From Microbacterium sp. AK009 (GTDB taxonomy: Bacteria; Actinomycetota; Actinomycetes; Actinomycetales; Microbacteriaceae), in assembly GCF_013410955.1 (NCBI RefSeq), contig NZ_JACCCG010000001.1, positions 417,605 through 481,604 of the forward strand: a stretch of 64,000 nucleotides of DNA. Reading direction: 5' to 3'. Every line of letters begins with the position of its first letter. Within the stretch, counting starts at the first letter, position 1. The notes beneath the pieces are model-generated. The model was not told the DNA's origin and did no database searches. It worked only from the letters and a program-made list of their open reading frames with translations. A program made the translations under genes and the position numbers. This document shows, piece by piece, positions 1 through 64,000 of this stretch.

Positions 1-342
1 GGTTCCTTCGCCTGAGCCGGTTCCTTCGCCTGAGCCGGTTCCTTCGCCTGAGCCGGTTCCTTCGCCTGAGCCGGTTCCTTCGCCTGAGCCGGTTCCCTCG
101 CCTGAGCCGGTTCCCTCGCCTGAGCCGGTTCCCTCGCCTGAGCCGGTTCCTTCGCCTGAGCCGGTTCCTTCGCCTGAGCCGGTTCCCTCGCCTGAGCCGG
201 TTCCTTCGCCTGAGCCGGTTCCCTCGCCTGAGCCGGTTCCCTCGCCTGAGCCGGTTCCTTCGCCTGAGCCGGTTCCTTCGCCTGAGCCGGTTCCTTCGCC
301 TGAGCCGGTTCCTTCGCCTGAGCCGGTTCCTTCGCCTGAGCC
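1..342 (-). repeat. 19 tandem copies of an 18-bp coding repeat (GSGEGT)
   Basis: Nineteen exact-length 18-bp units fill bases 1-342 and continue beyond the window edge. On the minus strand each reads GSGEGT. The only variation is one base: 13 units use GAA and 6 use GAG for glutamate, so every difference is synonymous. The array lies inside the Hsp70-like gene. Confidence 0.97.
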
Positions 343-2115
343 GGTTCCCGTCCCAGTCCCAGGTGCTCCGCCCGTCCCGGTCCCAGGCGTTCCGCCAGTT
401 CCTGTTCCAGGTGTTCCGCCGGTGCCGCTGGAGCTCCCACCGCCCGGCGTGTTACCGCCGCCATCGCTGGTCTGCGTGGGCTTCGGCGACGAGGGCTTCC
501 CTGACGTCGGTGATTGGCTCGCTGCGGGCGCCGTCGGCGGGCGGGTCGCGGCATTGCGCTCGGCAGCCTGCTTGCGCTGATTGGTCGCCTTGGCCTTCGG
601 CTTGGACTGGCTCGAGCCGCGGTCCTGCTTGGCCTGGGGTGCCTGGGGCACCGGGCCTACGGCGACAGGGTCGGAGGTCGGGAGATCTCCGTCAGCCGCC
701 GGCGACGGCGTGAGCTCAACGTCCGCCCACTCCCGCAGGTTCTCGGTCGACCCGGTGGAGTCGAAGGTGCCCGCTCCGAGCCCGCCCGCGCTGGCGAAGA
801 CCAGGCCCGTCGCAATGACGAGGGCGCCGGCTCCGGCCGCGGCGACGGCAGGCACGCGCTGGTACCAGCGGCGCGCCGCCTTCTGCTCCGCACGGCCGGC
901 GGCGGGGTCGAACACGGCGAGGTCGGTCGTGGCGGCAGCCGCGGCATCCGTCGTCGCCAGGGCACCTGCCGCAGCCGCGGCACCGACCGGGACGAGGGCC
1001 AGCGAGGCGACCGACTCGTCGGCGGTGACCGGCACGAGCGCGCGGGCCGCGCCCAGGGCGATGGATGACTTCGGGTCGGCGTCGATCGCGATCGGCCGGT
1101 CGAGCCGCTCGGACAGACGCTCGGCGACCAGTGGGATCCGTGAGGATCCGCCGATGAGAAGGATGCTCTCGAGGGCCTCGGGCTCGAGCCCGGCCGAGTC
1201 GAGCCCGTCCTCGAGGGTGTCGATCGTCCGCTCGACGGAGCCGTCGATCATCTCCTCGAACTCCTGGCGCGTGAGGCGCACGCTCGTCGCCCCGGAGGGG
1301 AGGAGCACCGGCACGGTGACGTCGGAGTCGAACGAAAGGGCTTCCTTGGCCTCCACGCACTCGCGGCGCAGCTGCGCCAGCGCGAGGCGGATGTCGGGAT
1401 CGGCGTCGTTGAGGTCGGCCTCCGCGACCCCCGACGAGCGCAGCACATGGCGGAAAACGGCATCGTCGAAGTCGGCGCCGCCGAGATTGTCGATGCCGAC
1501 CGGGATGCCGACGGGAGCGAACGAGCCGTCGGCGCTCTTGCGCAGGACGACGGAGTCGAAGGTGCCGCCACCGAGGTCGTAGACGGCGAGGGCCTGTCCG
1601 GCCTCCATGACGCGACCCGCCTCGTAGTGACGCGCGGCTGCTTCAGGCTCGGTGATGAGGTGGACGTCCTTGACGCCCAGCTTGTCGAGCGCCGACAGGA
1701 TGAGGCCGATCCGGTGGGGACCCCACGCGGTGGGGTGCGTGAGCATCACCGCGGCGGGGCGCGCGCCCTCGCGCTCGACGACGGCGTCGACGACAGCGGA
1801 CACGGTGTGCGCCCACAGCTTCTCGGCCGGGATCGACCGTCCGCCGGCGACCACCGGCACATCGTCGCCGATGCTGCGCTTGAACTCGCGCACGAGTCGC
1901 TCCGGCTGCGTGATGCCGCGACGTTCGGCGGCGTCTCCGATCAGCAGTTCGCCGTCATCGGCGACGAACACCACCGTGGCGGCGCTGTCGTTGCGGCGTC
2001 CTAACGGGAACGGTGCCGCGACGATGCTGCCGTCCGGCGCGGTGCGCGCCGTTGCCGCAGCGATCCGCGTCGTTCCGACGTCGATCCCCAGAAAATACGT
2101 AGCCCCAGTAGCCAA
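1..2115 (-). CDS. Membrane-anchored Hsp70-family ATPase, partial (C-terminus runs off the window)
   Basis: Open frame of 705 codons on the minus strand without a stop before base 1. Start TTG at 2115 is preceded by GGGGGAG eight bases upstream; the nearby ATG is out of frame. The N-terminus is an actin-fold Hsp70 nucleotide-binding domain: phosphate-1 loop GIDVGTT (residues 10-16), phosphate-2 loop DLGGGTFD (about 179), adenosine loop IGGSSRIP (about 319), ending near residue 360. No peptide-binding domain follows. A single hydrophobic helix lies at about 420-441, then a Lys/Gln/Pro/Ser-rich stretch and a Gly-Thr-Pro region, then at least 19 hexapeptide repeats GSGEGT. I infer a cytosolic ATPase domain tethered to the membrane with an extracytoplasmic acidic glycine-rich tail. 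It is divergent from groES. The client and role are unknown. Confidence 0.85.
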
Positions 2116-2325
2116 GTTCTCATCTCCCCCAAGAGAGTCGATTCCGGAACCTCCCCAGGTTCCGCCCCAATTCGACTCTGTATGCCGCGTTGCTCGTCAC
2201 TGAGTGGTCTCAGCTGTGAGAGCGGCGTCCCACCTCGGATGATACACACGTCTTCCGACGCGCGATAGGTCGTCCGGTGACCGTTTCCCCGTGTGTCGCG
2301 AACTGCTAGTGTGCCCGCTTCGAAT

Positions 2326-2352
2326 CTGGCACTCACGTTGCGGGAGTGCCAG
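2326..2352 (+). promoter_or_regulatory. CIRCE-like operator 1 (HrcA site)
   Basis: CTGGCACTC, 9 bases, GAGTGCCAG: a perfect 9-9-9 inverted repeat matching the CIRCE consensus (TTAGCACTC-N9-GAGTGCTAA) in the GCACTC/GAGTGC core. It overlaps the -35 region of the groES promoter. Confidence 0.85.
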
Positions 2353-2367
2353 CGGTTTGCCTACACT
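2338..2367 (+). promoter_or_regulatory. groES promoter
   Basis: TTGCGG (2338-2343), an 18-base spacer, then TACACT (2362-2367). The promoter is bracketed by the two CIRCE operators, as expected for HrcA repression of groES. Confidence 0.65.
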
Positions 2368-2370
2368 GGA

Positions 2371-2397
2371 TTAGCACTCTCAAGGTGTGGGTGCTAA
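2371..2397 (+). promoter_or_regulatory. CIRCE operator 2 (HrcA site)
   Basis: TTAGCACTC, 9 bases, GGGTGCTAA: one mismatch from the canonical CIRCE element. It lies just after the -10 box, over the predicted transcription start of groES. Confidence 0.92.
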
Positions 2398-2430
2398 CCA
2401 GTCTTCATCTCAAGAAAGAAGAGGTAGACC

Positions 2431-2739
2431 GTGACGGTTTCCACTCAGGTTTCCATCAAGCCGCTCGAGGACCGCATCGTCATCAAGCAGGTCGAGGCCG
2501 AGCAGACCACCTCGAGCGGTCTGGTCATTCCCGACACCGCCAAGGAGAAGCCCCAGGAGGGCGAGGTCGTGGCCGTGGGCCCCGGTCGCATCGACGACAA
2601 CGGCAACCGGATCCCGCTCGACGTCGCCGTCGGCGACCGCGTGATCTACTCCAAGTACGGCGGCACCGAGGTCAAGTTCGGCGCGGACGAGTTCCTCGTC
2701 CTCTCCGCTCGCGACGTGCTGGCGGTCGTCGTCCGCTGA
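2431..2739 (+). CDS. groES: Co-chaperonin GroES (Cpn10)
   Basis: 102-residue cap protein of the GroEL chaperonin, acting in the cytosol. The family hallmark is clear from the N-terminus ([11 protein letters not shown]) through VVAVGPGR to [10 protein letters not shown] and the C-terminal [13 protein letters not shown]. The GTG start at 2431 follows a purine-rich SD (AAGAAGAGG). Length is normal for the family. Two CIRCE sites around the promoter indicate heat-shock control by HrcA. A terminator follows immediately and the next gene is unrelated, so no groEL is cotranscribed here. Confidence 0.97.
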
Positions 2740-2760
2740 TTCGTCCAGCGACACACTCCA

Positions 2761-2792
2761 CGGGGGTCGGATGCTCAGGCATCCGGCCCCCG
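2761..2792 (+). terminator. Rho-independent-type terminator after groES
   Basis: 14-bp stem (2761-2774 with 2779-2792, one G-T pair) and a TCAG loop, followed by CGTTTCG with a short T run. It sits 21 bases after the groES stop. Confidence 0.8.
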
Positions 2793-2914
2793 TTTCGCGT
2801 GCCCGAGCGAGGATCGCGCGACGGATGCAAGATCGGTGGGGCGCGTGTGCCCGCATGAGGCGGAACAGGCCACGGATGAGCGATCGGCCCGACATCCGTC
2901 GCGCCTCGCGCGCG

Positions 2915-2920
2915 TAGGCT
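2915..2920 (+). promoter_or_regulatory. -10 box TAGGCT of a probable leaderless rarD transcript
   Basis: TAGGCT ends six bases before the GTG at 2927 and there is no SD, so transcription probably starts at or next to the start codon. Confidence 0.5.
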
Positions 2921-2926
2921 GAGCCG

Positions 2927-3889
2927 GTGACGCGCGAGACGACCGAGACGACCGGGAAAGCCGCGCCGCACGCGGACGCGGCGCGCGAACGCACCCTCGG
3001 CGCCGTGTACGCGCTGGCGGCCTACCTCATCTGGGGTTTCCTGCCCCTCTACTTCCTCCTGCTCGAGCCGACGGGCGCGATCGAGGTCGTCGCCTGGCGG
3101 ATCGTGCTGTCCCTGCTGTTCTGCGCGCTGCTGCTCGCGATCACGCGCGGGTGGGGGAAGTTCCTCGTCATCCTGCGCACACGCCGGCTGCTGCTGTGGA
3201 CGGCGGTCGCCGGCATCCTCATCTACATCAACTGGCAGGTCTTCCTCATCGCAGCCCTCACCGGGCACGTGATCGAGACGAGCCTGGGCTACTTCATCAA
3301 TCCCATCGTCACCGTGCTGCTGGGCGTCGTGGTGCTGCGCGAACGGCTGCGGATCACGCAGTGGATCGCCCTCGCGATCGCCGCCGTCGCCTGCATCGTG
3401 ATCGCCGTCGGCTACGGCGCCTTTCCGTGGATCGCGCTGTCGCTGGCGTTCTCGTTCGGTCTCTACGGCCTGGTCAAGAAGCAGATCGGGCCGTCCGTCG
3501 ACGCGGTGAGCGGCCTGACGCTGGAGACGCTGTGGCTCACGCCTGTCGCCATCGTCGTTCTCACGACCGTCGGCGTCACCACGGGCATCACGATGGGCAC
3601 CGCGGGCGTCTGGCACGCCGTGCTGCTGTCGCTCGCGGGCGTCGTGACCGCCACCCCGCTCCTCTTCTTCGCCGCCGGCGCGCGGCGGGTTCCGCTCAGC
3701 CTCATCGGGCTGCTGCAGTTCGTCGCGCCCATCCTGCAGTTCCTCACCGGGGCCTTCCTCCTCGGCGAGCCGATGCCTCTCGAGCGGTGGATCGGCTTTA
3801 GCCTCGTCTGGATCGCTCTCGTCGTGCTGACCGTCGATTCGATCCGTCACGCCCGGCGCGGGGTGTCGGATGTCGGCGCGGTGACCTGA
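2927..3889 (+). CDS. rarD: RarD-type EamA/DMT transporter
   Basis: 320-residue polytopic inner-membrane protein with about ten hydrophobic helices and a short polar N-terminus. The start of the first helix (YALAAYLIWGFLPLYF), the segment TSLGYFINPIVTVLLG, and WIALAIAAVAC match the RarD subfamily of drug/metabolite exporters. The family's substrate is not firmly established; chloramphenicol sensitivity was the original phenotype. The GTG start lies six bases after a TAGGCT box, suggesting a leaderless message. It converges with the NAD(P)-binding gene, leaving only three bases between the two stop codons. Confidence 0.88.
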   Translation: MTRETTETTGKAAPHADAARERTLGAVYALAAYLIWGFLPLYFLLLEPTGAIEVVAWRIVLSLLFCALLLAITRGWGKFLVILRTRRLLLWTAVAGILIYINWQVFLIAALTGHVIETSLGYFINPIVTVLLGVVVLRERLRITQWIALAIAAVACIVIAVGYGAFPWIALSLAFSFGLYGLVKKQIGPSVDAVSGLTLETLWLTPVAIVVLTTVGVTTGITMGTAGVWHAVLLSLAGVVTATPLLFFAAGARRVPLSLIGLLQFVAPILQFLTGAFLLGEPMPLERWIGFSLVWIALVVLTVDSIRHARRGVSDVGAVT

Positions 3890-3892
3890 GGG

Positions 3893-4642
3893 TCAGGCGA
3901 GCCACTCGCCGAGCCGCGTCGGCGCGATCCACGCGTCGTCGCCCGGGAGCAGCTCATCACGCTCGATGACCGCGCCGAAGTAGAGCGCACCCGGGTCGGC
4001 GACGACGGTCCGGCCGTCGCCGGTGGCCGCAAGGCAGCGCGAGACGAAGTCGGCGAGGGGCATGATGTCCGGCCCCGCGATCTCGGCGGCGCCACCGGAG
4101 GGCGCCTCGTCTGCGAGACCCGCGAGCACCGCCGCGACATCATCGCCCGCGATCGGCTGCACCTCAGCGTCGGCGACGCGCGCGTCATCCGTCCCTCCGG
4201 TGCGCGCCTGCGCGCCGATCTGCGCACCGAACTCGAAGAACTGCGTCGCCCGCACGATCGAGAAGGGCACCCCCGAGTCGCGCAGGATCGCCTCGCCGTG
4301 AGCCTTTGCCCGGTAGAAGGGGATCGACTGAGGGACGCGCTCGGTCCCCACCGCCGACAGGGCGACATGATGGATGACGCCCGCCCGCGTCTCCGCGCCG
4401 GCGAGGTTGCGCGCGGCGCGGTCGAAGTGCCGCGAGACCGCGTCGGGGTCGTAGGTGCGGGGCTTGGACACATCGATCACGACGGATGACCCGGCGAGGG
4501 CGTCGTCCAGACCCTCACCCGTGACGAGGTCGACCCCGGTGGAGGGAGAGGCCGCGCGAGCCTCGTGCCCCGCGCTCCGCAGCCGCGCCATGACCTTGCC
4601 TCCGATGAGCCCGGTGCCGCCGACGACCGTGATGCGTGCCAC
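3893..4642 (-). CDS. NmrA-like / atypical SDR NAD(P)-binding protein
   Basis: About 249 residues. An N-terminal Rossmann motif VVGGTGLIGG directly follows the start; the later PFYRAKAHGE and a catalytic-like tail resemble NmrA/atypical short-chain dehydrogenases that act as redox sensors or nucleotide-sugar type oxidoreductases. GTG at 4642 is preferred because GGTGGAGG lies nine bases upstream; ATG at 4651 would abut the SD. No classical Tyr-X3-Lys active-site pair is obvious apart from Y-RAK. The gene is divergent from the importer binding-protein gene, with no obvious functional link. Substrate unknown. Confidence 0.8.
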   Translation of the reverse strand: MARITVVGGTGLIGGKVMARLRSAGHEARAASPSTGVDLVTGEGLDDALAGSSVVIDVSKPRTYDPDAVSRHFDRAARNLAGAETRAGVIHHVALSAVGTERVPQSIPFYRAKAHGEAILRDSGVPFSIVRATQFFEFGAQIGAQARTGGTDDARVADAEVQPIAGDDVAAVLAGLADEAPSGGAAEIAGPDIMPLADFVSRCLAATGDGRTVVADPGALYFGAVIERDELLPGDDAWIAPTRLGEWLA

Positions 4643-4828
4643 GGGTGTCATCCTCCACCCTGATGCGCGATTCGCGCCTTCTTTCTGCACAGTGCCGCGC
4701 CGCCCCTGCGCAAGCGTTACAGATCGTTAACGAACGGCAACATTGGCGAGACTCGTTCCCGATTAGGTTTATCCCACTGGAAGCGGCTTTCCCGAGCCGT
4801 TTCGCACCCTTACACAGCAAGGAGCAAC

Positions 4829-6118
4829 ATGAGCGTCTTCACTCGCTCGCGCAAGCGCACCGTCCTCGGTGCCGTCGCGCTCGCAGGCGCCAGCGCCCTC
4901 GTCCTCGCCGGATGTTCCGGCGGCGGCGGCGACACCGGTGGTGGCGACAGCGCAGAGCCGTCGGCCGCGGCCCCCGGCGAAGAACTCGCCCTCAAGATCG
5001 GCACCGCGCTGCCGCAGACCGGCAACCTCGCCTTCCTCGGCCCGCCGGAAGAAGCCGGTGTGGGCTATGCCGCGTCGCAGATCAACGAGGTCTCCGACGA
5101 GACTGGTCTCTCGATCGACGTCGTGTACGGCGACTCGGGCGACACCGACAACAAGGCGTACGAGACCGAGATCCCCCGCCTCCTCGGCGAGGATGTCTCG
5201 GCCATCATCGGCGCCGCCTCGTCGGGCACCTCGCTGCAGTTCATCGACCAGGTCGTGGGAGCGGGCGTCATCCAGTTCTCGCCGGCCAACACCTCCGACG
5301 CGTTCACCACCTACGACGACAACGGGCTCTACTTCCGCACCGCGCCGTCGGACGTGCTGCAGGGCGAGGTGCTCGGCAACCTCATCGCCGAGGACGGCAA
5401 CCAGACGCTCGGCATGATCGTCCTGAACGACTCCTACGGCACCGGCCTCGCCGGGTACGTGACGGAGGCGTTCGAGGCGGCCGGCGGCGAGGTCGTGGCC
5501 CAGCCGACGTACAACACCGGTGACACGAACTTCGACGCGCAGATCTCCGAGGTGCTCGCCGCCGACCCCGACGCGATCGCCCTGATCACGTTCGAAGAGG
5601 TCACGACGATCCTCCCGGGTCTGCTCGGCTCGTTCCCGGCCGACAAGCTGTACTTCGTCGACGGCAACCTGTCCGACTTCAGCGAGGAGCTCGAGCCCGG
5701 TGCCCTCACCGGCGCCAAGGGCACCCTGCCCGGCCTGTCCATCGACTCGATCGGTGACTTCACCGCGTCGCTCGACGAGTGGGTCGCGGCCGAGGGACTC
5801 CCCGAGCTCACCGAGTACAGCTACGCGGCCGAGTCGTTCGACGCGGTCGTCCTGCTGGCGCTCGCGTCGCTCGCGGCGGGTTCGACCGAGCCGGCTGACA
5901 TCGCCGAGAACCTCATCACCGTGTCCGGTGGCGAGGGCGAGGGCGAGAAGTGCACCAGCTACGCGGAGTGCGCCGACATCATCCTCGGTGGCGGCACGGC
6001 CGACTACGACGGCATCTCGGGTCCGATCACGTTCGACGAGGTCGGCGACCCGACCGAGGCGTCGATCGGCATCTACCAGTACGGCGAGGACAACACCTAC
6101 TCGGCGTACGAGGGCTGA
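4829..6118 (+). CDS. livK: ABC transporter substrate-binding lipoprotein, branched-chain amino-acid type
   Basis: 429-residue periplasmic-binding-protein type 1 lipoprotein. The signal peptide ends in a lipobox (ALVLAGC, Cys29), followed by a Gly/Ser/Glu linker. The mature part shows the two-lobed Leu/Ile/Val-binding fold (LKIGTALPQTGNLAFLGPPE; VYGDSGDTDN; IIGAASSGTS; FEEVTTILPGLLGSF). It should capture substrate at the outer face for the LivHMGF membrane complex encoded convergently downstream. The ATG has a strong SD (AAGGAG). A strong hairpin follows the stop. Substrate specificity within the family (amino acids, urea, amides) cannot be read from sequence. Confidence 0.9.
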   Translation: MSVFTRSRKRTVLGAVALAGASALVLAGCSGGGGDTGGGDSAEPSAAAPGEELALKIGTALPQTGNLAFLGPPEEAGVGYAASQINEVSDETGLSIDVVYGDSGDTDNKAYETEIPRLLGEDVSAIIGAASSGTSLQFIDQVVGAGVIQFSPANTSDAFTTYDDNGLYFRTAPSDVLQGEVLGNLIAEDGNQTLGMIVLNDSYGTGLAGYVTEAFEAAGGEVVAQPTYNTGDTNFDAQISEVLAADPDAIALITFEEVTTILPGLLGSFPADKLYFVDGNLSDFSEELEPGALTGAKGTLPGLSIDSIGDFTASLDEWVAAEGLPELTEYSYAAESFDAVVLLALASLAAGSTEPADIAENLITVSGGEGEGEKCTSYAECADIILGGGTADYDGISGPITFDEVGDPTEASIGIYQYGEDNTYSAYEG

Positions 6119-6134
6119 TTCAGCCTGATACGGC

Positions 6135-6169
6135 AGCGGGCCCCGGAGTCATCGACTCCGGGGCCCGCT
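6135..6169. terminator. Strong bidirectional terminator between livK and livF
   Basis: Perfect 16-bp stem (6135-6150 with 6154-6169), ATC loop, then CCTTGT. It lies between the convergent ends of the two transport units and could stop both. Confidence 0.85.
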
Positions 6170-6237
6170 CCTTGTGCGGTGGGGGGGGTCACGCGCTGCG
6201 CGCGGGGGTGAGCGTCGAGGGGGCGAGGATGGTCGCC

Positions 6238-6323
6238 CGTTTCGTCTCGTCGCTGCGCTCCTCGCTCAACGACCGGACGCATCCGCTGTCTCGGTCGTTG
6301 AGCGAGCGCAGCGACACGAAACG
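6238..6323. repeat. REP-like imperfect inverted repeat
   Basis: Left arm 6238-6275 and right arm 6292-6323 are near-inverse copies containing CGCTCAACGACCG / CGGTCGTTGAGCG, with a 16-base loop and small insertions in the left arm. The words GTCGTTGAGCGAGCGCAG and ACGAAACG look like a dispersed intergenic repeat; only this copy is in the window. Confidence 0.7.
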
Positions 6324-6375
6324 CCCGACCAGATGCGTCAACCTCGACCGGCGCGCCGCCGCGCGCGCCCGCGCG

Positions 6376-7134
6376 TCAGGCGCCGAGCGTCCCGAGGTAC
6401 AGCTCGGTGACCTTGGGGTCGTTCAGCAGCTCGCGGCCGGTGCCGGTGTAGGCGTCGCGTCCCTGGTCGAGCACGTAGCCGCGGTCGCAGATCTGCAGGC
6501 ACCGGCGTGCGTTCTGCTCGACCATGATGCAGGTGACGCCGGCCTTGTTGATCTCGGAGACGCGGATGAACGCCTCGTCCTGCCGCACGGGGGAGAGGCC
6601 GGCCGACGGCTCGTCGAGGAGCAGCACCTTCGGGTTCATCATCAGCGCGCGGCTCATCGCCACCATCTGGCGCTCACCGCCCGAGAGCGATCCGGCGCGC
6701 TGCTTGAGCCGCTTGCCGAGCTCGGAGAAGATGCCGGTGACGAACTCCAGACGCTCCTTGTAGGCGCTCGGGCGCTGATAGAGCCCCATCTGGAGGTTCT
6801 CCTCGATGGTGAGGCTCGGGAAGACGTTGTTCGTCTGGGGGATGAACCCCACCCCGCGCGCGACGAGCTTGTTCGCCTTCAGGCCCGTGATGTCGTCGCC
6901 CTCGAGCGTGACCGTGCCCTGACGGATGTTCACCTGCCCGAAGATCGCCTTCAGCAGGGTGGACTTTCCCGCACCGTTGGGCCCGATGATGCCGATGAGC
7001 TCGCCCTGGTGGGCGACCAGCGAGCACCCGTTGAGGATGTTCACGCCGGGGAGATAGCCGGCGTGGACGTCGTCGACGAAGACCACGGGGGTTCCGGTGG
7101 TCGTGGCGGCGCCGGTGTCGGTGGGGGTGCTCAC
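6376..7134 (-). CDS. livF: Branched-chain amino-acid type ABC transporter ATP-binding protein (LivF)
   Basis: 252-residue ATPase on the cytoplasmic face of the importer. Walker A GPNGAGKS, signature LSGGERQ, Walker B VLLLDEPSAGL and the switch His region (IMVEQNARR) are all present. LivF features include the short C-terminus ending in VTELYLG and FIPQTNNVFPSLTI. The GTG at 7134 overlaps the livG stop by four bases (GTGA), so translation is probably coupled. It is the last gene of a livH-livM-livG-livF operon. Confidence 0.93.
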   Translation of the reverse strand: MSTPTDTGAATTTGTPVVFVDDVHAGYLPGVNILNGCSLVAHQGELIGIIGPNGAGKSTLLKAIFGQVNIRQGTVTLEGDDITGLKANKLVARGVGFIPQTNNVFPSLTIEENLQMGLYQRPSAYKERLEFVTGIFSELGKRLKQRAGSLSGGERQMVAMSRALMMNPKVLLLDEPSAGLSPVRQDEAFIRVSEINKAGVTCIMVEQNARRCLQICDRGYVLDQGRDAYTGTGRELLNDPKVTELYLGTLGA

Positions 7135-8150
7135 TTCTGCTCCTCCTGCTGCTCTTCCTCGGCCAGGCCTTCCTCGACGAGGGTCTGCGCACTGTACGAC
7201 GCCGAGGCGGCGGCATCCGTCCCCGCATCCGCCTCGATGACGGGGATGCGGCCGGTGACGACACCGAGATCGAGCTCCTGGTGGGCACCGAGGTACGCGT
7301 CGATGACCGCGGGGTTCTTCATGACGGATGCCGGGTCGCCTTCGGCGACGATGCGTCCCTCGGCCATGACGACGACCCAGTCGGCGATGTGCCGGACCAT
7401 GTGCATGTCGTGCTCGACGAAGAGCACCGTCATGCCCTCGTCCTTCAGGTCGAGGATGTGGTCCAGGAGCGACTGGGTCAGCGCCGGGTTCACCCCGGCC
7501 ATCGGCTCGTCGAGCATGACCAGCGTCGGCTGCGTCATGAGAGCCCGGGCCATCTCGAGGAGCTTTCGCTGACCGCCCGAGAGGCTGGCTGCGAAGTCGG
7601 CCGACTTGGCGTCGAGCTTGAACTTCTTCAGCAGGCCCTCGGCGCGCTGCTCGATCTCGGCGTCCTGCTTGCGCCACAGCGGCGGGAAGAGCGAGGCCCA
7701 GAACTTCTCGCCGCGCTGCCCGGTGGCGCCGAGCTTCATGTTCTCCATGACCGTGAGGAGGCCGAGGGCCTTGGTCAGCTGGAAGGTGCGGACCAGCCCC
7801 ATGCGCGACACGCGGTAGGCGGGGATGCCGGAGAGGTTCTTCCCCTCGAAGCTCCACGAGCCCGTGTTGGGCTTGTCGAACCCGGTCAGCAGGTTGAACA
7901 GGGTGGTCTTGCCGGCACCGTTCGGCCCGATGAGCGCGGTGATCGCGCCCCGCGGGATCTCGAGGTGCTCGACGTCGACGGCGTTGACGCCGCCGAACGA
8001 GCGCTGCACGCCGTCGGCGACGAGGATCGGGTCGACCTTGGGCACCCCGGGCCGCACCTCGCCGACGTGGAGACCGGTGGTCTTCGCGCGTGGCGTCGGG
8101 GCGGCAGTGGGGTCGGGAGTGTTATCGGACAGCGGCTGGTTATCGGACAA
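7131..8150 (-). CDS. livG: Branched-chain amino-acid type ABC transporter ATP-binding protein (LivG)
   Basis: 339 residues, with an ABC ATPase core from about residue 45 (Walker A GPNGAGKT, RTFQLTKALGLLTVMEN, signature LSGGQRKL, Walker B VMLDEPMAGVNP). It is longer than typical LivG (about 255 residues): there is a roughly 40-residue N-terminal extension and a C-terminal acidic tail rich in Glu/Gln (EEEQQEEQ). The start is TTG at 8150 with AAGGAG seven bases upstream; it overlaps the end of livM by 11 bases. Confidence 0.92.
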   Translation of the reverse strand: MSDNQPLSDNTPDPTAAPTPRAKTTGLHVGEVRPGVPKVDPILVADGVQRSFGGVNAVDVEHLEIPRGAITALIGPNGAGKTTLFNLLTGFDKPNTGSWSFEGKNLSGIPAYRVSRMGLVRTFQLTKALGLLTVMENMKLGATGQRGEKFWASLFPPLWRKQDAEIEQRAEGLLKKFKLDAKSADFAASLSGGQRKLLEMARALMTQPTLVMLDEPMAGVNPALTQSLLDHILDLKDEGMTVLFVEHDMHMVRHIADWVVVMAEGRIVAEGDPASVMKNPAVIDAYLGAHQELDLGVVTGRIPVIEADAGTDAAASASYSAQTLVEEGLAEEEQQEEQK

Positions 8151-9120
8151 AGGTCAGCTCCTTCTTGTTGCCGAGGATGCCCTGCGGCATGAAGATCACG
8201 AGGAGCATGAGCGCGACGCCCACGATGATGAAGCGCAGCGTTCCCGCCTGGATCTGGGTCATGAAGGGAAGGATGCCCGCCGCCACCAGCGCCGGGAGGA
8301 CGTTGGAGAGGAACGTCTGGAGCACCCAGAAGATCAGCGATCCCAGGAGCGGGCCGAACACCGTCGCCGCACCGCCCAGCAGAAGCGCCGTCCACACGAA
8401 GAACGTCAGCGAGGTCACGTACACACCGGGGCTGACCGCCGAGGGGAGGGCGTACACGATGCCGCCTGCCGCGGCGAGCACACCGCCCAGGATGAGCGAC
8501 TGCATCTTGTACGCGTACACGTTCTTGCCGAGCGCCCGCACGGCATCCTCGTCCTCGCGGATGCCCTTGATCGTCCGGCCCCAGGGGCTGCGGGTCAGCA
8601 TCCACACCACGAGCACGGCGAATGCGAGGGTGAGAAGCCCCATGATCCGCACCCACCACTGGGTCTCGTTGTAGGTGAAGGGTCCGAAGCCGTACGTGCC
8701 GTCGGGGATCGGGTTCGCCCCGCGGAAGCTCGCGTGATAGCCGCTGAGCCCGTCGGCCGAGCCCGTGACCTCGTCGAACGCGGTGGTGAGGAAGAGCAGT
8801 CGCACCACCTCGGCGGCGGCGATCGTCACGATCGCGAGGTAGTCACCGCGCAGCCGCAGGGTCGGGATACCCAGGATGACGGCGAAGACCGCCGAGGCGA
8901 CCAGGCCCAGGAGCGCGGCGAGCCACCACTCCAGTCCGAAGGTGAGCACGCCGATCGCGTACCCGTATGCTCCGATCGCCATGAATCCGGCGATACCCAT
9001 GTTGATGAGGCCGGTGTAGCCGAAGTGCACCGCGAGGCCGAGGGCCGCGAGCGCGTAGCCGATGGTCGCCGGACTCAGAATCGAGGAGGCGGTGTTGGAG
9101 AGGATCTGCAGCCAGTCCAT
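8140..9120 (-). CDS. livM: Branched-chain amino-acid type ABC transporter permease (LivM)
   Basis: 326-residue polytopic permease. The segments YALAALGLAVHFGYTGLINM, ILGIPTLRLRGDYLAIVTI, SPWGRTIKGIREDEDAVRAL (the EAA-like coupling loop) and the C-terminal PQGILG are characteristic of LivM. It pairs with LivH to form the membrane channel. It starts nine bases after the livH stop and overlaps livG. Confidence 0.93.
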   Translation of the reverse strand: MDWLQILSNTASSILSPATIGYALAALGLAVHFGYTGLINMGIAGFMAIGAYGYAIGVLTFGLEWWLAALLGLVASAVFAVILGIPTLRLRGDYLAIVTIAAAEVVRLLFLTTAFDEVTGSADGLSGYHASFRGANPIPDGTYGFGPFTYNETQWWVRIMGLLTLAFAVLVVWMLTRSPWGRTIKGIREDEDAVRALGKNVYAYKMQSLILGGVLAAAGGIVYALPSAVSPGVYVTSLTFFVWTALLLGGAATVFGPLLGSLIFWVLQTFLSNVLPALVAAGILPFMTQIQAGTLRFIIVGVALMLLVIFMPQGILGNKKELTFVR

Positions 9121-9129
9121 TGCCGGGCC

Positions 9130-10452
9130 CTAACCTATTCTCTCTCGCCGGCCCAGGATTCCCTGTGGTCGGAACAGCAGGATCACGATGAGGATGAACA
9201 GCGCGCTGGCGTACTTGAGGTCCGACGGGATCCACAGGCTCGACACCTCGACGACGATGCCCACGATGATCGCGCCGACGAGGGCGCCGTAGGCGGTGCC
9301 GAGGCCACCGAGGATGACGGCGGCGAACATCAGCAGCAGGATCTGCGCGCCCATGTCCCAGCGGATGCCCGGACGGTAATACGCATACAGGATGCCGGCG
9401 AGGCCGGCGAGGGCGCCGGCGAGGATCCACACGATGCGGACCACGAAGTCCACATCGATTCCGGATGCCGCTGCCAGCGACGGGTTGTCCGAGATCGCCC
9501 TCGTCGCCTTGCCGATCCGGGATCGGGTCAGCCACAGCGCGAAGGCGACGATGACGATGATCGAGATCGCCAGCGACGCGATGTCGATGACGCTGAGCTC
9601 CACCGTGCCGAAGAGCGGAATGCGCGGGGCGTTGGAGCCGGGGAGCTGGATCGTGCCTCCACCGATGAAGAACTGGAAGGTGTAGCGCATCGCCAGCGAC
9701 AGACCGATCGAGACGATCATCAGCTGAACGATGCCCACCCGCCGGCGCCGCAGCGGCCGCCAGAGCGCCATGTCCATCACGAGGCCGAGAAGGGCGCTCA
9801 GCACCACCGCGACCGGGAAGCCGAGCCACCATGGCAGCGCCAGGCTCGCCGGTCCGACCAGGACCGCTGCTATCACCGCCCCGAAGGTCACCATCTCGCC
9901 GTGGGCGAAGTTGGAGATTCCGGTCGTGCCGTAGACCAGCGAAAGACCGATGGCCGCGAGGGCCAGCATGAGACCGAAGCTCAGCCCCTGGATGATGCGC
10001 TGCACGAACTGGTCGAAGAAGCCGGTGACGTTTCGCTCACCCTCGCCGATGAAGAAGTTGACCGTCGCGCGGCCCCCCTGGCCCATCTCGACTTCCTTGG
10101 TGTTGGGGGAATCGTCCTCGGGGTCGACCACGGCGATGCCCTCGGGGAGGGTCTCCTCGTCGAGGGTGACGGTGTAGGTCTCGCCCCGTTCGGGCACACC
10201 GACGCGCCACTGGCCGTTCTCGTCGGTCTCGACCTCCTGCTCGCCGCCGGGCCCGTCGATGACCAGCCGCACCCCCTCGAGGGGTTCACCGTCGAGCTGG
10301 ACGTTGCCGCTGATGCGATACGGGTTCTCGGAATCCGCGGCGAGGGCGGGAACGGACGACACGAAGATGCCCATGAGCATCAGGAACAGGGCGATGATCG
10401 CGGGGATCGCCCTGCGTCTCGTCCGCTGAGCCGCAGCGATGGTGGGACTCAC
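9130..10452 (-). CDS. livH: LivH-type permease with N-terminal secreted carboxypeptidase-regulatory-like domain
   Basis: 440 residues, compared with about 290 for usual LivH. Residues 1-39 are a signal peptide (cleavage after PALA). Residues 45-110 form a beta-sandwich of the CarboxypepD_reg type (RISGNVQLDGEPLEGVRLVI; VETDENGQWRVGVPERGETY), followed by an acidic linker. Residues about 150-440 are a LivH permease (GLSFGLMLALAAIGLSLVYG, NFAHGEMVTFG, ISDNPSLAAASGID, LFRPQGILG). The GTG at 10452 has GGAGG six bases upstream, so the extension is translated with the permease. It is the first gene of the livHMGF operon. Confidence 0.9.
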   Translation of the reverse strand: MSPTIAAAQRTRRRAIPAIIALFLMLMGIFVSSVPALAADSENPYRISGNVQLDGEPLEGVRLVIDGPGGEQEVETDENGQWRVGVPERGETYTVTLDEETLPEGIAVVDPEDDSPNTKEVEMGQGGRATVNFFIGEGERNVTGFFDQFVQRIIQGLSFGLMLALAAIGLSLVYGTTGISNFAHGEMVTFGAVIAAVLVGPASLALPWWLGFPVAVVLSALLGLVMDMALWRPLRRRRVGIVQLMIVSIGLSLAMRYTFQFFIGGGTIQLPGSNAPRIPLFGTVELSVIDIASLAISIIVIVAFALWLTRSRIGKATRAISDNPSLAAASGIDVDFVVRIVWILAGALAGLAGILYAYYRPGIRWDMGAQILLLMFAAVILGGLGTAYGALVGAIIVGIVVEVSSLWIPSDLKYASALFILIVILLFRPQGILGRRERIG

Positions 10453-10573
10453 AGATCCTCCAGTCCGGCGCCAATGCCGACATCGGGTGCATCGGCATTG
10501 ATGAACGGTATGAGCGTAATGTGTCGGGCGTGTTTCACCTACGAACCGACTTGGCATTCGTAAGGCGTGCTGA

Positions 10574-12163
<1,590 letters not shown>

Positions 12164-12330
12164 GCCGCGGCGCGGCGCGCCGTGCTGCGCGCTCTGTCGG
12201 CGCTGCGCGCTCTCGCCGCGCCGTCGCGCCTCGCGCTGCGCGCTGCGCGCTCACTCCGCGGGCCGCGGCGGCGCTGCCGCGCCGCCGCGCTGCGCGCTCA
12301 CGCCGCGCCGCCGCGCCCCGGCGCGTCCGC
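12164..12330. other. GC-rich low-complexity intergenic DNA after guaB
   Basis: Dominated by repeated CTGCGCGCT / GCGCCGCCGCG words with no plausible start site or coding pattern. I see no gene here. Confidence 0.6.
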
Positions 12331-12393
12331 CGCAGAATTGCGCCTTCTCCGCAGAATCTCGCCAGGATTCTGTGGAGAAGGCGTCATTTTGTG
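12331..12393. repeat. Intergenic hairpin repeat, copy 1
   Basis: Arms 12331-12358 and 12366-12393 with a 7-base loop; the inner 17 bp pair with one G-T. Each arm carries CAGAAT...GCGCC...CAGAATC-type words also seen at 29046-29110 and 33802-33864. It could act as a terminator for guaB, but the shared sequence suggests a repeat family. Confidence 0.75.
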
Positions 12394-12510
12394 AGCAGCG
12401 CGGAGGGATGCCAGGGCGTGCCTCCTGCACAGGTCCACGTCGCCCGCATTCACTCACAGTTCCGCGCGAACAGGGCCGGGACCGCGGCTCCGAACGCCAA
12501 GCTCGCAGGC

Positions 12511-13347
12511 ATGAATCTTGCCCACTGGCTCGCGGCGCGAGACGGGATCGCCCACCGCGCCGACGCCTTGCGTGCGGGCTTCACCGTCGCGGCACTGCGG
12601 AGCTTCGTACGCACGGGCGGCGCGGTCCTTATCCGCCGCGCGTGGCTCGCGCTTCCCTCCAGCGATCCGCTTCTCGTCGCGGCGGCCAGAGCCGGAAGCA
12701 GGCTGACCTGCGTCACACTCGCTCGTCGCCGCGGATGGTGGATGCTCGACGAGCCTGATCGCCTCCACCTCCATCGGCTGCCTGGGTCGGGGGCGGTGAC
12801 CGATGGCTTCGATGCGGTGACCCACTGGACTCGACCGATGCTCCCCGGCGGCCACGCACTCGTCGCTCACGTCGAGGATGCGCTGCTCCATATCGCCCAT
12901 TGCCTGCCGTTCGAATCGGCGCTGGCCGTGTGGGAGTCGGCCGTACGCGTCGAGAAGCTCGCCCCGGAGTACCTGCGCTCCCTCGCGTGGACCTCGACCG
13001 CGGCGCACGAGCTGGCCGCGGCGGTCACAGGACTCGCTGACTCCGGCCTCGAGACCCTGCTCGTCACCCCGCTCCGTCGCTGGGGTGTGCACGTGCGTCA
13101 GCAGGTGTGGCTCGCTGGTCGTCCGGTAGACGTCCTGGTGGGGGAGCGACTGGTGATCCAGATCGACGGCTGGCAGTTCCACTCCTCGGCTGCGCAGCGT
13201 GCGAAGGACATCGCGCACGACGCCGAGCTGCGCCTGCGCGGCTACACCGTGCTGCGGTTCGGGTACGCCCAGGTCGTCCACGACCGAGAGGCGGTGCTCC
13301 GCGTCATCCGGCAGTCCATCGCCGCCCGTCTTCACCTGGCCGTCTGA
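12511..13347 (+). CDS. AbiEi-like N-terminal domain fused to DUF559-type endonuclease fold
   Basis: 278 residues. The N-terminus (residues 1-50: ARDGIAHRADALRAGF...LIRRAWLAL) resembles the winged-helix antitoxin domain of AbiEi-family proteins. The C-terminus (about 205-275: PVDVLVGERLVIQIDG, KDIAHDAELRLRGYTVLRFGY) matches DUF559/Vsr-like PD-(D/E)XK nuclease folds, with Asp, Glu/Gln-Ile-Asp and the GY-VLRF strand. This architecture is common in Actinobacteria; its target is unknown. No partner toxin gene is adjacent. The ATG at 12511 was chosen because upstream sequence is low-complexity; the SD is weak. Confidence 0.75.
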   Translation: MNLAHWLAARDGIAHRADALRAGFTVAALRSFVRTGGAVLIRRAWLALPSSDPLLVAAARAGSRLTCVTLARRRGWWMLDEPDRLHLHRLPGSGAVTDGFDAVTHWTRPMLPGGHALVAHVEDALLHIAHCLPFESALAVWESAVRVEKLAPEYLRSLAWTSTAAHELAAAVTGLADSGLETLLVTPLRRWGVHVRQQVWLAGRPVDVLVGERLVIQIDGWQFHSSAAQRAKDIAHDAELRLRGYTVLRFGYAQVVHDREAVLRVIRQSIAARLHLAV

Positions 13348-13443
13348 GCGCACGTGCTTCGGAGAGAGGCCTCCTCTTCGGAGCATGGGGCCGATCGGCT
13401 CCGAACCTCGCGCGGGTCTCCGCAGTTCGTCCACCCCCACCGT

Positions 13444-13449
13444 TACCCT
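13444..13449 (+). promoter_or_regulatory. -10 box TACCCT of a probable leaderless transcript
   Basis: TACCCT ends six bases before GTG at 13456, with no SD. It supports the GTG rather than the adjacent ATG at 13459 as start. Confidence 0.5.
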
Positions 13450-13455
13450 GGCGAG

Positions 13456-14073
13456 GTGATGAGGGCGAAGACCCACCCCGAGGCGACGGTCGGCGCGACG
13501 CGCCTGGCCGCGTTCACCGATGGCGTGTTCGCGATCGCGGCGACGCTTCTCGTCCTCAACCTCACCACCCACACGTTCGGAACGATCCGCAGCGACGGCG
13601 AGATGTGGGGCGCCCTCGCGGCGATGGGTCCCCAGTTCTTCAACTTCGCCCTCAGCTTCCTGCTGCTGTGTCTGTTGTGGATGACCCACGTCGCGCAGTT
13701 CGAATGGATCGTCCGGGTCGACGGCGTCATGATCTGGCTGAACAACATCCGGCTGCTCTTCATCGTCGTCGTGCCGTTCGCCACCGGCCTCACGACCGAG
13801 TACTCGCAGTACACGGCCGGCCGTGTGCTCATGCCGATCACCTTCTTCCTGGCGATCCTCACCAGCTGGTTGCAGTGGTCCTGGGCGGTGCGCCGCCGCG
13901 CCGACATCATTCCCGACCTCTCCGAGGGAGACGCTCGCGCCTACGGTCGGGGCGCCCTCAGCGCGGTGATCATCTCGGTCGTCGTCGTGATCGTCTCGCC
14001 ATGGATCGGCTCGGCGGCCTTCCTGCTGTTCGTCTTCGACGGACTGCTCACCCGACTGCTGCGGGGACGCTGA
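13456..14073 (+). CDS. TMEM175-family (DUF1211) membrane protein, putative K+ channel
   Basis: 205 residues with six predicted helices. The family signature R-LAAFTDGVFAIAATLLVL at the first helix is the TMEM175 pore-lining motif; other hydrophobic segments (FFNFALSFLLLCLLWMTHV, IRLLFIVVVPFATG) follow in family order. Bacterial TMEM175 proteins are tetrameric potassium-permeable channels, so ion permeation is inferred. The 3' end overlaps the convergent MFS gene by 26 bases. Confidence 0.85.
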   Translation: MMRAKTHPEATVGATRLAAFTDGVFAIAATLLVLNLTTHTFGTIRSDGEMWGALAAMGPQFFNFALSFLLLCLLWMTHVAQFEWIVRVDGVMIWLNNIRLLFIVVVPFATGLTTEYSQYTAGRVLMPITFFLAILTSWLQWSWAVRRRADIIPDLSEGDARAYGRGALSAVIISVVVVIVSPWIGSAAFLLFVFDGLLTRLLRGR

Positions 14074-15505
14074 TCTCGTCGTCGTCGACGTCGTCGACGT
14101 CGTCGACCTCGTCCACGTTCGCCGAGGTCTCGCTCCGCCCCGCGGGAAGGAGCAGAGCGGCGAGGGTCGCGACCCCCAGCACGGCTGCGCCGAGGAAGAC
14201 GGCCGGTCGCGCGGCGGCCACGTACTCGCCCGGAACGAGCGCGCCGCCCGCCCCGACGAAGACCGCGGTCATCACCGCCGTGCCGAGCGCGACGCCGAGC
14301 TCGCGCACCGTGGAGTTGACCCCCGACGCCTTGGCGTGGTCGACGAGCCCGAGGGTGGCGAGCAGCGCCGTCGCCGACGGGGCGAAGACGAGTCCCATGC
14401 CGACCCCCGCCATGATGAAGGGCGCCACGAGCGCCCCGTAGGGAACATCGGATGACATCACCGCGGCGATCCACGCCAGAGCGCCGCCCTGCAGGGCGAG
14501 CCCGAGCACCAGCAGCGCCCGCGTGCCGACGCGCGGCGCGATGAAGCCGGCGAGGGGAGCGACGAACATCGGGGCGAGGGTCCAGGGGGTCGTCTGCAGC
14601 GCCGCCTCGAGCGGCGTCGAGCCCTGCTCGACCTGGAGGAACTGGATGAGGAGGAACACCGCGCCGAACGTGCCGAAGCTGAAGGCGAAGCCGACGAGGT
14701 TCGTGATGGAGAACGAGCGGTCGCGGAAGAGACGAAGCGGGATGAGCGGTGCCGCAGTGCGCGCCTGCCACAGCACGAAAGCGAGGAGCAGGATGACGCC
14801 GAGGGCGAGCTCGCCGATGACGCCGACGGTGTCCCATCCGTCGTCGTTGGCCCGCACGATCGCGTGCACCAGCGCCAGCACGCCGCCGGCGGCCAGCAGC
14901 GCGCCCGGGATGTCGATCCGCGCAAGCGCACCGAAGTCGTTCGGAAGGACGAGGAGGGCGAGGGGGATGGCGATGAGGGCGACCGGGACGTTGATCCAGA
15001 AGATCGCCTGCCACGTCCAGCCCTCCATGATCGCCCCGCCCACGAGCGGTCCGACCGCGACCCCGAGTCCCGACACTCCGCCCCAGATGCCGATCGCCAG
15101 CGGCCGCCGGGCCGGCGTGACCGCGCCACTGAGGAGGGCGAGCGACAGGGGCAGGACGCCGGCGCCGCCGAGGCCCTGCAGTGCGCGCGCGGCGATCAGC
15201 TGACCCGGGTCGCTGCTGAGGGCGGCGAGCACCGAGCCGAGACCGAAGACGCCGATGCCGATCGCGAACACCGTCCGGCGACCGAATCGGTCGCCGAGGG
15301 CGGCCGCGACGAGGATCGCGCCGGCGAAGACGAGGGTGTACGCGTTGACGAACCACTGCAGCTCTTCGACGCTCGCGCCCATCTCCCGGCTGAGCACGGG
15401 GAGGGCGTTGGTCATCACGAGGTTGTCGAGCGTCGCCATGAACATCGGCAGGGATGCCGCGGCGAGAACGAGGGCGAAGGGGCGACGTGGCGGCGAGACG
15501 GGCAT
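14048..15505 (-). CDS. MFS transporter, DHA2 (EmrB/QacA) family, 14 TM
   Basis: 485-residue drug-type proton antiporter. Motif A-like GDRFGRRTVF after helix 2, motif C-like GPLVGGAI, and a first helix followed by MATLDNLVMTNALPVLSREM are typical of DHA2 exporters. The C-terminus ends in an acidic Asp/Val run (EVDDVDDVDDD) encoded by a GTC-GAC microrepeat. The gene is divergent from a TetR repressor; two operator palindromes lie in the 73-base gap, so expression is probably ligand-induced. Substrate unknown. Confidence 0.92.
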   Translation of the reverse strand: MPVSPPRRPFALVLAAASLPMFMATLDNLVMTNALPVLSREMGASVEELQWFVNAYTLVFAGAILVAAALGDRFGRRTVFAIGIGVFGLGSVLAALSSDPGQLIAARALQGLGGAGVLPLSLALLSGAVTPARRPLAIGIWGGVSGLGVAVGPLVGGAIMEGWTWQAIFWINVPVALIAIPLALLVLPNDFGALARIDIPGALLAAGGVLALVHAIVRANDDGWDTVGVIGELALGVILLLAFVLWQARTAAPLIPLRLFRDRSFSITNLVGFAFSFGTFGAVFLLIQFLQVEQGSTPLEAALQTTPWTLAPMFVAPLAGFIAPRVGTRALLVLGLALQGGALAWIAAVMSSDVPYGALVAPFIMAGVGMGLVFAPSATALLATLGLVDHAKASGVNSTVRELGVALGTAVMTAVFVGAGGALVPGEYVAAARPAVFLGAAVLGVATLAALLLPAGRSETSANVDEVDDVDDVDDDEISVPAAVG

Positions 15506-15520
15506 CGGAACTCCTCAGTT

Positions 15521-15536
15521 GTAATCGGATGATTAC
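15521..15536. promoter_or_regulatory. TetR operator 1
   Basis: GTAATC, 4 bases, GATTAC: a perfect inverted repeat between the divergent MFS and TetR genes. Confidence 0.75.
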
Positions 15537-15554
15537 TTGCTGGAGGACAATGTA

Positions 15555-15570
15555 GTAATCGACTGATAAC
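15555..15570. promoter_or_regulatory. TetR operator 2
   Basis: GTAATC, 4 bases, GATAAC: the same half-site and spacing as operator 1 with one base changed. It starts 34 bases from operator 1, close to the TetR ATG. Confidence 0.7.
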
Positions 15571-15578
15571 ATGTCAAC

Positions 15579-16232
15579 ATGGCTCCTGCACCGTTGACGC
15601 CGACCGCCGCTGCCGCCGATGCGGCGAGTGCCGCTCCCGCTCGGCGCATGAGCTCCGACGAGCGTCGCGAGCAGATCGTCGCCGCAGCGATCGCGATGTT
15701 CGGCGCGCGCGGCTACGAAGGAACGACCACCGACGACGTCGCCCGGGCCGCCGGCGTCAGCCAGCCGTACGTGGTGCGTCTGTTCGGCTCGAAGGAGAGC
15801 CTGTTCCTCGCCGCCCTCTCCGCGTCATCCGATGCCCTGATGGCGGCCTTCCGTGAGGCGCTCGCCGACGACGCATCCGATCTCGAGCTTCCGCAGCGCA
15901 TCGGCGACGCCTACGTGCAGCTGGTGAGCGTGCGGGGGCTTCACCAGACCCTGTCGCACGCCTGGCTGCTGGGCAGTCATCCGGTCATCGGACCCGCCGC
16001 CCGGAAGATCTTCGCCGACGTCTGGCAGTTCTTCCGCGAGGAGGTCGGCTTCTCCGCGGAGGAGGCCAGCTCGTTCCTCGCGCAGGGGATGCTCATCAAC
16101 GTCATGATCGGGATGCGACTGGTCGACGACTACGACACCGACCCGCGCATCACGGAGTTGATGCAGACGTGCTTCCCCTCCAAGCTCCCGCAGATCCTCG
16201 ACATCGCTCCTCGCGCCGCCGAACCCTGGTGA
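15579..16232 (+). CDS. TetR-family repressor of the adjacent MFS exporter
   Basis: 217 residues. After a roughly 20-residue Ala/Pro-rich leader, the TetR HTH spans about 24-70 (RREQIVAAAIAMFGARGYEG, VARAAGVSQPYVVRLFGSKE). The C-terminal ligand domain is divergent, as usual. Divergent placement with two shared GTAATC palindromes argues that it represses both itself and the MFS gene. Confidence 0.9.
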   Translation: MAPAPLTPTAAAADAASAAPARRMSSDERREQIVAAAIAMFGARGYEGTTTDDVARAAGVSQPYVVRLFGSKESLFLAALSASSDALMAAFREALADDASDLELPQRIGDAYVQLVSVRGLHQTLSHAWLLGSHPVIGPAARKIFADVWQFFREEVGFSAEEASSFLAQGMLINVMIGMRLVDDYDTDPRITELMQTCFPSKLPQILDIAPRAAEPW

Positions 16233-16249
16233 CGGGCGCGGGCCCGGCG

Positions 16250-16255
16250 TATCGT
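16250..16255 (+). promoter_or_regulatory. -10 box TATCGT of a probable leaderless transcript
   Basis: TATCGT ends seven bases before the ATG at 16263; no SD is present. Confidence 0.45.
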
Positions 16256-16262
16256 CGCTGGC

Positions 16263-16541
16263 ATGTGTCGGAACATCCACACCCTCCACAACTTCGAGCC
16301 CGCCGCCTCGTCGGACGAGGTGCAGGCCGCCGCCCTCCAGTACGTGCGGAAGATCGCCGGCACGACCAAGCCGTCGAAGGCCAACCAGGAGGCCTTCGAC
16401 CGCGCCGTCGCCGAGATCGCCCACGCCACGCAGCATCTGCTGGACGACCTCGTCACCACCGCGCCTCCGAAGAACCGCGACGAGGAAGCGGCCAAGGCCC
16501 GCGCCCGTGCGGTCGCGTCGGGTCGGTACCAGGTCGCCTGA
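16263..16541 (+). CDS. DUF2277 family protein
   Basis: 92-residue soluble protein beginning MCRNIHTLHNFEPAAS, the recognisable start of DUF2277. The conserved Cys2, the charged helical middle (VRKIAGTTKPSKANQEAFDRA) and the PPKNRDEEAAKARARAVA tail fit the family over its full length. Function is not known. It starts at an ATG without an SD, just after a -10-like box. Confidence 0.9.
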   Translation: MCRNIHTLHNFEPAASSDEVQAAALQYVRKIAGTTKPSKANQEAFDRAVAEIAHATQHLLDDLVTTAPPKNRDEEAAKARARAVASGRYQVA

Positions 16542-16572
16542 GCGCCCCCGCGGCCGCGTCGGACCCGGCGGG

Positions 16573-16578
16573 TAGGCT
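16573..16578 (+). promoter_or_regulatory. -10 box TAGGCT of a probable leaderless guaB3 transcript
   Basis: TAGGCT ends six bases before GTG at 16585; no SD is present. Confidence 0.5.
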
Positions 16579-16584
16579 GGGACG

Positions 16585-17706
16585 GTGACCATGGAGATGG
16601 AGATCGGCCGCGCCAAGCGCGCTCGCCGCGCCTACACGTTCGACGACATCGCCGTCGTGCCCTCCAGGCGGACGCGCAACCCCGAGGATGTCTCGACAGC
16701 GTGGTCGATCGACGCGTACCAGTTCGACATCCCGGTGCTCGGTGCCCCGATGGATTCCGTCGTGAGCCCCCGGACGGCCATCATGCTCGGTCAGCTCGGC
16801 GGTCTCGGCGTGCTCGATCTCGAGGGCCTGTGGACCCGCTACGACGACCCCGAACCGCTCCTCGCCGAGATCGCGAGCCTCCCCGACGCTGCGGCCACCC
16901 GTCGCATGCAGGAGCTGTACACCGAGCCGATCAAGCCCGAGCTCGTGCGCGACCGGCTCGCCGAGATCCGCGCCGGCGGCGTGACCGTCGCAGGCTCCCT
17001 CACCCCGCAGCGCACCGCCGAGCTCTACGAGACCGTCGTCGCGGCCGGGGTCGACCTGTTCGTCATCCGCGGCACCACCGTCTCGGCAGAGCACGTCTCC
17101 AGCGTCGCCGAGCCGCTGAACCTCAAGAAGTTCATCTACGACCTCGACGTACCCGTCATCGTCGGCGGGGCGGCGACCTACACCGCCGCGCTCCACCTCA
17201 TGCGCACCGGCGCCGCCGGGGTGCTCGTCGGCTTCGGCGGGGGAGCGGCCTCGACGACACGCGCGACCCTCGGCATCCACGCCCCCATGGCGACCGCGGT
17301 CGCCGACGTGGCCGGCGCGCGCCGCGACTACCTCGACGAGTCGGGCGGGCGCTACGTGCACGTCATCGCCGACGGCGGTGTCGGCACCTCCGGCGACATC
17401 GTCAAGGCCCTCGCGATGGGCGCCGACGCGGTCATGCTGGGCGTCGCGCTCGCGCGCGCGACCGATGCGCCCGGCGGCGGGTTCCACTGGGGCCCTGAGG
17501 CCCACCACGCGAAGCTCCCGCGCGGTCGCCGCGTGAAGGTCGACCAGGTCACCACGCTCGAGTCGATCCTCTACGGCCCGGCGCCGGTCGCCGACGGCAC
17601 CGCGAACCTCATCGGGGCGCTGAAGAAGTCCATGGCGACGACCGGCTACTCCGACCTCAAGGAGTTCCAGCGCGTGGAGGTCGTCGTCGCGCCCTACCCG
17701 CAGTGA
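16585..17706 (+). CDS. guaB3: GuaB3-family IMP dehydrogenase-related protein
   Basis: 373 residues with the IMPDH/GMPR barrel but no CBS insert. The N-terminal AYTFDDIAVVPSRRTRNP and the later VIADGGVGTSGDIVKALAMGADAVMLG are typical. At the IMPDH catalytic-loop position it reads GGGAASTTRATLG, without the cysteine found in the guaB product here. GuaB3 proteins are frequent in Actinobacteria and their reaction (IMPDH-like, GMP reductase-like or regulatory) is not settled. A leaderless-type start is likely. It is followed by SURF1 with overlap or near-zero spacing. Confidence 0.88.
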   Translation: MTMEMEIGRAKRARRAYTFDDIAVVPSRRTRNPEDVSTAWSIDAYQFDIPVLGAPMDSVVSPRTAIMLGQLGGLGVLDLEGLWTRYDDPEPLLAEIASLPDAAATRRMQELYTEPIKPELVRDRLAEIRAGGVTVAGSLTPQRTAELYETVVAAGVDLFVIRGTTVSAEHVSSVAEPLNLKKFIYDLDVPVIVGGAATYTAALHLMRTGAAGVLVGFGGGAASTTRATLGIHAPMATAVADVAGARRDYLDESGGRYVHVIADGGVGTSGDIVKALAMGADAVMLGVALARATDAPGGGFHWGPEAHHAKLPRGRRVKVDQVTTLESILYGPAPVADGTANLIGALKKSMATTGYSDLKEFQRVEVVVAPYPQ

Positions 17707-18551
17707 TGACCCAGCCCGCCCCGCTGCCTCAGCCGGCTGCGCCGCAGGAGTTCCCGCCGACGCTGCGCGAGGTGATGATCCGGCCGCAATGGATCGCGCT
17801 CCTGGCGCTCTCCCTCGTGGTCGCCGGCCTGTTCGCGTGGCTCGGCCAGTGGCAGCTCGGGCGGGCGATCGACACGGCGCCCCTTCCGCCGGGGGCGACC
17901 GAGCAGGTGCGCCCCCTGGACGAGGTGAGCGAGCCCGGCGAGTACCTCCCCGAGCCCTTCGTGGGGCAGCGCGTGAGCGTGAGCGGCTCGTGGGTACCCG
18001 GTGACTTCATCGTCGTCTCCTCCCGCTTCAACGACGGGGTCGAGGGCTACTGGGTGACCGGGCAGCTGCGCGTCGCCGACACCGTCACACCCACCTCGAT
18101 CGCCGTCGCGGTCGGATGGGCGCCGACGCAGGATGCCGCGGACGCGGCCGCCGAGCGCCTGAACGCCGACGTCGCGGGTGGGGCTTCTCCGATCGCGATC
18201 GAGGGGCGCCTCATCTCCGACGAGGGCGCGGTCCCGCCGCCGTCGGGCGCGGATCCGCAGACTTCGATCCGGATGTCGCCGGCCGCCCTCCTCTCGCGAT
18301 GGAGCGACACGGCGGGGCTGGAGGTCTACCGGTCGTACATCGTCGCCGAGGTGCCGCAGGGCGGGCTCGACCAGATCGTCTCGGCGCCGCCCGAGGCGGG
18401 GTCGGCGGTGAACTGGCTGAACATCTTCTACGCCGCCGAGTGGGTCATCTTCGCGGGCTTCGCGTTCTACCTCTGGTACCGGCTGGCCAAGGACGCCTGG
18501 GAGAAAGAGGTCGAGGACCTCGAAGACGCCCGCGCCGCGTCATCCGCCTGA
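17706..18551 (+). CDS. SURF1 family protein (cytochrome oxidase assembly)
   Basis: About 281 residues with the SURF1 layout: an N-terminal membrane helix (IALLALSLVVAGLFAWLG) followed by the conserved GQWQLGRA, a large extracytoplasmic domain (VSVSGSWVPGDFIVVSSRF), and a C-terminal helix (WVIFAGFAFYLWYRLAKDAW) with an acidic tail. SURF1 assists haem a insertion or assembly of cytochrome c oxidase at the membrane. ATG 17706 overlaps the guaB3 stop by one base; GTG 17703 is an alternative. It converges with the AraC gene, overlapping by 12 bases. Confidence 0.88.
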   Translation: MTQPAPLPQPAAPQEFPPTLREVMIRPQWIALLALSLVVAGLFAWLGQWQLGRAIDTAPLPPGATEQVRPLDEVSEPGEYLPEPFVGQRVSVSGSWVPGDFIVVSSRFNDGVEGYWVTGQLRVADTVTPTSIAVAVGWAPTQDAADAAAERLNADVAGGASPIAIEGRLISDEGAVPPPSGADPQTSIRMSPAALLSRWSDTAGLEVYRSYIVAEVPQGGLDQIVSAPPEAGSAVNWLNIFYAAEWVIFAGFAFYLWYRLAKDAWEKEVEDLEDARAASSA

Positions 18552-19442
18552 CGCCCGCTGCAGGTCCGCCGTCGGCGACAGCCGGTAGGCGGCCCGGTAG
18601 TCGCGCGAGAAGTGAGCCGCGCTGAGGTAGCCGACGGCCGAAGCCGCCTGCGACGCAGACCGCCCCTCGGTGAACATCGCACGCCGAGCCTCCCCGAGGC
18701 GGAGGCGCTTCAGGTATCGCATCGGAGTGAGCCCGGTGATCTCACGGAATCGCCGTGTCAGCGTCGCGGGGCTGATGTGACAGAGCGCCGCCGCTTCGTC
18801 GACCGTCCACGGACGCGCGAGGGCCGCCGCGAAGTGCTCGATCATCGTGCTGACGGTCTCGGCGTGAGCATGCTCGGCCGCGGCGTGCAGCCTCGCGGCC
18901 TGGTCGCTCTGCAGGAGCCGAAGGGTGAGTTCCCGGCTGATCAGGGGCAGAAGCACCGGGATGTCCTCGGGAGTGTCCAGGAGACCGAGGAGTCGGTCGA
19001 CGGCGTCGGCGATATCCGCCGTCGTCGTGCCCAGTCGCGGGGGCGTGGGCTCCTGTGCGGAGGGCGGGCGCGGGAGCTGGCCGGCGACCTCGGCGACGAT
19101 TGCGGGATCGAGCTGCCAGTTCAGGGAGAGGAAGTCGCCATTGGCGCCCGTGTCGACGACGCGGGCGATGATTGGCAGCTTGACCGGAGTGATGAGGAAC
19201 CGGTCCGGTCCCCACTCCAGGCCCCCGGAATCGCCGTCGATGGTCTGCTTGCGACCGTGGAGCACCATCGCAAGACACGGGGGGTAGCGCACGAACAGCA
19301 TCGGTGTCGGCGCGGTGGTGCGTCCGAGCGTGACTCCCAGCGACTCTGTGCGGCGGAGGCTCCCGATGTGACGGCGAGCCGTGTCGGCCGCCCGATCGAG
19401 AGTCGCCGTCGTGCGGGCATCCATCTGCCCATCAAACCTCAT
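18540..19442 (-). CDS. AraC-family regulator with AraC_N-type sensor domain
   Basis: 300 residues. The N-terminal cupin-like sensor (LFVRYPPCLAMVLHGRKQTI, FLITPVKLPIIARVV) matches the AraC_N family often found beside oxidoreductase genes. The C-terminal double HTH (about 200-298) includes WTVDEAAALCHISPATLTRRF, MRYLKRLRLGEARRAM and AASAVGYLSAAHFSRDYRAA. It is divergent from an SDR oxidoreductase gene, so it probably controls that gene. ATG 19442 was chosen; GTG 19445 is also in frame. Confidence 0.88.
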   Translation of the reverse strand: MRFDGQMDARTTATLDRAADTARRHIGSLRRTESLGVTLGRTTAPTPMLFVRYPPCLAMVLHGRKQTIDGDSGGLEWGPDRFLITPVKLPIIARVVDTGANGDFLSLNWQLDPAIVAEVAGQLPRPPSAQEPTPPRLGTTTADIADAVDRLLGLLDTPEDIPVLLPLISRELTLRLLQSDQAARLHAAAEHAHAETVSTMIEHFAAALARPWTVDEAAALCHISPATLTRRFREITGLTPMRYLKRLRLGEARRAMFTEGRSASQAASAVGYLSAAHFSRDYRAAYRLSPTADLQRASGG

Positions 19443-19457
19443 CACGCCCGCCGTTCC

Positions 19458-19513
19458 TGACGTTTTCCGTCAAGGTCCCGACGCGACGGGGCAAGCTCCC
19501 CGCGTCGTCGGGC
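19458..19513. promoter_or_regulatory. Operator-like palindromes between AraC and SDR genes
   Basis: TGACG, 5 bases, CGTCA (19458-19472) is a perfect inverted repeat. A second, imperfect one pairs CCCGACGCGACGGGG with CCCCGCGTCGTCGGG (19478-19513). These are candidate AraC-family binding sites or promoter elements. Confidence 0.45.
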
Positions 19514-19527
19514 AGGAGTCTTGAGAC

Positions 19528-20316
19528 ATGACCTCTTCTTCTGTCCCCACCCTTCCCCGCGACGAGCGTCTGGCCGGCCGCACGGCGATCGTGACCGGAT
19601 CCTCGAGCGGGATCGGCGAGGCGATCGCCCACGTCCTGGCCGCGTCCGGAGCCCACGTCGTCGTCCACGGCCGCAGCACAGCGCGCACCGAGGCGGTCGC
19701 CGCTGCCATCGGCGCGCGCGGCGGACGTGCCTCTGTCGTCATCGCCGACCTGGCCGAGAGCCCCACCGCCGCGCGGGACTTCGCCGCGCGGGCCGTCGAC
19801 GCCCTGGGCGGACGGGCCGACATCCTCGTCAACAACGCGGGGATCTTCCCCGTCGGACCGACCGCGGATCTTTCGGATGAGGATGTCGCGGCGCTCCTGG
19901 CGACCAACATCCGCGTTCCGCACGATCTCGTCGGGGCCCTGGCCCCAGCCATGGCCGAGCGCGGCGAGGGGGTTGTCGTGAACATCACCTCGTGGATGGC
20001 GAACGTGGGGACCCCGGCGGTGGGCCTGTACCCGGCGACGAAGGCCGCCCTCGACCATCTGACGAAGGCGTGGGCGGCCGAATACGGCCCGCAGGGTGTG
20101 CGCGTGAACTCCGTCGCCCCCGGCGCGACTCTGACCCCCGGGAACGCCGACGCCGCCGCGATCCTCGAGGCGATGACCGCCGGATCTCCGGCGGGCACGC
20201 CCGGACGCCCCGTCGACATCGCGTTCGCCGTCCGGTACCTCGCGTCGGACGAGGCGGCATACGTGCACGGTGCGACGATCGACGTCGACGGGGGAATCGT
20301 CTCCGCCCGCGTGTGA
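19528..20316 (+). CDS. Short-chain dehydrogenase/reductase (classical SDR)
   Basis: 262 residues. Cofactor motif VTGSSSGIGE (23-32), NNAG at about 107, catalytic Ser in NITSWMAN and the Tyr168-X3-Lys172 pair (YPATK) complete the classical SDR active site. The C-terminal GRPVDIAFAVRYLASDEAAYVHG and IDVDGGI are family-typical. An Arg in the beta2 region (VVHGRSTAR) suggests NADP(H) preference, which is inference. It is divergent from the AraC regulator. Substrate unknown. Confidence 0.93.
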   Translation: MTSSSVPTLPRDERLAGRTAIVTGSSSGIGEAIAHVLAASGAHVVVHGRSTARTEAVAAAIGARGGRASVVIADLAESPTAARDFAARAVDALGGRADILVNNAGIFPVGPTADLSDEDVAALLATNIRVPHDLVGALAPAMAERGEGVVVNITSWMANVGTPAVGLYPATKAALDHLTKAWAAEYGPQGVRVNSVAPGATLTPGNADAAAILEAMTAGSPAGTPGRPVDIAFAVRYLASDEAAYVHGATIDVDGGIVSARV

Positions 20317-20391
20317 CCCGCAGCCGTGTGAGCCGCCCCCGCACCTGGTTCGGCACCGAGACATCCGAATCGGGCCGGGGGCACCGGCCGG

Positions 20392-20397
20392 TAGACT
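20392..20397 (+). promoter_or_regulatory. -10 box TAGACT of a probable leaderless DUF3817-guaA transcript
   Basis: TAGACT ends six bases before the ATG at 20404; no SD is present. Confidence 0.5.
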
Positions 20398-20403
20398 CGG
20401 GAC

Positions 20404-20940
20404 ATGCCGCGTGCCCCGAAACTCGCCTCGTTTCCGGCGATCCGCGGAGCGCTGACCTTCTACCAGATCTGCTCGATCATCACCGGTGTGGGCCTGCTCC
20501 TGCTCGTCGCGGAGATGATCCTGAAGTACACCCCGCTGCACATCGAGTTGTTCGCGGGAGGCTCGGGCGGGTTCCTCTGGTTCGCGCCCGTCATCGCCGG
20601 CGCCGACTGCCTGTGGTGGTCGCTGTTCCTCCCCGCGACGAACAGCTGCGAGATGATCTCCACGGGTGACGGGTTCAACATCTCCCTGTTCATCCTCGTC
20701 GCGCACGGCTGGTTCTACGTCGTGTACCTCTTCGCGTGCTTCCGCATCTGGAGCCTCATGCGCTGGCCGTTCCTGCGCTTCATCACCCTCGCCCTCGGCG
20801 GCGTCGTGCCGCTGCTGTCCTTCTTCATGGAGGCGCGGGTGGCTCGCGAGGTCCGCCGCTACCTCGCTGAGCGCGAGGCCCAGGCCGCGGCCGCGGCATC
20901 CGAATCTCCCACCGTCCCCGCTTCGGAAGGCACCCGGTGA
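20404..20940 (+). CDS. DUF3817 membrane protein
   Basis: 178 residues, with three or four membrane helices and the DUF3817 pattern ([60 protein letters not shown]). Function is unknown. It is frequently found next to guaA in Actinobacteria. Here the guaA GTG overlaps its stop by four bases (GTGA), so the two are translationally coupled. The C-terminal tail is Ala/Glu/Ser-rich and cytoplasmic. Confidence 0.9.
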
Positions 20941-22517
20941 CCGAACAGACCGAGACGTCGCAGCGTCCCGTCCTCGTCGTCGACTTCGGCGCGCAGTACG
21001 CGCAGCTGATCGCCCGGCGGGTCCGCGAGGCCGGGGTGTACAGCGAGATCGTGCCGCACACCGCTACGCCCGACGAGATCGCCGCGCGCGAGCCCGTCGG
21101 CATCATCCTCTCCGGCGGACCTTCGTCGGTGTACGAGGACGGCGCTCCGGCTCTCGACCCGGGTGTCCTCGAACTCGGGGTCCCGACCCTGGGCATCTGC
21201 TACGGCTTCCAGGCCATGGCGAAGGCCCTCGGCGGGGAGGTCGCTCACACCGGTCTCCGCGAATACGGGGCCACCGACGCCACGATCGTCGCTGAGGGGA
21301 CGCTGCTCGAGGGCCAGCCCGCCGCGCAGAACGTCTGGATGAGCCACGGCGACCAGGTCGCCAAAGCACCGGAGGGCTTCGACGTGCTCGCCCGCACCGC
21401 CGCGACCCCGGTCGCCGCGTTCGCGAACGACGCCCGGCGGCTGTACGGCGTGCAGTGGCATCCCGAGGTGAAGCACACCGACCACGGTCAGGCGGTGCTC
21501 GAGAACTTCCTGCACAAGGCCGCAGGCCTCCCCGCCGACTGGAACAGCGGCAACGTCATCGCCGAGCAGGTCGAGAAGATCCGCGCCCAGGTCGGCGGCG
21601 CCCGCGTCATCTCGGCCCTGTCGGGCGGGGTCGACTCGGCGGTCTCGACGGCGCTCGTGCACCGCGCGGTCGGCGACCAGCTGACGGCGATCTTCGTCGA
21701 CCACGGGCTGCTGCGGAAGGGCGAGCGCGAGCAGGTCGAGAACGACTACGTCGCCTCCACCGGTGTGCGGCTGGTCACCGTCGACGCGCGCGAGCAGTTC
21801 CTCGCCGCGCTCGAAGGGGTTTCTGACCCGGAGCAGAAGCGCAAGATCATCGGGCGCGAGTTCATCCGCGCGTTCGAGGCCGCCGAGCGAGATCTCGTCG
21901 CCGAGGCGGCGGCCGACGGCGAACCGATCCGGTTCCTCGTGCAGGGCACGCTCTATCCCGACGTCGTGGAGTCGGGCGGTGGCACGGGGGCGGCCAACAT
22001 CAAGTCGCATCACAACGTCGGGGGCCTTCCCGAAGATCTGCAGTTCGAGCTCGTCGAGCCGCTGCGCACCCTGTTCAAGGACGAGGTCCGCGCGATCGGG
22101 CGCGAGCTCGGCCTCCCGGAGGCGATCGTCGCGCGCCAACCGTTTCCGGGCCCCGGCCTCGGCATCCGGATCGTGGGTGAGGTCACCGCTGACCGTCTCG
22201 AGATTCTGCGTGACGCCGACGCGATCGCGCGGGCCGAGCTGACCAAGGCGGGCCTCGACGGGGAGATCTGGCAGTGCCCCGTGGTGCTCCTGGCCGATGT
22301 GCGCTCGGTCGGCGTGCAGGGGGATGGCCGCACCTACGGGCATCCGATCGTCCTTCGCCCGGTGTCGTCGGAGGATGCGATGACGGCGGACTGGACGCGC
22401 CTGCCCTACGACGTGCTGTCGAAGATCTCCAACCGCATCACCAACGAGGTCCGCGAGGTCAACCGGGTGGTGCTCGACGTCACGTCCAAGCCCCCCGGCA
22501 CCATCGAGTGGGAGTGA
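20937..22517 (+). CDS. guaA: GMP synthase (glutamine-hydrolysing)
   Basis: 526 residues, converting XMP to GMP with glutamine and ATP. The N-terminal class I amidotransferase domain contains nucleophile Cys88 in LGICYGFQ and the His/Glu pair in VQWHPEVKH. The synthetase domain has the PP-loop SGGVDSAV and the C-terminal dimerisation region ends [10 protein letters not shown], the canonical end. The start is GTG at 20937, overlapping DUF3817. With guaB and guaB3 it gives the window the full IMP-to-GMP branch. Confidence 0.98.
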
Positions 22518-22685
22518 GGCCGTGCCGGCGCGGGGTGCCGGCGGCGTGCGGGGTGCCGGCGGCGTGCGGGTTGCCTGCGGTGTGCGGGGTGATCGACGCA
22601 CCGGAGGACCGATCGCGCGCGAGCGACCTCCCGTGAGCGGATCTCCTCCCGTGCGCCCGGCCTGCCCCGAGAGGAAGATGGAACG
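22518..22685. other. Intergenic region with short direct repeats
   Basis: After guaA the word GTGCCGGCGGCGTGCGGG recurs two to three times with small changes (about 22535-22585). No gene was seen. Confidence 0.5.
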
Positions 22686-24074
22686 GTGACCGTCTTCCCC
22701 GATGCCGAGTACGTCATCCTCTCCAGCCGGCTGATCCCCGACCGGGACGGCGGGTACACCCTCGCAACCCTCGCGCGGGCGCGGCAGATGGCTGCCGCCG
22801 GCGTGCACGGCGGGCGAGGGCCGCTCCTCCTCACCGTCGATCCGGGCACCCCCGAGGAGCACGCGCACCACCGCGCCGTCTTCGACGGACGTGACCTCAT
22901 CCTCGGCGTCGACCGCATGCGGAACCTCTTCGACGAGGCGATCGGAGCGGATGGCGGTGCCGCCGCGTGGCTGCTCGATGCCGCGCGCCCCGGCGATGCC
23001 GATCCGGCCCTGCAGTACCGGGCGGTGCCCGGCGATCGCCCGGCCCTGTCGCTTCCCGTCATTCCCGACGACCCCGACTGGCACATCACCACCGCCCCGA
23101 TCGCCGTGCACGGTCCGGATGGGCGGGTGCGCGGCATCCTGTCCGGGTTCGGTGCGCTGTACCGCGCGTGGCTGGAACATGTGACGGCAGGACTTCGGGC
23201 GGGTGACCCGGCGCGGCCCGTCATCGTCGTGTGCGAGTCGCGACAGCTCGGCGAGCTGCTCGCCGGGTGGGACGACCCCGATGTGCGGCTGCTGCACTCG
23301 ATCCACACCGTGCACATGGAGCCGCCGTACACGCTCGACGCCGAGACGAACGCACTGTGGGAGCGCTGGTTCAGCGTCGCCGAGCGCTTCGATGCGGTGC
23401 TCTGGCCCACCGTGGCGCAGCGCGACGCGATCCAGGAGCGGTTCGGGGCGTCGGATGTGCACATCGTCGTGCCGAACGCGGTGCCCGCCGCCTCGGCGGT
23501 CGCGCCGCTCGCCGGCCGCGATCCGAACCAGGTCGTGATGCTCAACCGCCTGGCGTTCCAGAAGCGCGTCGATCATGCCGTGCGCGCGTTCGCCGGCGTC
23601 ATCCGTGTTCTTCCCGAGGCGCGGCTCGATATCTACGGCGACGGGCCGCTGCGCGAAGAGGTGCAGGCGCTCATCGACGAGCTCGGAGTCGGTTCGCACG
23701 TGGTGCTGCGCGGATCCACGGATGACCCGGAGCGCGTGCTCGATCACGCCGCCGTGTTCCTCTCCACCTCTCGGCACGAGGGCCAGGGGCTGTCGCTGGC
23801 GGAGGCGCTGGTGCGCGGGTGCCCGGTGGTCGCCTATGACGCACCCTTCGGACCGGCCGAGGCGCTCGCCGGCGGAGGCGGACTGCTCGCGCCGAACGGC
23901 GACATCGAGGCGATGACGCAGGCCCTGGTGCGTGTGCTCACCGACCTCGACCTGCGCCACCGGCTCTCGGTCGAGGCCGTCGAGGCGGCGCGGCGCATCG
24001 AGCCCGAGCACGTGATGACGGCGCTGGCCGGCGCGGTGCGCGACGTGCTGGCGAGGCCGTCCCGGCGGGTGTGA
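22686..24074 (+). CDS. Glycosyltransferase, GT4-like
   Basis: 462 residues. The C-terminal GT-B half is clear: VVMLNRLAFQKRVDHAVRAF, LDIYGDGPLREEVQALIDEL, and the donor-sugar site EGQGLSLAEALVRGCPVVAYD with the E-X7-E spacing. The N-terminal half (VILSSRLIPDRDGGYTLATL; SIHTVHMEPPY) resembles poly(glycerol-phosphate) glucosyltransferase-like proteins of Gram-positive walls. It is cytoplasmic and probably acts on a cell-surface or secondary polymer. The GTG start follows GAGGAAG. It is not obviously operonic; a tandem-repeat region follows. Confidence 0.85.
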   Translation: MTVFPDAEYVILSSRLIPDRDGGYTLATLARARQMAAAGVHGGRGPLLLTVDPGTPEEHAHHRAVFDGRDLILGVDRMRNLFDEAIGADGGAAAWLLDAARPGDADPALQYRAVPGDRPALSLPVIPDDPDWHITTAPIAVHGPDGRVRGILSGFGALYRAWLEHVTAGLRAGDPARPVIVVCESRQLGELLAGWDDPDVRLLHSIHTVHMEPPYTLDAETNALWERWFSVAERFDAVLWPTVAQRDAIQERFGASDVHIVVPNAVPAASAVAPLAGRDPNQVVMLNRLAFQKRVDHAVRAFAGVIRVLPEARLDIYGDGPLREEVQALIDELGVGSHVVLRGSTDDPERVLDHAAVFLSTSRHEGQGLSLAEALVRGCPVVAYDAPFGPAEALAGGGGLLAPNGDIEAMTQALVRVLTDLDLRHRLSVEAVEAARRIEPEHVMTALAGAVRDVLARPSRRV

Positions 24075-24104
24075 GCGCGTCGCGCCGCGCCGCGCGCGCC
24101 TCGC

Positions 24105-24535
24105 GCCGCACGCCATGGGTGCCGCCCGCGCGCTTCGCGCGCCCCGCATCTCGCCTTCGTGAGGATTTTTGCTCTTCGCGCGGATCGGAGAGCCCCTTCC
24201 GGTCCGCGTGAGCGCGAATCTCTTCGTGAACGCGGGGAAGCGGTGCGGCCCGCGCCGCGCGCGCTTCGCGCGCCCCGCATCTCGCCTTCATGAGGCTTTT
24301 CGGTCTTCACGCGGATCGGAGAGCCCCTTCCGGTCCGCGTGAGCGCGAATCTCTTCGTGAACGCGGGAAAGCGGTCCGGCCCGCGCCGCGCGCGCCGCGC
24401 GCCCACGCTTCTCGCCTACATGAGGATCTTCGGTCTTCACGCGGAGCGGAGAGCCCCTTCCGCGCCGCGTGAGCGCGGATTCCCGCGTGAGCGCGGGGAG
24501 GGAAGCGCGAACGCGGGGAGAAGCCGCCCCACTCT
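24105..24535. repeat. Three tandem copies of a 131-bp intergenic repeat
   Basis: The unit containing CCCCGCATCTCGCC, TGAGG, TCTTC, a hairpin CGCGGATCGG...CCGGTCCGCG, and GTGAGCGCGAATCTCTTCGTG recurs three times. The TGAGG anchors are at 24160, 24291 and 24421 (131 and 130 bases apart). Units 1 and 2 are nearly identical; unit 3 is more diverged. The region between the glycosyltransferase and clpP genes (about 530 bases) holds no convincing gene; the open frames across it are repeats of one another. Confidence 0.85.
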
Positions 24536-24603
24536 GCGCTGAGCCGATCTGCCCAGGGCGGCGCGGGCGGCCGGGCCCGCGGCATCCGTCGCACGATGAG
24601 TGC

Positions 24604-25233
24604 ATGTCAGACACTCCCCGCCCTCCGGCGTTCGGTCCCGAGACCCGACGCGAACTGTTCCACCACCGGGTGCTCGTGCTCGACGGTGCGCTCGACGACG
24701 ACAACGGCACGCTGCTCACCACGCAGCTGCTCACCCTCGCGGCCGAGGATGAGGCCGCCGACATCGCCCTGTGGATCCACTCTCCCGGCGGATCGGTGCC
24801 GGCCATGCTCGCGATCCGCGACGTGATGCGGCTGATCCCCAATGACGTCGCCACCCTCGCCCTCGGCATGGCCGCCAGCGCCGGGCAGTTCCTGCTCTCG
24901 GCCGGGACGAAGGGCAAGCGCCGCGCCCTCCCGCATGCGCGGGTGCTGATGCACCAGGGTTCGGCGGGCATCGGCGGGTCGGCGGTCGAGGTGGAGATGC
25001 AGGCCGACGACCTCCGCCACACGCGCGACACCGTCCTCGCACTTATCGCCGACGACACCGGGCAGCCCGTGGCGCGGGTCTTCGACGACTCGCTCCACGA
25101 CCGCTGGTACACCGCCGCCGAGGCGCAGGCCTACGGCTTCATCGACGGGATCGTCGACGGCTTCGACCAGGTCGTGCCGCGCCGCCGGCGGCCGGCCGGT
25201 CTCAGCGTCAGCGCATCGGAGGTGGCGGCGTGA
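24604..25233 (+). CDS. clpP: ClpP-like serine protease subunit with intact catalytic triad
   Basis: 209 residues of ClpP fold. The catalytic triad is complete: Ser92 in GMAASAG, His117 in LMHQG, Asp166 in LHDRW, with the canonical Ser-His (25) and His-Asp (49) spacings. SPGGSV forms the oxyanion-side loop. The C-terminal tail is basic (PRRRRPAG). The ATG at 24604 was chosen because upstream codons lie in the tandem repeat. It is followed with a GTGA overlap by a second ClpP paralogue. No clpX or clpC is nearby, so this is probably an accessory ClpP locus rather than the housekeeping clpP1P2. Confidence 0.9.
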   Translation: MSDTPRPPAFGPETRRELFHHRVLVLDGALDDDNGTLLTTQLLTLAAEDEAADIALWIHSPGGSVPAMLAIRDVMRLIPNDVATLALGMAASAGQFLLSAGTKGKRRALPHARVLMHQGSAGIGGSAVEVEMQADDLRHTRDTVLALIADDTGQPVARVFDDSLHDRWYTAAEAQAYGFIDGIVDGFDQVVPRRRRPAGLSVSASEVAA

Positions 25234-25817
25234 GCGGGTACACGATCCCGAACGTGGTGGCGCAGCATCCGCGGGGAGATCGCATCATGGATGTCTACTC
25301 GCACCTTCTCGCAGAACGCGTGGTCTACCTCGGCACCGCCATCGACGCGGGCGTCGCGAACGCCCTCATCGCCCAGCTGCTGCACCTGGACGCCGACAGC
25401 CCGGAGCGCGACATCCAGCTCTACATCAACTGCGAGGGCGGCGACCCCGCGGCGATGCTCGCGATCTACGACACGATGCAGCACGTGCGGCCGGATGTCG
25501 CGACGACCGTCGTCGGGCAGGCGATCGGCGTCGGGGCGGTGCTGCTGGCCACCGGCGCCGCCGGGAAGCGGGCTGTGCTCCCGCACGCGCGCGTCGTGCT
25601 GCATCAGCCTGCCGGTCAGGGTCGCGGCGCGATCCCCGACTTGATCCTCCAGGCCGACGAGCTCGTGCGGGTGCGCGGTGAAGTCGAGGAGATCCTCGCG
25701 CGGCACACCGGTGTCGATGCGGCGAAACTCCGCGTCGACACCGACCGCGACCGTGTCTTCACCGCTGCCGCGGCCGTGGACTACGGCCTGGCCGACACGG
25801 TCCTCGAGCGGGCGTAG
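25230..25817 (+). CDS. ClpP paralogue lacking the catalytic serine (ClpR-like)
   Basis: 195 residues, closely ClpP-like end to end (MDVYSHLLAERVVYLGTAID, VANALIAQLLHLDADSPERD, LYINCEGG, AGKRAVLPHARVVLHQPAG, DTDRDRVFTAAAAVDYGLAD). His125 and Asp174 are kept at canonical spacing, but the nucleophile position 25 residues before the His is Gly100 (GQAIGVGA where ClpP has GQAASMGA). It should therefore be proteolytically dead, as in the ClpR subunits of cyanobacteria and plastids. The GTG overlaps the preceding clpP by four bases, so the two are probably made in fixed ratio and may form a mixed tetradecamer. Confidence 0.88.
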   Translation: MSGYTIPNVVAQHPRGDRIMDVYSHLLAERVVYLGTAIDAGVANALIAQLLHLDADSPERDIQLYINCEGGDPAAMLAIYDTMQHVRPDVATTVVGQAIGVGAVLLATGAAGKRAVLPHARVVLHQPAGQGRGAIPDLILQADELVRVRGEVEEILARHTGVDAAKLRVDTDRDRVFTAAAAVDYGLADTVLERA

Positions 25818-25828
25818 CCGCCGCGGGT

Positions 25829-26018
25829 CCTCAACTCCTGCATTTCGGGTCGTCGGGCACCGGATTGCGGTCGCTGAGCCACGCCCGGCGCCGGAATGCA
25901 GGAGTTAGGGACAGGCCCGCCCTCGCACTCACCTGCGCAACTCCTCTCATTCGCCTCGCGCAGCCCGCGTTTCCAGCCGATCGGCGCCCCCCGCCCCCGA
26001 ATCTGAGGAGTTATGCAG
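25829..26018. repeat. Two consecutive imperfect inverted repeats with AACTCCT arms
   Basis: Element A pairs TCAACTCCTGCATTTC (about 25831-25846) with GGAATGCAGGAGTTAGG (25893-25909). Element B pairs GCAACTCCTCTCATTCG (25937-25953) with CGAATCTGAGGAGTTATGC (25999-26017). They lie between the clpP pair and the convergent MBL gene and may serve as terminators. Confidence 0.7.
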
Positions 26019-26727
26019 ACGCCGCCGCCCGCACCGCCGCCACCGCATCGGCGGGCCGGCCGCGCCAGGGCGCGCCGTGGCCGGGAAGGATCCACTCCAC
26101 GTCCAGCGCGGCGAGCCGGTCGAGCGAGGCGAGGGCCTCGGCCGGCTCATCGGTGAAGGGGGCGGGCTGCGGTCCGACCTCGCCGGTGAGCACCGACCGT
26201 GTCGTGAGGGCGTCACCGACGAACGCCGCCCGCACCGCGGGAACATACACCGCGACGCTCCCGGGGGAGTGGCCCGGCAGCGCGACGATCCGCGGATCGC
26301 CGGGAAGGGGAAGCACCTGGCCGTCGACGATCTCGACGACCTCGGTGAGGTGCCGGGTACGCGCCCCGCCCTTGCGCGCGGCGTAGAGGAAGAAGCCGAC
26401 GAGGGCGCCGAGGCGCTTCCGACCCATCGCCGTCGGCGGCTTCGGGCCGCCCTTCGCCCGCTCCGCGTCGGCAGCGTGCACGTACACGGGCACACCGTGC
26501 TCGCGCCGCAGGCGCTCGGCGAAACCGAGGTGATCGCTGTCCCCGTGGGTGAGGATGACCCCGCGGATGTCGCTGAGGCCGCGTCCCATCGCGCCAAGCT
26601 CGCGCAGCAGGTCGCGCCAGTGCCCGGGGAGTCCGGCGTCGATCAGGGTGATCCCGTCGGCGGTCTCGACGAGGTAGGCCGCGACGATGTCGTTGCCGAT
26701 GCGGCGGAGCTGGGGGGCGAGTCGCAT
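26011..26727 (-). CDS. MBL-fold metallo-hydrolase
   Basis: 238 residues with the metallo-beta-lactamase fold: metal motif THGDSDHLGF (the HXHXDH equivalent with Gly-Asp in the middle), LPGHSPGSVAVYV (third metal His), FVGDAL (bridging Asp) and PGHGAPW (last His). The N-terminus VAAYLVETADGITLIDAGLPG is typical of glyoxalase-II/quorum-quenching-like branches. The ATG at 26727 has AGAGAAG upstream. It is divergent from a TetR regulator with shared palindromes. Substrate unknown. Confidence 0.88.
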   Translation of the reverse strand: MRLAPQLRRIGNDIVAAYLVETADGITLIDAGLPGHWRDLLRELGAMGRGLSDIRGVILTHGDSDHLGFAERLRREHGVPVYVHAADAERAKGGPKPPTAMGRKRLGALVGFFLYAARKGGARTRHLTEVVEIVDGQVLPLPGDPRIVALPGHSPGSVAVYVPAVRAAFVGDALTTRSVLTGEVGPQPAPFTDEPAEALASLDRLAALDVEWILPGHGAPWRGRPADAVAAVRAAASA

Positions 26728-26750
26728 TGCCGTCTTCTCTCTAGGTGGAT

Positions 26751-26783
26751 TACCATAGCTACGGTACATAGCCTTCATGGCTA
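26751..26783. promoter_or_regulatory. Operator palindromes between MBL hydrolase and TetR genes
   Basis: TACCATAGCTACGGTA (26751-26766, one mismatched pair) and TAGCC, 5 bases, GGCTA (26769-26783, perfect) lie in the 92-base divergent gap. They are likely TetR binding sites overlapping both promoters. Confidence 0.65.
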
Positions 26784-26819
26784 ACGTCAATAGCTGTCCG
26801 ATATTCCCCGGAGGCCGCG

Positions 26820-27329
26820 ATGCCCACGCCCGAGCGCACCACCCTCCCCGCGATCGTCGCCTCGGCGCGGGAACTACTCGAGCAGAGCGGGGCCGCGGGG
26901 GTGACCATGCAGGCCGTGGCCGAACGCGTCGGCGTGCGCGCGCCCTCCCTGTACAAGCGAGTCCGCGACCGGGACGAACTCCTCCGCCTCGTGGCCGAGG
27001 ACGCGGCATCCGATCTCTCCCACCGCTTCGCCGCCACCGGCGGAACCGTCACTGAGCTCGCCCACGCGTACCGCGCCTTCGCCCATGCGAATCCCAAGAG
27101 CTTCCGCTTGCTGCTCGACTCCGATGCGGCGGCGGGGGCGTTCCGCGACGTCGCCGGCCCCATCCTCGATGCGACGAAGAGCCTCGAGGCGGCCCGCCTC
27201 GTCACGGCGTGGGCGACGGGCTTCCTCACGATGGAGCTCGCCGGCGCGTTCCGCCTGGGCGGTGACCTCGACGAGGCCTACGCCTTCGGGCTCGACACCA
27301 TCGTCGCCGGGCTCGACCGGGCGGCCTAG
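26820..27329 (+). CDS. TetR-family regulator with WHG-type C-terminus
   Basis: 169 residues. The HTH is at about 8-55 (AIVASARELLEQSGAAGVTM, VAERVGVRAPSLYKRVRDRD). The C-terminal ligand domain (YRAFAHANPKSFRLLLDSDA, VTAWATGFLTMELAGAFRLG) fits the WHG family. SD GGAGG sits seven bases before the ATG. Divergent placement and shared palindromes suggest that it controls the MBL hydrolase. The 3' end overlaps the LigD-like gene by four bases. Confidence 0.88.
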   Translation: MPTPERTTLPAIVASARELLEQSGAAGVTMQAVAERVGVRAPSLYKRVRDRDELLRLVAEDAASDLSHRFAATGGTVTELAHAYRAFAHANPKSFRLLLDSDAAAGAFRDVAGPILDATKSLEAARLVTAWATGFLTMELAGAFRLGGDLDEAYAFGLDTIVAGLDRAA

Positions 27330-28564
27330 CGCTCGGCCTTCGGCCAGACCTTCCCCGCCCAGGGGTCGTAGTCGGCGACGAGGTCTTCCTGCGGGGGTCG
27401 CTCGCCCTCGGCGACGTGCTGGAGGTTCACCCGCACCCGGTACCAGAGGGAGGATGACCCGCGCATGCCGTCGATCATGACGTCGGCGGGATGCAGCTGC
27501 GCCGCCACCCCGGAGTGATGCGCCTTCCAGGTCTCGAGCGCCTCGAGCGCCTCAGGCTTCGTCTTCGTGCGGGCGACCTCGATGAGCGGCATCGTCGACT
27601 GCCGACGCCCCGAGCCGTCGCCGCCCCGCGGCGGCTTCTCGGCCGGCCCGAGCTCATCGGCGAGCCGGAGCAGTCCGTCGAGCGACCCGGCGGCGTCGTC
27701 GATGCCGGCATGCGGATCGCCGATCTCGGCGTACCGGGTGAGCATCGTGGGCACCGTGAAGGCCTCGGGACGGGCCGTGCGCACCTCGCCCCACGACAGC
27801 GGGGCCGACACGCGGGCGTCGGGCCGAGGCCTCACCGAGTACGCCGAGGCGACGGTGCGGTCCTTGGCGTTCTGGTTGAAGTCGACGAAGACGCTCTCGC
27901 CGCGCTCCTCCTTCCACCACCGCGCCGTCGCGAGGCCGGGTGCGCGGTTCTCGACCTCGCGCGCGAGGGTCTCGGCGGCGAGGCGCACCTGCTTGTAGTC
28001 CCACTCTGGGGCGATGCGGATGAGGATGTGCAGGCCCCGCGATCCGCTCGTCTTCGGCCATCCCGCGAGCCCGACGTCGTCGAGCACCTCGCGGGCGACG
28101 AGGGCGACGTCCACGATCTGCGACCACTCGACGCCGGGCATCGGGTCGAGGTCGATCCGCAGCTCATCGGGGTGGTCGAGGTCTTCGGCGCGCACCGGGT
28201 GGGGGTTCAAGTCGAGGCATCCGAGGTTCACGACCCACGCGAGCCCGGCCGCGTTGCGGATGACGGCCTCCTCCGCCGACGTGCCCGACGCATAGTGCAG
28301 CGTGGCGGTGTCGATGAAGGCCGGGTGGTTCTCGGGCACGCGCTTCTGGAAGAACGGCTCGGCGTCGATGCCGCGGGGGAAGCGCTTGAGCACCATCGGG
28401 CGGCCGCCCGCGCCGCGGAGTGCGCCGTCGGCGACGGTGAGGTAGTACTCGACGAGGTCGAGCTTGGTGATGCCGGGCTCGGGGAAGACGACCTTGTCGG
28501 GGCTGGATATCCGCACCTCCTCGCCGTCGACGTCGAGGATCGCGGGCGGTGTCTTCGCGGCCAT
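27326..28564 (-). CDS. Stand-alone LigD-type polymerase domain (archaeo-eukaryotic primase fold)
   Basis: 412 residues matching the polymerase module of bacterial NHEJ ligase D (SPDKVVFPEPGITKLDLVEYY, PMVLKRFPRGIDAEPFFQKR, IDLDPMPGVEW with the metal-binding Asp-X-Asp, KTSGSRGLHI, TARWWKEERG, SAYSVRPRPDARVSAPLSW). The ligase and phosphoesterase domains are absent. Such proteins synthesise short fills or primers at DNA ends. The C-terminal 110 residues (VMIDGMRGSSSLWYRVRVNL) are an extra module. ATG 28564 is preferred: a TACGGT box ends seven bases upstream. No ku gene is adjacent. Confidence 0.9.
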   Translation of the reverse strand: MAAKTPPAILDVDGEEVRISSPDKVVFPEPGITKLDLVEYYLTVADGALRGAGGRPMVLKRFPRGIDAEPFFQKRVPENHPAFIDTATLHYASGTSAEEAVIRNAAGLAWVVNLGCLDLNPHPVRAEDLDHPDELRIDLDPMPGVEWSQIVDVALVAREVLDDVGLAGWPKTSGSRGLHILIRIAPEWDYKQVRLAAETLAREVENRAPGLATARWWKEERGESVFVDFNQNAKDRTVASAYSVRPRPDARVSAPLSWGEVRTARPEAFTVPTMLTRYAEIGDPHAGIDDAAGSLDGLLRLADELGPAEKPPRGGDGSGRRQSTMPLIEVARTKTKPEALEALETWKAHHSGVAAQLHPADVMIDGMRGSSSLWYRVRVNLQHVAEGERPPQEDLVADYDPWAGKVWPKAER

Positions 28565-28571
28565 GCGGCCC

Positions 28572-28577
28572 ACCGTA
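28572..28577 (-). promoter_or_regulatory. -10 box TACGGT of a probable leaderless transcript
   Basis: Read on the minus strand, TACGGT is followed by seven bases and the ATG at 28564. Confidence 0.45.
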
Positions 28578-28589
28578 CTCGCGCGCGGG

Positions 28590-28892
28590 TCAGGCGGCGA
28601 GGGCGAACGCGCCGCGGACGCTCGTGCTACGCACGCTCTGGACGCTCCGCAGATCGTCGGCGACGCCGAGCGTCAAGTCGATGAGCGTGGTGTCGAGGGC
28701 GCCGGCGATGGCGGCGATCATCTCGCTCGAGGGCTCCTTGCGGCCGCGCTCGACCTCCGAGAGATACTGCGGCGACACCCCCGCACGGTGGGCGGTGTCG
28801 GTGAGGCGCTCGCCGCGCTCGTGGCGCAGGCGCCGCAGGCGCTCGCCGAGGGCATCGCGCCACAGAGGTTCGGGCGGGAGATGGTCGCTCAT
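28590..28892 (-). CDS. XRE-family HTH regulator
   Basis: 100 residues. The helix-turn-helix occupies about 16-72 (GERLRRLRHERGERLTDTAH, AGVSPQYLSEVERGRKEPSS). The short C-terminal tail follows IDLTLGVADDLRS. It is a single-domain DNA-binding protein; the target is unknown. ATG 28892 lies six bases after TACCCT on the same strand, so the message is probably leaderless. It precedes the LigD-like gene on the same strand by 25 bases. Confidence 0.88.
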   Translation of the reverse strand: MSDHLPPEPLWRDALGERLRRLRHERGERLTDTAHRAGVSPQYLSEVERGRKEPSSEMIAAIAGALDTTLIDLTLGVADDLRSVQSVRSTSVRGAFALAA

Positions 28893-28898
28893 GAAGCG

Positions 28899-28904
28899 AG
28901 GGTA
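28899..28904 (-). promoter_or_regulatory. -10 box TACCCT of a probable leaderless XRE transcript
   Basis: On the minus strand, TACCCT, six bases, then the ATG at 28892. Confidence 0.5.
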
Positions 28905-29045
28905 GAGAGCGGATGCCGCGCTGCGCCACGCGTTCTGCTCACAGCAGAACGTCTCGCCCGGCGAGCCCGGCCGGGCCCGCTCTGCCTCGCCTGGCTCGCC
29001 TGTCCGTGGCTGCCGCCCTTGAGCCGGTGGCCGCGGGCACCGGCT

Positions 29046-29110
29046 CCACAGAATGACGCCACGTTCACACAATCTCGACGATCCGGTGTGAGATACGCCA
29101 CATTCTGTGG
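29046..29110. repeat. Intergenic hairpin repeat, copy 2
   Basis: Arms CCACAGAATGACGCC... (29046-29074) and the inverse ...GCCACATTCTGTGG (29080-29110) around a 5-base loop. The arm matches copy 1 on its right side (CACAAAATGACGCC...CACAGAATC). Confidence 0.75.
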
Positions 29111-29185
29111 GGGACGGTGCTGGCAGCCAACGGCCCGCGCCCGGCTGCCGTAAAACGGTCGAGTCGTGCCCGGGCAGGTAACGCG

Positions 29186-29218
29186 GAACGGCCGGCCCGA
29201 GCACCGGGCCGGCCGTTC
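29186..29218 (-). terminator. Terminator after the YccA-like gene
   Basis: Perfect 13-bp stem GAACGGCCGGCCC (29186-29198) with its complement (29206-29218) and a 7-base loop, 40 bases beyond the YccA stop. Confidence 0.8.
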
Positions 29219-29257
29219 GTGGCGCGAGTGAGGTCGCTACGCGCTATCCGCGTGGAC

Positions 29258-30184
29258 TTACTCGCTGCCGCGAAGGATCGCGAGGATCCGGAGGATCTCG
29301 ATGTAGAGCCACACGACGGTGACCATGATGCCGAAGGCGCTCAGCCAGCCGTACTGGCGCGGGGCGCCGTTGCGAACGCCCTGCTGCACCTGGTCGAAGT
29401 CGAGCACCAGCGAGTAGGCCGCCATGATGACGACGAGGACGCCGATGATGAGGCCCAGCGGGACACCGGGGATGATCTCCATGCTGCGCAGGCCGAAGGC
29501 GCCCCCCGCGATCGGAACGTTGAACAGCATGAGGCCGACGTTGATCAGCGAGAAGACCAGGTAGCCGACCATCGCGATGAGGAAGATCTTCGTCGCCCGC
29601 GCCGAGGCGCGGATCTTGCCGCTGGCGAACAGCGCGAGGGTCACGCCGACCACGACGAGGGTCGCGAGCGTCGCCTGGAAGACGATGCCCGGCCACTGCA
29701 CCTCGAAGAACGCCGAGATGCCACCGACGAAGAGTCCCTCAGCCGCGGCATAGGCGAAGATCAGCGCGGGGCGGACCTTCTTGCGCGACGTGAAGATGAT
29801 CACCAGCGCCAGGACGAACCCGGCGAGGCCACCGACGATCATCGGCAGCACCGAGACGTTCGGGGTCGTCGGCACGAGGCCGCCGAGCGTCCACACCCAG
29901 CCGACGGCGGCGGTGACGAGGAGGATCGCGAAGAGCGACACCGTCTTGACGACGGTGTCCTCGATCGTCATCCGTCCGGTCTCGACCGAACCGGCAGGCG
30001 GGCCGGCGAAGGCGCCTTCGAGCTGCGCCTGCGCGGCGAGGTCGACGCCACCACGCGAGGCGGAGCCTGCGGCGTCGGCGGGCGGCGGAGTCAGGCTTGC
30101 TGCACGCGCACCGCCCGGGTATGACTGCACGGCGCGCGGGTCCTGGAACGCCGGATTGTTGAATGCGGGGTTGTTGAGGGCCAC
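29258..30184 (-). CDS. Bax inhibitor-1 / YccA family membrane protein
   Basis: 308 residues. A soluble Asn/Ala/Pro-rich N-terminus of about 75 residues begins with a tandem NNPAFNNPAF. The membrane part has seven helices (TVSLFAILLVTAAVGWVWTL, IVGGLAGFVLALVIIF, IFAYAAAEGLFVGGISAFFE, LVVVGVTLALFASGKIR, LDFDQVQQGV with the conserved Asp). The family includes proton/Ca2+ leak proteins; the bacterial role is unproven. GTG 30184 has GGAG ten bases upstream; GTG 30193 is an alternative. A strong terminator follows. Confidence 0.9.
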   Translation of the reverse strand: MALNNPAFNNPAFQDPRAVQSYPGGARAASLTPPPADAAGSASRGGVDLAAQAQLEGAFAGPPAGSVETGRMTIEDTVVKTVSLFAILLVTAAVGWVWTLGGLVPTTPNVSVLPMIVGGLAGFVLALVIIFTSRKKVRPALIFAYAAAEGLFVGGISAFFEVQWPGIVFQATLATLVVVGVTLALFASGKIRASARATKIFLIAMVGYLVFSLINVGLMLFNVPIAGGAFGLRSMEIIPGVPLGLIIGVLVVIMAAYSLVLDFDQVQQGVRNGAPRQYGWLSAFGIMVTVVWLYIEILRILAILRGSE

Positions 30185-30304
30185 TGCTCTCACACTCCAA
30201 AGTATTCGGGCCACAGCGGTGTGCTGTGAATCAACGATATCGGACCCTTCCCGATTCCCGGCAGGTGGGGTGCTGTGAAGCGACTATGAGCAGAGCTGAG
30301 CGTC

Positions 30305-30310
30305 TAGCCT
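30305..30310 (+). promoter_or_regulatory. -10 box TAGCCT of a probable leaderless GDPD transcript
   Basis: TAGCCT ends six bases before GTG at 30317; no SD is present. Confidence 0.5.
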
Positions 30311-30316
30311 GAAACC

Positions 30317-31354
30317 GTGCGCCGCCCCCTCGTCATCGGCCATCGGGGTGCCCCCGGCTACCGTCCCGAGCACTCGCGCTTCTCCTACGCGCTGGCCCTC
30401 GAGATGGGGGTCGACGCCGTCGAACCCGACGTGGTGCTGTCGAAAGACGGCGTGCTGGTCGTCCGCCACGAGAATGAGATCTCGGGAACCACGGATGTCG
30501 CGGCGCGACCCGAATTCGCCGATCGCCGCACCACGAAGGAGGTCGATGGCATCGCCCTGACCGGGTGGTTCACCGAGGACTTCATCTGGGACGAGCTCGC
30601 CACGCTCCGCTGCCGCGAGCGCCTGCCCGAGGTGCGCCCTGCAAGCGCGAGTTTCGACGACCGTCAGCCGGTGCTGCGCCTGACCGACGTGCTCGACCTC
30701 GTCCGCGACGCGTCGCTCGCCCAGGGGCGCGAGATCGGCGTCGTCCTCGAGATCAAGCACGCCACCTACATGGACTCGCTCGGCTTCGACCTCGCCGCCA
30801 TCATCCACGGCGACCTGCGCGCGGCCGGGTGGGCGGCGGGGGAATGGCCTCTCATCGTGGAGTCGTTCGAGTCCAGCATCCTGTTCGCCCTGCAGGATCG
30901 GGGGCTCCCTGCCCGCTACGTCTATCTCCTCGAAGCGGCGGGGAAGCCGTTCGACCTCGTGGTCGCCCACGGCGAGGACGCCCCGACCTATCCGTCGATC
31001 GCCGAGCCGGGGGGCCTGGACAGCCTGGTCGGACGCGTCGACGGCATCAGCGTGGACAAGCGGATGCTGCTGGCCCCCGACCGCCTGGGCCGGGCCAGCG
31101 ACCGCTCGCGGATCGTCGCCGACGCCCACGAGCGTGGCCTCGAGGTCTTCACGTGGACGTGCCGGCCCGAGAACCCCTTCCTCCTGAAGCAGTTCCGGGG
31201 CGCGGGCGGCAAGGCGGCGTTCGGCGACTACGAGAGGGAGTGGGCACTCATCGCCGACGCGGGCGTGGACGGCGTCTTCGTCGACCACGCCGACCTCGGC
31301 GTCCGGTTCTTCCGCGACCGCCTCACTTCTGAGGGTCGTGGCCCCAGTTCATGA
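30317..31354 (+). CDS. Glycerophosphodiester phosphodiesterase
   Basis: 345 residues with the GDPD TIM barrel: HRGAPGYRPEHS (catalytic His and metal Glu), VEPDVVLSKDGVLVVRHE (Glu/Asp metal ligands and second His), LEIKH, and the C-terminal FTWTCRPEN and GVDGVFVDH. The insertion between the first and second halves (SGTTDVAARPEFADR...) is typical of GlpQ-like enzymes. It hydrolyses glycerophosphodiesters to glycerol-3-phosphate and an alcohol. No signal peptide is evident, so it is probably cytoplasmic. The 3' end overlaps the convergent DUF3140 gene by 32 bases. Confidence 0.93.
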   Translation: MRRPLVIGHRGAPGYRPEHSRFSYALALEMGVDAVEPDVVLSKDGVLVVRHENEISGTTDVAARPEFADRRTTKEVDGIALTGWFTEDFIWDELATLRCRERLPEVRPASASFDDRQPVLRLTDVLDLVRDASLAQGREIGVVLEIKHATYMDSLGFDLAAIIHGDLRAAGWAAGEWPLIVESFESSILFALQDRGLPARYVYLLEAAGKPFDLVVAHGEDAPTYPSIAEPGGLDSLVGRVDGISVDKRMLLAPDRLGRASDRSRIVADAHERGLEVFTWTCRPENPFLLKQFRGAGGKAAFGDYEREWALIADAGVDGVFVDHADLGVRFFRDRLTSEGRGPSS

Positions 31355-31655
31355 GGGAGTAGCGCCACGACGTCTCGGTGACATCCCCGCTCGGGCGCTG
31401 CGCTGAATGCCGTGAGACGTACCCGGTGACCTTCTTCATGTGCGCGTAATCGCTGTCGGTGAGGTCGGCCTTCTTCTTCTCGAGGATCTTCACGATCCGC
31501 CGACCCGAGGCGTGACCGGTCGATTCGCCGCCGCCGTCCTTCTGCCCGACGTCCTTCGACTCATCGGTGTCGAGCCACTTCTCCAGCTCCCGCGTCGTCA
31601 TGTTCACGGCCTCGGCGAAGTCATCCGCGATCTTCTTCTGCTCGTCCTTGTCCAT
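31323..31655 (-). CDS. DUF3140 domain protein
   Basis: 110 residues, charged and helical, with the conserved family strings VNMTTRELEKWLDTDESKDV, GGGESTGHASGRRIVKILE, DLTDSDYAHMKKVTGYVSRH and a C-terminal WRYSLMNWGHDP. Function unknown. The ATG at 31655 matches the family's usual N-terminus (MDKDEQKK). Confidence 0.92.
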   Translation of the reverse strand: MDKDEQKKIADDFAEAVNMTTRELEKWLDTDESKDVGQKDGGGESTGHASGRRIVKILEKKKADLTDSDYAHMKKVTGYVSRHSAQRPSGDVTETSWRYSLMNWGHDPQK

Positions 31656-31787
31656 GGCGCGATTGTGTGTCGGCACACGCCGGGAATGAACCCCTTGCAT
31701 CCCGCGCTGGCACATGCAAGCCCGAACCGGTTCCTGAGAGCCTCATGCCAAGGTGCGTATACGCCCCGCGTAGACTTTTGGTTTCAC

Positions 31788-31811
31788 CGACGGGCGTGCT
31801 CGAGCCCGTCG
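31788..31811 (+). promoter_or_regulatory. Hairpin just upstream of the oleA ribosome-binding site
   Basis: CGACGGGC, 8 bases, GCCCGTCG: a perfect 8-bp stem ending four bases before the GGAGG of oleA. A TAGACT box at 31771-31776 could be the -10. The hairpin may influence translation initiation of the ole operon. Confidence 0.45.
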
Positions 31812-31823
31812 AACGGAGGTTTC

Positions 31824-32846
31824 GTGGCCGGAAATGCGACCACTCGGTTCGGCAACGTGTCGTTGCTGTCGGTGGCGAGCGTGCTCCCGAGCCGGGTGAC
31901 CACCTCCGACGACATCGAGGATCGCCTCTCCGAGGCTCTGGCCCGCCTGCGGCTGAAGCCCGGACTGCTCCGCCGCGTGGCGGGCGTCAACGAGCGCCGG
32001 AACTGGGCCGCGGGCGAGTCATCGGATGACGCCACCATCGCCGCCGGTACGAAGGCGCTCGCCGAGGCGGGTGTCTCCCCGGGCGATGTGGGCCTCCTCA
32101 TCAACACCTCGGTGACCCGCAAGCACCTCGAGCCCTCGGTGGCGGTGCGCCTGCACCACGGCCTCGGACTCCCCACCTCGGCGATCAATTTCGACATCGC
32201 CAACGCCTGCCTCGGATTCGTCAACGGCATGAGCCTTGCCGCCGGCATGATCGAGTCGGGCCAGATCCGCTACGCGATCGTCGTCAACGGCGAGGACGCC
32301 GACGAGATCCAGGTCAACACCATCAACCGACTGGTGAACTCCAACGCCGATCGTGACGGGTTCATGAGCGAGTTCGCCTCGCTCACCCTCGGCTCGGGTT
32401 CGGCGGCGGCGGTACTGGGCCGCGCGGACGAGCATCCCGAGGGCCATCGGCTGCTCGGCGGGGTGACCCGCGCCGCCACGCAGTTCCATGAGCTGTGCGT
32501 GGGGAGCGTCGACGGCATGTTCACCGACGCCAAGGCGCTGCTCAAAGGCGGTCTCAACCTGGTCGTCTCGGCGTGGAAGGAGGCGGCACCCGAGTGGAAG
32601 TGGTCGGGTATGGACCGCTACATCACCCACCAGGTCTCCTCGGTGCACACCAACTCGATCGTGAAGGCCGCCAAGCTCGACCCCGAACGGGTGCCGGTCA
32701 CGTACGACCGCTACGGCAACGTCGGACCCGCGTCGATCCCCATCACCCTCGCCGAGCAGCAGTCGTCGCTCCAGCGCGGCGACCGGGTGCTCCTCATGGG
32801 CGTCGGGTCGGGGCTGAACACCGCGATGATGGAACTGGCCTGGTGA
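31824..32846 (+). CDS. oleA: OleA, thiolase-fold acyl-CoA condensing enzyme
   Basis: 340 residues. OleA performs head-to-head Claisen condensation of two fatty acyl-CoAs to a beta-keto acid. The catalytic Cys129 (NACLGF), His269 (ITHQVSSVH) and Asn299 (YGNVGPAS) reproduce the KAS III triad with OleA spacing, and TRKHLEPSVA carries the OleA-type glutamate. The GTG at 31824 has GGAGG four bases upstream; upstream in-frame sequence lacks family similarity. It is first in oleA-oleBC-oleD, whose order identifies it over FabH. Confidence 0.9.
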   Translation: MAGNATTRFGNVSLLSVASVLPSRVTTSDDIEDRLSEALARLRLKPGLLRRVAGVNERRNWAAGESSDDATIAAGTKALAEAGVSPGDVGLLINTSVTRKHLEPSVAVRLHHGLGLPTSAINFDIANACLGFVNGMSLAAGMIESGQIRYAIVVNGEDADEIQVNTINRLVNSNADRDGFMSEFASLTLGSGSAAAVLGRADEHPEGHRLLGGVTRAATQFHELCVGSVDGMFTDAKALLKGGLNLVVSAWKEAAPEWKWSGMDRYITHQVSSVHTNSIVKAAKLDPERVPVTYDRYGNVGPASIPITLAEQQSSLQRGDRVLLMGVGSGLNTAMMELAW

Positions 32847-32853
32847 CGGACCG

Positions 32854-35631
32854 GTGACGTCGCCGGCCGCGCTGCCCCCCGAAGGTCTTCCCGGACTCGA
32901 CCCCCGGTTCTCACGCCTCATCGCCGTTCCCGGCCGCGGGGTGGACGAGGGGAGGACGCGCACCTGGCACGTCCTGGACACCGGCCCCGCACTCGAGACG
33001 CTCGGCGTCGCCCCGAGGGGGACGATCCTCGCGGTGCACGGCAACCCGACCTGGTCGTACCTCTGGCGGAGCATCGTCGCGCGCTCGTTCGCGGCCGCGG
33101 AGGCGGGCGAGCACGCATGGCGGGTCATCGCCGTCGACCAGCTCGACATGGGCTTCTCCGAACGCACCGACGTCATCCGCCCGCTCGCGCAGCGCGTGCT
33201 CGACCTCGCCACCCTCACCGACACCCTGGAGCTCGCCGGCCCGGTCGTCACCCTCGGGCACGACTGGGGCGGGGTCATCTCGCTCGGGTGGGCGGTCGAT
33301 CACCCTGAGCTCCTCGCCGGGGTGATGCTGTTGAACACCGCCGTGCACCATCCCGAGGGGGTGCCGATCCCCGCGCCGCTCCGCCTCGCCGGTGCGCGGG
33401 GCGTGCTCGCCGCCTCGACGGTGCAGACCACGGCCTTCCTCGACACCACCCTGGCGCTCGCCTCCCCGGCGCTGACTCCGAAGGTGAAGGCCGCCTTCCG
33501 CGCACCGTACGCCACCGCCGAGCGCCGTCGCGCTATCGGCGGTTTCGTCGCCGACATCCCCGTCGACGCCCGCCATGCGAGCTTCGCCGAACTGCAGCGG
33601 ATCGCCGACGGCGTCAGCCGGCTGACGGTGCCCGCCCTGATGCTCTGGGGCCCTCGCGATCCGATCTTCAGCGACCGGTACCTCGACGACCTGGTCGAGC
33701 GGATGCCGCAGGCCGACGTCCACCGCTTCGAAGGCGCCGGGCACCTCATCGCCGAGGATCGCGACTATGCCGCCGCCGTGCTGACCTGGCTCGCCGAGCC
33801 TCACGGAATCGCGTCAAAATCACACTCCTCCGCCGGAGAAGTGGGGAGTTCGCGCGATTCTGTGGGTGTGGCGGAGGGCGCGGGCGCCGCGCGGGTGGAG
33901 GCGCAGGGTGCCGCCGGCGGCGGGGTGCGGTCGCGGGACGCGGACGCCGCGCGCGTGCAAGCGCAGGGTGCCGCCGGCGGAATGGATGCCGCGTGGACCC
34001 CGCTCTGGGAACGCCTCGACGCGCGCCGCGACGACGACGTCACCGCCGTCATCGAGATGGGCGCCACGGGTGTCGTCCGCCGCGTGAGCTGGCGGCAGCT
34101 GGACGACCGTGTCCGCACCCTCGCCGCGGGGCTCACCGCCCTCGGCGTGCGCGCTGGCGACCGCGTCTCTCTCCTCGTCCCCCCGGGCCCCACCCTGACG
34201 GCGATCATCTACGCGTGCCTGCGCATCGGCGCGGTCGTCGTCGTCGCCGACGCCGGTCTCGGTGTGAGGGGCCTCACCCGCGCCGTGCGCGGCGCCTGGC
34301 CCGACGTCGTCATCGGGGAACTCCCCGGCCTCACCGCCGCGCGGGTTCTCGGCTGGCCGGGCCTGCGCATCTCGGTGCCGACGCTCCCCGCCGTGACAGC
34401 CCGAGCCCTCGGCATCCGGCACAGCCTCGCCGACGTCACGCGGGAAGGTGCCGCAGCCGGCCTCCCGCCGAGCCCCGGCCCCGACGACCCCGCCGCGATC
34501 CTCTTCACCTCGGGCTCGACCGGCCCGGCGAAGGGGGTCGCCTACACCCACCGGCAGCTGTCGGCGCTCCGCGACATCCTCGCCGCGCATTTCGACGTCT
34601 CGTCGGGCACCGGCCTCGTCACCGGCTTCGCCCCCTTCGCTCTCCTCGGCCCCGCGCTCGGCACGCTCTCGGTGACACCCGACATGGACGTCTCGGCGCC
34701 CCGCACCCTCACCGCGTCCGCGGTCGCGGCGGCCGTCCGCGCGTCACAGGCGCGCATCGTCTTTCTCTCGCCGGCGGCGATCCTCAACGTCGTCGCCACC
34801 GCCGACGCCCTCACCGACGATGACCGGGCGGCGCTCGCCGGTGCGGAGACGTTCCTCTCCACCGGGGCGCCGATCAGCGAGGCGCTCCTGAGCGCGGCCG
34901 CGCGGGTGATGCCGAACGCGACCGCGCACACTCCGTACGGCATGACCGAGTGCCTGCTCGTCACCGACATCACCCTCGACGGCATCCGTGCGGCGGCCGA
35001 GGCTCCCGATGCCGGCGTCTGCGTCGGCACCCCGATCGGCGAGAACCGCATCCGCATCAGCGCCCTCGAGACGGACGGCCGCGCCACCGGCGACCCCGCC
35101 GAGACCCCGGGCGTCCTCGGCGAGATCCTCGTCTCGGCCCCCCACCTGAAGGACCACTACGACCGCCTCTGGCTCACCGACCGCGAGGCCTCGCGCCAGA
35201 CGCCCGACGACGGCGGCCGCTGGCATCGCACCGGAGACGTCGGACACCTCGACGAGGGCGGCCGTCTCTGGGTCGAGGGGCGGGTGCCGCACGTGCTGGT
35301 CACCGCCGACGGACCGCTCGCCCCGGTGGGTCCCGAGCAGCAGATCGAGCGCGTCGACGGCGTCCGCCGCGCGGCGGTGGTCGGGGTGGGGCCGCACGGT
35401 CTCCGCCAGGCCGTCGCCGTGATCGAGACGACACCGGCCGCGCAAGGCCCGGGCCTCGCCGCCCCGGAGCTCGCTGCCCGCATCCGGGCCGCGACCGACA
35501 CCCCGCTCGTCGCCGTGCTCGCCGTGCCGGCGCTTCCCACCGACATCCGCCACAACTCCAAGATCGACCGCACCCGCCTGTCGGGTTGGGCGGAGCGCGT
35601 GCTCTCCGGCGAGAGGCCGACGGCGCCGTGA
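32854..35631 (+). CDS. oleBC: OleBC fusion: beta-lactone decarboxylase and AMP-ligase-like beta-lactone synthetase
   Basis: 925 residues. Residues about 1-325 are OleB, an alpha/beta hydrolase of the haloalkane-dehalogenase type with nucleophile Asp137 in GHDWGG and HGNPTWSYLW. Residues about 370-925 are OleC, an ANL-fold enzyme (ILFTSGSTGPAKGV, HTPYGMTE, RTGDVGHLD, DIRHNSKIDR) that closes the beta-hydroxy acid to a beta-lactone, which OleB decarboxylates to a cis-olefin. OleBC fusions occur in olefin-producing Actinobacteria. The linker (about 316-370) is an inserted hairpin repeat plus a 60-bp direct duplication. GTG 32854 lies seven bases after the oleA stop. Confidence 0.92.
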   Translation: MTSPAALPPEGLPGLDPRFSRLIAVPGRGVDEGRTRTWHVLDTGPALETLGVAPRGTILAVHGNPTWSYLWRSIVARSFAAAEAGEHAWRVIAVDQLDMGFSERTDVIRPLAQRVLDLATLTDTLELAGPVVTLGHDWGGVISLGWAVDHPELLAGVMLLNTAVHHPEGVPIPAPLRLAGARGVLAASTVQTTAFLDTTLALASPALTPKVKAAFRAPYATAERRRAIGGFVADIPVDARHASFAELQRIADGVSRLTVPALMLWGPRDPIFSDRYLDDLVERMPQADVHRFEGAGHLIAEDRDYAAAVLTWLAEPHGIASKSHSSAGEVGSSRDSVGVAEGAGAARVEAQGAAGGGVRSRDADAARVQAQGAAGGMDAAWTPLWERLDARRDDDVTAVIEMGATGVVRRVSWRQLDDRVRTLAAGLTALGVRAGDRVSLLVPPGPTLTAIIYACLRIGAVVVVADAGLGVRGLTRAVRGAWPDVVIGELPGLTAARVLGWPGLRISVPTLPAVTARALGIRHSLADVTREGAAAGLPPSPGPDDPAAILFTSGSTGPAKGVAYTHRQLSALRDILAAHFDVSSGTGLVTGFAPFALLGPALGTLSVTPDMDVSAPRTLTASAVAAAVRASQARIVFLSPAAILNVVATADALTDDDRAALAGAETFLSTGAPISEALLSAAARVMPNATAHTPYGMTECLLVTDITLDGIRAAAEAPDAGVCVGTPIGENRIRISALETDGRATGDPAETPGVLGEILVSAPHLKDHYDRLWLTDREASRQTPDDGGRWHRTGDVGHLDEGGRLWVEGRVPHVLVTADGPLAPVGPEQQIERVDGVRRAAVVGVGPHGLRQAVAVIETTPAAQGPGLAAPELAARIRAATDTPLVAVLAVPALPTDIRHNSKIDRTRLSGWAERVLSGERPTAP
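33802..33864. repeat. Hairpin repeat, copy 3, inside the oleBC linker
   Basis: Arms 33802-33830 (CACGGAATCGCGTC...) and 33836-33864 (...CGCGCGATTCTGTG) around a 5-base loop, related to the intergenic copies 1 and 2. Here it is translated in frame as the start of the OleB-OleC linker. Confidence 0.7.
33881..33980 (+). repeat. 60-bp-period direct repeat in the oleBC linker
   Basis: 33881-33920 and 33941-33980 are near-identical and end in the same 20 bases. They encode GAARVEAQGAAGG and DAARVQAQGAAGG in the inter-domain linker. Confidence 0.85.
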
Positions 35632-36617
35632 AGGTTCTCGTCACCGGGGCATCCGGCTTCCTCGGCGGTGCCGTGGCGGCCGACCTCGTCGCCGCGGATC
35701 ACGAGGTGCGCACCCTCCAGCGCCGCCCGTCCGGTGTCGCCGCGGCCGACGACATCCTGGGGTCGGTGACGGACCCGGATGCCGCGGCGCGCGCGATCGA
35801 CGGCATGGACGGCGTCATCCACCTCGCCGCGAAGGTGTCGCTCGCCGGCGACCCGCGCGACTTCGAGGCCGTGAACGTCGGCGGCACGCGCACGATCCTC
35901 GATGCGGCCGAACGGGCCGGAGTCTCGCGGTTCGTCTTCGTCTCGTCGCCGTCGGTCGCCCATGCCGGGTCGGCACTCGCCGGGGTGGGGGCAGAGCCCG
36001 CCTCGCCCGAGCATGCGCGCGGCGACTACGCCCGCACGAAGGCCGCCGCCGAGCTCCTCGCCCTCTCGCGGGACAGCGCCGGGATGGCGGTCGTGGCGAT
36101 CCGGCCGCACCTGGTGTGGGGGCCGGGCGACCCGCAGCTGGTGGAGCGCATCGTCGCGCGAGCGCGCGCCGGACGGCTGCCGCTGCTCAACGGCGGGACC
36201 GCGCTCATCGACTCCACCTACATCGACAACGCCGCGACCGGCATCACCGCCGCTCTCGTCCGGGCGGAGCACGCCCACGGGCGCGCGTTCGTGCTGACCA
36301 ACGGCGAGCCCCGCGCCGTCGGGGAGCTCCTCGCCGGCATCTGCCTCGCCGCCGGCGTCGCGCCGCCACGGTGGAGCGTTCCGGCGGGCGTGGCGCGCGC
36401 TGCGGGCTCGGTCGTCGAGCGCATCTGGGCCGTGCGGCCCGGTGAGGACGAGCCCCCGATGACCCGTTTTCTCGCCGAACAGCTGTCCACGGCGCACTGG
36501 TTCGACCAGCGCGAGACCCGCGACGCGCTCGCGTGGGCACCGACGGTGTCGATCGACGAGGGCCTCGACCGCCTCGCCGAGCACTTCCGCGCCGAGCACT
36601 TCCGCGCCGCGCACTGA
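35628..36617 (+). CDS. oleD: OleD, NAD(P)H-dependent 2-alkyl-3-ketoalkanoate reductase
   Basis: 329-residue extended SDR. N-terminal GASGFLGG, NVGGTRTILDAAERAGV, SSPSVAHAG, the YARTK active-site pair, and IRPHLVWGPGDPQLVERIV match OleD, which reduces the OleA product to the beta-hydroxy acid. GTG 35628 overlaps the oleBC stop by four bases. The C-terminus ends in a small duplication (AEHFRAEHFRAAH) caused by repeat of a 15-base word. Confidence 0.9.
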   Translation: MKVLVTGASGFLGGAVAADLVAADHEVRTLQRRPSGVAAADDILGSVTDPDAAARAIDGMDGVIHLAAKVSLAGDPRDFEAVNVGGTRTILDAAERAGVSRFVFVSSPSVAHAGSALAGVGAEPASPEHARGDYARTKAAAELLALSRDSAGMAVVAIRPHLVWGPGDPQLVERIVARARAGRLPLLNGGTALIDSTYIDNAATGITAALVRAEHAHGRAFVLTNGEPRAVGELLAGICLAAGVAPPRWSVPAGVARAAGSVVERIWAVRPGEDEPPMTRFLAEQLSTAHWFDQRETRDALAWAPTVSIDEGLDRLAEHFRAEHFRAAH

Positions 36618-36635
36618 CCCCCGCCGCGCGCGAAC

Positions 36636-37847
36636 CTACGCCGCGAGCGGCACCCGCACCGCGAGCGACTCGATCGCGAGCCGGTACTCCTCGATCATCC
36701 GCTCGCGGGACAGGCGCGGCCGCGCCGCGAGTGCCCGGTGCCGGAGGACCGGCCGCGCGGCGAGCACCCGGTCCCAGGCCCCGGCGATCTCGATCGGATC
36801 GTGTGCGGTCACGACCCCGAACCCTTCGACGACACGGGCGGCGTCACCGACCGCGGTCGTGATGGGCGTCGCACCCGACGCCGCGCCCTCGATGAGGCAC
36901 AGCGGCGACGCCTCGCCGAAGGCGCTCGTGAGCGCCACGATGTCGGCGATCCGGTGGAGGTTCGGCATGTCGTCGCGGATCCCCAAGGCGTGAATCCGGG
37001 AGGATGCCGCAACACCCGCCTCCCCGCACGCGGCACGCAACGCGGCGTTCGCCTCCGACATCCCCGCCCCGCACATGAGGTAGTGGGTGTCGGGCCGCCG
37101 CTGCGAGTGCGCAGCAACCGCTCGGAGGAACAGCCCGGGGTTCTTCATCGCGTCGAATCGCGCCGCGAAGAGCACGACGGGCGCGTCGGCGGGAATGCCG
37201 AGCGATCGCCGGATCGCTGCGCGCTCCGGCATCGTCCCCGGTCTGAACCGCTCCGTGTCGATGCCGTTCGCCACGACGTGCGTGGGAACCCCGTCCCCCA
37301 GCACCTCGCGGTAGGCGTCGCGGGTCGACTCCGCACAGGCGATCGCTGTGGAGACGAGCCCGGTCCGGGCAGCGTCGGCGAGCCAGTCGCGAGCGGGGCC
37401 GGCGTGTCCCGGATCGGAGCGGTGGAGGCTCACGGCGACGGGCACAGCGGGCATCATGCCCCGCTCGCGGAGGGCGAGGAGGAGCCCGAGCGGCTGCTCC
37501 TTCAACGACACCACGACGTCGGCCTGCCCGATCAGCGCTGCCGCCCGACGCAGCTGACGCGTCGAGAAGGCCTCGGGCCCGAGCGGCGTGTCGCCCGCCG
37601 TGCGCCCGAGGTTTCGCACCTCGACGCCCGCGGCGACGAGGCGTCGGCAGCGCGGGTCTTCCGCCATCCTCTGCACGGTCGCCTCGCGTCGCGCACGCGC
37701 CGCGATCGACAGGACGCGGTGATGCTGCGTGCCTCCGTGCAGCCCGGGCAGCCCGTGAAGCCCCGCGACGACATCGGTGTGCAGCACCCGGGCGCCTCCG
37801 GCGAAGAACCCTTCGTACAGCGACAGAACCCGGAGGGGTGCGGTCAT
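36636..37847 (-). CDS. Glycosyltransferase, GT4-type (last gene of a six-gene operon)
   Basis: 403 residues with GT-B fold: an N-terminal acceptor domain (VLSLYEGFFAGGARVLHTDV), NGIDTERF after the linker, VVLFAARFDAMKNPGLFLRA, and the donor site FGEASPLCLIEGAASGATPI with E-X7-E. The ATG at 37847 has GAGAGG seven bases upstream; the ATG at 37862 is in frame but SD-less. A gap of 42 bases separates it from the preceding glycosyltransferase gene, the largest within the operon. It is cytoplasmic; the acceptor is unknown. Confidence 0.85.
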   Translation of the reverse strand: MTAPLRVLSLYEGFFAGGARVLHTDVVAGLHGLPGLHGGTQHHRVLSIAARARREATVQRMAEDPRCRRLVAAGVEVRNLGRTAGDTPLGPEAFSTRQLRRAAALIGQADVVVSLKEQPLGLLLALRERGMMPAVPVAVSLHRSDPGHAGPARDWLADAARTGLVSTAIACAESTRDAYREVLGDGVPTHVVANGIDTERFRPGTMPERAAIRRSLGIPADAPVVLFAARFDAMKNPGLFLRAVAAHSQRRPDTHYLMCGAGMSEANAALRAACGEAGVAASSRIHALGIRDDMPNLHRIADIVALTSAFGEASPLCLIEGAASGATPITTAVGDAARVVEGFGVVTAHDPIEIAGAWDRVLAARPVLRHRALAARPRLSRERMIEEYRLAIESLAVRVPLAA

Positions 37848-37889
37848 CGTGGCGCCTCTCATCGATCCGAGCCGTCAGACAACGGTTGG

Positions 37890-38993
37890 TCAATGCTCGG
37901 GTTTCGGCGCCTCGAAGTCGATGAACGCAGAGCGTGGGGTGGGTGAACGGCGGATGACGGCTTCGAGCACCCCGCCGGCGACGCGCGCGGTGTCGAGCCA
38001 CGACGGAAGGGTGGCGCCTGCGACGCGCGCCGCGCGCGTCATCCGGCCGCGGCGCTCGTGATCGGTGAGCACGGCGCGGAGCGCGGCGGCGAATGCCTGG
38101 GGGTCGCCGGGGGGCACGAGCATCCCTGCCTCGGCGGGCACGGTCTCAGGCACCGCGCCGGTGCGGCAGGACACGATCGGAACCCCCCACGCGAGGGCTT
38201 CGTCGAACACCAGGCCGTACCCCTCGTAGCGGGTGGCGAGGGCGAACACCGAGGCCTGCGCCCACAGCCCATCGAGCTCGTCGTTCCCGATGCCGCCCGC
38301 GATCCGCACCCGTCCCGCGAGCCCGAGGTCGGAAGAGAGCCGCGGCAGCGTCGCGGCGATTGGCGCATCCCACGGCGTCCCGACGATCTCGGCGCGCCAG
38401 TCGAGGTCGGTCAGCTGCGCCAGAGCGCGCAGCAGCACGTCGTGCCCTTTCCGGGGATGCTGGATCCCCACCGACAGGATCAGCGGTGGATCGGTGTCGC
38501 GCCGGACCCCCCGCGCGGGATCGGTCCCGGGCCGGGCGACCGTGATCATCCCGGGGTCGGCGCCGTACACGTCGACGAGCAGGCGTGCGGTGTGCGGACT
38601 CGGCACCAGCACCGCGGCGGCGAGCTGCAGATTGTCGCGCTCGTTCGTGTACAGGTACTCCCGCCGCTCGGGCGACAGCCCCTCCTCATGGGCGAGGGGG
38701 TGATGGACCATCCCCAGGATGGGTGCGCGCACGCGCGCGAGCGCCGCGGTCGGCATCGCCCCGAACACGAAGCCGTCCAGGATGAGCGGATGCCGCGGGT
38801 CGACCTCCTGCAGGGTCGCCAGCGTGGTATCCACGTCCTCATCGGACGGGTCGGGGAACGAGCCCGCCACCGGCAGGTACGCCGTGTCGACACCGATCTC
38901 GCGAAGCCCTTCGAGGAGGCGCTTCTCGTACAGGTACCCGCCGGTGACGGTGTCGAGGTCGCCGGGGATGGCGAAGGCGGCGCGCGCGCTCAC
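37890..38993 (-). CDS. Glycosyltransferase, GT4-type
   Basis: 367 residues. The N-terminal IPGDLDTVTGGYLYEKRLLE is the GT4 glycine-rich acceptor loop; LVPSPHTARLLVDVYG, LILSVGIQHPRKGHDVLLRA, and YEGYGLVFDEALAWGVPIVS (E-X7-E) give the donor domain. PGDLDTVTGGYxYDR-type starts occur in glycosyltransferases of ABC/lipid gene groups. GTG 38993 overlaps the upstream permease stop by four bases (GTGA), so the transferase is translationally coupled to an ABC importer. Product unknown. Confidence 0.85.
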   Translation of the reverse strand: MSARAAFAIPGDLDTVTGGYLYEKRLLEGLREIGVDTAYLPVAGSFPDPSDEDVDTTLATLQEVDPRHPLILDGFVFGAMPTAALARVRAPILGMVHHPLAHEEGLSPERREYLYTNERDNLQLAAAVLVPSPHTARLLVDVYGADPGMITVARPGTDPARGVRRDTDPPLILSVGIQHPRKGHDVLLRALAQLTDLDWRAEIVGTPWDAPIAATLPRLSSDLGLAGRVRIAGGIGNDELDGLWAQASVFALATRYEGYGLVFDEALAWGVPIVSCRTGAVPETVPAEAGMLVPPGDPQAFAAALRAVLTDHERRGRMTRAARVAGATLPSWLDTARVAGGVLEAVIRRSPTPRSAFIDFEAPKPEH

Positions 38994-40567
38994 GCCTGCT
39001 GCTCCGGTGCGTAGACGCGGAGCACCCGCGACTCGATGAGCCCCACCAGGGCATACCCGAGCGCGGAGAGCGCGGTCACGGCCACGACGGCGACGGCGAG
39101 GAGGTCGTAGCCCGACTGCGAGGCGGCGAGGGCCATTGCGGCGCCGACGCCGGTGCCGATCGCGAGCCATTCGACAACCGTGACGGCGAGCACCGCGGCC
39201 GGCACGCTCATGCGCGCGGCGGCGAAGAAGGCGGGGAGCATGGCAGGGATCCGCACCCGCACGAGCTGCACCCGCGCGGGCGCTCCGTAGCTGCGCAGCA
39301 CGTCGAGCGCCTGGCCGGGTGCCTGGCGGAGGCCTTCGAGGCAGGCGATGAGGGTGGGGAAGAACACCATGAGCGCCACGAGGGAGATCGCGCCGACGGG
39401 ACCGAGCCCCAGGAGCAGGATGACGAGGGGGGCCGTCGTGACGATGGGAACGGCGCGCAGCGCAATGGCGATCGGCATCGACACGGTCGCCGCCCGCGGG
39501 GCGAGCGTCAGGGCGATCGCACCGACGGCTCCGACGGCGAGGCCGGCGAGGTACCCGGCGACCGCGAGCACTGCGGTCTCACCGAGGGCGGCGAAGAGGA
39601 TGCCGCGCACCTCGCCGCCGTCGTCGACCCCGGCGAAGATGCGGATGACGTCCACCGGCGTCCGGGCGAAGAACGGGCTGATCCCGGTGACCGCGATCCC
39701 TCCCCACCAGAGCGCGACGATCACGACGACGAAGGCCACCGTGGTGACGGCGGTGCTGCGCACCCGCTCGCGCCGTGGCAGGCGGGGGCGGACGGGCGCG
39801 AGGATGAGCGGCGGTCGCTCGGTGACGAAGCGGCGCCCGATCGCGCCGATCACGACATAGGCGATGACCGAGACGACGGTGGCGACGGTGGCGAGCGCCC
39901 AGGTGAGCTGGATGTCGAGGTCGCGCGACGCGCGGATCGTCAGCACGCCGAGTCCGCTCTGCGCGCCGGTGAACTCGCCGACCATCGCGCCGAGGAACGC
40001 CGCGGGCGCGGCGATCTGCAGCCCCGCGATGAGGTAGGGCAGGCTCGCCCGGGCACGCACGTGGACGAGCGCCGCACCCGCGCCCCTCCCGTACGACCGG
40101 ACGAGGTCGAACCAGGTCGCGGGGGCCGCGCGGAGCCCCACGAGGAGCGGGATCATCGTGGTGTAGTACACCGCGAGGGCCGCGAGGACGACCTGCGGGC
40201 CGTCGCCCGGGCCCAGGATGACGCGCAGCACCGGTCCGGTCGCGACGAGCGGCAGGCAGAACACCACGAGCGCCACGGCGGTGACCACCCGCTCGGTCGC
40301 GGGCAGCAGCACGGCGAGGGCGGCGAGGGCGATCGCGGCGAGGTTGCCGAGGACGAATCCGGCGAGGGCGGCCTGGCCGGTGACGAGGAGGGCACGCCCG
40401 AGCAGCCCCGCCTGGGTGACGAGGGCGGCGGCGACCTCGCTGGGCGCGGCGAGCACGAAGGCCGAGGTGAGCAGGCGCGCCGCGATCTCCCACACGACCA
40501 GGAGCAGGACGACGGCGATCGCCGTGTCGCGCCAGGCCCTGGCGCGTGTCGTGGTGACCGTCGTCAT
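38990..40567 (-). CDS. ABC transporter permease with two fused BPD_transp_1 domains
   Basis: 525 residues, twice the usual size of an SsuC/ThiX-type permease. Two homologous halves (about 1-260 and 270-525) each carry an EAA coupling loop (LVRSYGRGAGAALVHVRARA; VLRSYGAPARVQLVRVRIPA) and a following proline-rich helix. A single polypeptide thus probably supplies both transmembrane subunits. ATG 40567 overlaps the ATPase stop by four bases. It works with the adjacent ATPase and NMT1-like binding protein. Confidence 0.88.
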   Translation of the reverse strand: MTTVTTTRARAWRDTAIAVVLLLVVWEIAARLLTSAFVLAAPSEVAAALVTQAGLLGRALLVTGQAALAGFVLGNLAAIALAALAVLLPATERVVTAVALVVFCLPLVATGPVLRVILGPGDGPQVVLAALAVYYTTMIPLLVGLRAAPATWFDLVRSYGRGAGAALVHVRARASLPYLIAGLQIAAPAAFLGAMVGEFTGAQSGLGVLTIRASRDLDIQLTWALATVATVVSVIAYVVIGAIGRRFVTERPPLILAPVRPRLPRRERVRSTAVTTVAFVVVIVALWWGGIAVTGISPFFARTPVDVIRIFAGVDDGGEVRGILFAALGETAVLAVAGYLAGLAVGAVGAIALTLAPRAATVSMPIAIALRAVPIVTTAPLVILLLGLGPVGAISLVALMVFFPTLIACLEGLRQAPGQALDVLRSYGAPARVQLVRVRIPAMLPAFFAAARMSVPAAVLAVTVVEWLAIGTGVGAAMALAASQSGYDLLAVAVVAVTALSALGYALVGLIESRVLRVYAPEQQA

Positions 40568-41304
40568 GCCGCCCGTGACCGCGAGAGCGCCTCGGTCACC
40601 GCGGCGACCACCCGGTCGAACGCCGCATCGTCGTCCCGCGTTACCGCGATGTCGGCCACCACCCGCGCCGGGCGCGGGCTCAGCACGACGATGCGGTCCG
40701 CGAGGCGCGCGGCCTCCGAGATGGAGTGGGTGACGAGCAGCGTCGTGGTGCCGCGCTCCCGCCAGAGCGGGGGGAGCTCGGCGATGAGGTCCTGCCGGGT
40801 GAGTTCGTCCACCGCGCCGAACGGTTCGTCCAGGAGCAGCAGGCGCGGCTCGGTGATGAGCGCCCGGGCGATGGCGGCGCGCTGCCGCATCCCTCCCGAT
40901 AGTGCCGCCGGCCGGGCGTCGCCGAAGCCCTCCAGGCCGACGCGTGCGATCATGCGGTCGATCGCTGCCGGGTCGGCGTCGCGGCGGGTGAGGGTGAGCG
41001 CGAGAGCGGCGTTCTGACGAACGCTCCGCCAGGGGAGGAGCGAAGGGTCCTGGAACGCGACGGCGAGTTCGCCGCGCTCGGCGACCGCGTGCGGCGAGTC
41101 GCCGTCGATCGTGATCGACCCGGAGGTGGGGTCTTCGAGCCCGGCGATCATCCGCAGGAGCGTCGACTTGCCGCATCCCGATGGCCCCACCAGAGCGGTC
41201 GTCGAGCCGCCCGCGAACTCCAGATCGAGCGGGGCGACCGCCTCGAGCCCGTCGGGGTAGACCTTCCCTGCGCCCTCGATGAGGACCCGGGGCTCAGCTG
41301 CCAT
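40564..41304 (-). CDS. ABC transporter ATP-binding protein (nitrate/sulfonate/taurine type)
   Basis: 246 residues. Walker A GPSGCGKS, Q-loop FQDPSLLPWRSV, signature LSGGMRQR, Walker B LLLLDEPFGAVDELTR and switch VTHSISEAARLAD are complete and have the wording of the SsuB/TauB/ThiZ group. It overlaps the binding-protein stop by 11 bases at its start and the permease by four at its end. Confidence 0.93.
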   Translation of the reverse strand: MAAEPRVLIEGAGKVYPDGLEAVAPLDLEFAGGSTTALVGPSGCGKSTLLRMIAGLEDPTSGSITIDGDSPHAVAERGELAVAFQDPSLLPWRSVRQNAALALTLTRRDADPAAIDRMIARVGLEGFGDARPAALSGGMRQRAAIARALITEPRLLLLDEPFGAVDELTRQDLIAELPPLWRERGTTTLLVTHSISEAARLADRIVVLSPRPARVVADIAVTRDDDAAFDRVVAAVTEALSRSRAA

Positions 41305-42316
41305 GGACTTCTTCCAGCACCGACCGATCCCAGAGGTCGGCGGGGACGTTCTGACCGAGCAGGGCGAGCGTCTCGCGGTTCTGCGCCACGGACTCGTCCG
41401 TCCACCAGCCGAAGCCGTTCTCGTCGGTGACCTCCGAGAACATCAGCGGCACCTGCCGCTCGGCCTGCAGTTCCTGCGTTTCCAGGTCGAGACCCGCGTC
41501 GGGGAACATCTCCAGCGTGAGGGCGGCCGCCGCGTTCGTGTCGGCGTGGTACTCGTCCCATCCGCGCACCTCGCCGCGCATGAGGGCGACGAGGTCGGCG
41601 CGCCGGTTCGCAAGGCTCTCCTCGGTGGCGATGTAGGTCTGCGAATGCAGCGCGTAGCCGTAGTCGGCCATCAGCATCGTCACGCTCTCCACGCCCTGGA
41701 CGGTCATCGCGACGGGCAGGTCAGTCTCCCAGCAGAGCAGGCAATCCACTTCGTCGGCGAGGAGGGGTTGCGCGGAGTACTGCGTGGGCACCACCTCGAT
41801 GCCGTCGACATCGACGTCGTTCAGGGTGCAGAGGGTCTCGAGCACGGGCGTGTTCGCCAGAGCCATGCCGATCCGCTTGCCGACGAGATCGGCGGGTTCG
41901 TTGACGGGGTTCCCCGGGAGGGAGGCGATGACGAACGGGTTCTTCTGCATCGCGACGCCGATGATCTTGAACGGCGCCCCCTCGGCGACGGCGGCGGCGG
42001 TGTAGTCGGCGGCCGAGATGCCGATGAGCGCCGACCCCGACACGACGGGGGGTTCGACGGGGGCGTTCGGTCCTCCCTGCAGCAGGGTGACGTCGAGACC
42101 CTCGTACCAGCCGCGGTCCTGCGCGATGTAGCTGCCCCCGAACTGCACCGAGTGCAGCCACGACAGTTGGAGGGATGCCGCGCGCGCGGCGTCTCCGCCG
42201 CCGAACAGGCCTCCGGGACGCGTGCTCAGGCCGATGCCGGCCGCCGCGATGCCGGCGACACCGACGATGCCGGCGCCGAGCAGGGTGCGGCGGGTGAGGG
42301 TCTTGCGGTCTGTCAT
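41294..42316 (-). CDS. NMT1/THI5-like substrate-binding protein
   Basis: 340 residues. The N-terminus has a twin-Arg sequence and hydrophobic stretch (LTRRTLLGAGIVGVAGIAAA), so Tat export or membrane anchoring is likely. The mature domain (LQLSWLHSVQFGGSYIAQDR, GWYEGLDVTLLQGG, GAPFKIIGVAMQKNPFVIAS, DLVGKRIGMALANTPVLE) is of the NMT1 class that binds HMP, riboflavin-like or sulfonate ligands. The ligand-region string VDCLLCWETDLP replaces the CCCFC motif of HMP binders, so the ligand is uncertain. The ATG overlaps the upstream gene by four bases. Confidence 0.88.
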   Translation of the reverse strand: MTDRKTLTRRTLLGAGIVGVAGIAAAGIGLSTRPGGLFGGGDAARAASLQLSWLHSVQFGGSYIAQDRGWYEGLDVTLLQGGPNAPVEPPVVSGSALIGISAADYTAAAVAEGAPFKIIGVAMQKNPFVIASLPGNPVNEPADLVGKRIGMALANTPVLETLCTLNDVDVDGIEVVPTQYSAQPLLADEVDCLLCWETDLPVAMTVQGVESVTMLMADYGYALHSQTYIATEESLANRRADLVALMRGEVRGWDEYHADTNAAAALTLEMFPDAGLDLETQELQAERQVPLMFSEVTDENGFGWWTDESVAQNRETLALLGQNVPADLWDRSVLEEVHGS

Positions 42317-44007
42317 GTGGTGGTCTCCAGGGTTCGGCGGCGAGTCCAGACGAGGGTGAGGCCGGGGAGCGAGGCGACGAGGGCCATCAGCCCGAAGGCG
42401 GCGCTGGTGGCGAAGGCCTGGGCGGTGGTGAGGCCGGCGATCGGCAGCAGCGCGACGGCAGCCCCCTCGCGCACACCCCAGCCGCCGACCGAGAACGGCA
42501 GCACCATCGCGAAGAGCACGAGCGGCACCACCGCGAAGACCGCGCCGAGGGGTAGCGGGGCACCGACCGCGGCAGCGCAGCATGCGAACGCCGCGAGGAT
42601 GCACACCGTCGCGCCGGCGCTGAGGAGCACCTGGGCGGGGAGCACGCCCGGAGCGGCGAGGCTGCGAAGGGTGCCGTCGACGAGGCGGCCGAGCCGCGAG
42701 CCGGGGGCGGGCGGGGCGAACCGCAGGCGCAGGGCGAGGATGAGCCCGGCGACCGCGAGGGCGAGGAGGGCGGCACAGATGCCGGCGGCGAGGACGGGCG
42801 GCCACGTGATGCCGCCGGAGGCGAAGAGGGTGACGAGGAAGGCGACGGCGAAGACCGCGAGGAGTGCGACCTGGCCGATCCCCCGCTCGACGACGACGGC
42901 ACCCACCGAACGGCCGAGCGTGGCCTGGTGGCGGGTGCGGGCGGCACGGGCGGCGTCTCCGACCACGCCACCGGGCAGGGTGGTGTTCACGAGCTGTGCG
43001 AGGAAGTACTCGCGGATCGCATGCCCGCCCGAGAGGTCGATGCCGAGCGGTGCGGCGGTCACCCGCCAGCGGAGAGCGGAGAGCACCGTGTGGGTGGCGA
43101 GGAGGACGCACGCGGCGAGCAGCCACCAGGGGTTCGCGGTGAACAGGATGCCGAGCACCTCGACCCCGCCGGCGACCTGCCACACGATCGCGAGGATCGC
43201 CACGGTGATGAGGGCCTGGCCGAGGCGGATGAGGGCCGGCCGGCCCGAGTCATCCGCATTCCGGCGCAGTTCGCGGATGTCGACGCCGAACGACCACGCC
43301 AGCAGCGCCGCGGTGACGATCACGATGGCAATCGCGACGGGGGTCGGGAGGAACGGGAACTGCAGCGCGATGAGGGCGACGAGCTGGAGGACGCAGATGA
43401 CCTTGCGGCTGTAGCGGGGGCTGATGGGGCCGTTCAGCCACGGGTATGCCAGCGCCGCGGCGCCGAAGAGGTAGCGGGGAAGGCCCAGGGCGATCGCGAT
43501 GGGCCCCGCCGGCCCGAGGGAGGCGAGGAGGGCGAGAACCAGGGCGAACGCCGAGTCGACCTCCATGTCGAAGCTCGCCCCGAATCGCGACGACAGTCCC
43601 TGGCGGCGGGCCAGGTAGCCGTCGACACCGTCGAGGCTGAGTGCGACGATGCTGACCGCGATGACGGCCACGGGGTGACCGCCGCCGGCGAAGAGGACGG
43701 CCAGGAGGAAGGCCACGACCGTGAGCCGGATGAGGGTGACCACGTTCGCGCCGCCGAGGCGGGCGAACGGGTGGTGGCGCGAAAGGGCGACGGTCGACCC
43801 GACGAGCGCGAGGGTGAGAGCCCCTGCGGCGGCCAGGATCGCCTCGATCGGAAGGCCGATGCCCAGGCTCGCGGCCATCGCGGCGCCGAGGCAGATGAGG
43901 GTGAGGGGCGCGAATCGCGACACGGCGGGTCGATTTTCGGCCGTGTCGGGGTGACCGGCCGCGGCGTGCGGTGCTCCCGTGGCCGTGCTCTCACGGGCGA
44001 CGGTCAT
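42313..44007 (-). CDS. CDP-alcohol phosphatidyltransferase fused to an LPG-synthase-type (flippase-like) membrane domain
   Basis: 564 residues. Residues about 85-240 are a CDP-alcohol phosphatidyltransferase; the motif D-G-X2-A-R-X8-G-X3-D-X3-D is intact at 129-151 (DGYLAR...FGASFDMEVD). Residues about 270-560 are an eight-helix LPG_synthase_TM domain (NTTLPGGVVGDAARAARTRH, VVVERGIGQVALLAVFAVAF, PFSVGGWGVREGAAVALL) as in MprF/AglD-type proteins. It probably makes and translocates or modifies a phospho-alcohol lipid. It is first in the operon; the -10 box TAGCGT lies six bases before the ATG. Confidence 0.88.
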   Translation of the reverse strand: MTVARESTATGAPHAAAGHPDTAENRPAVSRFAPLTLICLGAAMAASLGIGLPIEAILAAAGALTLALVGSTVALSRHHPFARLGGANVVTLIRLTVVAFLLAVLFAGGGHPVAVIAVSIVALSLDGVDGYLARRQGLSSRFGASFDMEVDSAFALVLALLASLGPAGPIAIALGLPRYLFGAAALAYPWLNGPISPRYSRKVICVLQLVALIALQFPFLPTPVAIAIVIVTAALLAWSFGVDIRELRRNADDSGRPALIRLGQALITVAILAIVWQVAGGVEVLGILFTANPWWLLAACVLLATHTVLSALRWRVTAAPLGIDLSGGHAIREYFLAQLVNTTLPGGVVGDAARAARTRHQATLGRSVGAVVVERGIGQVALLAVFAVAFLVTLFASGGITWPPVLAAGICAALLALAVAGLILALRLRFAPPAPGSRLGRLVDGTLRSLAAPGVLPAQVLLSAGATVCILAAFACCAAAVGAPLPLGAVFAVVPLVLFAMVLPFSVGGWGVREGAAVALLPIAGLTTAQAFATSAAFGLMALVASLPGLTLVWTRRRTLETTT

Positions 44008-44013
44008 ACCTCG

Positions 44014-44019
44014 ACGCTA
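44014..44019 (-). promoter_or_regulatory. -10 box TAGCGT of the six-gene lipid/ABC/glycosyltransferase operon
   Basis: On the minus strand TAGCGT, six bases (CGAGGT), then the ATG at 44007; probably leaderless. It lies in the 43-base gap after glycerate kinase. Confidence 0.5.
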
Positions 44020-44050
44020 CCGCCCGCGCGAGCGGGTGGCTCTGATTGAG

Positions 44051-45145
44051 CTACCCGAACCGTTGTGCCAGCTCTCCTCCCGCCAACCGCAGCCATCGCG
44101 CCGGGTCGCCCAGTGCTGCGGGTGCCGACCCGGCGAGATCGGTCAGCGACGTCGTGGACGCGAAGCCGGTCGTGGCGGCGCCGTCGGCGACCCGCCCGGC
44201 GACGAGCGCGACCGGCAGGCGCTGCGCTGCCGCGAGATCCTGCACGTAGGCGACGGTCTTGCCGGCCGCCGACGACGCGTCGAAGGATCCTTCGCCGGTG
44301 ATCACGAGGGATGCCGCGGCGAGCCGTGCCGGCAGGTCGATGAGCTGCGCCACCGCCTGGGCGCCCGGCACGAGGCGCGCGCCCCATGCGAGCAGTCCGA
44401 AGCCCGTGCCGCCCGCGGCTCCCGCGCCCGGTGTGTCGGGGTCGGCCTCGAGGAGGTCGGCGTAGCGGGCGAGCGCGGCGTCGAGGAGGGGGATGTCGTC
44501 GGGGGTCGCACCCTTCTGCGGGCCGAACACCGCGGCTGCGCCGCGCTCGCCGAGGAGGGGACTCGTCACATCGGTGAGGACCGTCACGCCGCCGGGAGGC
44601 GGGGGAGCGAGGCGAGTGAGGTCGGCGGCGGCGATCGTCGCGAGCCCGCGCGCGCCCGGTGCGATCGGCTGGCCGGCGGCATCGGTGAAGCGTGCGCCGA
44701 GGGCGGTCAGCATCCCCGCGCCGCCATCGGTCGAGGCGCTGCTGCCGATGCCCAGGATCAGCCGTGACACCCCGTGCGCGAGCGCGGCGGCGATCGCCTC
44801 GCCGAAGCCTCGGGTGTCGGCATCCCACGGTCTGAGCCGCGGTGGTGAGCCGAGCAGTTCGATCCCGGAGGTCGAGGCGAGCTCGACCACGCCCGTCCTG
44901 TCCTGCGCGTCATCGGTCGCGGGGAGCAGCAGCCAGGAGGGCTGGCGTCGCGCCCCGGGGATCGCCGCGGCGAAGGCATCCCGCGTCCCCTCCCCGCCGT
45001 CGGCCATCGGGCAGAGGACGATCTCGCGCTCCGGGTCCACGCTCCGCCATCCCTCGGCGATCGCCTGCGCCGCGTCTGCCGCGCGGATCGAGCCCTTAAA
45101 GGAGTCGATCGCGACGACGACGGGTAACGGGGATGGGTGAGTCAT
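44051..45145 (-). CDS. glxK: Glycerate kinase
   Basis: 364 residues of the GlxK/GckA type I glycerate kinase family, phosphorylating D-glycerate. The N-terminal VVVAIDSFKGSIRAADAAQA, then CPMADGGEGTRDAF, ILGIGSSASTDGGAGMLTAL and VITGEGSFDASSAAGKTVAY are diagnostic. The start is ATG at 45145, nine bases after TAGCCT. It is divergent from a HAD phosphatase with back-to-back promoters. Confidence 0.95.
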   Translation of the reverse strand: MTHPSPLPVVVAIDSFKGSIRAADAAQAIAEGWRSVDPEREIVLCPMADGGEGTRDAFAAAIPGARRQPSWLLLPATDDAQDRTGVVELASTSGIELLGSPPRLRPWDADTRGFGEAIAAALAHGVSRLILGIGSSASTDGGAGMLTALGARFTDAAGQPIAPGARGLATIAAADLTRLAPPPPGGVTVLTDVTSPLLGERGAAAVFGPQKGATPDDIPLLDAALARYADLLEADPDTPGAGAAGGTGFGLLAWGARLVPGAQAVAQLIDLPARLAAASLVITGEGSFDASSAAGKTVAYVQDLAAAQRLPVALVAGRVADGAATTGFASTTSLTDLAGSAPAALGDPARWLRLAGGELAQRFG

Positions 45146-45154
45146 GGTCCCGCC

Positions 45155-45199
45155 AGGCTAGGCCGAACGGGCCCAGATCCCCTCCACGCCGCCTAGCCT
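45155..45199. promoter_or_regulatory. Divergent promoter pair for glycerate kinase and HAD genes
   Basis: TAGCCT on the minus strand (45160-45155) serves glycerate kinase. TAGCCT on the plus strand (45194-45199) ends six bases before the HAD GTG at 45206. The -10 boxes are identical in sequence. Confidence 0.5.
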
Positions 45200-45205
45200 G
45201 GAGTC

Positions 45206-46006
45206 GTGAACGCAGGCCGTCGAACGCTGGTGGCCACCGACATCGATGGCACCCTCGTGCCCGACGGCACGCTCGAGCTCCCCGCCTACACCGCCGACGT
45301 GCTTCGCCGTCTCGACACCGCCGGCGTCCCCGTCGTCTTCGTCACCGGCCGCCCGCTGCGGTGGATGACAGGTTTCTGGCCCCACGTCGGCAACCACGGC
45401 ATGGCGATCGTCTCCAACGGCGCGATCACCTACGACGCCCACGCCGGGGAGATCGTGTCGCTCACGGGCATCGCGGCCGAGGAGGGTCTCGCCCTGTCCT
45501 CGGCGATCTCCGCCGAGCTTCCCGGCGCTCGGTTCGCCATCGAGTGCGCCGACGGCATCCGCCTCGACCCCCGATTCGCCGCGCGTACCGCGGTCGCCGA
45601 CGCCCCGCGCGGTGTGCTCCACGAGATCTGGACCGATCCGGCGGTGAAGCTGCTGGTGCGGGACCCGGACGTCGACCCCGACCTCCTGCAGGGCGAGGTC
45701 ACCGCGATCGTCGGTGAGGCCGCCACCGTCACCTGGACCATGCCGGGCCTTGTCGAGATCAGCGCGGCCGGCGTCACCAAGGCCAGCGCCCTCCGTGTCC
45801 TCTGCGGCCGCCTGGACGTCGATCCGGACGAGGTCATCGCCTTCGGCGACATGCCCAACGACATCCCGATGCTGTCGTGGGCGGGCACGGGCTACGCGAT
45901 GGCGGGCGCGCACCCGACGGTCCATGAGGTCGCCGACCGTACTGCGCCGGCAACGGCCGACGAGGGCGTCGCCCAGGTGCTCGAGCACCTCTTCGCGCTC
46001 TCCTGA
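45206..46006 (+). CDS. HAD-superfamily phosphatase, Cof/SPP type
   Basis: 266 residues. HAD motif I is DIDGTLVPDG (nucleophile and acid/base Asp), motif II VVFVTGR, motif III Lys in the TKASALRVL segment, motif IV FGDMPNDIPML. The large C2 cap between motifs II and III identifies the Cof-like sugar-phosphate or phosphoglycerate-type branch. Leaderless-type GTG start. It is divergent from glycerate kinase, but a metabolic link is only inferred. Confidence 0.92.
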   Translation: MNAGRRTLVATDIDGTLVPDGTLELPAYTADVLRRLDTAGVPVVFVTGRPLRWMTGFWPHVGNHGMAIVSNGAITYDAHAGEIVSLTGIAAEEGLALSSAISAELPGARFAIECADGIRLDPRFAARTAVADAPRGVLHEIWTDPAVKLLVRDPDVDPDLLQGEVTAIVGEAATVTWTMPGLVEISAAGVTKASALRVLCGRLDVDPDEVIAFGDMPNDIPMLSWAGTGYAMAGAHPTVHEVADRTAPATADEGVAQVLEHLFALS

Positions 46007-46111
46007 TCGACCCCGTCCGCCGGGCCGCCGGGGTGATGTCCAGGCTGCCGTGACACGATGGGTGAACGCTCCGCCTTGAAGAAGGCGCATCACAGTCAAG
46101 GAGGGGCGCTC

Positions 46112-47053
46112 ATGCCGACATGGTGGGAACACCTGGTCCACGTCGTGACCGGCCGGTCTCGTCGTCACGTCGATCTTCCCGATCTGCGTCATCTGCCCTC
46201 GCGGCGAGTCGCACTCGAACGCACGCACTACGTCGTGAACGATCCCGAGCGGCATCACCGCCGCCGGCGCTTGTACGTGCTGCGTCATGAGACCGATCGC
46301 CGCTCTCGACGCCCGGTGCGGGTCGCCGTGATCTCGAACGGGCGAGACGTGGGGTACCTGCCGTCGCGCGTGGCGGCGACGGTGGCACCGCACCTCGATA
46401 CGCTCGGAGGCGCAGCGGTCGTCAACGGCGCGGGGCCGGCGACCGACAGCATCCGACTGCGCGTGGATCTGCCCACGGAAGCCGCCCTTGCGGACTTCGC
46501 CGAGTCCCGCGCTCAGCACGAGGAGACGTCGATGACGCGCATCACGTGGCAGGGGCTCGAGGCCGCCAGCACCGAGACCTGCACTGTCGAGTTCACCGTC
46601 TCCGGCATGACCGCCGTCGGCGTCGTCGACCTCGGCGCCGACCGCCTCGACTACCGGGTGGTCGCGGACGAGGCGGGCCAGTTCCGCACCGCCGATCTCG
46701 CCATCGATGGACGCACACTCAGCCTGTCGTTCTCAGATGGCCGTTGGCTCGTGAACGGTGAGCACCGCGGCGACCTCGACGGGGCGAGCGAGATCGACAT
46801 CCAGGCGACGCCGCTGACCAACACCCTCCCCGTCCGTCGTCTCGCCCTCGCGATCGGTGAGAGCGCCGATATCGAGACCGCATGGATCGCGGTGCCCGCC
46901 CTCACGGTCGTGCGCGACCCGCAGCGCTACACCCGGCTCGACGAGCGGCAGTGGCTCTATGAGTCGCGCGACTCGGACTTCCGCGCCGTTCTCACCGTCG
47001 ACGACGAGGGTCTCGTGCTCGACTACCCCGGCCTCTTCCGCTCGATCGGCTGA
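46112..47053 (+). CDS. HIRAN-like domain fused to a putative glycolipid-binding domain
   Basis: 313 residues. ATG 46112 has an excellent SD (AAGGAGG, seven bases). Residues about 60-130 (PVRVAVISNGRDVGYLPSRV and GGAAVVNGAG) resemble a HIRAN domain. Residues about 141-313 (TRITWQGLEAASTETCTVEF, LDYRVVADEAGQFRTADLAI, VPALTVVRDPQRYTRL, VLDYPGLFRSI) are a full putative glycolipid-binding (DUF1089-type) domain. An internal ATG at 46532 has GAGGAG six bases upstream and begins exactly at the second domain, so either a fusion or an alternate internal start is possible. Confidence 0.75.
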   Translation: MPTWWEHLVHVVTGRSRRHVDLPDLRHLPSRRVALERTHYVVNDPERHHRRRRLYVLRHETDRRSRRPVRVAVISNGRDVGYLPSRVAATVAPHLDTLGGAAVVNGAGPATDSIRLRVDLPTEAALADFAESRAQHEETSMTRITWQGLEAASTETCTVEFTVSGMTAVGVVDLGADRLDYRVVADEAGQFRTADLAIDGRTLSLSFSDGRWLVNGEHRGDLDGASEIDIQATPLTNTLPVRRLALAIGESADIETAWIAVPALTVVRDPQRYTRLDERQWLYESRDSDFRAVLTVDDEGLVLDYPGLFRSIG

Positions 47054-47425
47054 CCGCCCGGGCGAGCGCGGGACCTTGGTCCCACGTCCGGCGCGCGTGC
47101 CGTGACATCCTGCCGACAACGGATCGACGACGTGGGCATGGGGGTGCCGCGTCAGACGGTCCGGCGCGAGGGGGAGGGATGCCCGGTCACAGCCACGCTG
47201 CGACGGCGCCGCTGACGCCACACCCACGTCGGGCGGGCTGCTGGCCGCGCCTCCCCCTCGTGCCCTCCCTTGCCCGGAGATCATGCCGTTCGGATTTCCT
47301 CACGTGCCGCGTCGCCTTTCCACGGGCCGAGCGCGCCGTCCCTTCCGCCGTTCCGCCGATCGCGCGAGGGCTGGAGCCCTCCGGCGAGGGGGACGGGCGC
47401 CCGGTTGCGTGACAGCATGGGCGCC
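47054..47425. other. Intergenic region without a supported gene
   Basis: 372 bases between the HIRAN/glycolipid gene and the acetyltransferase. Short open frames exist in all directions, but none has an SD, a -10 box at proper distance, or a recognisable protein. Confidence 0.55.
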
Positions 47426-48070
47426 ATGAACGCAACAGGCCACGTCATCAAGCCACTGACGCCCGACACGTTCCCCGCGTGGCTGGCCCTTGCCCAGAAG
47501 CACAACGGGGTGTGGGGCGGCTGCTACTGCTCGTACTTCCATGGCGACACGGATGCCACGGTCAAGGCCGACCACGACGGCCCGAGCTTCAAACGACGCC
47601 TCGTCGATGAGGGCGTCGCCCGGGCGGCTCTCGTGTTCGACGGGGACGCGGCGATCGCGTGGTGTCAGTTTGGAAGCCCCGACGACCTGCCGAACATCTA
47701 TCACCGCAAGCAGTACGACGCCGGGGAGACGCGGCCCGCCCCCTGGCGCATCACCTGCTTCTTCGTCGACCGCGACCACCGACGCTCGGGCGTTGCGCGC
47801 GAAGCGCTCGACGGCGCGCTCGCTCTCATCGCGGAGGCCGGCGGAGGCGAGGTCGTGTCGTTTCCGAACGAGCTCGTGCCCGGCAAGCGGACCTCGTCGT
47901 CCTTCCTCCACAACGGGACCCGCGCGATGTTCGAAAAGGCCGGCTTCACCTTCGAGCGCCACATCGGCAAGAGCAAGACCGTGATGCGGATCACCGTTCT
48001 GCCGAGCTCCGACGGTCAGCTGAGCCAGTCCGGCGCATCCGCGCCCCACTCGCCCCCGACGACGGGGTAG
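47426..48070 (+). CDS. GNAT-family N-acetyltransferase
   Basis: 214 residues. The N-terminus (IKPLTPDTFPAWLALAQKHN, GVWGGCYCSYFHGD) and the acetyl-CoA core (WRITCFFVDRDHRRSGVARE, ALIAEAGGGEVVSFPNEL, FLHNGTRAMFEKAGFTFER) match a GNAT subgroup with a conserved GGCxC segment. The R-R-S-G-V-A loop is the acetyl-CoA P-loop. ATG 47426 fits the family start; ATG 47417 is in frame. The 3' end overlaps the convergent CoA-transferase by 55 bases. Substrate unknown. Confidence 0.85.
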   Translation: MNATGHVIKPLTPDTFPAWLALAQKHNGVWGGCYCSYFHGDTDATVKADHDGPSFKRRLVDEGVARAALVFDGDAAIAWCQFGSPDDLPNIYHRKQYDAGETRPAPWRITCFFVDRDHRRSGVAREALDGALALIAEAGGGEVVSFPNELVPGKRTSSSFLHNGTRAMFEKAGFTFERHIGKSKTVMRITVLPSSDGQLSQSGASAPHSPPTTG

Positions 48071-49323
48071 TGCTCCGGCGCGCCCGGGAACGCCAGCGGC
48101 GGCGGAGCGGTGATGAGCGAAGCCGGCTCGGTCGCCGGGTCTGCCGAGGTCAGCAGCGCGTGGGCGGTGCGAGCGAGAGACATGCGGATGTCGGTCGACC
48201 CGCCCTCCTGCCGCTGGGCGCCGAGTGCCTGCACGATGGCGGCGGCCAGGAAGTGCCCGGTCGCATGGTCGAGGGCCTGCACCGGCAGCGCGCCGGGAGT
48301 CTTGCCATCGGCGCTCTCGATCGTCGCGATGCCGCTCACCGCCTGCACGATGCTGTCGAACCCGCGGCGCGCGGCCCAGGGTCCCTCGGTGCCCCACGCC
48401 GAAATCGAGGCGGTGATGAGCCCCGGATGCCGCTCGGCGAGCTCTCCCGGGTTGAGACCGAAGCGCGTGAGCGCCCCGGGGCGGTAGCCCGTGACGACGA
48501 CATGCGCCCGGGCCAGGAGTCGCTCGAACGTCTTGCGGTCGATCGGCCGTCCGAGGTCGAGCAGGGTCGAGCGTTTGCCCTGCCCCGTGTCGAGGTGGAT
48601 CCATCCCGTCTCGGGGAGGCGGGGCGAGTCGACCCGCAGCACCTCGGCCCCGGCGAGGCGGAGGTCTCGTGTGGCGATCGGGCCGGCGATCACCCGTGTG
48701 AGGTCGAGTACTCGCACGCCGGCGAGCGGCGCAGCGTCGCCTGGCCAGGTGCGCGGTGCCGCATGACCCCATCGGCGGCGCTCGATGATCGGCGCTGCGG
48801 CGACGACGTGACCCTGCGGGTGCGCCAGCCATTCCTCCGGCGTCCGCACCCGGCCGACGATCGCCCCCCTTTCGGCAGCGACGTGCTCGAGCTCCGCGGC
48901 CGACCGCGCCGAGATGGCGGCGGCAGCAGCATCCGTCCCCGCATCATCCGGCAGACCGAGCAGCGTGCGCAGCGCCCGCTCGTGATGCGGATAGTTGGCA
49001 TGCGTGCGCATCCAGCCGTCTGCGGCGCGCCAGAACCCCGACAGCGGCGCCCACGCCGACGGCGCTGCGCCGTTGATGCGCAGCAGCCGCTCGCTGCCGA
49101 AGGAGGCCGCGACCCGTTCCCGGTCGACGCGCACGCGGCCGCTTCGCGCGCCGTGAAGGGCGATCGCGAGCGAGGCGAGCGCGACGCTGTCGGTGGCGAG
49201 CGTGCCGACCGGGAGATGCGCGCCCCAGGGGAATGATCCGGTCGGTTCGGCGATGCGCTCTCTCGCCGCCGGGTCGATGCCGAGCGCGTCGGCGACCTGC
49301 GTTCCCACTGCTCCGAGCGTCAT
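48016..49323 (-). CDS. CoA transferase, CaiB/BaiF (family III) type
   Basis: 435 residues. The central PLAGVRVLDLTRVIAGPIAT, LAGAEVLRVDSPRLPE, LDLGRPIDRKTFERLLARAH and SISAWGTEGPWAARRGFDSI are family III hallmarks. The catalytic region falls near VQALDHATGHFLAAAIVQAL. An N-terminal portion of about 190 residues precedes the classic start (LAGVRVLDL), as in the long two-part subgroup. ATG 49323 was selected; further upstream sequence overlaps the divergent ArsR promoter. CoA donor and acceptor unknown. Confidence 0.85.
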   Translation of the reverse strand: MTLGAVGTQVADALGIDPAARERIAEPTGSFPWGAHLPVGTLATDSVALASLAIALHGARSGRVRVDRERVAASFGSERLLRINGAAPSAWAPLSGFWRAADGWMRTHANYPHHERALRTLLGLPDDAGTDAAAAAISARSAAELEHVAAERGAIVGRVRTPEEWLAHPQGHVVAAAPIIERRRWGHAAPRTWPGDAAPLAGVRVLDLTRVIAGPIATRDLRLAGAEVLRVDSPRLPETGWIHLDTGQGKRSTLLDLGRPIDRKTFERLLARAHVVVTGYRPGALTRFGLNPGELAERHPGLITASISAWGTEGPWAARRGFDSIVQAVSGIATIESADGKTPGALPVQALDHATGHFLAAAIVQALGAQRQEGGSTDIRMSLARTAHALLTSADPATEPASLITAPPPLAFPGAPEHYPVVGGEWGADAPDWLS

Positions 49324-49394
49324 CCCGACAGTGAAGCACCGCTCCTCCCGTCTCGACAGGTCCACCTCATGACCGCTGGTCCTTCTTTTGTCAG

Positions 49395-49423
49395 TTGACG
49401 CTGATATCACGTCTAAGTGATAC
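49395..49423 (+). promoter_or_regulatory. ArsR-SRPBCC promoter
   Basis: TTGACG (49395-49400), a 17-base spacer, TGATAC (49418-49423), then seven bases to the ATG at 49431: the best-formed promoter in the window, probably leaderless. Confidence 0.75.
49405..49422. promoter_or_regulatory. ArsR operator
   Basis: TATCAC, 6 bases, GTGATA: a perfect inverted repeat lying in the spacer and -10 of the arsR promoter, fit for autorepression. Confidence 0.7.
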
Positions 49424-49430
49424 TTGCGGG

Positions 49431-49745
49431 ATGCACCCCTTCACGGTCCTCAGCGATCCCGTCCGGCGGCGGGTCGTCGAGGACCTGGCTACGGGGCCGC
49501 GTACTGCGGGCGAGTTGACCGAGCATGTGCGCGCGGAGTTCGCGGTGTCGCAGCCCGCCGTGTCCAACCACCTCCGGGTGCTGCGCGACGCCGGCTTCGT
49601 ACGTGTGACTCCGCAGGGTTCGCGGCGCATCTACGAACTGGATCGTGCACCGCTGGATGAGATCGAGCGCTGGATGGCGCGTCACCGGCGGTTCTGGAAC
49701 GACCAGCTCGACGCCCTCGATGACTCCCTGGACGCTCATGTCTGA
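49431..49745 (+). CDS. ArsR-family winged-helix repressor
   Basis: 104 residues. MHPFTVLSDPVRRRVVEDLA begins the typical fold; the recognition helix is QPAVSNHLRVLRDAGFVRV, and the wing follows (GSRRIYELD). No metal-binding Cys cluster (ELCVCDL) is seen, so it is a non-metal ArsR of the kind paired with AHSA1/SRPBCC genes. It overlaps the SRPBCC gene by eight bases. Confidence 0.92.
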   Translation: MHPFTVLSDPVRRRVVEDLATGPRTAGELTEHVRAEFAVSQPAVSNHLRVLRDAGFVRVTPQGSRRIYELDRAPLDEIERWMARHRRFWNDQLDALDDSLDAHV

Positions 49746-50193
49746 CAGCCGAATGCTCCGGCTCGATCGCCTCATCCACGCTCCCATCACCCGAGTCTGG
49801 ACGGCGTGGACGACGCCGCTGGGCCTCAAGGCGTGGTGGTGGAATCACTGGCCCGATGTCGAGATCGCCGCCGACGCCGTGGTGGGCGGCAGGTACCGCT
49901 TCGCCGCACCTCGCGCGGGGATCATCGTGACGGGGGAATACCTCTCTGTCGACGAGCCCTCGCACCTCTCCTTCACGTGGCGGTGGGAAGACGTCGACGG
50001 GGTGCAGGACGGGGAGATCGTCGATGTGTCCTTCGCGCGCTTCGAGGGTGCCACGCGGGTGAGCGTCGTGCATCGCGGCCCATGGCAGGATGCGACATCC
50101 GCCGAGGATTACCGGCAGGGCTGGACATTCGTGCTGAGTGCGCTCGCCGCAGACGCCGAACGGCCCGGCGACCGTGCGGTCACCGGGCCGTGA
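49738..50193 (+). CDS. SRPBCC / AHSA1 domain protein
   Basis: 151-residue START-like helix-grip protein: DRLIHAPITRVWTAWTTPLG, LKAWWWNHWP, GGRYRFAAP, GEYLSVDEPSHLSFTWRWED and the C-terminal helix EDYRQGWTFVLSAL. Paired ArsR-AHSA1 operons are common in Actinobacteria; the ligand is generally unknown. Its start overlaps the ArsR stop, so the two are coupled. A terminator hairpin overlaps its last codons. Confidence 0.92.
   Translation: MSDSRMLRLDRLIHAPITRVWTAWTTPLGLKAWWWNHWPDVEIAADAVVGGRYRFAAPRAGIIVTGEYLSVDEPSHLSFTWRWEDVDGVQDGEIVDVSFARFEGATRVSVVHRGPWQDATSAEDYRQGWTFVLSALAADAERPGDRAVTGP
50161..50190 (+). terminator. Hairpin at the end of the SRPBCC gene
   Basis: 13-bp stem CGGCCCGGCGACC (50161-50173) with GGTCACCGGGCCG (50178-50190), one mismatch and a GTGC loop; it overlaps the last ten codons. 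Confidence 0.6.
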
Positions 50194-50206
50194 GGCGCGA
50201 GGGGGA

Positions 50207-50917
50207 TCAGCGGGCGGCGATCAGGCGCGCTCCGGCGATCATCAGCGGGGCGTAGCAGACGAGCGCGAGGATCACGCCGATGGGGCCGAGGCCGAAGGCC
50301 GGGAGGATCCAGGGCAGGAAGCCGAGCGGTGCGATCCACCACGAGACGGCCTTCGCCCGTGCGAGGGCGAGCGAGAGCAGCGCGATCCCGACGAGCCCGC
50401 CGATCATGCCCGAGAACTGCCAGATCGCGACCGACCATTCCTTCGCGACGGTGTCCATCAGCACGGCGTCGTCGATCGAGAGCACGTTGCCGGCGCTCAC
50501 GAGAAACCAGTCCGACAGCAGCAGACCCGACATCTGCACGGCACCGAAGGCGGTCATCACGGCGGCGATCGGCAGGAAGATCCGGCCGCGGCGGCCACGG
50601 AGGAGGCCGAGGGTGGCGAGGGCGCCGAACACGAGCGCGACCCAGCCGTAGTGCAGGGCGTTGGCCGAGACGAGGCTCAGCGCCGGGTCGGCGGCGAGCG
50701 ACTCGATGTAGCCCGCGGTGCCCGGCGAGGTCTGCTGCGGCGAAGTGAGGAACCCGACGGTGAACAGCAGCGGCGCGGCGATCAGTCCGGCGCCGCCGAT
50801 GCGCTGCAGGCGATTCGGACGGACGGGGCCGAGCGGCTCGCGCACCTTCCTCTTCGCGGCGGGCGCGGCGGGTGCCGCGGCGGCGGCAGAGGCGGGAGTG
50901 GAGGTGAAGAGATCCAT
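50207..50917 (-). CDS. Six-helix membrane protein of unknown function
   Basis: 236 residues. An Ala/Pro-rich cytoplasmic N-terminus (about 35 residues, TPASAAAAAPAAPAAKRK) precedes six hydrophobic helices (AGLIAAPLLFTVGFLTS, YGWVALVFGALATLGLL, IFLPIAAVMTAFGAVQMSGL, FSGMIGGLVGIALLSLALA, WWIAPLGFLPWILPAFGLG, IGVILALVCYAPLMIAGAR). I do not recognise a family. It lies 112 bases downstream of a two-component system on the same strand and may be its target. Confidence 0.75.
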   Translation of the reverse strand: MDLFTSTPASAAAAAPAAPAAKRKVREPLGPVRPNRLQRIGGAGLIAAPLLFTVGFLTSPQQTSPGTAGYIESLAADPALSLVSANALHYGWVALVFGALATLGLLRGRRGRIFLPIAAVMTAFGAVQMSGLLLSDWFLVSAGNVLSIDDAVLMDTVAKEWSVAIWQFSGMIGGLVGIALLSLALARAKAVSWWIAPLGFLPWILPAFGLGPIGVILALVCYAPLMIAGARLIAAR

Positions 50918-51029
50918 GGTGGTGTGTGCCTTTCGGGCGGTTCTGGTTGGTGATTCCAGATTCCCGTCCGGCCGACCCGGGCCCCCAGGGTGCGGCGTCC
51001 CGCCATTGTCCCGACCTGGGCCCGGGACG

Positions 51030-51689
51030 TCAGGACCGCCCGAGTCCCGCGTCGCGGGCGCGCACGATCGCCTCGGCCCGGTCGGCGACCTGCAGCTTGG
51101 CGAAGATGTTCGAGACGTTGTTGCGCACGGTCTTGGGTGAGAGGAAGAGCGTCTGCGCGATCTGCGGATTCGACCGCCCCGCGGCGAGCAGGTCGAGGAT
51201 CTCGCGCTCGCGTGCGGTCAGCTGCGGGAAGACCTCCGCGGCAGGCGAGGAGGCGGGCCCCGTGGTGAAGAACTCGGCGACGCGTCGTGCGATCGCGGCG
51301 CCGAACACGAGCTCGCCGCCCGCGACGGCGGTGATGGCCGCCCGGATCTGGTGCTGACTCGCACCCTTGACGAGATACCCGCGTGCGCCGGCGCGCATCG
51401 CAGCGAAGACGGTCTCGTCGTCCTCCGACATCGTGAGGATGACGACGGCCAGATGCGGATGCCGCGCCACGATCTCCTTCGTCGCCGCCAGTCCGTCGAG
51501 TCGGGGCATCTGCACATCCATCACGACGACGTCGGCGTCGGCGGCGTCGGTCGCCTCGATCGCCTCGGCGCCGTCGGCGGCCGTGGCGACGATCTCGATG
51601 CCGTCCATCGACTCCAACAGCATCGACAGCCCTTCGCGGTAGACGGGGTGGTCGTCGACGAGGATCACCCGGATCGATTCAGTCGACAT
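51030..51689 (-). CDS. NarL/LuxR-type response regulator
   Basis: 219 residues. Receiver domain with DD at 12-13, phospho-acceptor Asp58 (VVVMDVQMPRLDG), Thr in ILTMSEDD and Lys in YLVKGAS. The LuxR HTH is at about 155-210 (LTAREREILDLLAAGRSNPQ, LFLSPKTVRNNVSNIFAKL). It overlaps the histidine kinase stop by 11 bases; the two form one transcript. Confidence 0.95.
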   Translation of the reverse strand: MSTESIRVILVDDHPVYREGLSMLLESMDGIEIVATAADGAEAIEATDAADADVVVMDVQMPRLDGLAATKEIVARHPHLAVVILTMSEDDETVFAAMRAGARGYLVKGASQHQIRAAITAVAGGELVFGAAIARRVAEFFTTGPASSPAAEVFPQLTAREREILDLLAAGRSNPQIAQTLFLSPKTVRNNVSNIFAKLQVADRAEAIVRARDAGLGRS

Positions 51690-53742
51690 GTGCGACCTCC
51701 TCCTCTCGTGCAGTGACTGATCGGAGGGGGAGATGAACGCGGATGACGGTGCCCTCGCCCTCTCGTGAGGAGACCTCGAGCGTGCCGCCGAGTTCGGCGG
51801 CGCGCTCGCGCTGCGAGTGCAACCCGACTCCCGTCGAGCCTGGAGCCGCGAGACCGCGCCCGTCATCCGAGACCTCCAGTCGCAGCATCCCGTCCTCTTC
51901 GCCGAGTTCCACCTCGACGCGGGCGGCCCCGGAGTGCTTGTGGGCGTTCACCAGCGCCTCCGAGGCGATGCGGAACGCCGCGACCTCGACGGCGGGCGGC
52001 AGGTCGGGCGGCACCGCGCCGGTCACCGTCACCGCCATGCCGCCGCCGCTCAGGCGCGCGGCCTGCTGGTCGAGCGCGCCGAGAAGCCCGAGGTCGTCGA
52101 GGGCGGGCGGGCGAAGGTCTTGCGTGATGCGGCGGATTTCGCCGATCACCTCCGACTGGTCGTCGATCGCGGCGTCGACGAGCGCGAGCGATCTCGCGGG
52201 GTCGCGCTCGGCGAGGTTCCGCGCGGTCTCCAGGCGCAGCTTGACGCCGGCGAGGAGAGGACCGAGGCCGTCGTGGAGCTCTCGGCGCAGACGCGAGCGC
52301 TCCTCCTCGCGGGCGAGGACCAGTTTCTCTCGCCCCGCCTGCAGCTCGCGCCCGAGTTCGGCGCTGCGGACCGAAGCGGCGGCGAGCCGTACCAGATCGC
52401 CGAGGAGGCGCTGGTCGCGGGTGGAGACGACGGGGCGACGGCCGGCTTCGATGAGGATGCGTCCGATGATTTCGCCCCGGTGGTCGATGGGCACCTCTGC
52501 GCCATCCGTGATGGGTGTGCCGTACGTCGCCACCATCGCCTCTCCGCCCGGGCGGTCGAGTTCGACGCGCACCGAGCGCGACCCGAAGGCCTCGGCCACC
52601 GCGGCGGCGAGTTCGGAAAGCTGAGCCGGCGCGTCAGGGGCGCGGTCGAGTCGTTCGCCGAGCGACGAGACGACGGCGTAGGGGTCGCCGCGGCGGCCGC
52701 TGACGAGGCGGCTGGCGATCGAGAAGAGCGTGCCGCGCAGCGGCGCGTAGGCGATGGTGACGGCGACGACGGCGAGGAGCATGGCGACCCGGTCGTCGAT
52801 CGCGCTGCCGATGGCGAGCACGATCAGCACGTCGACGAGCACGATGCCGCCGATCAGCAGGCCGTAGACGAGCGTCCACGACAGCAGCCGGTCGATGGAG
52901 TAGAGGCGGTAGCGGGTGACGGCGACGACGACCGACGCGCTGACGAGCCCGATCGTCACCCCGAGCAGCAGGTCGACCAGGCCCGTCGGCACGTTCGGGA
53001 AGACGAAGACGAGAGCCACGAGGAAGATGAGGGCCGACCACACCAGCCAGCGCAGCTGCGCCTTCTCCACCGGGGTCGCGCCGAAGCGGCGGCTGATGCA
53101 GACGAGGAGGGCCAGGAGGAGGCCGAGCCCGAGGCACGGGACGGCTGCGGCGAGGAGGCCCAGCCACACTCCGAGAGGCAGGGGGAGTGTGGGAAGCGCC
53201 GGCTCGAACGCGGCGAGCAGGTCGGTGCGGTCGTCGTTGTCGAGGCTCAGCGCCTCGGCGGGGGAGAAGAGGAAGGCGAAGGGCAGCACGAGCCCGAGCA
53301 CGATGGCGACGATCGAGACGATGCGCCAGACCCGGCCGCGCAGGCGCCCATCGGGGAAGAGGAGCAGCAGCAGGATGATCGGGAAGATCAGCACCGCCCC
53401 GAACCGGCTGAAGAACCAGAAGGCCGGCGGAGCCCACCACGCTGCCTGGTCGAAGTACCAGGCGTAGTTGACCGCCGCCGAGGCGAGGCCGTCGACGATC
53501 CAGAAGACGCCGAAGACCGTCAGGACCACGGCGATCGGATGCCACGGCAACCGCCACAGCAGGAGCGCACCGGGGATGAGCATCGCCACCCCGGGCAGAA
53601 CGCCCGACCAGCCGGACGACAGCGGCGGGTTCGGGTGGGCCGGCAGCACCGCAAGGTCGAGGGCGAGGGCGCCGATTCCCGAGACGATCGAGATCGCCAC
53701 CGCGACGAGGGTGGTGGCGCGGCTGGCGGCGGCGCGGGTCAT
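51679..53742 (-). CDS. Membrane sensor histidine kinase (HisKA_3 type)
   Basis: 687 residues. About ten N-terminal membrane helices (residues 8-340) with no large outer loop, a GAF-like segment (about 365-455: SSLGERLDRAPDAPAQLSEL, VEVPIDHRGEIIGRILIEAG), then HisKA_3 with His490 in REELHDGLGP-type context (RRELHDGLGPLLAGVKLRLE) and a HATPase domain (RIASEALVNAHKHSGA, DDGRG, GVGLHSQRERAAELGG). The membrane array probably senses an envelope signal. ATG 53742 was chosen: it opens the first helix region. It is divergent from an alpha/beta hydrolase with a palindrome between. Confidence 0.92.
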   Translation of the reverse strand: MTRAAASRATTLVAVAISIVSGIGALALDLAVLPAHPNPPLSSGWSGVLPGVAMLIPGALLLWRLPWHPIAVVLTVFGVFWIVDGLASAAVNYAWYFDQAAWWAPPAFWFFSRFGAVLIFPIILLLLLFPDGRLRGRVWRIVSIVAIVLGLVLPFAFLFSPAEALSLDNDDRTDLLAAFEPALPTLPLPLGVWLGLLAAAVPCLGLGLLLALLVCISRRFGATPVEKAQLRWLVWSALIFLVALVFVFPNVPTGLVDLLLGVTIGLVSASVVVAVTRYRLYSIDRLLSWTLVYGLLIGGIVLVDVLIVLAIGSAIDDRVAMLLAVVAVTIAYAPLRGTLFSIASRLVSGRRGDPYAVVSSLGERLDRAPDAPAQLSELAAAVAEAFGSRSVRVELDRPGGEAMVATYGTPITDGAEVPIDHRGEIIGRILIEAGRRPVVSTRDQRLLGDLVRLAAASVRSAELGRELQAGREKLVLAREEERSRLRRELHDGLGPLLAGVKLRLETARNLAERDPARSLALVDAAIDDQSEVIGEIRRITQDLRPPALDDLGLLGALDQQAARLSGGGMAVTVTGAVPPDLPPAVEVAAFRIASEALVNAHKHSGAARVEVELGEEDGMLRLEVSDDGRGLAAPGSTGVGLHSQRERAAELGGTLEVSSREGEGTVIRVHLPLRSVTAREEEVAHVD

Positions 53743-53763
53743 CCGATCATCGTTCCAGCTGAC

Positions 53764-53796
53764 GTGTCCCGGTGTCACGGGACACGTGTCCCTGTC
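53764..53796. promoter_or_regulatory. GTGTCCCG palindrome with third half-site
   Basis: GTGTCCCG, 6 bases, CGGGACAC (53764-53785) is perfect, and GTGTCCCTGTC follows at once. It lies between the histidine kinase and the alpha/beta hydrolase genes and is a candidate site for the LuxR-type regulator. Confidence 0.6.
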
Positions 53797-53815
53797 TTCC
53801 GCTCCTCGCGGTGGG

Positions 53816-53821
53816 TACGGT
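53816..53821 (+). promoter_or_regulatory. -10 box TACGGT of a probable leaderless hydrolase transcript
   Basis: TACGGT, seven bases, then ATG 53829; no SD. The GTGTCCC palindrome is about 30-50 bases upstream. Confidence 0.45.
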
Positions 53822-53828
53822 GTTCCCC

Positions 53829-54647
53829 ATGCCGACTCTCGATCACGCTGGTGCCCGCCTCCACTGGGAGGCCGCCGGCCCCGAGGGCGCACCGGCGCTT
53901 CTCTTTCTGCACGTCGGAATCGCGACCTCGGCGATGTGGGATCCGCTGTGGGCCGACCTGCAGCGCGATTTCCGCGTCATCCGCCACGACCTCCGGTGGT
54001 TCGGCGACAGCCCTTCCGACGATGTGGAGTACTCGAACCGCGCCGACGCGGTCGCGGTGCTCGACGCGGCGGGGGTCGATCAGGCGATCCTCATCGGCGC
54101 CTCGTACGGCGGAGCGGTCGCGATCGACACCGCACTGGAGTACCCCGACCGCGTCGCGGGACTGGTGACGATCGGGTCGGGGCCGAGCGGCTTCCCCGCG
54201 GTCGAGCCCACTGCGCGCGAGAGGGAGCTGCAGGCGCCGATCGAAGAGGCCGAGGAGGCGCGGGACTGGGATCGCCTCGTCGAATTGGAAGCTCTCTTCT
54301 GGGGTGTCGGTCCGACGCGCGAGACCGCCGACGTCGATCCGCTCTTCCTGCAGCGGCTTCGCGAGCTCGGGGACGCGAACAAGCCGCTTCTCGACGGCGA
54401 CCCTCAGCCGGTGCCGATGGAGCCGCCGGCGTACGGGCGTCTCGGCGACATCACGGTGCCCGCCCTCTTCATCGTCGGCGAGCACGACACGTCCGCCGCG
54501 CGGGCGCAGGCGGAGCATCTCGCAGAAGCCGTCGACGGTGCATCCCTCCATGTCTTCCCCGGCACGGCGCACGTGCCGAGCATCGAGTACCCGCAGCCCT
54601 TCCTCGGCCTCCTGCGCGAATGGCTCACCGGGAGGGTCGCCGGCTGA
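53829..54647 (+). CDS. Alpha/beta hydrolase
   Basis: 272 residues. LLFLHVGIATSAMWDPLW contains the oxyanion-side HVG (in place of HGxP/HGG), HDLRWFGDSP follows strand 4, and the nucleophile elbow is GASYGG (Ser). The acid is in GEHDTSAARAQAE and the His in PGTAHVPSIEYP. The lid is short. Soluble, no signal peptide. It is divergent from the sensor kinase, with which it may share regulation. Substrate unknown. Confidence 0.9.
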   Translation: MPTLDHAGARLHWEAAGPEGAPALLFLHVGIATSAMWDPLWADLQRDFRVIRHDLRWFGDSPSDDVEYSNRADAVAVLDAAGVDQAILIGASYGGAVAIDTALEYPDRVAGLVTIGSGPSGFPAVEPTARERELQAPIEEAEEARDWDRLVELEALFWGVGPTRETADVDPLFLQRLRELGDANKPLLDGDPQPVPMEPPAYGRLGDITVPALFIVGEHDTSAARAQAEHLAEAVDGASLHVFPGTAHVPSIEYPQPFLGLLREWLTGRVAG

Positions 54648-54731
54648 TACCAGGGCGTTGCGCGGGCGACAAGCCCACGACCGCGGAAAGAGGCCCCCGA
54701 CAGAATGGATCCGTCCGAAGGAATGGATCCG

Positions 54732-55763
54732 ATGACCTCCCCCCAACCGCCGCGCCTGTCGTTGTTCGTCGAGCCGGCGGACGGGGTCGAGGACGCGATC
54801 GCCGCCGCGGCGGTGATCGACGGGTTCGGCGTCGACGTGCCCGTGACCCTCGCCTGGGCTGCCGAGGTCGGACGGATGCTGCCCGCCGACGCCTCGCTCA
54901 CCGACCGCTGGCAGCTGCTCGCCGGCACCGCGTTCCTCGACGTCGGCGCCGCGCGCATCCTCGAACCGCACCTGGACGCACTCGCCATCCTCGGCGAGGC
55001 GGGGGTGGAGCCCGAGGAGGCGGCGACCTGGGGCGTCTTCGCCGCCGAAGGGGCCGGCACGCGGCTGACGGCCGAGGCGGATGCCACGGGCTGGACGCTT
55101 CGCGGAACCAAACCGTGGTGCTCGCTGGCCGGATCCCTCTCGCACGCGCTCGTCACCGCGTGGGTCGACGACGAGGACCGGCGGCTCTTCGCCGTTCCGA
55201 TTCGACATGGAACCGTGACGCCGCACGCCGGCCCCTGGCACGCCCGCGGCCTCTCCCAGGTGGTCAGCGCGCCGGTCGACTTCGCCGGCACACCGGCGGA
55301 GCCGGTCGGCGACGTCGGCTGGTACCTGCGGCGCCCCGGCTTCGCCCACGGCGGCGTGGGCGTGGCAGCGGCATGGTGGGGCGGGGCGATGGGTCTGCTG
55401 CCGGCGCTTCGGGCCGCGGCGAGCACCGAGCGCGCGGATCAGATCGCCCACCTGCACCTCGGGGACGCCGATGCGGCGCTGTGGGCGGCGCGCGCGGTGC
55501 TCGCCGAGACGGCCGACGTGTTCTCCGCCGGCCCCCGCGCCGACGCCGGGCTCCTCGCGCATCGCGCCCGCACGATCACCGCCCGCGCGGCCACGGCCGC
55601 GCTCGAGACGGCCGACCTCGCGCTCGGGCCCCTGCCGCTCGTCGCAGACGAGGCCCACGCGCGTCGCGCCGCCGACCTGCACCTCTATCTCCGCCAGCAC
55701 CACGGCGCGCGCGACGCGGCGCGCATCGGGCGCGACCTCACGATGTCGGAGCAGCCGTGGTGA
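54732..55763 (+). CDS. Acyl-CoA dehydrogenase-like protein
   Basis: 343 residues, shorter than typical ACADs (about 380). The middle domain is recognisable (WGVFAAEGAGTRLTAEADAT, GWTLRGTKPWCSLAGSLSHA, LVTAWVDDEDRRLFAVPI), and the C-terminal helices (VLAETADVFSAGPRADAGLL, LALGPLPLVADEAHARRAAD) carry few FAD-binding residues and no clear catalytic Glu. ATG 54732 is preferred: AAGGA lies nine bases upstream; two earlier in-frame ATGs lack spacing. It overlaps the next gene by four bases (GTGA) and belongs to a three-gene unit with PIG-L/methyltransferase and GT2. Confidence 0.8.
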   Translation: MTSPQPPRLSLFVEPADGVEDAIAAAAVIDGFGVDVPVTLAWAAEVGRMLPADASLTDRWQLLAGTAFLDVGAARILEPHLDALAILGEAGVEPEEAATWGVFAAEGAGTRLTAEADATGWTLRGTKPWCSLAGSLSHALVTAWVDDEDRRLFAVPIRHGTVTPHAGPWHARGLSQVVSAPVDFAGTPAEPVGDVGWYLRRPGFAHGGVGVAAAWWGGAMGLLPALRAAASTERADQIAHLHLGDADAALWAARAVLAETADVFSAGPRADAGLLAHRARTITARAATAALETADLALGPLPLVADEAHARRAADLHLYLRQHHGARDAARIGRDLTMSEQPW

Positions 55764-57142
55764 CCTTCAGCCATCTCGACCCGGGCACCGACGAGGAGCG
55801 CTGGCAGGCCGCGTTCGACGCGCGCCGACTTCCCCCCGCCGACACCGACGTCGATGCGCTGGTCGTGATCTCGGCCCACCCCGACGACGAGACGCTCGGC
55901 GTCGCCGGGCTCATGCACACCGTCGCCGCGCGCGGTGGCCGGGTCATCGTCGTCGTCGCGACCGACGGGGAGAACTCCCACCCCGGCTCGCCCACCCACA
56001 CGCCCGACGACCTGCGCTCGGTGCGCCGCGGTGAGGTGCGGCAGGCCCTCGAGAAGGTCTGCCCCGCGGCATCCGTCGCCTTCCTCGGCCATACCGACGG
56101 CGGCCTCGATGCGGTGCAGACGCGGCTGACCGGCGAGATCGACGCTCTCGTGCGGACCGTCGGCACGCCCCGCTCGCGCACGCTCGTCGTCTCGCCGTGG
56201 ACCGGTGACGCGCACCGCGATCACCGGATCGCCGGTGAGGCCGCACACGCCGTCGCCCGGCACCTCGGCGTGCGCTACCGGGCGTACCCGATCTGGCTCT
56301 GGCACTGGGGCACCGCGGATGACCCGCCGTGGGGCCACATCGAACTGGTGCCGCTCAGCGCGGAGGCCCGCCGGGCGAAGGGCGAGGCGCTTGCCGCTCA
56401 CCGCAGCCAGACGGCGGCGCTGTCTGGTGCACCGGGCGACGAGCCGATCGTGAGCGGCGGGATGCTGCAGCACTTCACGCGCGGCTTCGAAACGCTGATC
56501 CGCCTCGACGACGACCCCGCGCCCGACGAGGCGTGGCATGGATCGACGCCGCAGGAGCATTTCGCAGACCTCTACGCGCGACGCCCCGACCCGTGGGGCT
56601 TCGAGACCCGCTGGTACGAGGAGCGCAAGCGCGCGGTGCTGCTCGCATCGCTGCCGCGGCCGCGGTACGAGCGGGCCGTGGAGCTCGGGTGTTCAACGGG
56701 GGTGCTCACCGCGCAGCTCGCCGAGCGGTGCGACGCGCTCCTCGGCATCGACTTCGCCGAGGCGGCGCTCGAGACCGCGCGCGAGCGGCTGGACGGTCGG
56801 GCGAACGTCGAGCTGCGGCAGGCGACGCTCCCGGCGGAGTGGCCCGAGGGCACGTTCGACCTCATCGTCATGTCGGAGGTCGGCTACTTCTGGGACGCCC
56901 CCGACCTCGAACGCGCGATCGCCCGGGCGATCAGCTCGCTCCGCCCCGACGGGCATCTCGTCGCGTGCCACTGGCGGTACGCGGTCGACACGAACCCGGT
57001 GAGCGGCGACGGCGTGCACATCGCGCTTCGGACCCAGAAGGACCTCGCGGTGGTGGTGCGGCACGAGGAGGATGACTTCCTGCTCGAGGTCTTCGCACGC
57101 CCGCCGGCGCCGTCCGTCGCGCGCGAGACGGGCATGCTGTGA
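55760..57142 (+). CDS. PIG-L/LmbE-type deacetylase fused to a SAM-dependent methyltransferase
   Basis: 460 residues. Residues about 30-225: PIG-L fold with Zn motif AHPDDE (39-44) and the third ligand in DAHRDHRIAG, normally N-acetylglucosamine or related deacetylation. Residues about 260-455: class I methyltransferase of NodS type (WYEERKRAVLLASLPRPRYE, ELGCSTGVLTAQLAERCDAL, GIDFAEAAL, FDLIVMSEVGYFW). A linker at about 245-260 joins them. GTG 55760 overlaps the ACAD gene; the GT2 GTG overlaps its stop. I infer successive N-deacetylation and N-methylation of a sugar or glycolipid. Confidence 0.9.
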   Translation: MTFSHLDPGTDEERWQAAFDARRLPPADTDVDALVVISAHPDDETLGVAGLMHTVAARGGRVIVVVATDGENSHPGSPTHTPDDLRSVRRGEVRQALEKVCPAASVAFLGHTDGGLDAVQTRLTGEIDALVRTVGTPRSRTLVVSPWTGDAHRDHRIAGEAAHAVARHLGVRYRAYPIWLWHWGTADDPPWGHIELVPLSAEARRAKGEALAAHRSQTAALSGAPGDEPIVSGGMLQHFTRGFETLIRLDDDPAPDEAWHGSTPQEHFADLYARRPDPWGFETRWYEERKRAVLLASLPRPRYERAVELGCSTGVLTAQLAERCDALLGIDFAEAALETARERLDGRANVELRQATLPAEWPEGTFDLIVMSEVGYFWDAPDLERAIARAISSLRPDGHLVACHWRYAVDTNPVSGDGVHIALRTQKDLAVVVRHEEDDFLLEVFARPPAPSVARETGML

Positions 57143-57828
57143 CCGCGGTGGCCGTCGTCGTGCCCGTGCACGACGAGGAAGAGCTGCTGGCTCGCTGCCT
57201 CGCGTCGCTCACCGTCGCGCAGGAGGCCGCCGCGCGGGCGGGGGCGCGCGTCGAGGTCGTCGCGGTGCTCGATGCCTGCACCGATCGGTCGGCCGCCATC
57301 GCCGCCGAGTTCGACGTGACGCTGGTCGAGGTCTCGGCGGCGCGCGTGGGCACCGCGCGCCGTGCCGGGGTGAGCGCGGCGCTTCGCCGACTCGATCCGG
57401 CCGACCTCGCCCAGGTGTGGATCGCGAACACCGACGCCGACTCCGTCGTGCCCGCGAACTGGCTCACCCATCAGCTGACGCTGATGCGCGCAGGCTCCGA
57501 CCTCATGCTCGGCACGGTGCGTCCTGACTTCGCCGACCTCGCACCCGCGCACGTGGCGTACTGGCGGGCGACGCACCACCGGGGCCGCCCGCCCGGCAAC
57601 ACCCACGGCGCCAACCTCGGAGTGCGAGGGAGTGTGTACCGCGCGGCCGGCGGCTTCACCGAGGTGCCCGAGCACGAGGACGTCCGCCTTGTCGAGGCTG
57701 CGCGCGCGCTCGGCGCCATCATCACCCCGAGCGACGTCGCCGAGGTGATGACCTCGGGCCGCTTCGAAGGACGCACCCCCGGCGGGTACGCCGCCTTCGT
57801 CCGCGCCACCGCGGCGCAGTTCGCCTGA
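57139..57828 (+). CDS. Glycosyltransferase family 2
   Basis: 229 residues. GT-A fold: VAVVVPVHDEEELLARCLAS (nucleotide loop), VLDACTDRSAAIAAEF, NTDADSVVP (metal-binding DXD) and acceptor-side THGANLGVRGSVYRAAGGFT, EHEDVRLVEAA. No transmembrane helices are seen, so it is soluble or peripheral. It is last in the ACAD / PIG-L-methyltransferase / GT2 unit, coupled by a GTGA overlap. Likely a glycan- or lipid-linked sugar donor; the acceptor is unknown. Confidence 0.92.
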   Translation: MTAVAVVVPVHDEEELLARCLASLTVAQEAAARAGARVEVVAVLDACTDRSAAIAAEFDVTLVEVSAARVGTARRAGVSAALRRLDPADLAQVWIANTDADSVVPANWLTHQLTLMRAGSDLMLGTVRPDFADLAPAHVAYWRATHHRGRPPGNTHGANLGVRGSVYRAAGGFTEVPEHEDVRLVEAARALGAIITPSDVAEVMTSGRFEGRTPGGYAAFVRATAAQFA

Positions 57829-57832
57829 GCCG

Positions 57833-57838
57833 TACACT
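57833..57838 (+). promoter_or_regulatory. -10 box TACACT of a probable leaderless LLM transcript
   Basis: TACACT, seven bases, ATG 57846; no SD. It lies directly after the GT2 stop. Confidence 0.5.
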
Positions 57839-57845
57839 CGGCCTC

Positions 57846-58724
57846 ATGCGCCACGGCATCGTCATCCTCCCGCAGGAGCCCTGGGCCGAGGTCCGCCGGA
57901 AGTGGCAGGCGGCCGAGCAGCTGGGCTTCGACCACGCCTGGACCTACGACCACCTCTCGTGGCGGTCTCTCGCCGATCAGCCCTGGTATGCGACGATCCC
58001 GACGCTGACCGCCGCGGCCCTCGCGACGACCACGATCAGGCTCGGCACGTTCGTGGCGTCGCCGAACTTCCGGCATCCGGTCCCCTTCGCCAAGGAGATG
58101 GCGACCGTCGATGAGATCTCGGGCGGACGGATGCTGCTGGGTGTCGGGTCGGGGGGAACCGGCTTCGACGCCTTCGTCCTCGGTCAGCCCGAGTACACGC
58201 CCCGTCAGCGGCACGAACGATACGTCGAGTTCGTCAGCGCGCTCGACGAGCTGCTGCGCTTCGAGGCGCCGGGTTCGGGCGGCATCAGCGTCGACGGCGA
58301 CTGGTACACCGCCCGGAGCGCCCGGATGGTGGGGCAGCCGGCGCGGCGGCCTCGGATGCCGCTGATCCTCGCGGCGAACGGGCCGAAGGGCCTCGCCCTC
58401 GTCGCCGAGCGGGGCGACGCCTGGGTGACGACGGGGCCCGAGGGCACGCCCGAGGAGGAGTGGTGGCAGGCGATCGCGGGGCTTTCGTCGCGGCTCGGTG
58501 ACGCCCTCGACACGCAGGGGCGCGACCCTCGGACGCTCGACCGGTACCTCTCGCTCGACTCGGAGAGCACCTACTTCCTCGAGAGCGTGCAGAAGTTCGA
58601 GGATGCCGCGGGGCACGCCGCCGAGCTCGGGTTCACCGACGTCATCACGCATTGGCCGCGGGCGGACGGGGTCTACGCCGGCAGCGAGGACGTGCTCGTC
58701 GAGGTCGCGTCACGCGTCTGCTGA
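57846..58724 (+). CDS. LLM-class flavin (probably F420)-dependent oxidoreductase
   Basis: 292 residues of bacterial-luciferase-like TIM barrel: IVILPQEPWAEVRRKWQAAE, GFDHAWTYDHLSW, TIRLGTFVASPNFRHPVPFA, VDEISGGRMLLGVGSGGTGF and PLILAANGPKGLALVAERGD. The F420 cofactor is inferred from the actinobacterial subgroup and cannot be proven from sequence. It starts after its own -10 box, so it is probably not part of the GT2 operon. Substrate unknown. It converges with the CHAD gene. Confidence 0.92.
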   Translation: MRHGIVILPQEPWAEVRRKWQAAEQLGFDHAWTYDHLSWRSLADQPWYATIPTLTAAALATTTIRLGTFVASPNFRHPVPFAKEMATVDEISGGRMLLGVGSGGTGFDAFVLGQPEYTPRQRHERYVEFVSALDELLRFEAPGSGGISVDGDWYTARSARMVGQPARRPRMPLILAANGPKGLALVAERGDAWVTTGPEGTPEEEWWQAIAGLSSRLGDALDTQGRDPRTLDRYLSLDSESTYFLESVQKFEDAAGHAAELGFTDVITHWPRADGVYAGSEDVLVEVASRVC

Positions 58725-58726
58725 GC

Positions 58727-59641
58727 TCAGCGCGTCCACGCTCTCACCGACTTCTTCGTCGCCGCCTCCCACGCCTCATCGAAGCGGTGAAGGGCGAGCT
58801 CACCGCGCCGTTCCTCACGCGCGTGAAGGCGCCCGTAGAGGAAGGCGGTGTGCGGTGACGTCTCGGAGTCGGCGAGTTCGCGCAGCCGCGCCCGCATCAC
58901 CACACTGTCCTGATACTCACCGAGCTCTTCCTGCACGTCTTCCATCCGCGACGCGAACTGAGCAGCGGATTCTCCGAAGGCGTCCGTCAGCGCTTCTCCC
59001 GCGTATCGGGCCCGCTTCGCCGCCTTCCGCGCTTCGTGGAGCGCGAGGTCGCGATCGTGCGGGGTGACGGCCTCGCGGGCGCGGACGACACGGGTGCGCA
59101 CTCGCTTGAACGCCTTGCCGGCTCGTCGGGGGAGCGTGCGACGGGCGCGCTTCCCGGCCTTCGCGCTCAGCGGTGGCTCGTCCACGAAGCGTCGCAACGC
59201 GAGGACGAGCTGGCGATACCGATGAGAATCCAGCGCGTCACGCAAACCCGCATGCGCTGTCCGGTGCGCGTCATCCATCCTCGCTTCGATACCCGCGCCG
59301 AGATCGTCGGTCGCATCCTCGTCGCGGATCGCCGCCGCCATCTCCTCGCGCATCACCTCGGCGTCGCGGGCGACGCCGAGTTCCCCGGCCAGCCAGGTCA
59401 GCTCGGCGCGAAAGGAGGCGACCTCCTCTGTTCGGAACATCGGCCCGAACGTCTGCAGCAGGCTTCGCAGCCGGCGCGTCGCGACGCGCATCTGATGCAC
59501 CCCTCCGGCGACGTCGAGTCGTGCGCGCGTCTCGTTCTCCAAGATGGCCTCGACCTGGGAGCGGGCATACGGAACGAGCACCTCCCCGGCCGTCCCGCCG
59601 GACAGAGGACGATCAGCGGCATCCGCGCTGTGTGACGACAT
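58727..59641 (-). CDS. CHAD domain protein
   Basis: 304 residues, helical and Arg/His/Lys-rich. The conserved CHAD repeats are seen: VHQMRVATRRLRSLLQTFGP, LTWLAGELGVARDAEVMREE, LHEARKAAKRARYAGEALTD, QEELGEYQDSVVMRARLREL. CHAD proteins bind polyphosphate; the usual N-terminal CYTH triphosphatase is absent. The ATG at 59641 has GGAG six bases upstream. It is divergent from a small membrane-protein gene. Likely cytosolic, polyphosphate-granule associated (inference from the family). Confidence 0.92.
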   Translation of the reverse strand: MSSHSADAADRPLSGGTAGEVLVPYARSQVEAILENETRARLDVAGGVHQMRVATRRLRSLLQTFGPMFRTEEVASFRAELTWLAGELGVARDAEVMREEMAAAIRDEDATDDLGAGIEARMDDAHRTAHAGLRDALDSHRYRQLVLALRRFVDEPPLSAKAGKRARRTLPRRAGKAFKRVRTRVVRAREAVTPHDRDLALHEARKAAKRARYAGEALTDAFGESAAQFASRMEDVQEELGEYQDSVVMRARLRELADSETSPHTAFLYGRLHAREERRGELALHRFDEAWEAATKKSVRAWTR

Positions 59642-59701
59642 GTGTGGCTCCGGAGGTCGTGAGCCCCCACTGTATCGACCGTCCCATGACAGTGTGGGGC
59701 C

Positions 59702-60328
59702 GTGAAACTCTATTCCGACTTCGCGCCGCAGCGGACCCGTCAGATCATCGCCGATGCCCTCGCGCTCGCCGCGATCATCATCTGGATCTGGTTCGGCATC
59801 ACCGTCTACTCCGCGGTCGCAGCCCTCGCAACGTTCGGCGTGGACATGCAGCGGGCGGGGAGCGGGTTCGAGGCTTCGATGACCGACATCGGCGATCAGC
59901 TCGCGGGGGTTCCACTGATCGGCGGGGCCGTGCGGGCGCCGTTCGACGGCGCGAGCTCCGCCGGCGCGGCACTGGAGAGCGCGGGGGAGAGCCAGCAGGT
60001 GCTCGTGCAGCAGCTGGCGCTGACGCTCGGGCTCGGCATCGCGCTCATTCCGACGGCGATAGTGCTGGCCGTCTGGCTGATCCCCCGCATCCGTTTCATC
60101 CGACGGGCCGGTCGTGCACGGGTCGTCCTCCGCAGCGGTGCGGGGGTGGATCTCCTCGCCCTGCGCGCGCTGGCGAATCAGAAGCTCACGGCCCTCGCCG
60201 CCGTCGACCCCGATGCGTCGGGGGCGTGGCGACGCCAAGACCCCGCGGTGCTCGCGCAGCTGGCGGCGCTGGAGCTGAAGTCGTCCGGCATCCGGATCCG
60301 CCCCGCCGGCACCACCGCTGCCGGCTAG
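59702..60328 (+). CDS. Two-helix membrane protein of unknown function
   Basis: 208 residues. Helix 1 at about 17-45 (IIADALALAAIIIWIWFGIT), then an extracytoplasmic loop of about 60 residues rich in Gly/Ala/Ser, helix 2 at about 103-127 (LALTLGLGIALIPTAIVLAV), then a basic cytoplasmic tail (RIRFIRRAGRARVVL). No family recognised. The GTG start lacks an SD. The 3' end overlaps the convergent GTPase by four bases. Confidence 0.78.
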   Translation: MKLYSDFAPQRTRQIIADALALAAIIIWIWFGITVYSAVAALATFGVDMQRAGSGFEASMTDIGDQLAGVPLIGGAVRAPFDGASSAGAALESAGESQQVLVQQLALTLGLGIALIPTAIVLAVWLIPRIRFIRRAGRARVVLRSGAGVDLLALRALANQKLTALAAVDPDASGAWRRQDPAVLAQLAALELKSSGIRIRPAGTTAAG

Positions 60329-61488
60329 ATCTTCTTCTTCCCGACCCGCTGCTCGGCCATCTTGCGGACGACGTCGAGCGCGCCGGGAACGTACTCTCCC
60401 CACGCATCGCCCACCTTGGCGAGATCGAGCTTGCCGGTGTGCACCTGTTCGCACAGGCGCATCCATCCCTCACCCATCGCGACGGTCAGGGCCGCGGCGA
60501 CGCTGGCGTTGACCGCGTTGCCGGCCCCGGGGATGAGCTTGAGGAAGCTGCGTGCGAGGGCCTGACCTGAGATCTGCACGCCGAGCTGCGCGAGCGTGCC
60601 GGCCGACATCATGGTCTTCAGTTCGAGGTCGTAGATGGCGGCGATGCGCCCCATCATCCCGAGCTGGATCGGCGCCAGGGCCAGCGCGTCACCGACGGGA
60701 ATCGGCGTCGCTGCGACGCCGGCGGCGAGGCTTGCCGCTCCGGTGATGACGGGCCGGGCCATCTCGCGCTTCCAGGGGAGGTTGAGTCGCTGGGCGATGC
60801 GAAACGCGTCCTTCGCGTCGGCGGGCGACAGCGCGAGGGTCTCCGCGACGAGATCACCGAGCCCGTGGCCCGCACCCTTTCCGTCTCTCTCGCGCGTGGA
60901 GGTGGGCATGACCCGGGCGAACGGGATCGTGATCGGTCGTCCGTTCTCGTCGACGGGATTCTCGAGCCAGTCGATGAACTCGCGCGTGCCCTTCGTGGGG
61001 CGACGGCTCCCCTTCAGCGCATTGCGCTCCCAGTCGACCTTCGTCAGCACCAGGATGACCGGCAACCCGCGGGCATCCAACTCTTGGATCATCTCGATGT
61101 CGGCGCGCGTGAGCCGGTCGTCGTCGGCCTTCACGCAGTACCAGACCACCGCGATCTGCTCATTGCGCGGGTGCTGCTCGATGGTCTTCAGGTGGTCGCG
61201 GAGCTGCTCGCGGGGCGGCACGGCCGAGCCGATCTCGAAGCCCTCGATGTCCCAGATGCCGAGGGAGTCGTCGTGGTAGTACGACACGCCCTTCGTGACA
61301 GGGAGGCCTTTGCCGACGGCGGCCCAGTCGCGCTGGAAGACGGCATTCACGAGCGACGACTTGCCGACGCCGGTGTTGCCGATGACGGCGAGGTTGAAAC
61401 GGCCGTAGCGCGACTTCGCCTCCGACGTCGCCTCGAGGAACGGCCGTTCATCGATCTGCGGCTTCTTTGCGGGCGGGTCGGCGGCCAT
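60325..61488 (-). CDS. Membrane-associated GTPase (Era/YcjF-like, DUF697-type C-terminus)
   Basis: 387 residues. G1 is GNTGVGKSS (37-45), G2 region TKGVSYYH, G3 DIEGFE, G4 TKVD, with G5 in the VMPTS segment: a dynamin/Era-type GTPase. The C-terminal half (VITGAASLAAGVAATPIPVG, LALAPIQLGMMGRIAAIYDL, LIPGAGNAVNASVAAALTVA) resembles the DUF697 hydrophobic domain that associates with membranes. TAGGGT ends seven bases before the ATG: probably leaderless. Role unknown. Confidence 0.9.
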   Translation of the reverse strand: MAADPPAKKPQIDERPFLEATSEAKSRYGRFNLAVIGNTGVGKSSLVNAVFQRDWAAVGKGLPVTKGVSYYHDDSLGIWDIEGFEIGSAVPPREQLRDHLKTIEQHPRNEQIAVVWYCVKADDDRLTRADIEMIQELDARGLPVILVLTKVDWERNALKGSRRPTKGTREFIDWLENPVDENGRPITIPFARVMPTSTRERDGKGAGHGLGDLVAETLALSPADAKDAFRIAQRLNLPWKREMARPVITGAASLAAGVAATPIPVGDALALAPIQLGMMGRIAAIYDLELKTMMSAGTLAQLGVQISGQALARSFLKLIPGAGNAVNASVAAALTVAMGEGWMRLCEQVHTGKLDLAKVGDAWGEYVPGALDVVRKMAEQRVGKKKI

Positions 61489-61495
61489 GCTCGAA

Positions 61496-61501
61496 ACCCT
61501 A
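61496..61501 (-). promoter_or_regulatory. -10 box TAGGGT of a probable leaderless GTPase transcript
   Basis: On the minus strand, TAGGGT, seven bases (TTCGAGC), then ATG 61488. Confidence 0.5.
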
Positions 61502-61515
61502 CGCGCGAACGGCCG

Positions 61516-63009
61516 TCAGGGAGTACGCGGCTCGGCTGTTTCCAAGCGATGAAGGATGGATGCCGCGACCGCGGCGAGCGTCGCCGACGCGTCGATCCGC
61601 TCGTGCGGCCCCTGCCACGGTTCGAATGCCTCGGAGCGTGAGCGGATGTCGCTCCACGACGGTTCGCCGACGTGGGCGAGTCCGCGTGCGCGGCCTTCGA
61701 TCCGGCGCCGGTGCTCGGCGGTGTCAGCGAGGTCGAGCACGAAGAAGCGCAGGGGCGTGCCCGTCGCCGCGCTCGCGCGGCGCCAGGTGTCGCGCGCCGG
61801 TTCGCTGTCGTTGACCGCGTCGACGATGACGGTGCGGCCGAGCCTGAGGTTCTGCTCGGCGGCGGCGCGTACCGCTTCATAGGCGGCGACTCCGGTGGTC
61901 CATCCCGGTTGGAGACCGCAGGCGAGCAGCGCCTCTTCGACGCTGTCGATCGAGAGGTGGACGGCGCCGAGCATGCGGGCGACCTCGTCGGCGACAGCCG
62001 ACTTGCCGACGCCGGGGAGTCCGGAGATGACGACGAGCACCCCTTGTTGTCTCGACGAACGCGCGGTCGTTGCGTTCCGGGCCGCGAGCTCGCCGAAGGC
62101 GGCAGCGAGCTCGGCGGGGTGGAGCACCTCGATGGCGGTGTCGAATCGGTTGAGGGACGCCGCGAGCGCGATCCATGACCACGAGCCGCCCTCGAGACTG
62201 CACCGGTCGTCGCCGAGGTCTTCGACGACGCCGTCGCCGGCGAAGGGGAGCACGGCTCGGGCGGGGAGATGGAGGATCACCTTTCCCACGCACGGCCAGC
62301 TGTCGCCCCGTTTGGAGCCCTTGAATTGTCCCGACACGAAGGAGGCGACGTCGCCGCCGGGGATCAGGCGCGGGGTAAACCGGGGCCCGGTGGGCGCGCG
62401 GGGTGCGAGGCGATCGACGCGATAGATCCGCCAGTCGGAGCGGTCGAGGTCCCAGCCGACGAGGTACCACCGGCCTTCGAAGACGACGAGGTGATGGGGC
62501 TCGACGCGGCGCGGCCGCCCTGCGTGGTCGAAGCGCAGCACGTGCTGGGCGCGGACAGCGGAAGACACGGCGACGAGCACCTCGGGCGAAACGGCCCCGC
62601 GGGTCGTGCCGCCGATCTTGCCCGGAATGGCGGTGAAGTCGAGGGCGGTGAGCCGGTGGCGCAGCCGGGACGGCATGACCTGGCGCACGGTGGTGAGAGC
62701 CCGCAGCGCCGCTTCCTCGATCCCGACGCCCGAGACGGTCGCGGACTGGAGAGCGATCGCCAGGGCGATGACCTGGTCGTCGTCGAACAGCAGTGGGGGC
62801 AGCTCGCTGCCGGCATCCAGTTTGTATCCGCCGATGGGTCCCATGGTCGCGTCGATGCGGTACCCCATCTCCCGCAGTCGGTCGACATCACGGCGCACCG
62901 TGCGGGGGCTGATCCCGAGTCGCTCCGCGAGGAGGGACCCGGGCCATTCGCGCCCGGTCTGGAGAAGAGACAGGAGGTTCAGCAGCCGCGAGGTGCTGGT
63001 CGCCGTCAT
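61516..63009 (-). CDS. HTH-WYL regulator fused to a P-loop kinase domain
   Basis: 497 residues. Residues 1-60: DeoR-type HTH (LLNLLSLLQTGREWPGSLLA, LGISPRTVRRDVDRLREMGY). Residues about 65-320: WYL-type effector domain (PLLFDDDQVIALAIALQSAT; RFDHAGRPRRVEPHHLVVFE, GRWYLVGWDLDRSDWRIYRV). Residues about 325-497: a P-loop kinase (AAA_33-like) with Walker A GLPGVGKS (330-337), then VDAVNDSEPARDTWRRAS and a thymidylate/zeta-toxin-like C-terminus. Ordinary WYL regulators are about 320 residues, so the kinase is an addition. It is divergent from a PhnB-like VOC gene. Leaderless-type start. Confidence 0.88.
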   Translation of the reverse strand: MTATSTSRLLNLLSLLQTGREWPGSLLAERLGISPRTVRRDVDRLREMGYRIDATMGPIGGYKLDAGSELPPLLFDDDQVIALAIALQSATVSGVGIEEAALRALTTVRQVMPSRLRHRLTALDFTAIPGKIGGTTRGAVSPEVLVAVSSAVRAQHVLRFDHAGRPRRVEPHHLVVFEGRWYLVGWDLDRSDWRIYRVDRLAPRAPTGPRFTPRLIPGGDVASFVSGQFKGSKRGDSWPCVGKVILHLPARAVLPFAGDGVVEDLGDDRCSLEGGSWSWIALAASLNRFDTAIEVLHPAELAAAFGELAARNATTARSSRQQGVLVVISGLPGVGKSAVADEVARMLGAVHLSIDSVEEALLACGLQPGWTTGVAAYEAVRAAAEQNLRLGRTVIVDAVNDSEPARDTWRRASAATGTPLRFFVLDLADTAEHRRRIEGRARGLAHVGEPSWSDIRSRSEAFEPWQGPHERIDASATLAAVAASILHRLETAEPRTP

Positions 63010-63015
63010 GTTCTG

Positions 63016-63021
63016 AGACTA
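63016..63021 (-). promoter_or_regulatory. -10 box TAGTCT of a probable leaderless WYL-kinase transcript
   Basis: On the minus strand, TAGTCT, six bases (CAGAAC), then ATG 63009. Confidence 0.5.
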
Positions 63022-63108
63022 GATCGTATGTAGGACCGAGACTGACCTAGACGGCTGGAAGTCTTGTGCTGTCGGCGAGGGCCGGCTCCGTCCTCACAGG
63101 GAGAAGAC

Positions 63109-63564
63109 ATGACCATCCAGACCACCGCCCACCTGAACTTCCGCGGCGATGCGCGGGAGGCGCTGGAGTTCTACCGCTCCGTGTTCGGCGGTCACCTTGC
63201 CGTCAGCACCTACGCCGACTTCGGGATGCCGGCAGACATGCCCGGTGCCGAGAAGGTCGTTTTCGGGGTGATCGCCGCCGACAACGGGTTTCGAATCATG
63301 GGCTACGACATCCCGGGCCAGATCGAAGGCGGTGTCGCCGGCGGTGGCTCCACGCGTCGCGAGAACAACGCGACGGTGACCGATCAGGCGCTCTTCCTGT
63401 CGCTCGTTTCGGACAGCCTCGATGAGCTCCAGGGCTACTGGGACACGTTGTCGGTGGAGGCCACGATCGTCGAACCGCTCGCGGCTTCCGCGTGGAGCGC
63501 GGGGTTCGGGATGCTCACGGATCGTTTCGGCGTCACCTGGAGTGTCAGCGTCACCTCGGCCTGA
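63109..63564 (+). CDS. VOC-family protein, PhnB-like
   Basis: 151 residues. TTAHLNFRGDAREALEFYRS, FGGHLAVSTYADFG, EKVVFGVIAADNGFRIMGYD and WSAGFGMLTDRFGVTWSVS match PhnB-like proteins of the glyoxalase/vicinal-oxygen-chelate superfamily. They occur beside YafY/WYL regulators; ligand or enzyme activity is unproven. SD GGGAGAAG precedes the ATG. It is divergent from the WYL-kinase gene, which likely controls it. Confidence 0.9.
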   Translation: MTIQTTAHLNFRGDAREALEFYRSVFGGHLAVSTYADFGMPADMPGAEKVVFGVIAADNGFRIMGYDIPGQIEGGVAGGGSTRRENNATVTDQALFLSLVSDSLDELQGYWDTLSVEATIVEPLAASAWSAGFGMLTDRFGVTWSVSVTSA

Positions 63565-63736
63565 CTCGTCGGGAGGTCGGGGAGAGATCCGGTGGCGTCG
63601 AGGAGCGCGACGCTTCGCGAGTCAGAGCGGCGCGCTGCTCTCGAGGTGGCGAGGTGCGGACGCCGCGATCCGATGGTGCATCACGGCGCAGTCGGCAGAA
63701 GCTCGAGGTGCGCTCCGCCGGCCCCACCGCCGACGG

Positions 63737-64000
63737 TCAGAACGGGGCGGGTTCGTAGGGGTCGTCGGCCGGTTCGTCGGTGATGCGGAACTCGATGCCC
63801 GGGTTCGTCCACTTCGCCCACAGGTCGTCGGGGAGGTCTTCTTCCGGGGTGAAGTGCACCCCGTGGCCGGGTGGGTTGTCGATGTAGACCCGCCCGGTGG
63901 GGGAGGTCCACTCGATCACCCCACCGTCGAGTTGCCGGACTGTCCAGGCGGTGAACTGCTTCATGCTGTGATGCCGTTGACACAGGCAACACAGGTTGCA
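63737..64000 (-). CDS. HNH endonuclease (DUF222 group), C-terminal fragment running off the window
   Basis: The last 87 codons of a gene that begins beyond base 64000. Read in frame from the window edge, CNLCCLCQRHHSMKQFTAWT is the zinc/HNH end motif of DUF222-HNH proteins; the WTSPTGRVYIDNPP segment that follows is also typical. The ATG at 63964 is internal, not the true start. The acidic tail ends DDPYEPAPF. These are common, often multi-copy genes of Microbacteriaceae; function is unproven. Confidence 0.85.
   Translation of the reverse strand, partial: CNLCCLCQRHHSMKQFTAWTVRQLDGGVIEWTSPTGRVYIDNPPGHGVHFTPEEDLPDDLWAKWTNPGIEFRITDEPADDPYEPAPF

Follow-up and report, generated by a model that had tools for sequence, protein, structure and literature searches.

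The closest described counterpart of the locus presented here is the ClpP3P4 protease of Streptomyces, which three reports describe as a back-up expressed upon failure of the housekeeping ClpP1P2 (PMC9765437, PMC12607617, PMC7142297). According to the review PMC9775585, the PopR site of S. lividans reads TCTGCC-3N-GGCGAATCTGCC-3N-GGCAGA; the same source describes two alanines at the C terminus as a signal for degradation by ClpP1P2. The SsrA tag of E. coli ends in YALAA (PMC7142297). In ClpP1P2 of Streptomyces, as reported in PMC9765437, the variant ClpP2-S131A is fully active and ClpP1-S113A abolishes activity, with ClpX, ClpC1, and ClpC2 docking on ClpP2 only. In M. tuberculosis, PMC4416901 states that the chaperones need the ClpP2 face and that ClpX-driven degradation is hardly slowed when either ring is inactivated, so catalysis by one ring is no fixed rule of ClpP1P2.

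The clpP3–clpP4 Gene Pair

The window, that is, the whole 64,000-nucleotide stretch of Microbacterium sp. AK009 DNA that was analyzed, carries two adjacent genes for ClpP paralogues on the plus strand: a clpP3-like gene (24604..25233, encoding P0001, 209 residues) and a clpP4-like gene with a GTG start (25230..25817, encoding P0002, 195 residues). Their four-base overlap, GTGA (25230–25233), had been noted in the original prediction and is confirmed by the coordinates and open reading frames. Both proteins match the Pfam family PF00574 over its full length, with 173.6 bits for P0001 and 206.0 bits for P0002. The residues assigned originally to the two active sites also agree with the letters of the alignment. 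P0001, the predicted catalytic subunit, contains Ser92 (codon 24877..24879, plus strand), His117, and Asp166, whereas in P0002 Gly100 (codon GGC, 25527..25529, plus strand) occupies the position of the nucleophile, leaving a Gly-His-Asp arrangement, so that the Ser-His-Asp triad is not present in both subunits. His125, Asp174, the N-terminal hairpin, and Tyr65 are all retained in P0002.

A Shine-Dalgarno-like GGAGGTG (25218..25224, plus strand) lies within the end of clpP3, upstream of the clpP4 start, a position that suggests translational coupling of the two genes. The C terminus of the ClpP3-like protein, SASEVAA, was considered as a degron and rejected: an AA end occurs in just 11 of 81 sequences (the window included), and in the window these letters overlap the ribosome-binding site of clpP4.

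The genome contains four ClpP matches. The other two are clpP1 and clpP2, both with Ser-His-Asp, located beside clpX on another contig (C4), where the search proposed in the original prediction found them; the pair in the window is not the sole clpP locus and is separate from the housekeeping one, as in ClpP3P4-PopR systems. Clp_N matches, as in ATPases of the ClpA/B/C type, are present in two further genes of the genome. Genome context and conservation thus uphold the view that the pair is accessory to the housekeeping Clp system and includes one dead subunit type; what that first interpretation missed is that the system is of the known ClpP3P4-PopR kind, with a PopR-like gene 2.8 kb downstream and an operator upstream, and that the catalytic loss recurs throughout the class.

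The PopR-like Regulator and Its Putative Operators

The popR-like gene (28590..28892, minus strand) encodes P0003, a helix-turn-helix protein of 100 residues, counted from ATG, with the C terminus AFALAA. Against the NCBIfam ClgR model it scores 65 bits, with a model cut-off of 170. Another regulator encoded in the genome, which shares 45% identity with P0003, reaches 102 bits; the latter is consequently the better candidate for ClgR, and P0003 appears to be a ClgR-like paralogue, as PopR is. Since the score of P0003 is under the ClgR cut-off, its putative identity as PopR rests on similarity, location, and the operator. Of 80 named loci, 75 have a relative of P0003 within the stretch analyzed. 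The five loci without a PopR-like match comprise three on contigs that stop 0.9 kb or less past the pair (L222, L237, L245) and two from Kribbella (L231, L240); in these two, the 10.6-kb stretch has no PopR-like gene, and ClpP4 is Ser-His-Asp in both. With the window included, 73 of 77 regulator matches end in AA. The clpP4–popR gap in the window (25818–28589) measures 2.8 kb and holds other open reading frames; in many relatives the popR-like gene is convergent and no more than ~0.6 kb past the pair. In one locus (L191, ~5633–5922), the PopR-like match is in two pieces, suggesting a frameshift.

A PopR-type operator (24533..24562, plus strand), consisting of the adjacent 15-mers TCTGCGCTGAGCCGA and TCTGCCCAGGGCGGC, ends 41 nt before the start codon of clpP3. 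Operators were scored by their match, out of 12, to the S. lividans PopR site, and were regarded as tandem when both boxes reached at least 8/12. The operator in the window is degenerate, with scores of 9 (counted by eye) and 10. A tandem operator was found in 202 of 228 distinct upstream regions, compared with 8 of 2280 mononucleotide shuffles, which preserve base composition alone, and 185 of the 202 are positioned 40–44 nt from the start. Single boxes of at least 10/12 occur in 197 of 240 loci (not made distinct, and with L248 left out) versus ~1.6% of shuffles. Upstream of the clpP3 operator, a tandem repeat of 131 nt, in 2.9 copies (24123–24499), stops ~33 nt before it.

A second site, the inverted repeat TCTGCTGTGAGCAGA (28934..28948, minus strand), is located 41 nt upstream of popR and is a candidate for a PopR autoregulatory site. 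Within 150 nt upstream of popR, boxes of at least 10/12 are present in 105 of 242 distinct regions versus 45 of 4840 shuffles, at a variable distance. An orphan or new accessory system had also been considered, and this idea was dropped once the regulator and operator turned up; as far as sequence can tell, the pair in the window is a ClpP3P4-PopR system.

Conservation of the Pair and of Gly100

The accessory pair is found in 77 of the 149 genomes of the genus that were sampled (this genome counted), and all 77 were read; relatives of P0002 in the genus are those of ~67% identity or more, compared with 44–48% for the housekeeping genes. At the position of the nucleophile, the second subunit has Gly in 70 pairs, Ser in five, and Ala in two; its His is replaced in two pairs (by Asp in L027 and by Asn in L034). 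For the first subunit, Ser-His-Asp was read in 76 pairs, the remaining one being cut in the alignment. Because Gly is common to so many accessory pairs of the genus, a sequencing error as the origin of Gly100 was discarded.

The closest named relatives of P0002, with 91–93% identity, are from Microbacterium. At E ≤ 1e-54, relatives are present in 42 of 299 genomes of the family (22 of 85 genera) and, among the matches listed, in at least 146 of 394 genomes of the class (at least 51 of 137 genera), a class-wide figure that includes some housekeeping ClpP2 from deep lineages. The genes clpP3 and clpP4 are spaced within 160 nt in 290 of 296 distinct cases. One genome of the same genus (G025) has seven ClpP-like matches, the best of them at E 3.1e-48, and so has no close relative of P0002. 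Plasmid mobility was considered as well, through a tblastn search of PLSDB, in which copies of the pair were located on records from Streptomyces fungicidicus, Prescottella equi, Tsukamurella tyrosinosolvens, and Embleya. One of these records, the 386-kb Tsukamurella 'plasmid 10' (L320, NZ_LR134452.1), also has obgE and proB, and for this reason may be a chromosomal piece with a plasmid label.

Loss of the Triad in ClpP4 but Not in ClpP3

Among 246 distinct PopR-linked ClpP4 sequences, drawn from searches with P0002 and hence richest in its near relatives, Ser was lost in 181, another 25 had kept Ser but were missing His or Asp, and the triad was intact in 40. In the ClpP3 partners of the same 246 pairs, Ser-His-Asp was present in 245, with one residue unreadable in the other. 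This set, counted as distinct sequences since some genomes had been taken twice, consists of adjacent pairs with a PopR-like match (245 if duplicates are removed before filtering); it was used because the more distant rows with an intact triad include some housekeeping ClpP2s from deep lineages (e.g., G447, G450, G456, G513, and G529), at places that the ClpP2 search lists as well. Without the PopR filter, the triad was lost in 242 and intact in 54 of 296 distinct ClpP4s, and the ClpP3s comprised 294 intact and 2 unreadable ones. The loci of the class-wide search alone, taken from some of the matches listed, contributed 88 distinct ClpP4s, 56 with the triad lost and 32 with it intact. As 40 of 246 ClpP4s (32 of 88 class-wide) are intact, the system does not depend on triad loss.

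The substitutes in ClpP4 are diverse: Gly, Ala, Glu, Trp, Phe, or Asp takes the place of Ser, and Gly, Asp, Asn, or Gln that of His. The replacement of His by Gly was seen on the S. fungicidicus record (L319) and in genomes of one family code (f26), which are presumably kin. Housekeeping ClpP2 of the class was Ser-His-Asp in all 50 sequences read, which represent 50 of the 94 places listed, in 98 genomes, and combine the 30 best matches to the ClpP2 of this genome with 20 chosen ones that include genomes with a dead ClpP4. By its residues, ClpP4 is a recurrently inactivated subunit.

Fold, Pocket, and Probable Docking Side

The model of P0002 aligns with a ClpP2 chain of M. tuberculosis (4u0g_A) with TM scores of 0.93/0.92, and that of P0001 with a ClpP1 chain (4u0g_H) with scores of 0.82 by query length and 0.98 by target length. 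By sequence, the best solved match of P0001 is again M. tuberculosis ClpP1, and that of P0002 is Thermus ClpP (6hwm), not ClpP2. The P0002 model includes an N-terminal hairpin (strands 8–13 and 16–21), whereas the P0001 model is without one, and Arg18 of this hairpin is found in 244 of 246 ClpP4s.

The pocket was read at the positions mutated in the Streptomyces work, which precede the nucleophile by 37, 35, and 15 residues. In ClpP4, the first of them is mostly Gln, Asn, or Ser, the second is Tyr in 241 of 246 sequences, and the third is His, Tyr, or Phe in 245 of 246. The Gln63 and His85 of P0002 make its pocket polar or His-containing at two of the three positions, unlike the classical hydrophobic pocket. 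In the ClpP3 partners of Ser-less ClpP4s, the usual residues are Ala or Ser at the first position, Trp at the second (168/181), and Leu at the third (139/181). With intact ClpP4s the ClpP3 pocket is mixed, and with ClpP4s lacking His or Asp its second position is Tyr in 23 of 25; this comparison of partners points to a ClpP3 pocket altered mainly where ClpP4 is without Ser. At the first position, P0001 has Ala55 and P0002 has Gln63, where the ADEP-binding ClpP1 of S. hawaiiensis has Tyr76; this is at most a hint that the pair may share the ADEP insensitivity of ClpP3P4-PopR systems. Fold, hairpin, and pocket, taken together, suggest that the docking side is probably ClpP4 and the cutting side ClpP3. 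The loss of Ser from ClpP4 would extend a division of labor already present in ClpP1P2.

Proposed Mechanism

With the gene pair, the operator, the PopR-like gene, the triad loss confined to ClpP4, and the docking features of ClpP4 all evident from sequence, we consider it likely that the locus encodes a ClpP3P4-PopR back-up protease with an asymmetric barrel, in which ClpP3 cuts and a dead ClpP4 docks. By analogy with Streptomyces, PopR would be a short-lived activator with an ssrA-like C terminus, destroyed by the housekeeping ClpP1P2. When ClpP1P2 fails or is saturated, PopR would build up, bind the tandem operator, and turn on clpP3–clpP4. The two products would then form a two-ring barrel resembling ClpP1P2, a composition modeled on Streptomyces and M. 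tuberculosis, with all proteolytic sites supplied by the ClpP3 ring. The ClpP4 ring, presumably dead here, would use its axial hairpins and the Tyr65 pocket to dock an AAA+ ATPase, ClpX or ClpC, and would hand the substrate on.

An unlikely arrangement is one in which ClpP3 and ClpP4 alternate in each heptamer, so that active sites are diluted by the inactive subunit in the two rings alike. Such a ring is described for Synechococcus ClpP3/R, with the order R-P3-R-P3-R-P3-R and thus three ClpP3 and four ClpR subunits (PMC4673316). However, the folds of P0001 and P0002 are nearest to M. tuberculosis ClpP1 and ClpP2, which make separate heptameric rings, and this likeness favors one dead ring over mixed rings; the axial hairpin, predicted in the P0002 model only, would also suit a ring with one docking face. 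More doubtful still is a pairing of ClpP4 with the housekeeping ClpP1 or ClpP2 as well, by which it would replace active rings under stress. The ClpP2-like fold of ClpP4 would agree with this, as does the pairing of S. hawaiiensis ClpP-ADEP with ClpP2 recorded in PMC12607617, but clpP4 travels with clpP3 (290 of 296), an observation that would still be compatible with a second partner. The asymmetric ClpP3–ClpP4 barrel remains the preferred reading.

Constraint and the Reshaped Loop

That ClpP4 is a decaying gene, its triad lost through relaxed constraint and without function, is very improbable: many unlike lesions, some with His or Asp gone besides Ser, could be read in this way, but the median dN/dS of ClpP4 (~0.06; 12 pairs of hand-picked close relatives, compared by a simple counting method in which silent sites may be saturated) lies below that of ClpP3 (0.125), His125 and Asp174 are found in 177 and 164, respectively, of the 181 Ser-less ClpP4s, and the docking features are retained. 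The median column conservation in these 181 sequences is 84%.

The loop ahead of the active site shifts along with Ser, with a tendency from SPGGS to CEGGD. Glu69 is present in 145 of 181 Ser-less ClpP4s versus 4 of 40 intact ones, and Asp72 in 150 of 181 versus 8 of 40; a Pro directly after the nucleophile site occurs in 55 of 181, with none listed among the 40 intact sequences. In ClpP, the loop before the active site lines the oxyanion hole and the substrate cleft, and the whole site of ClpP4 thus appears to be reshaped.

Timing of the Losses

In a quick tree of 128 representatives, calculated with the triad letters masked and with SH-aLRT support only, in which 55 of 126 inner branches are open, there are at least 12 changes between the intact and lost states, and the letter of the nucleophile changes 25 times. 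A single clade was rejected by the AU test both for all losses (p 1.4e-69) and for the Ser losses (p 2.8e-5, 91 rows), in tests that covered 91 of 129 tree rows, including roughly one in three Ala/Gly rows, and in which the groups had been labeled by the trait itself. The tree rows nearest to P0002, in a tree built without ClpR rows, are actinobacterial ClpP4s. The ancestor was probably intact, since the earliest branches of the tree are. Ten intact Ser-His-Asp ClpP4s (L059, L063, L077, L078, L081, L218, L223, L224, L231, and L240) have the remodeled C-x-G-G-D loop; as they share this loop with the Ser-less proteins, Ser may have been regained in them, or else retained.

Significance

The system itself is known, and the repeated, one-sided catalytic loss in ClpP4 appears to be new here, with a prior mention possible: a literature search, with Viala 2000 and 2002 and Gominet 2011 outside its coverage, returned no statement of an actinomycete ClpP4 without a triad residue. 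The question of why Clp proteases with two rings hold on to two unlike ones finds a natural experiment in these losses. The serine of Streptomyces ClpP2 is dispensable in vitro, and the equivalent site was dropped repeatedly in the paralogous back-up system, with no such loss in any ClpP3 partner read, nor in the 50 housekeeping ClpP2s. A split into a cutting and a docking ring is testable through the dead and intact ClpP4s of close relatives. The losses also bring a warning for compounds directed at ClpP, which may encounter a back-up core that has only half the active sites of an ordinary one.

Comparison with Known Systems

The locus resembles the ClpP3P4-PopR system of S. lividans, as known from its published description rather than from its sequence, in the order clpP3–clpP4, the tandem operator, the PopR-like gene with a double-Ala end, and the separate clpP1P2. 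The S. fungicidicus record has the same order of two clpP genes and a convergent helix-turn-helix gene; its ClpP4, however, keeps Ser and Asp and has Gly for the catalytic His, unlike the Gly100 of the window. With ClpP1P2 of M. tuberculosis and Streptomyces the pair shares two unlike subunits, one of ClpP1 type and one of ClpP2 type. A division of labor is published for these proteases, which are reported to have Ser-His-Asp in both subunits, unlike the pair in the window. The ClpP-ADEP of S. hawaiiensis is likewise described as an extra ClpP able to replace a housekeeping subunit, but it is a ClpP1-like factor for resistance that is encoded close to the ADEP genes and builds an active core together with ClpP2.

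The ClpR proteins of cyanobacteria, plastids, and apicoplasts are non-catalytic ClpP homologues with an active partner (PMC7966870), and P0002, through Gly100, is similarly predicted to be a ClpP homologue without a working triad. It differs from ClpR in its actinomycete origin, in the adjacent gene of its partner, in a ClpP4 family that mostly keeps His and Asp, and in being ClpP2-like. We can speculate, at about even chances, that actinomycete ClpP4 is a counterpart of ClpR outside the photosynthetic lineages that evolved several times inside a single back-up protease, with the docking ring repeatedly freed from catalysis and the partner ring never, with the retained His-Asp and the C-E-G-G-D loop of Ser-less lineages serving a conformational or substrate-passing role, and with a few species perhaps having reacquired the nucleophile.
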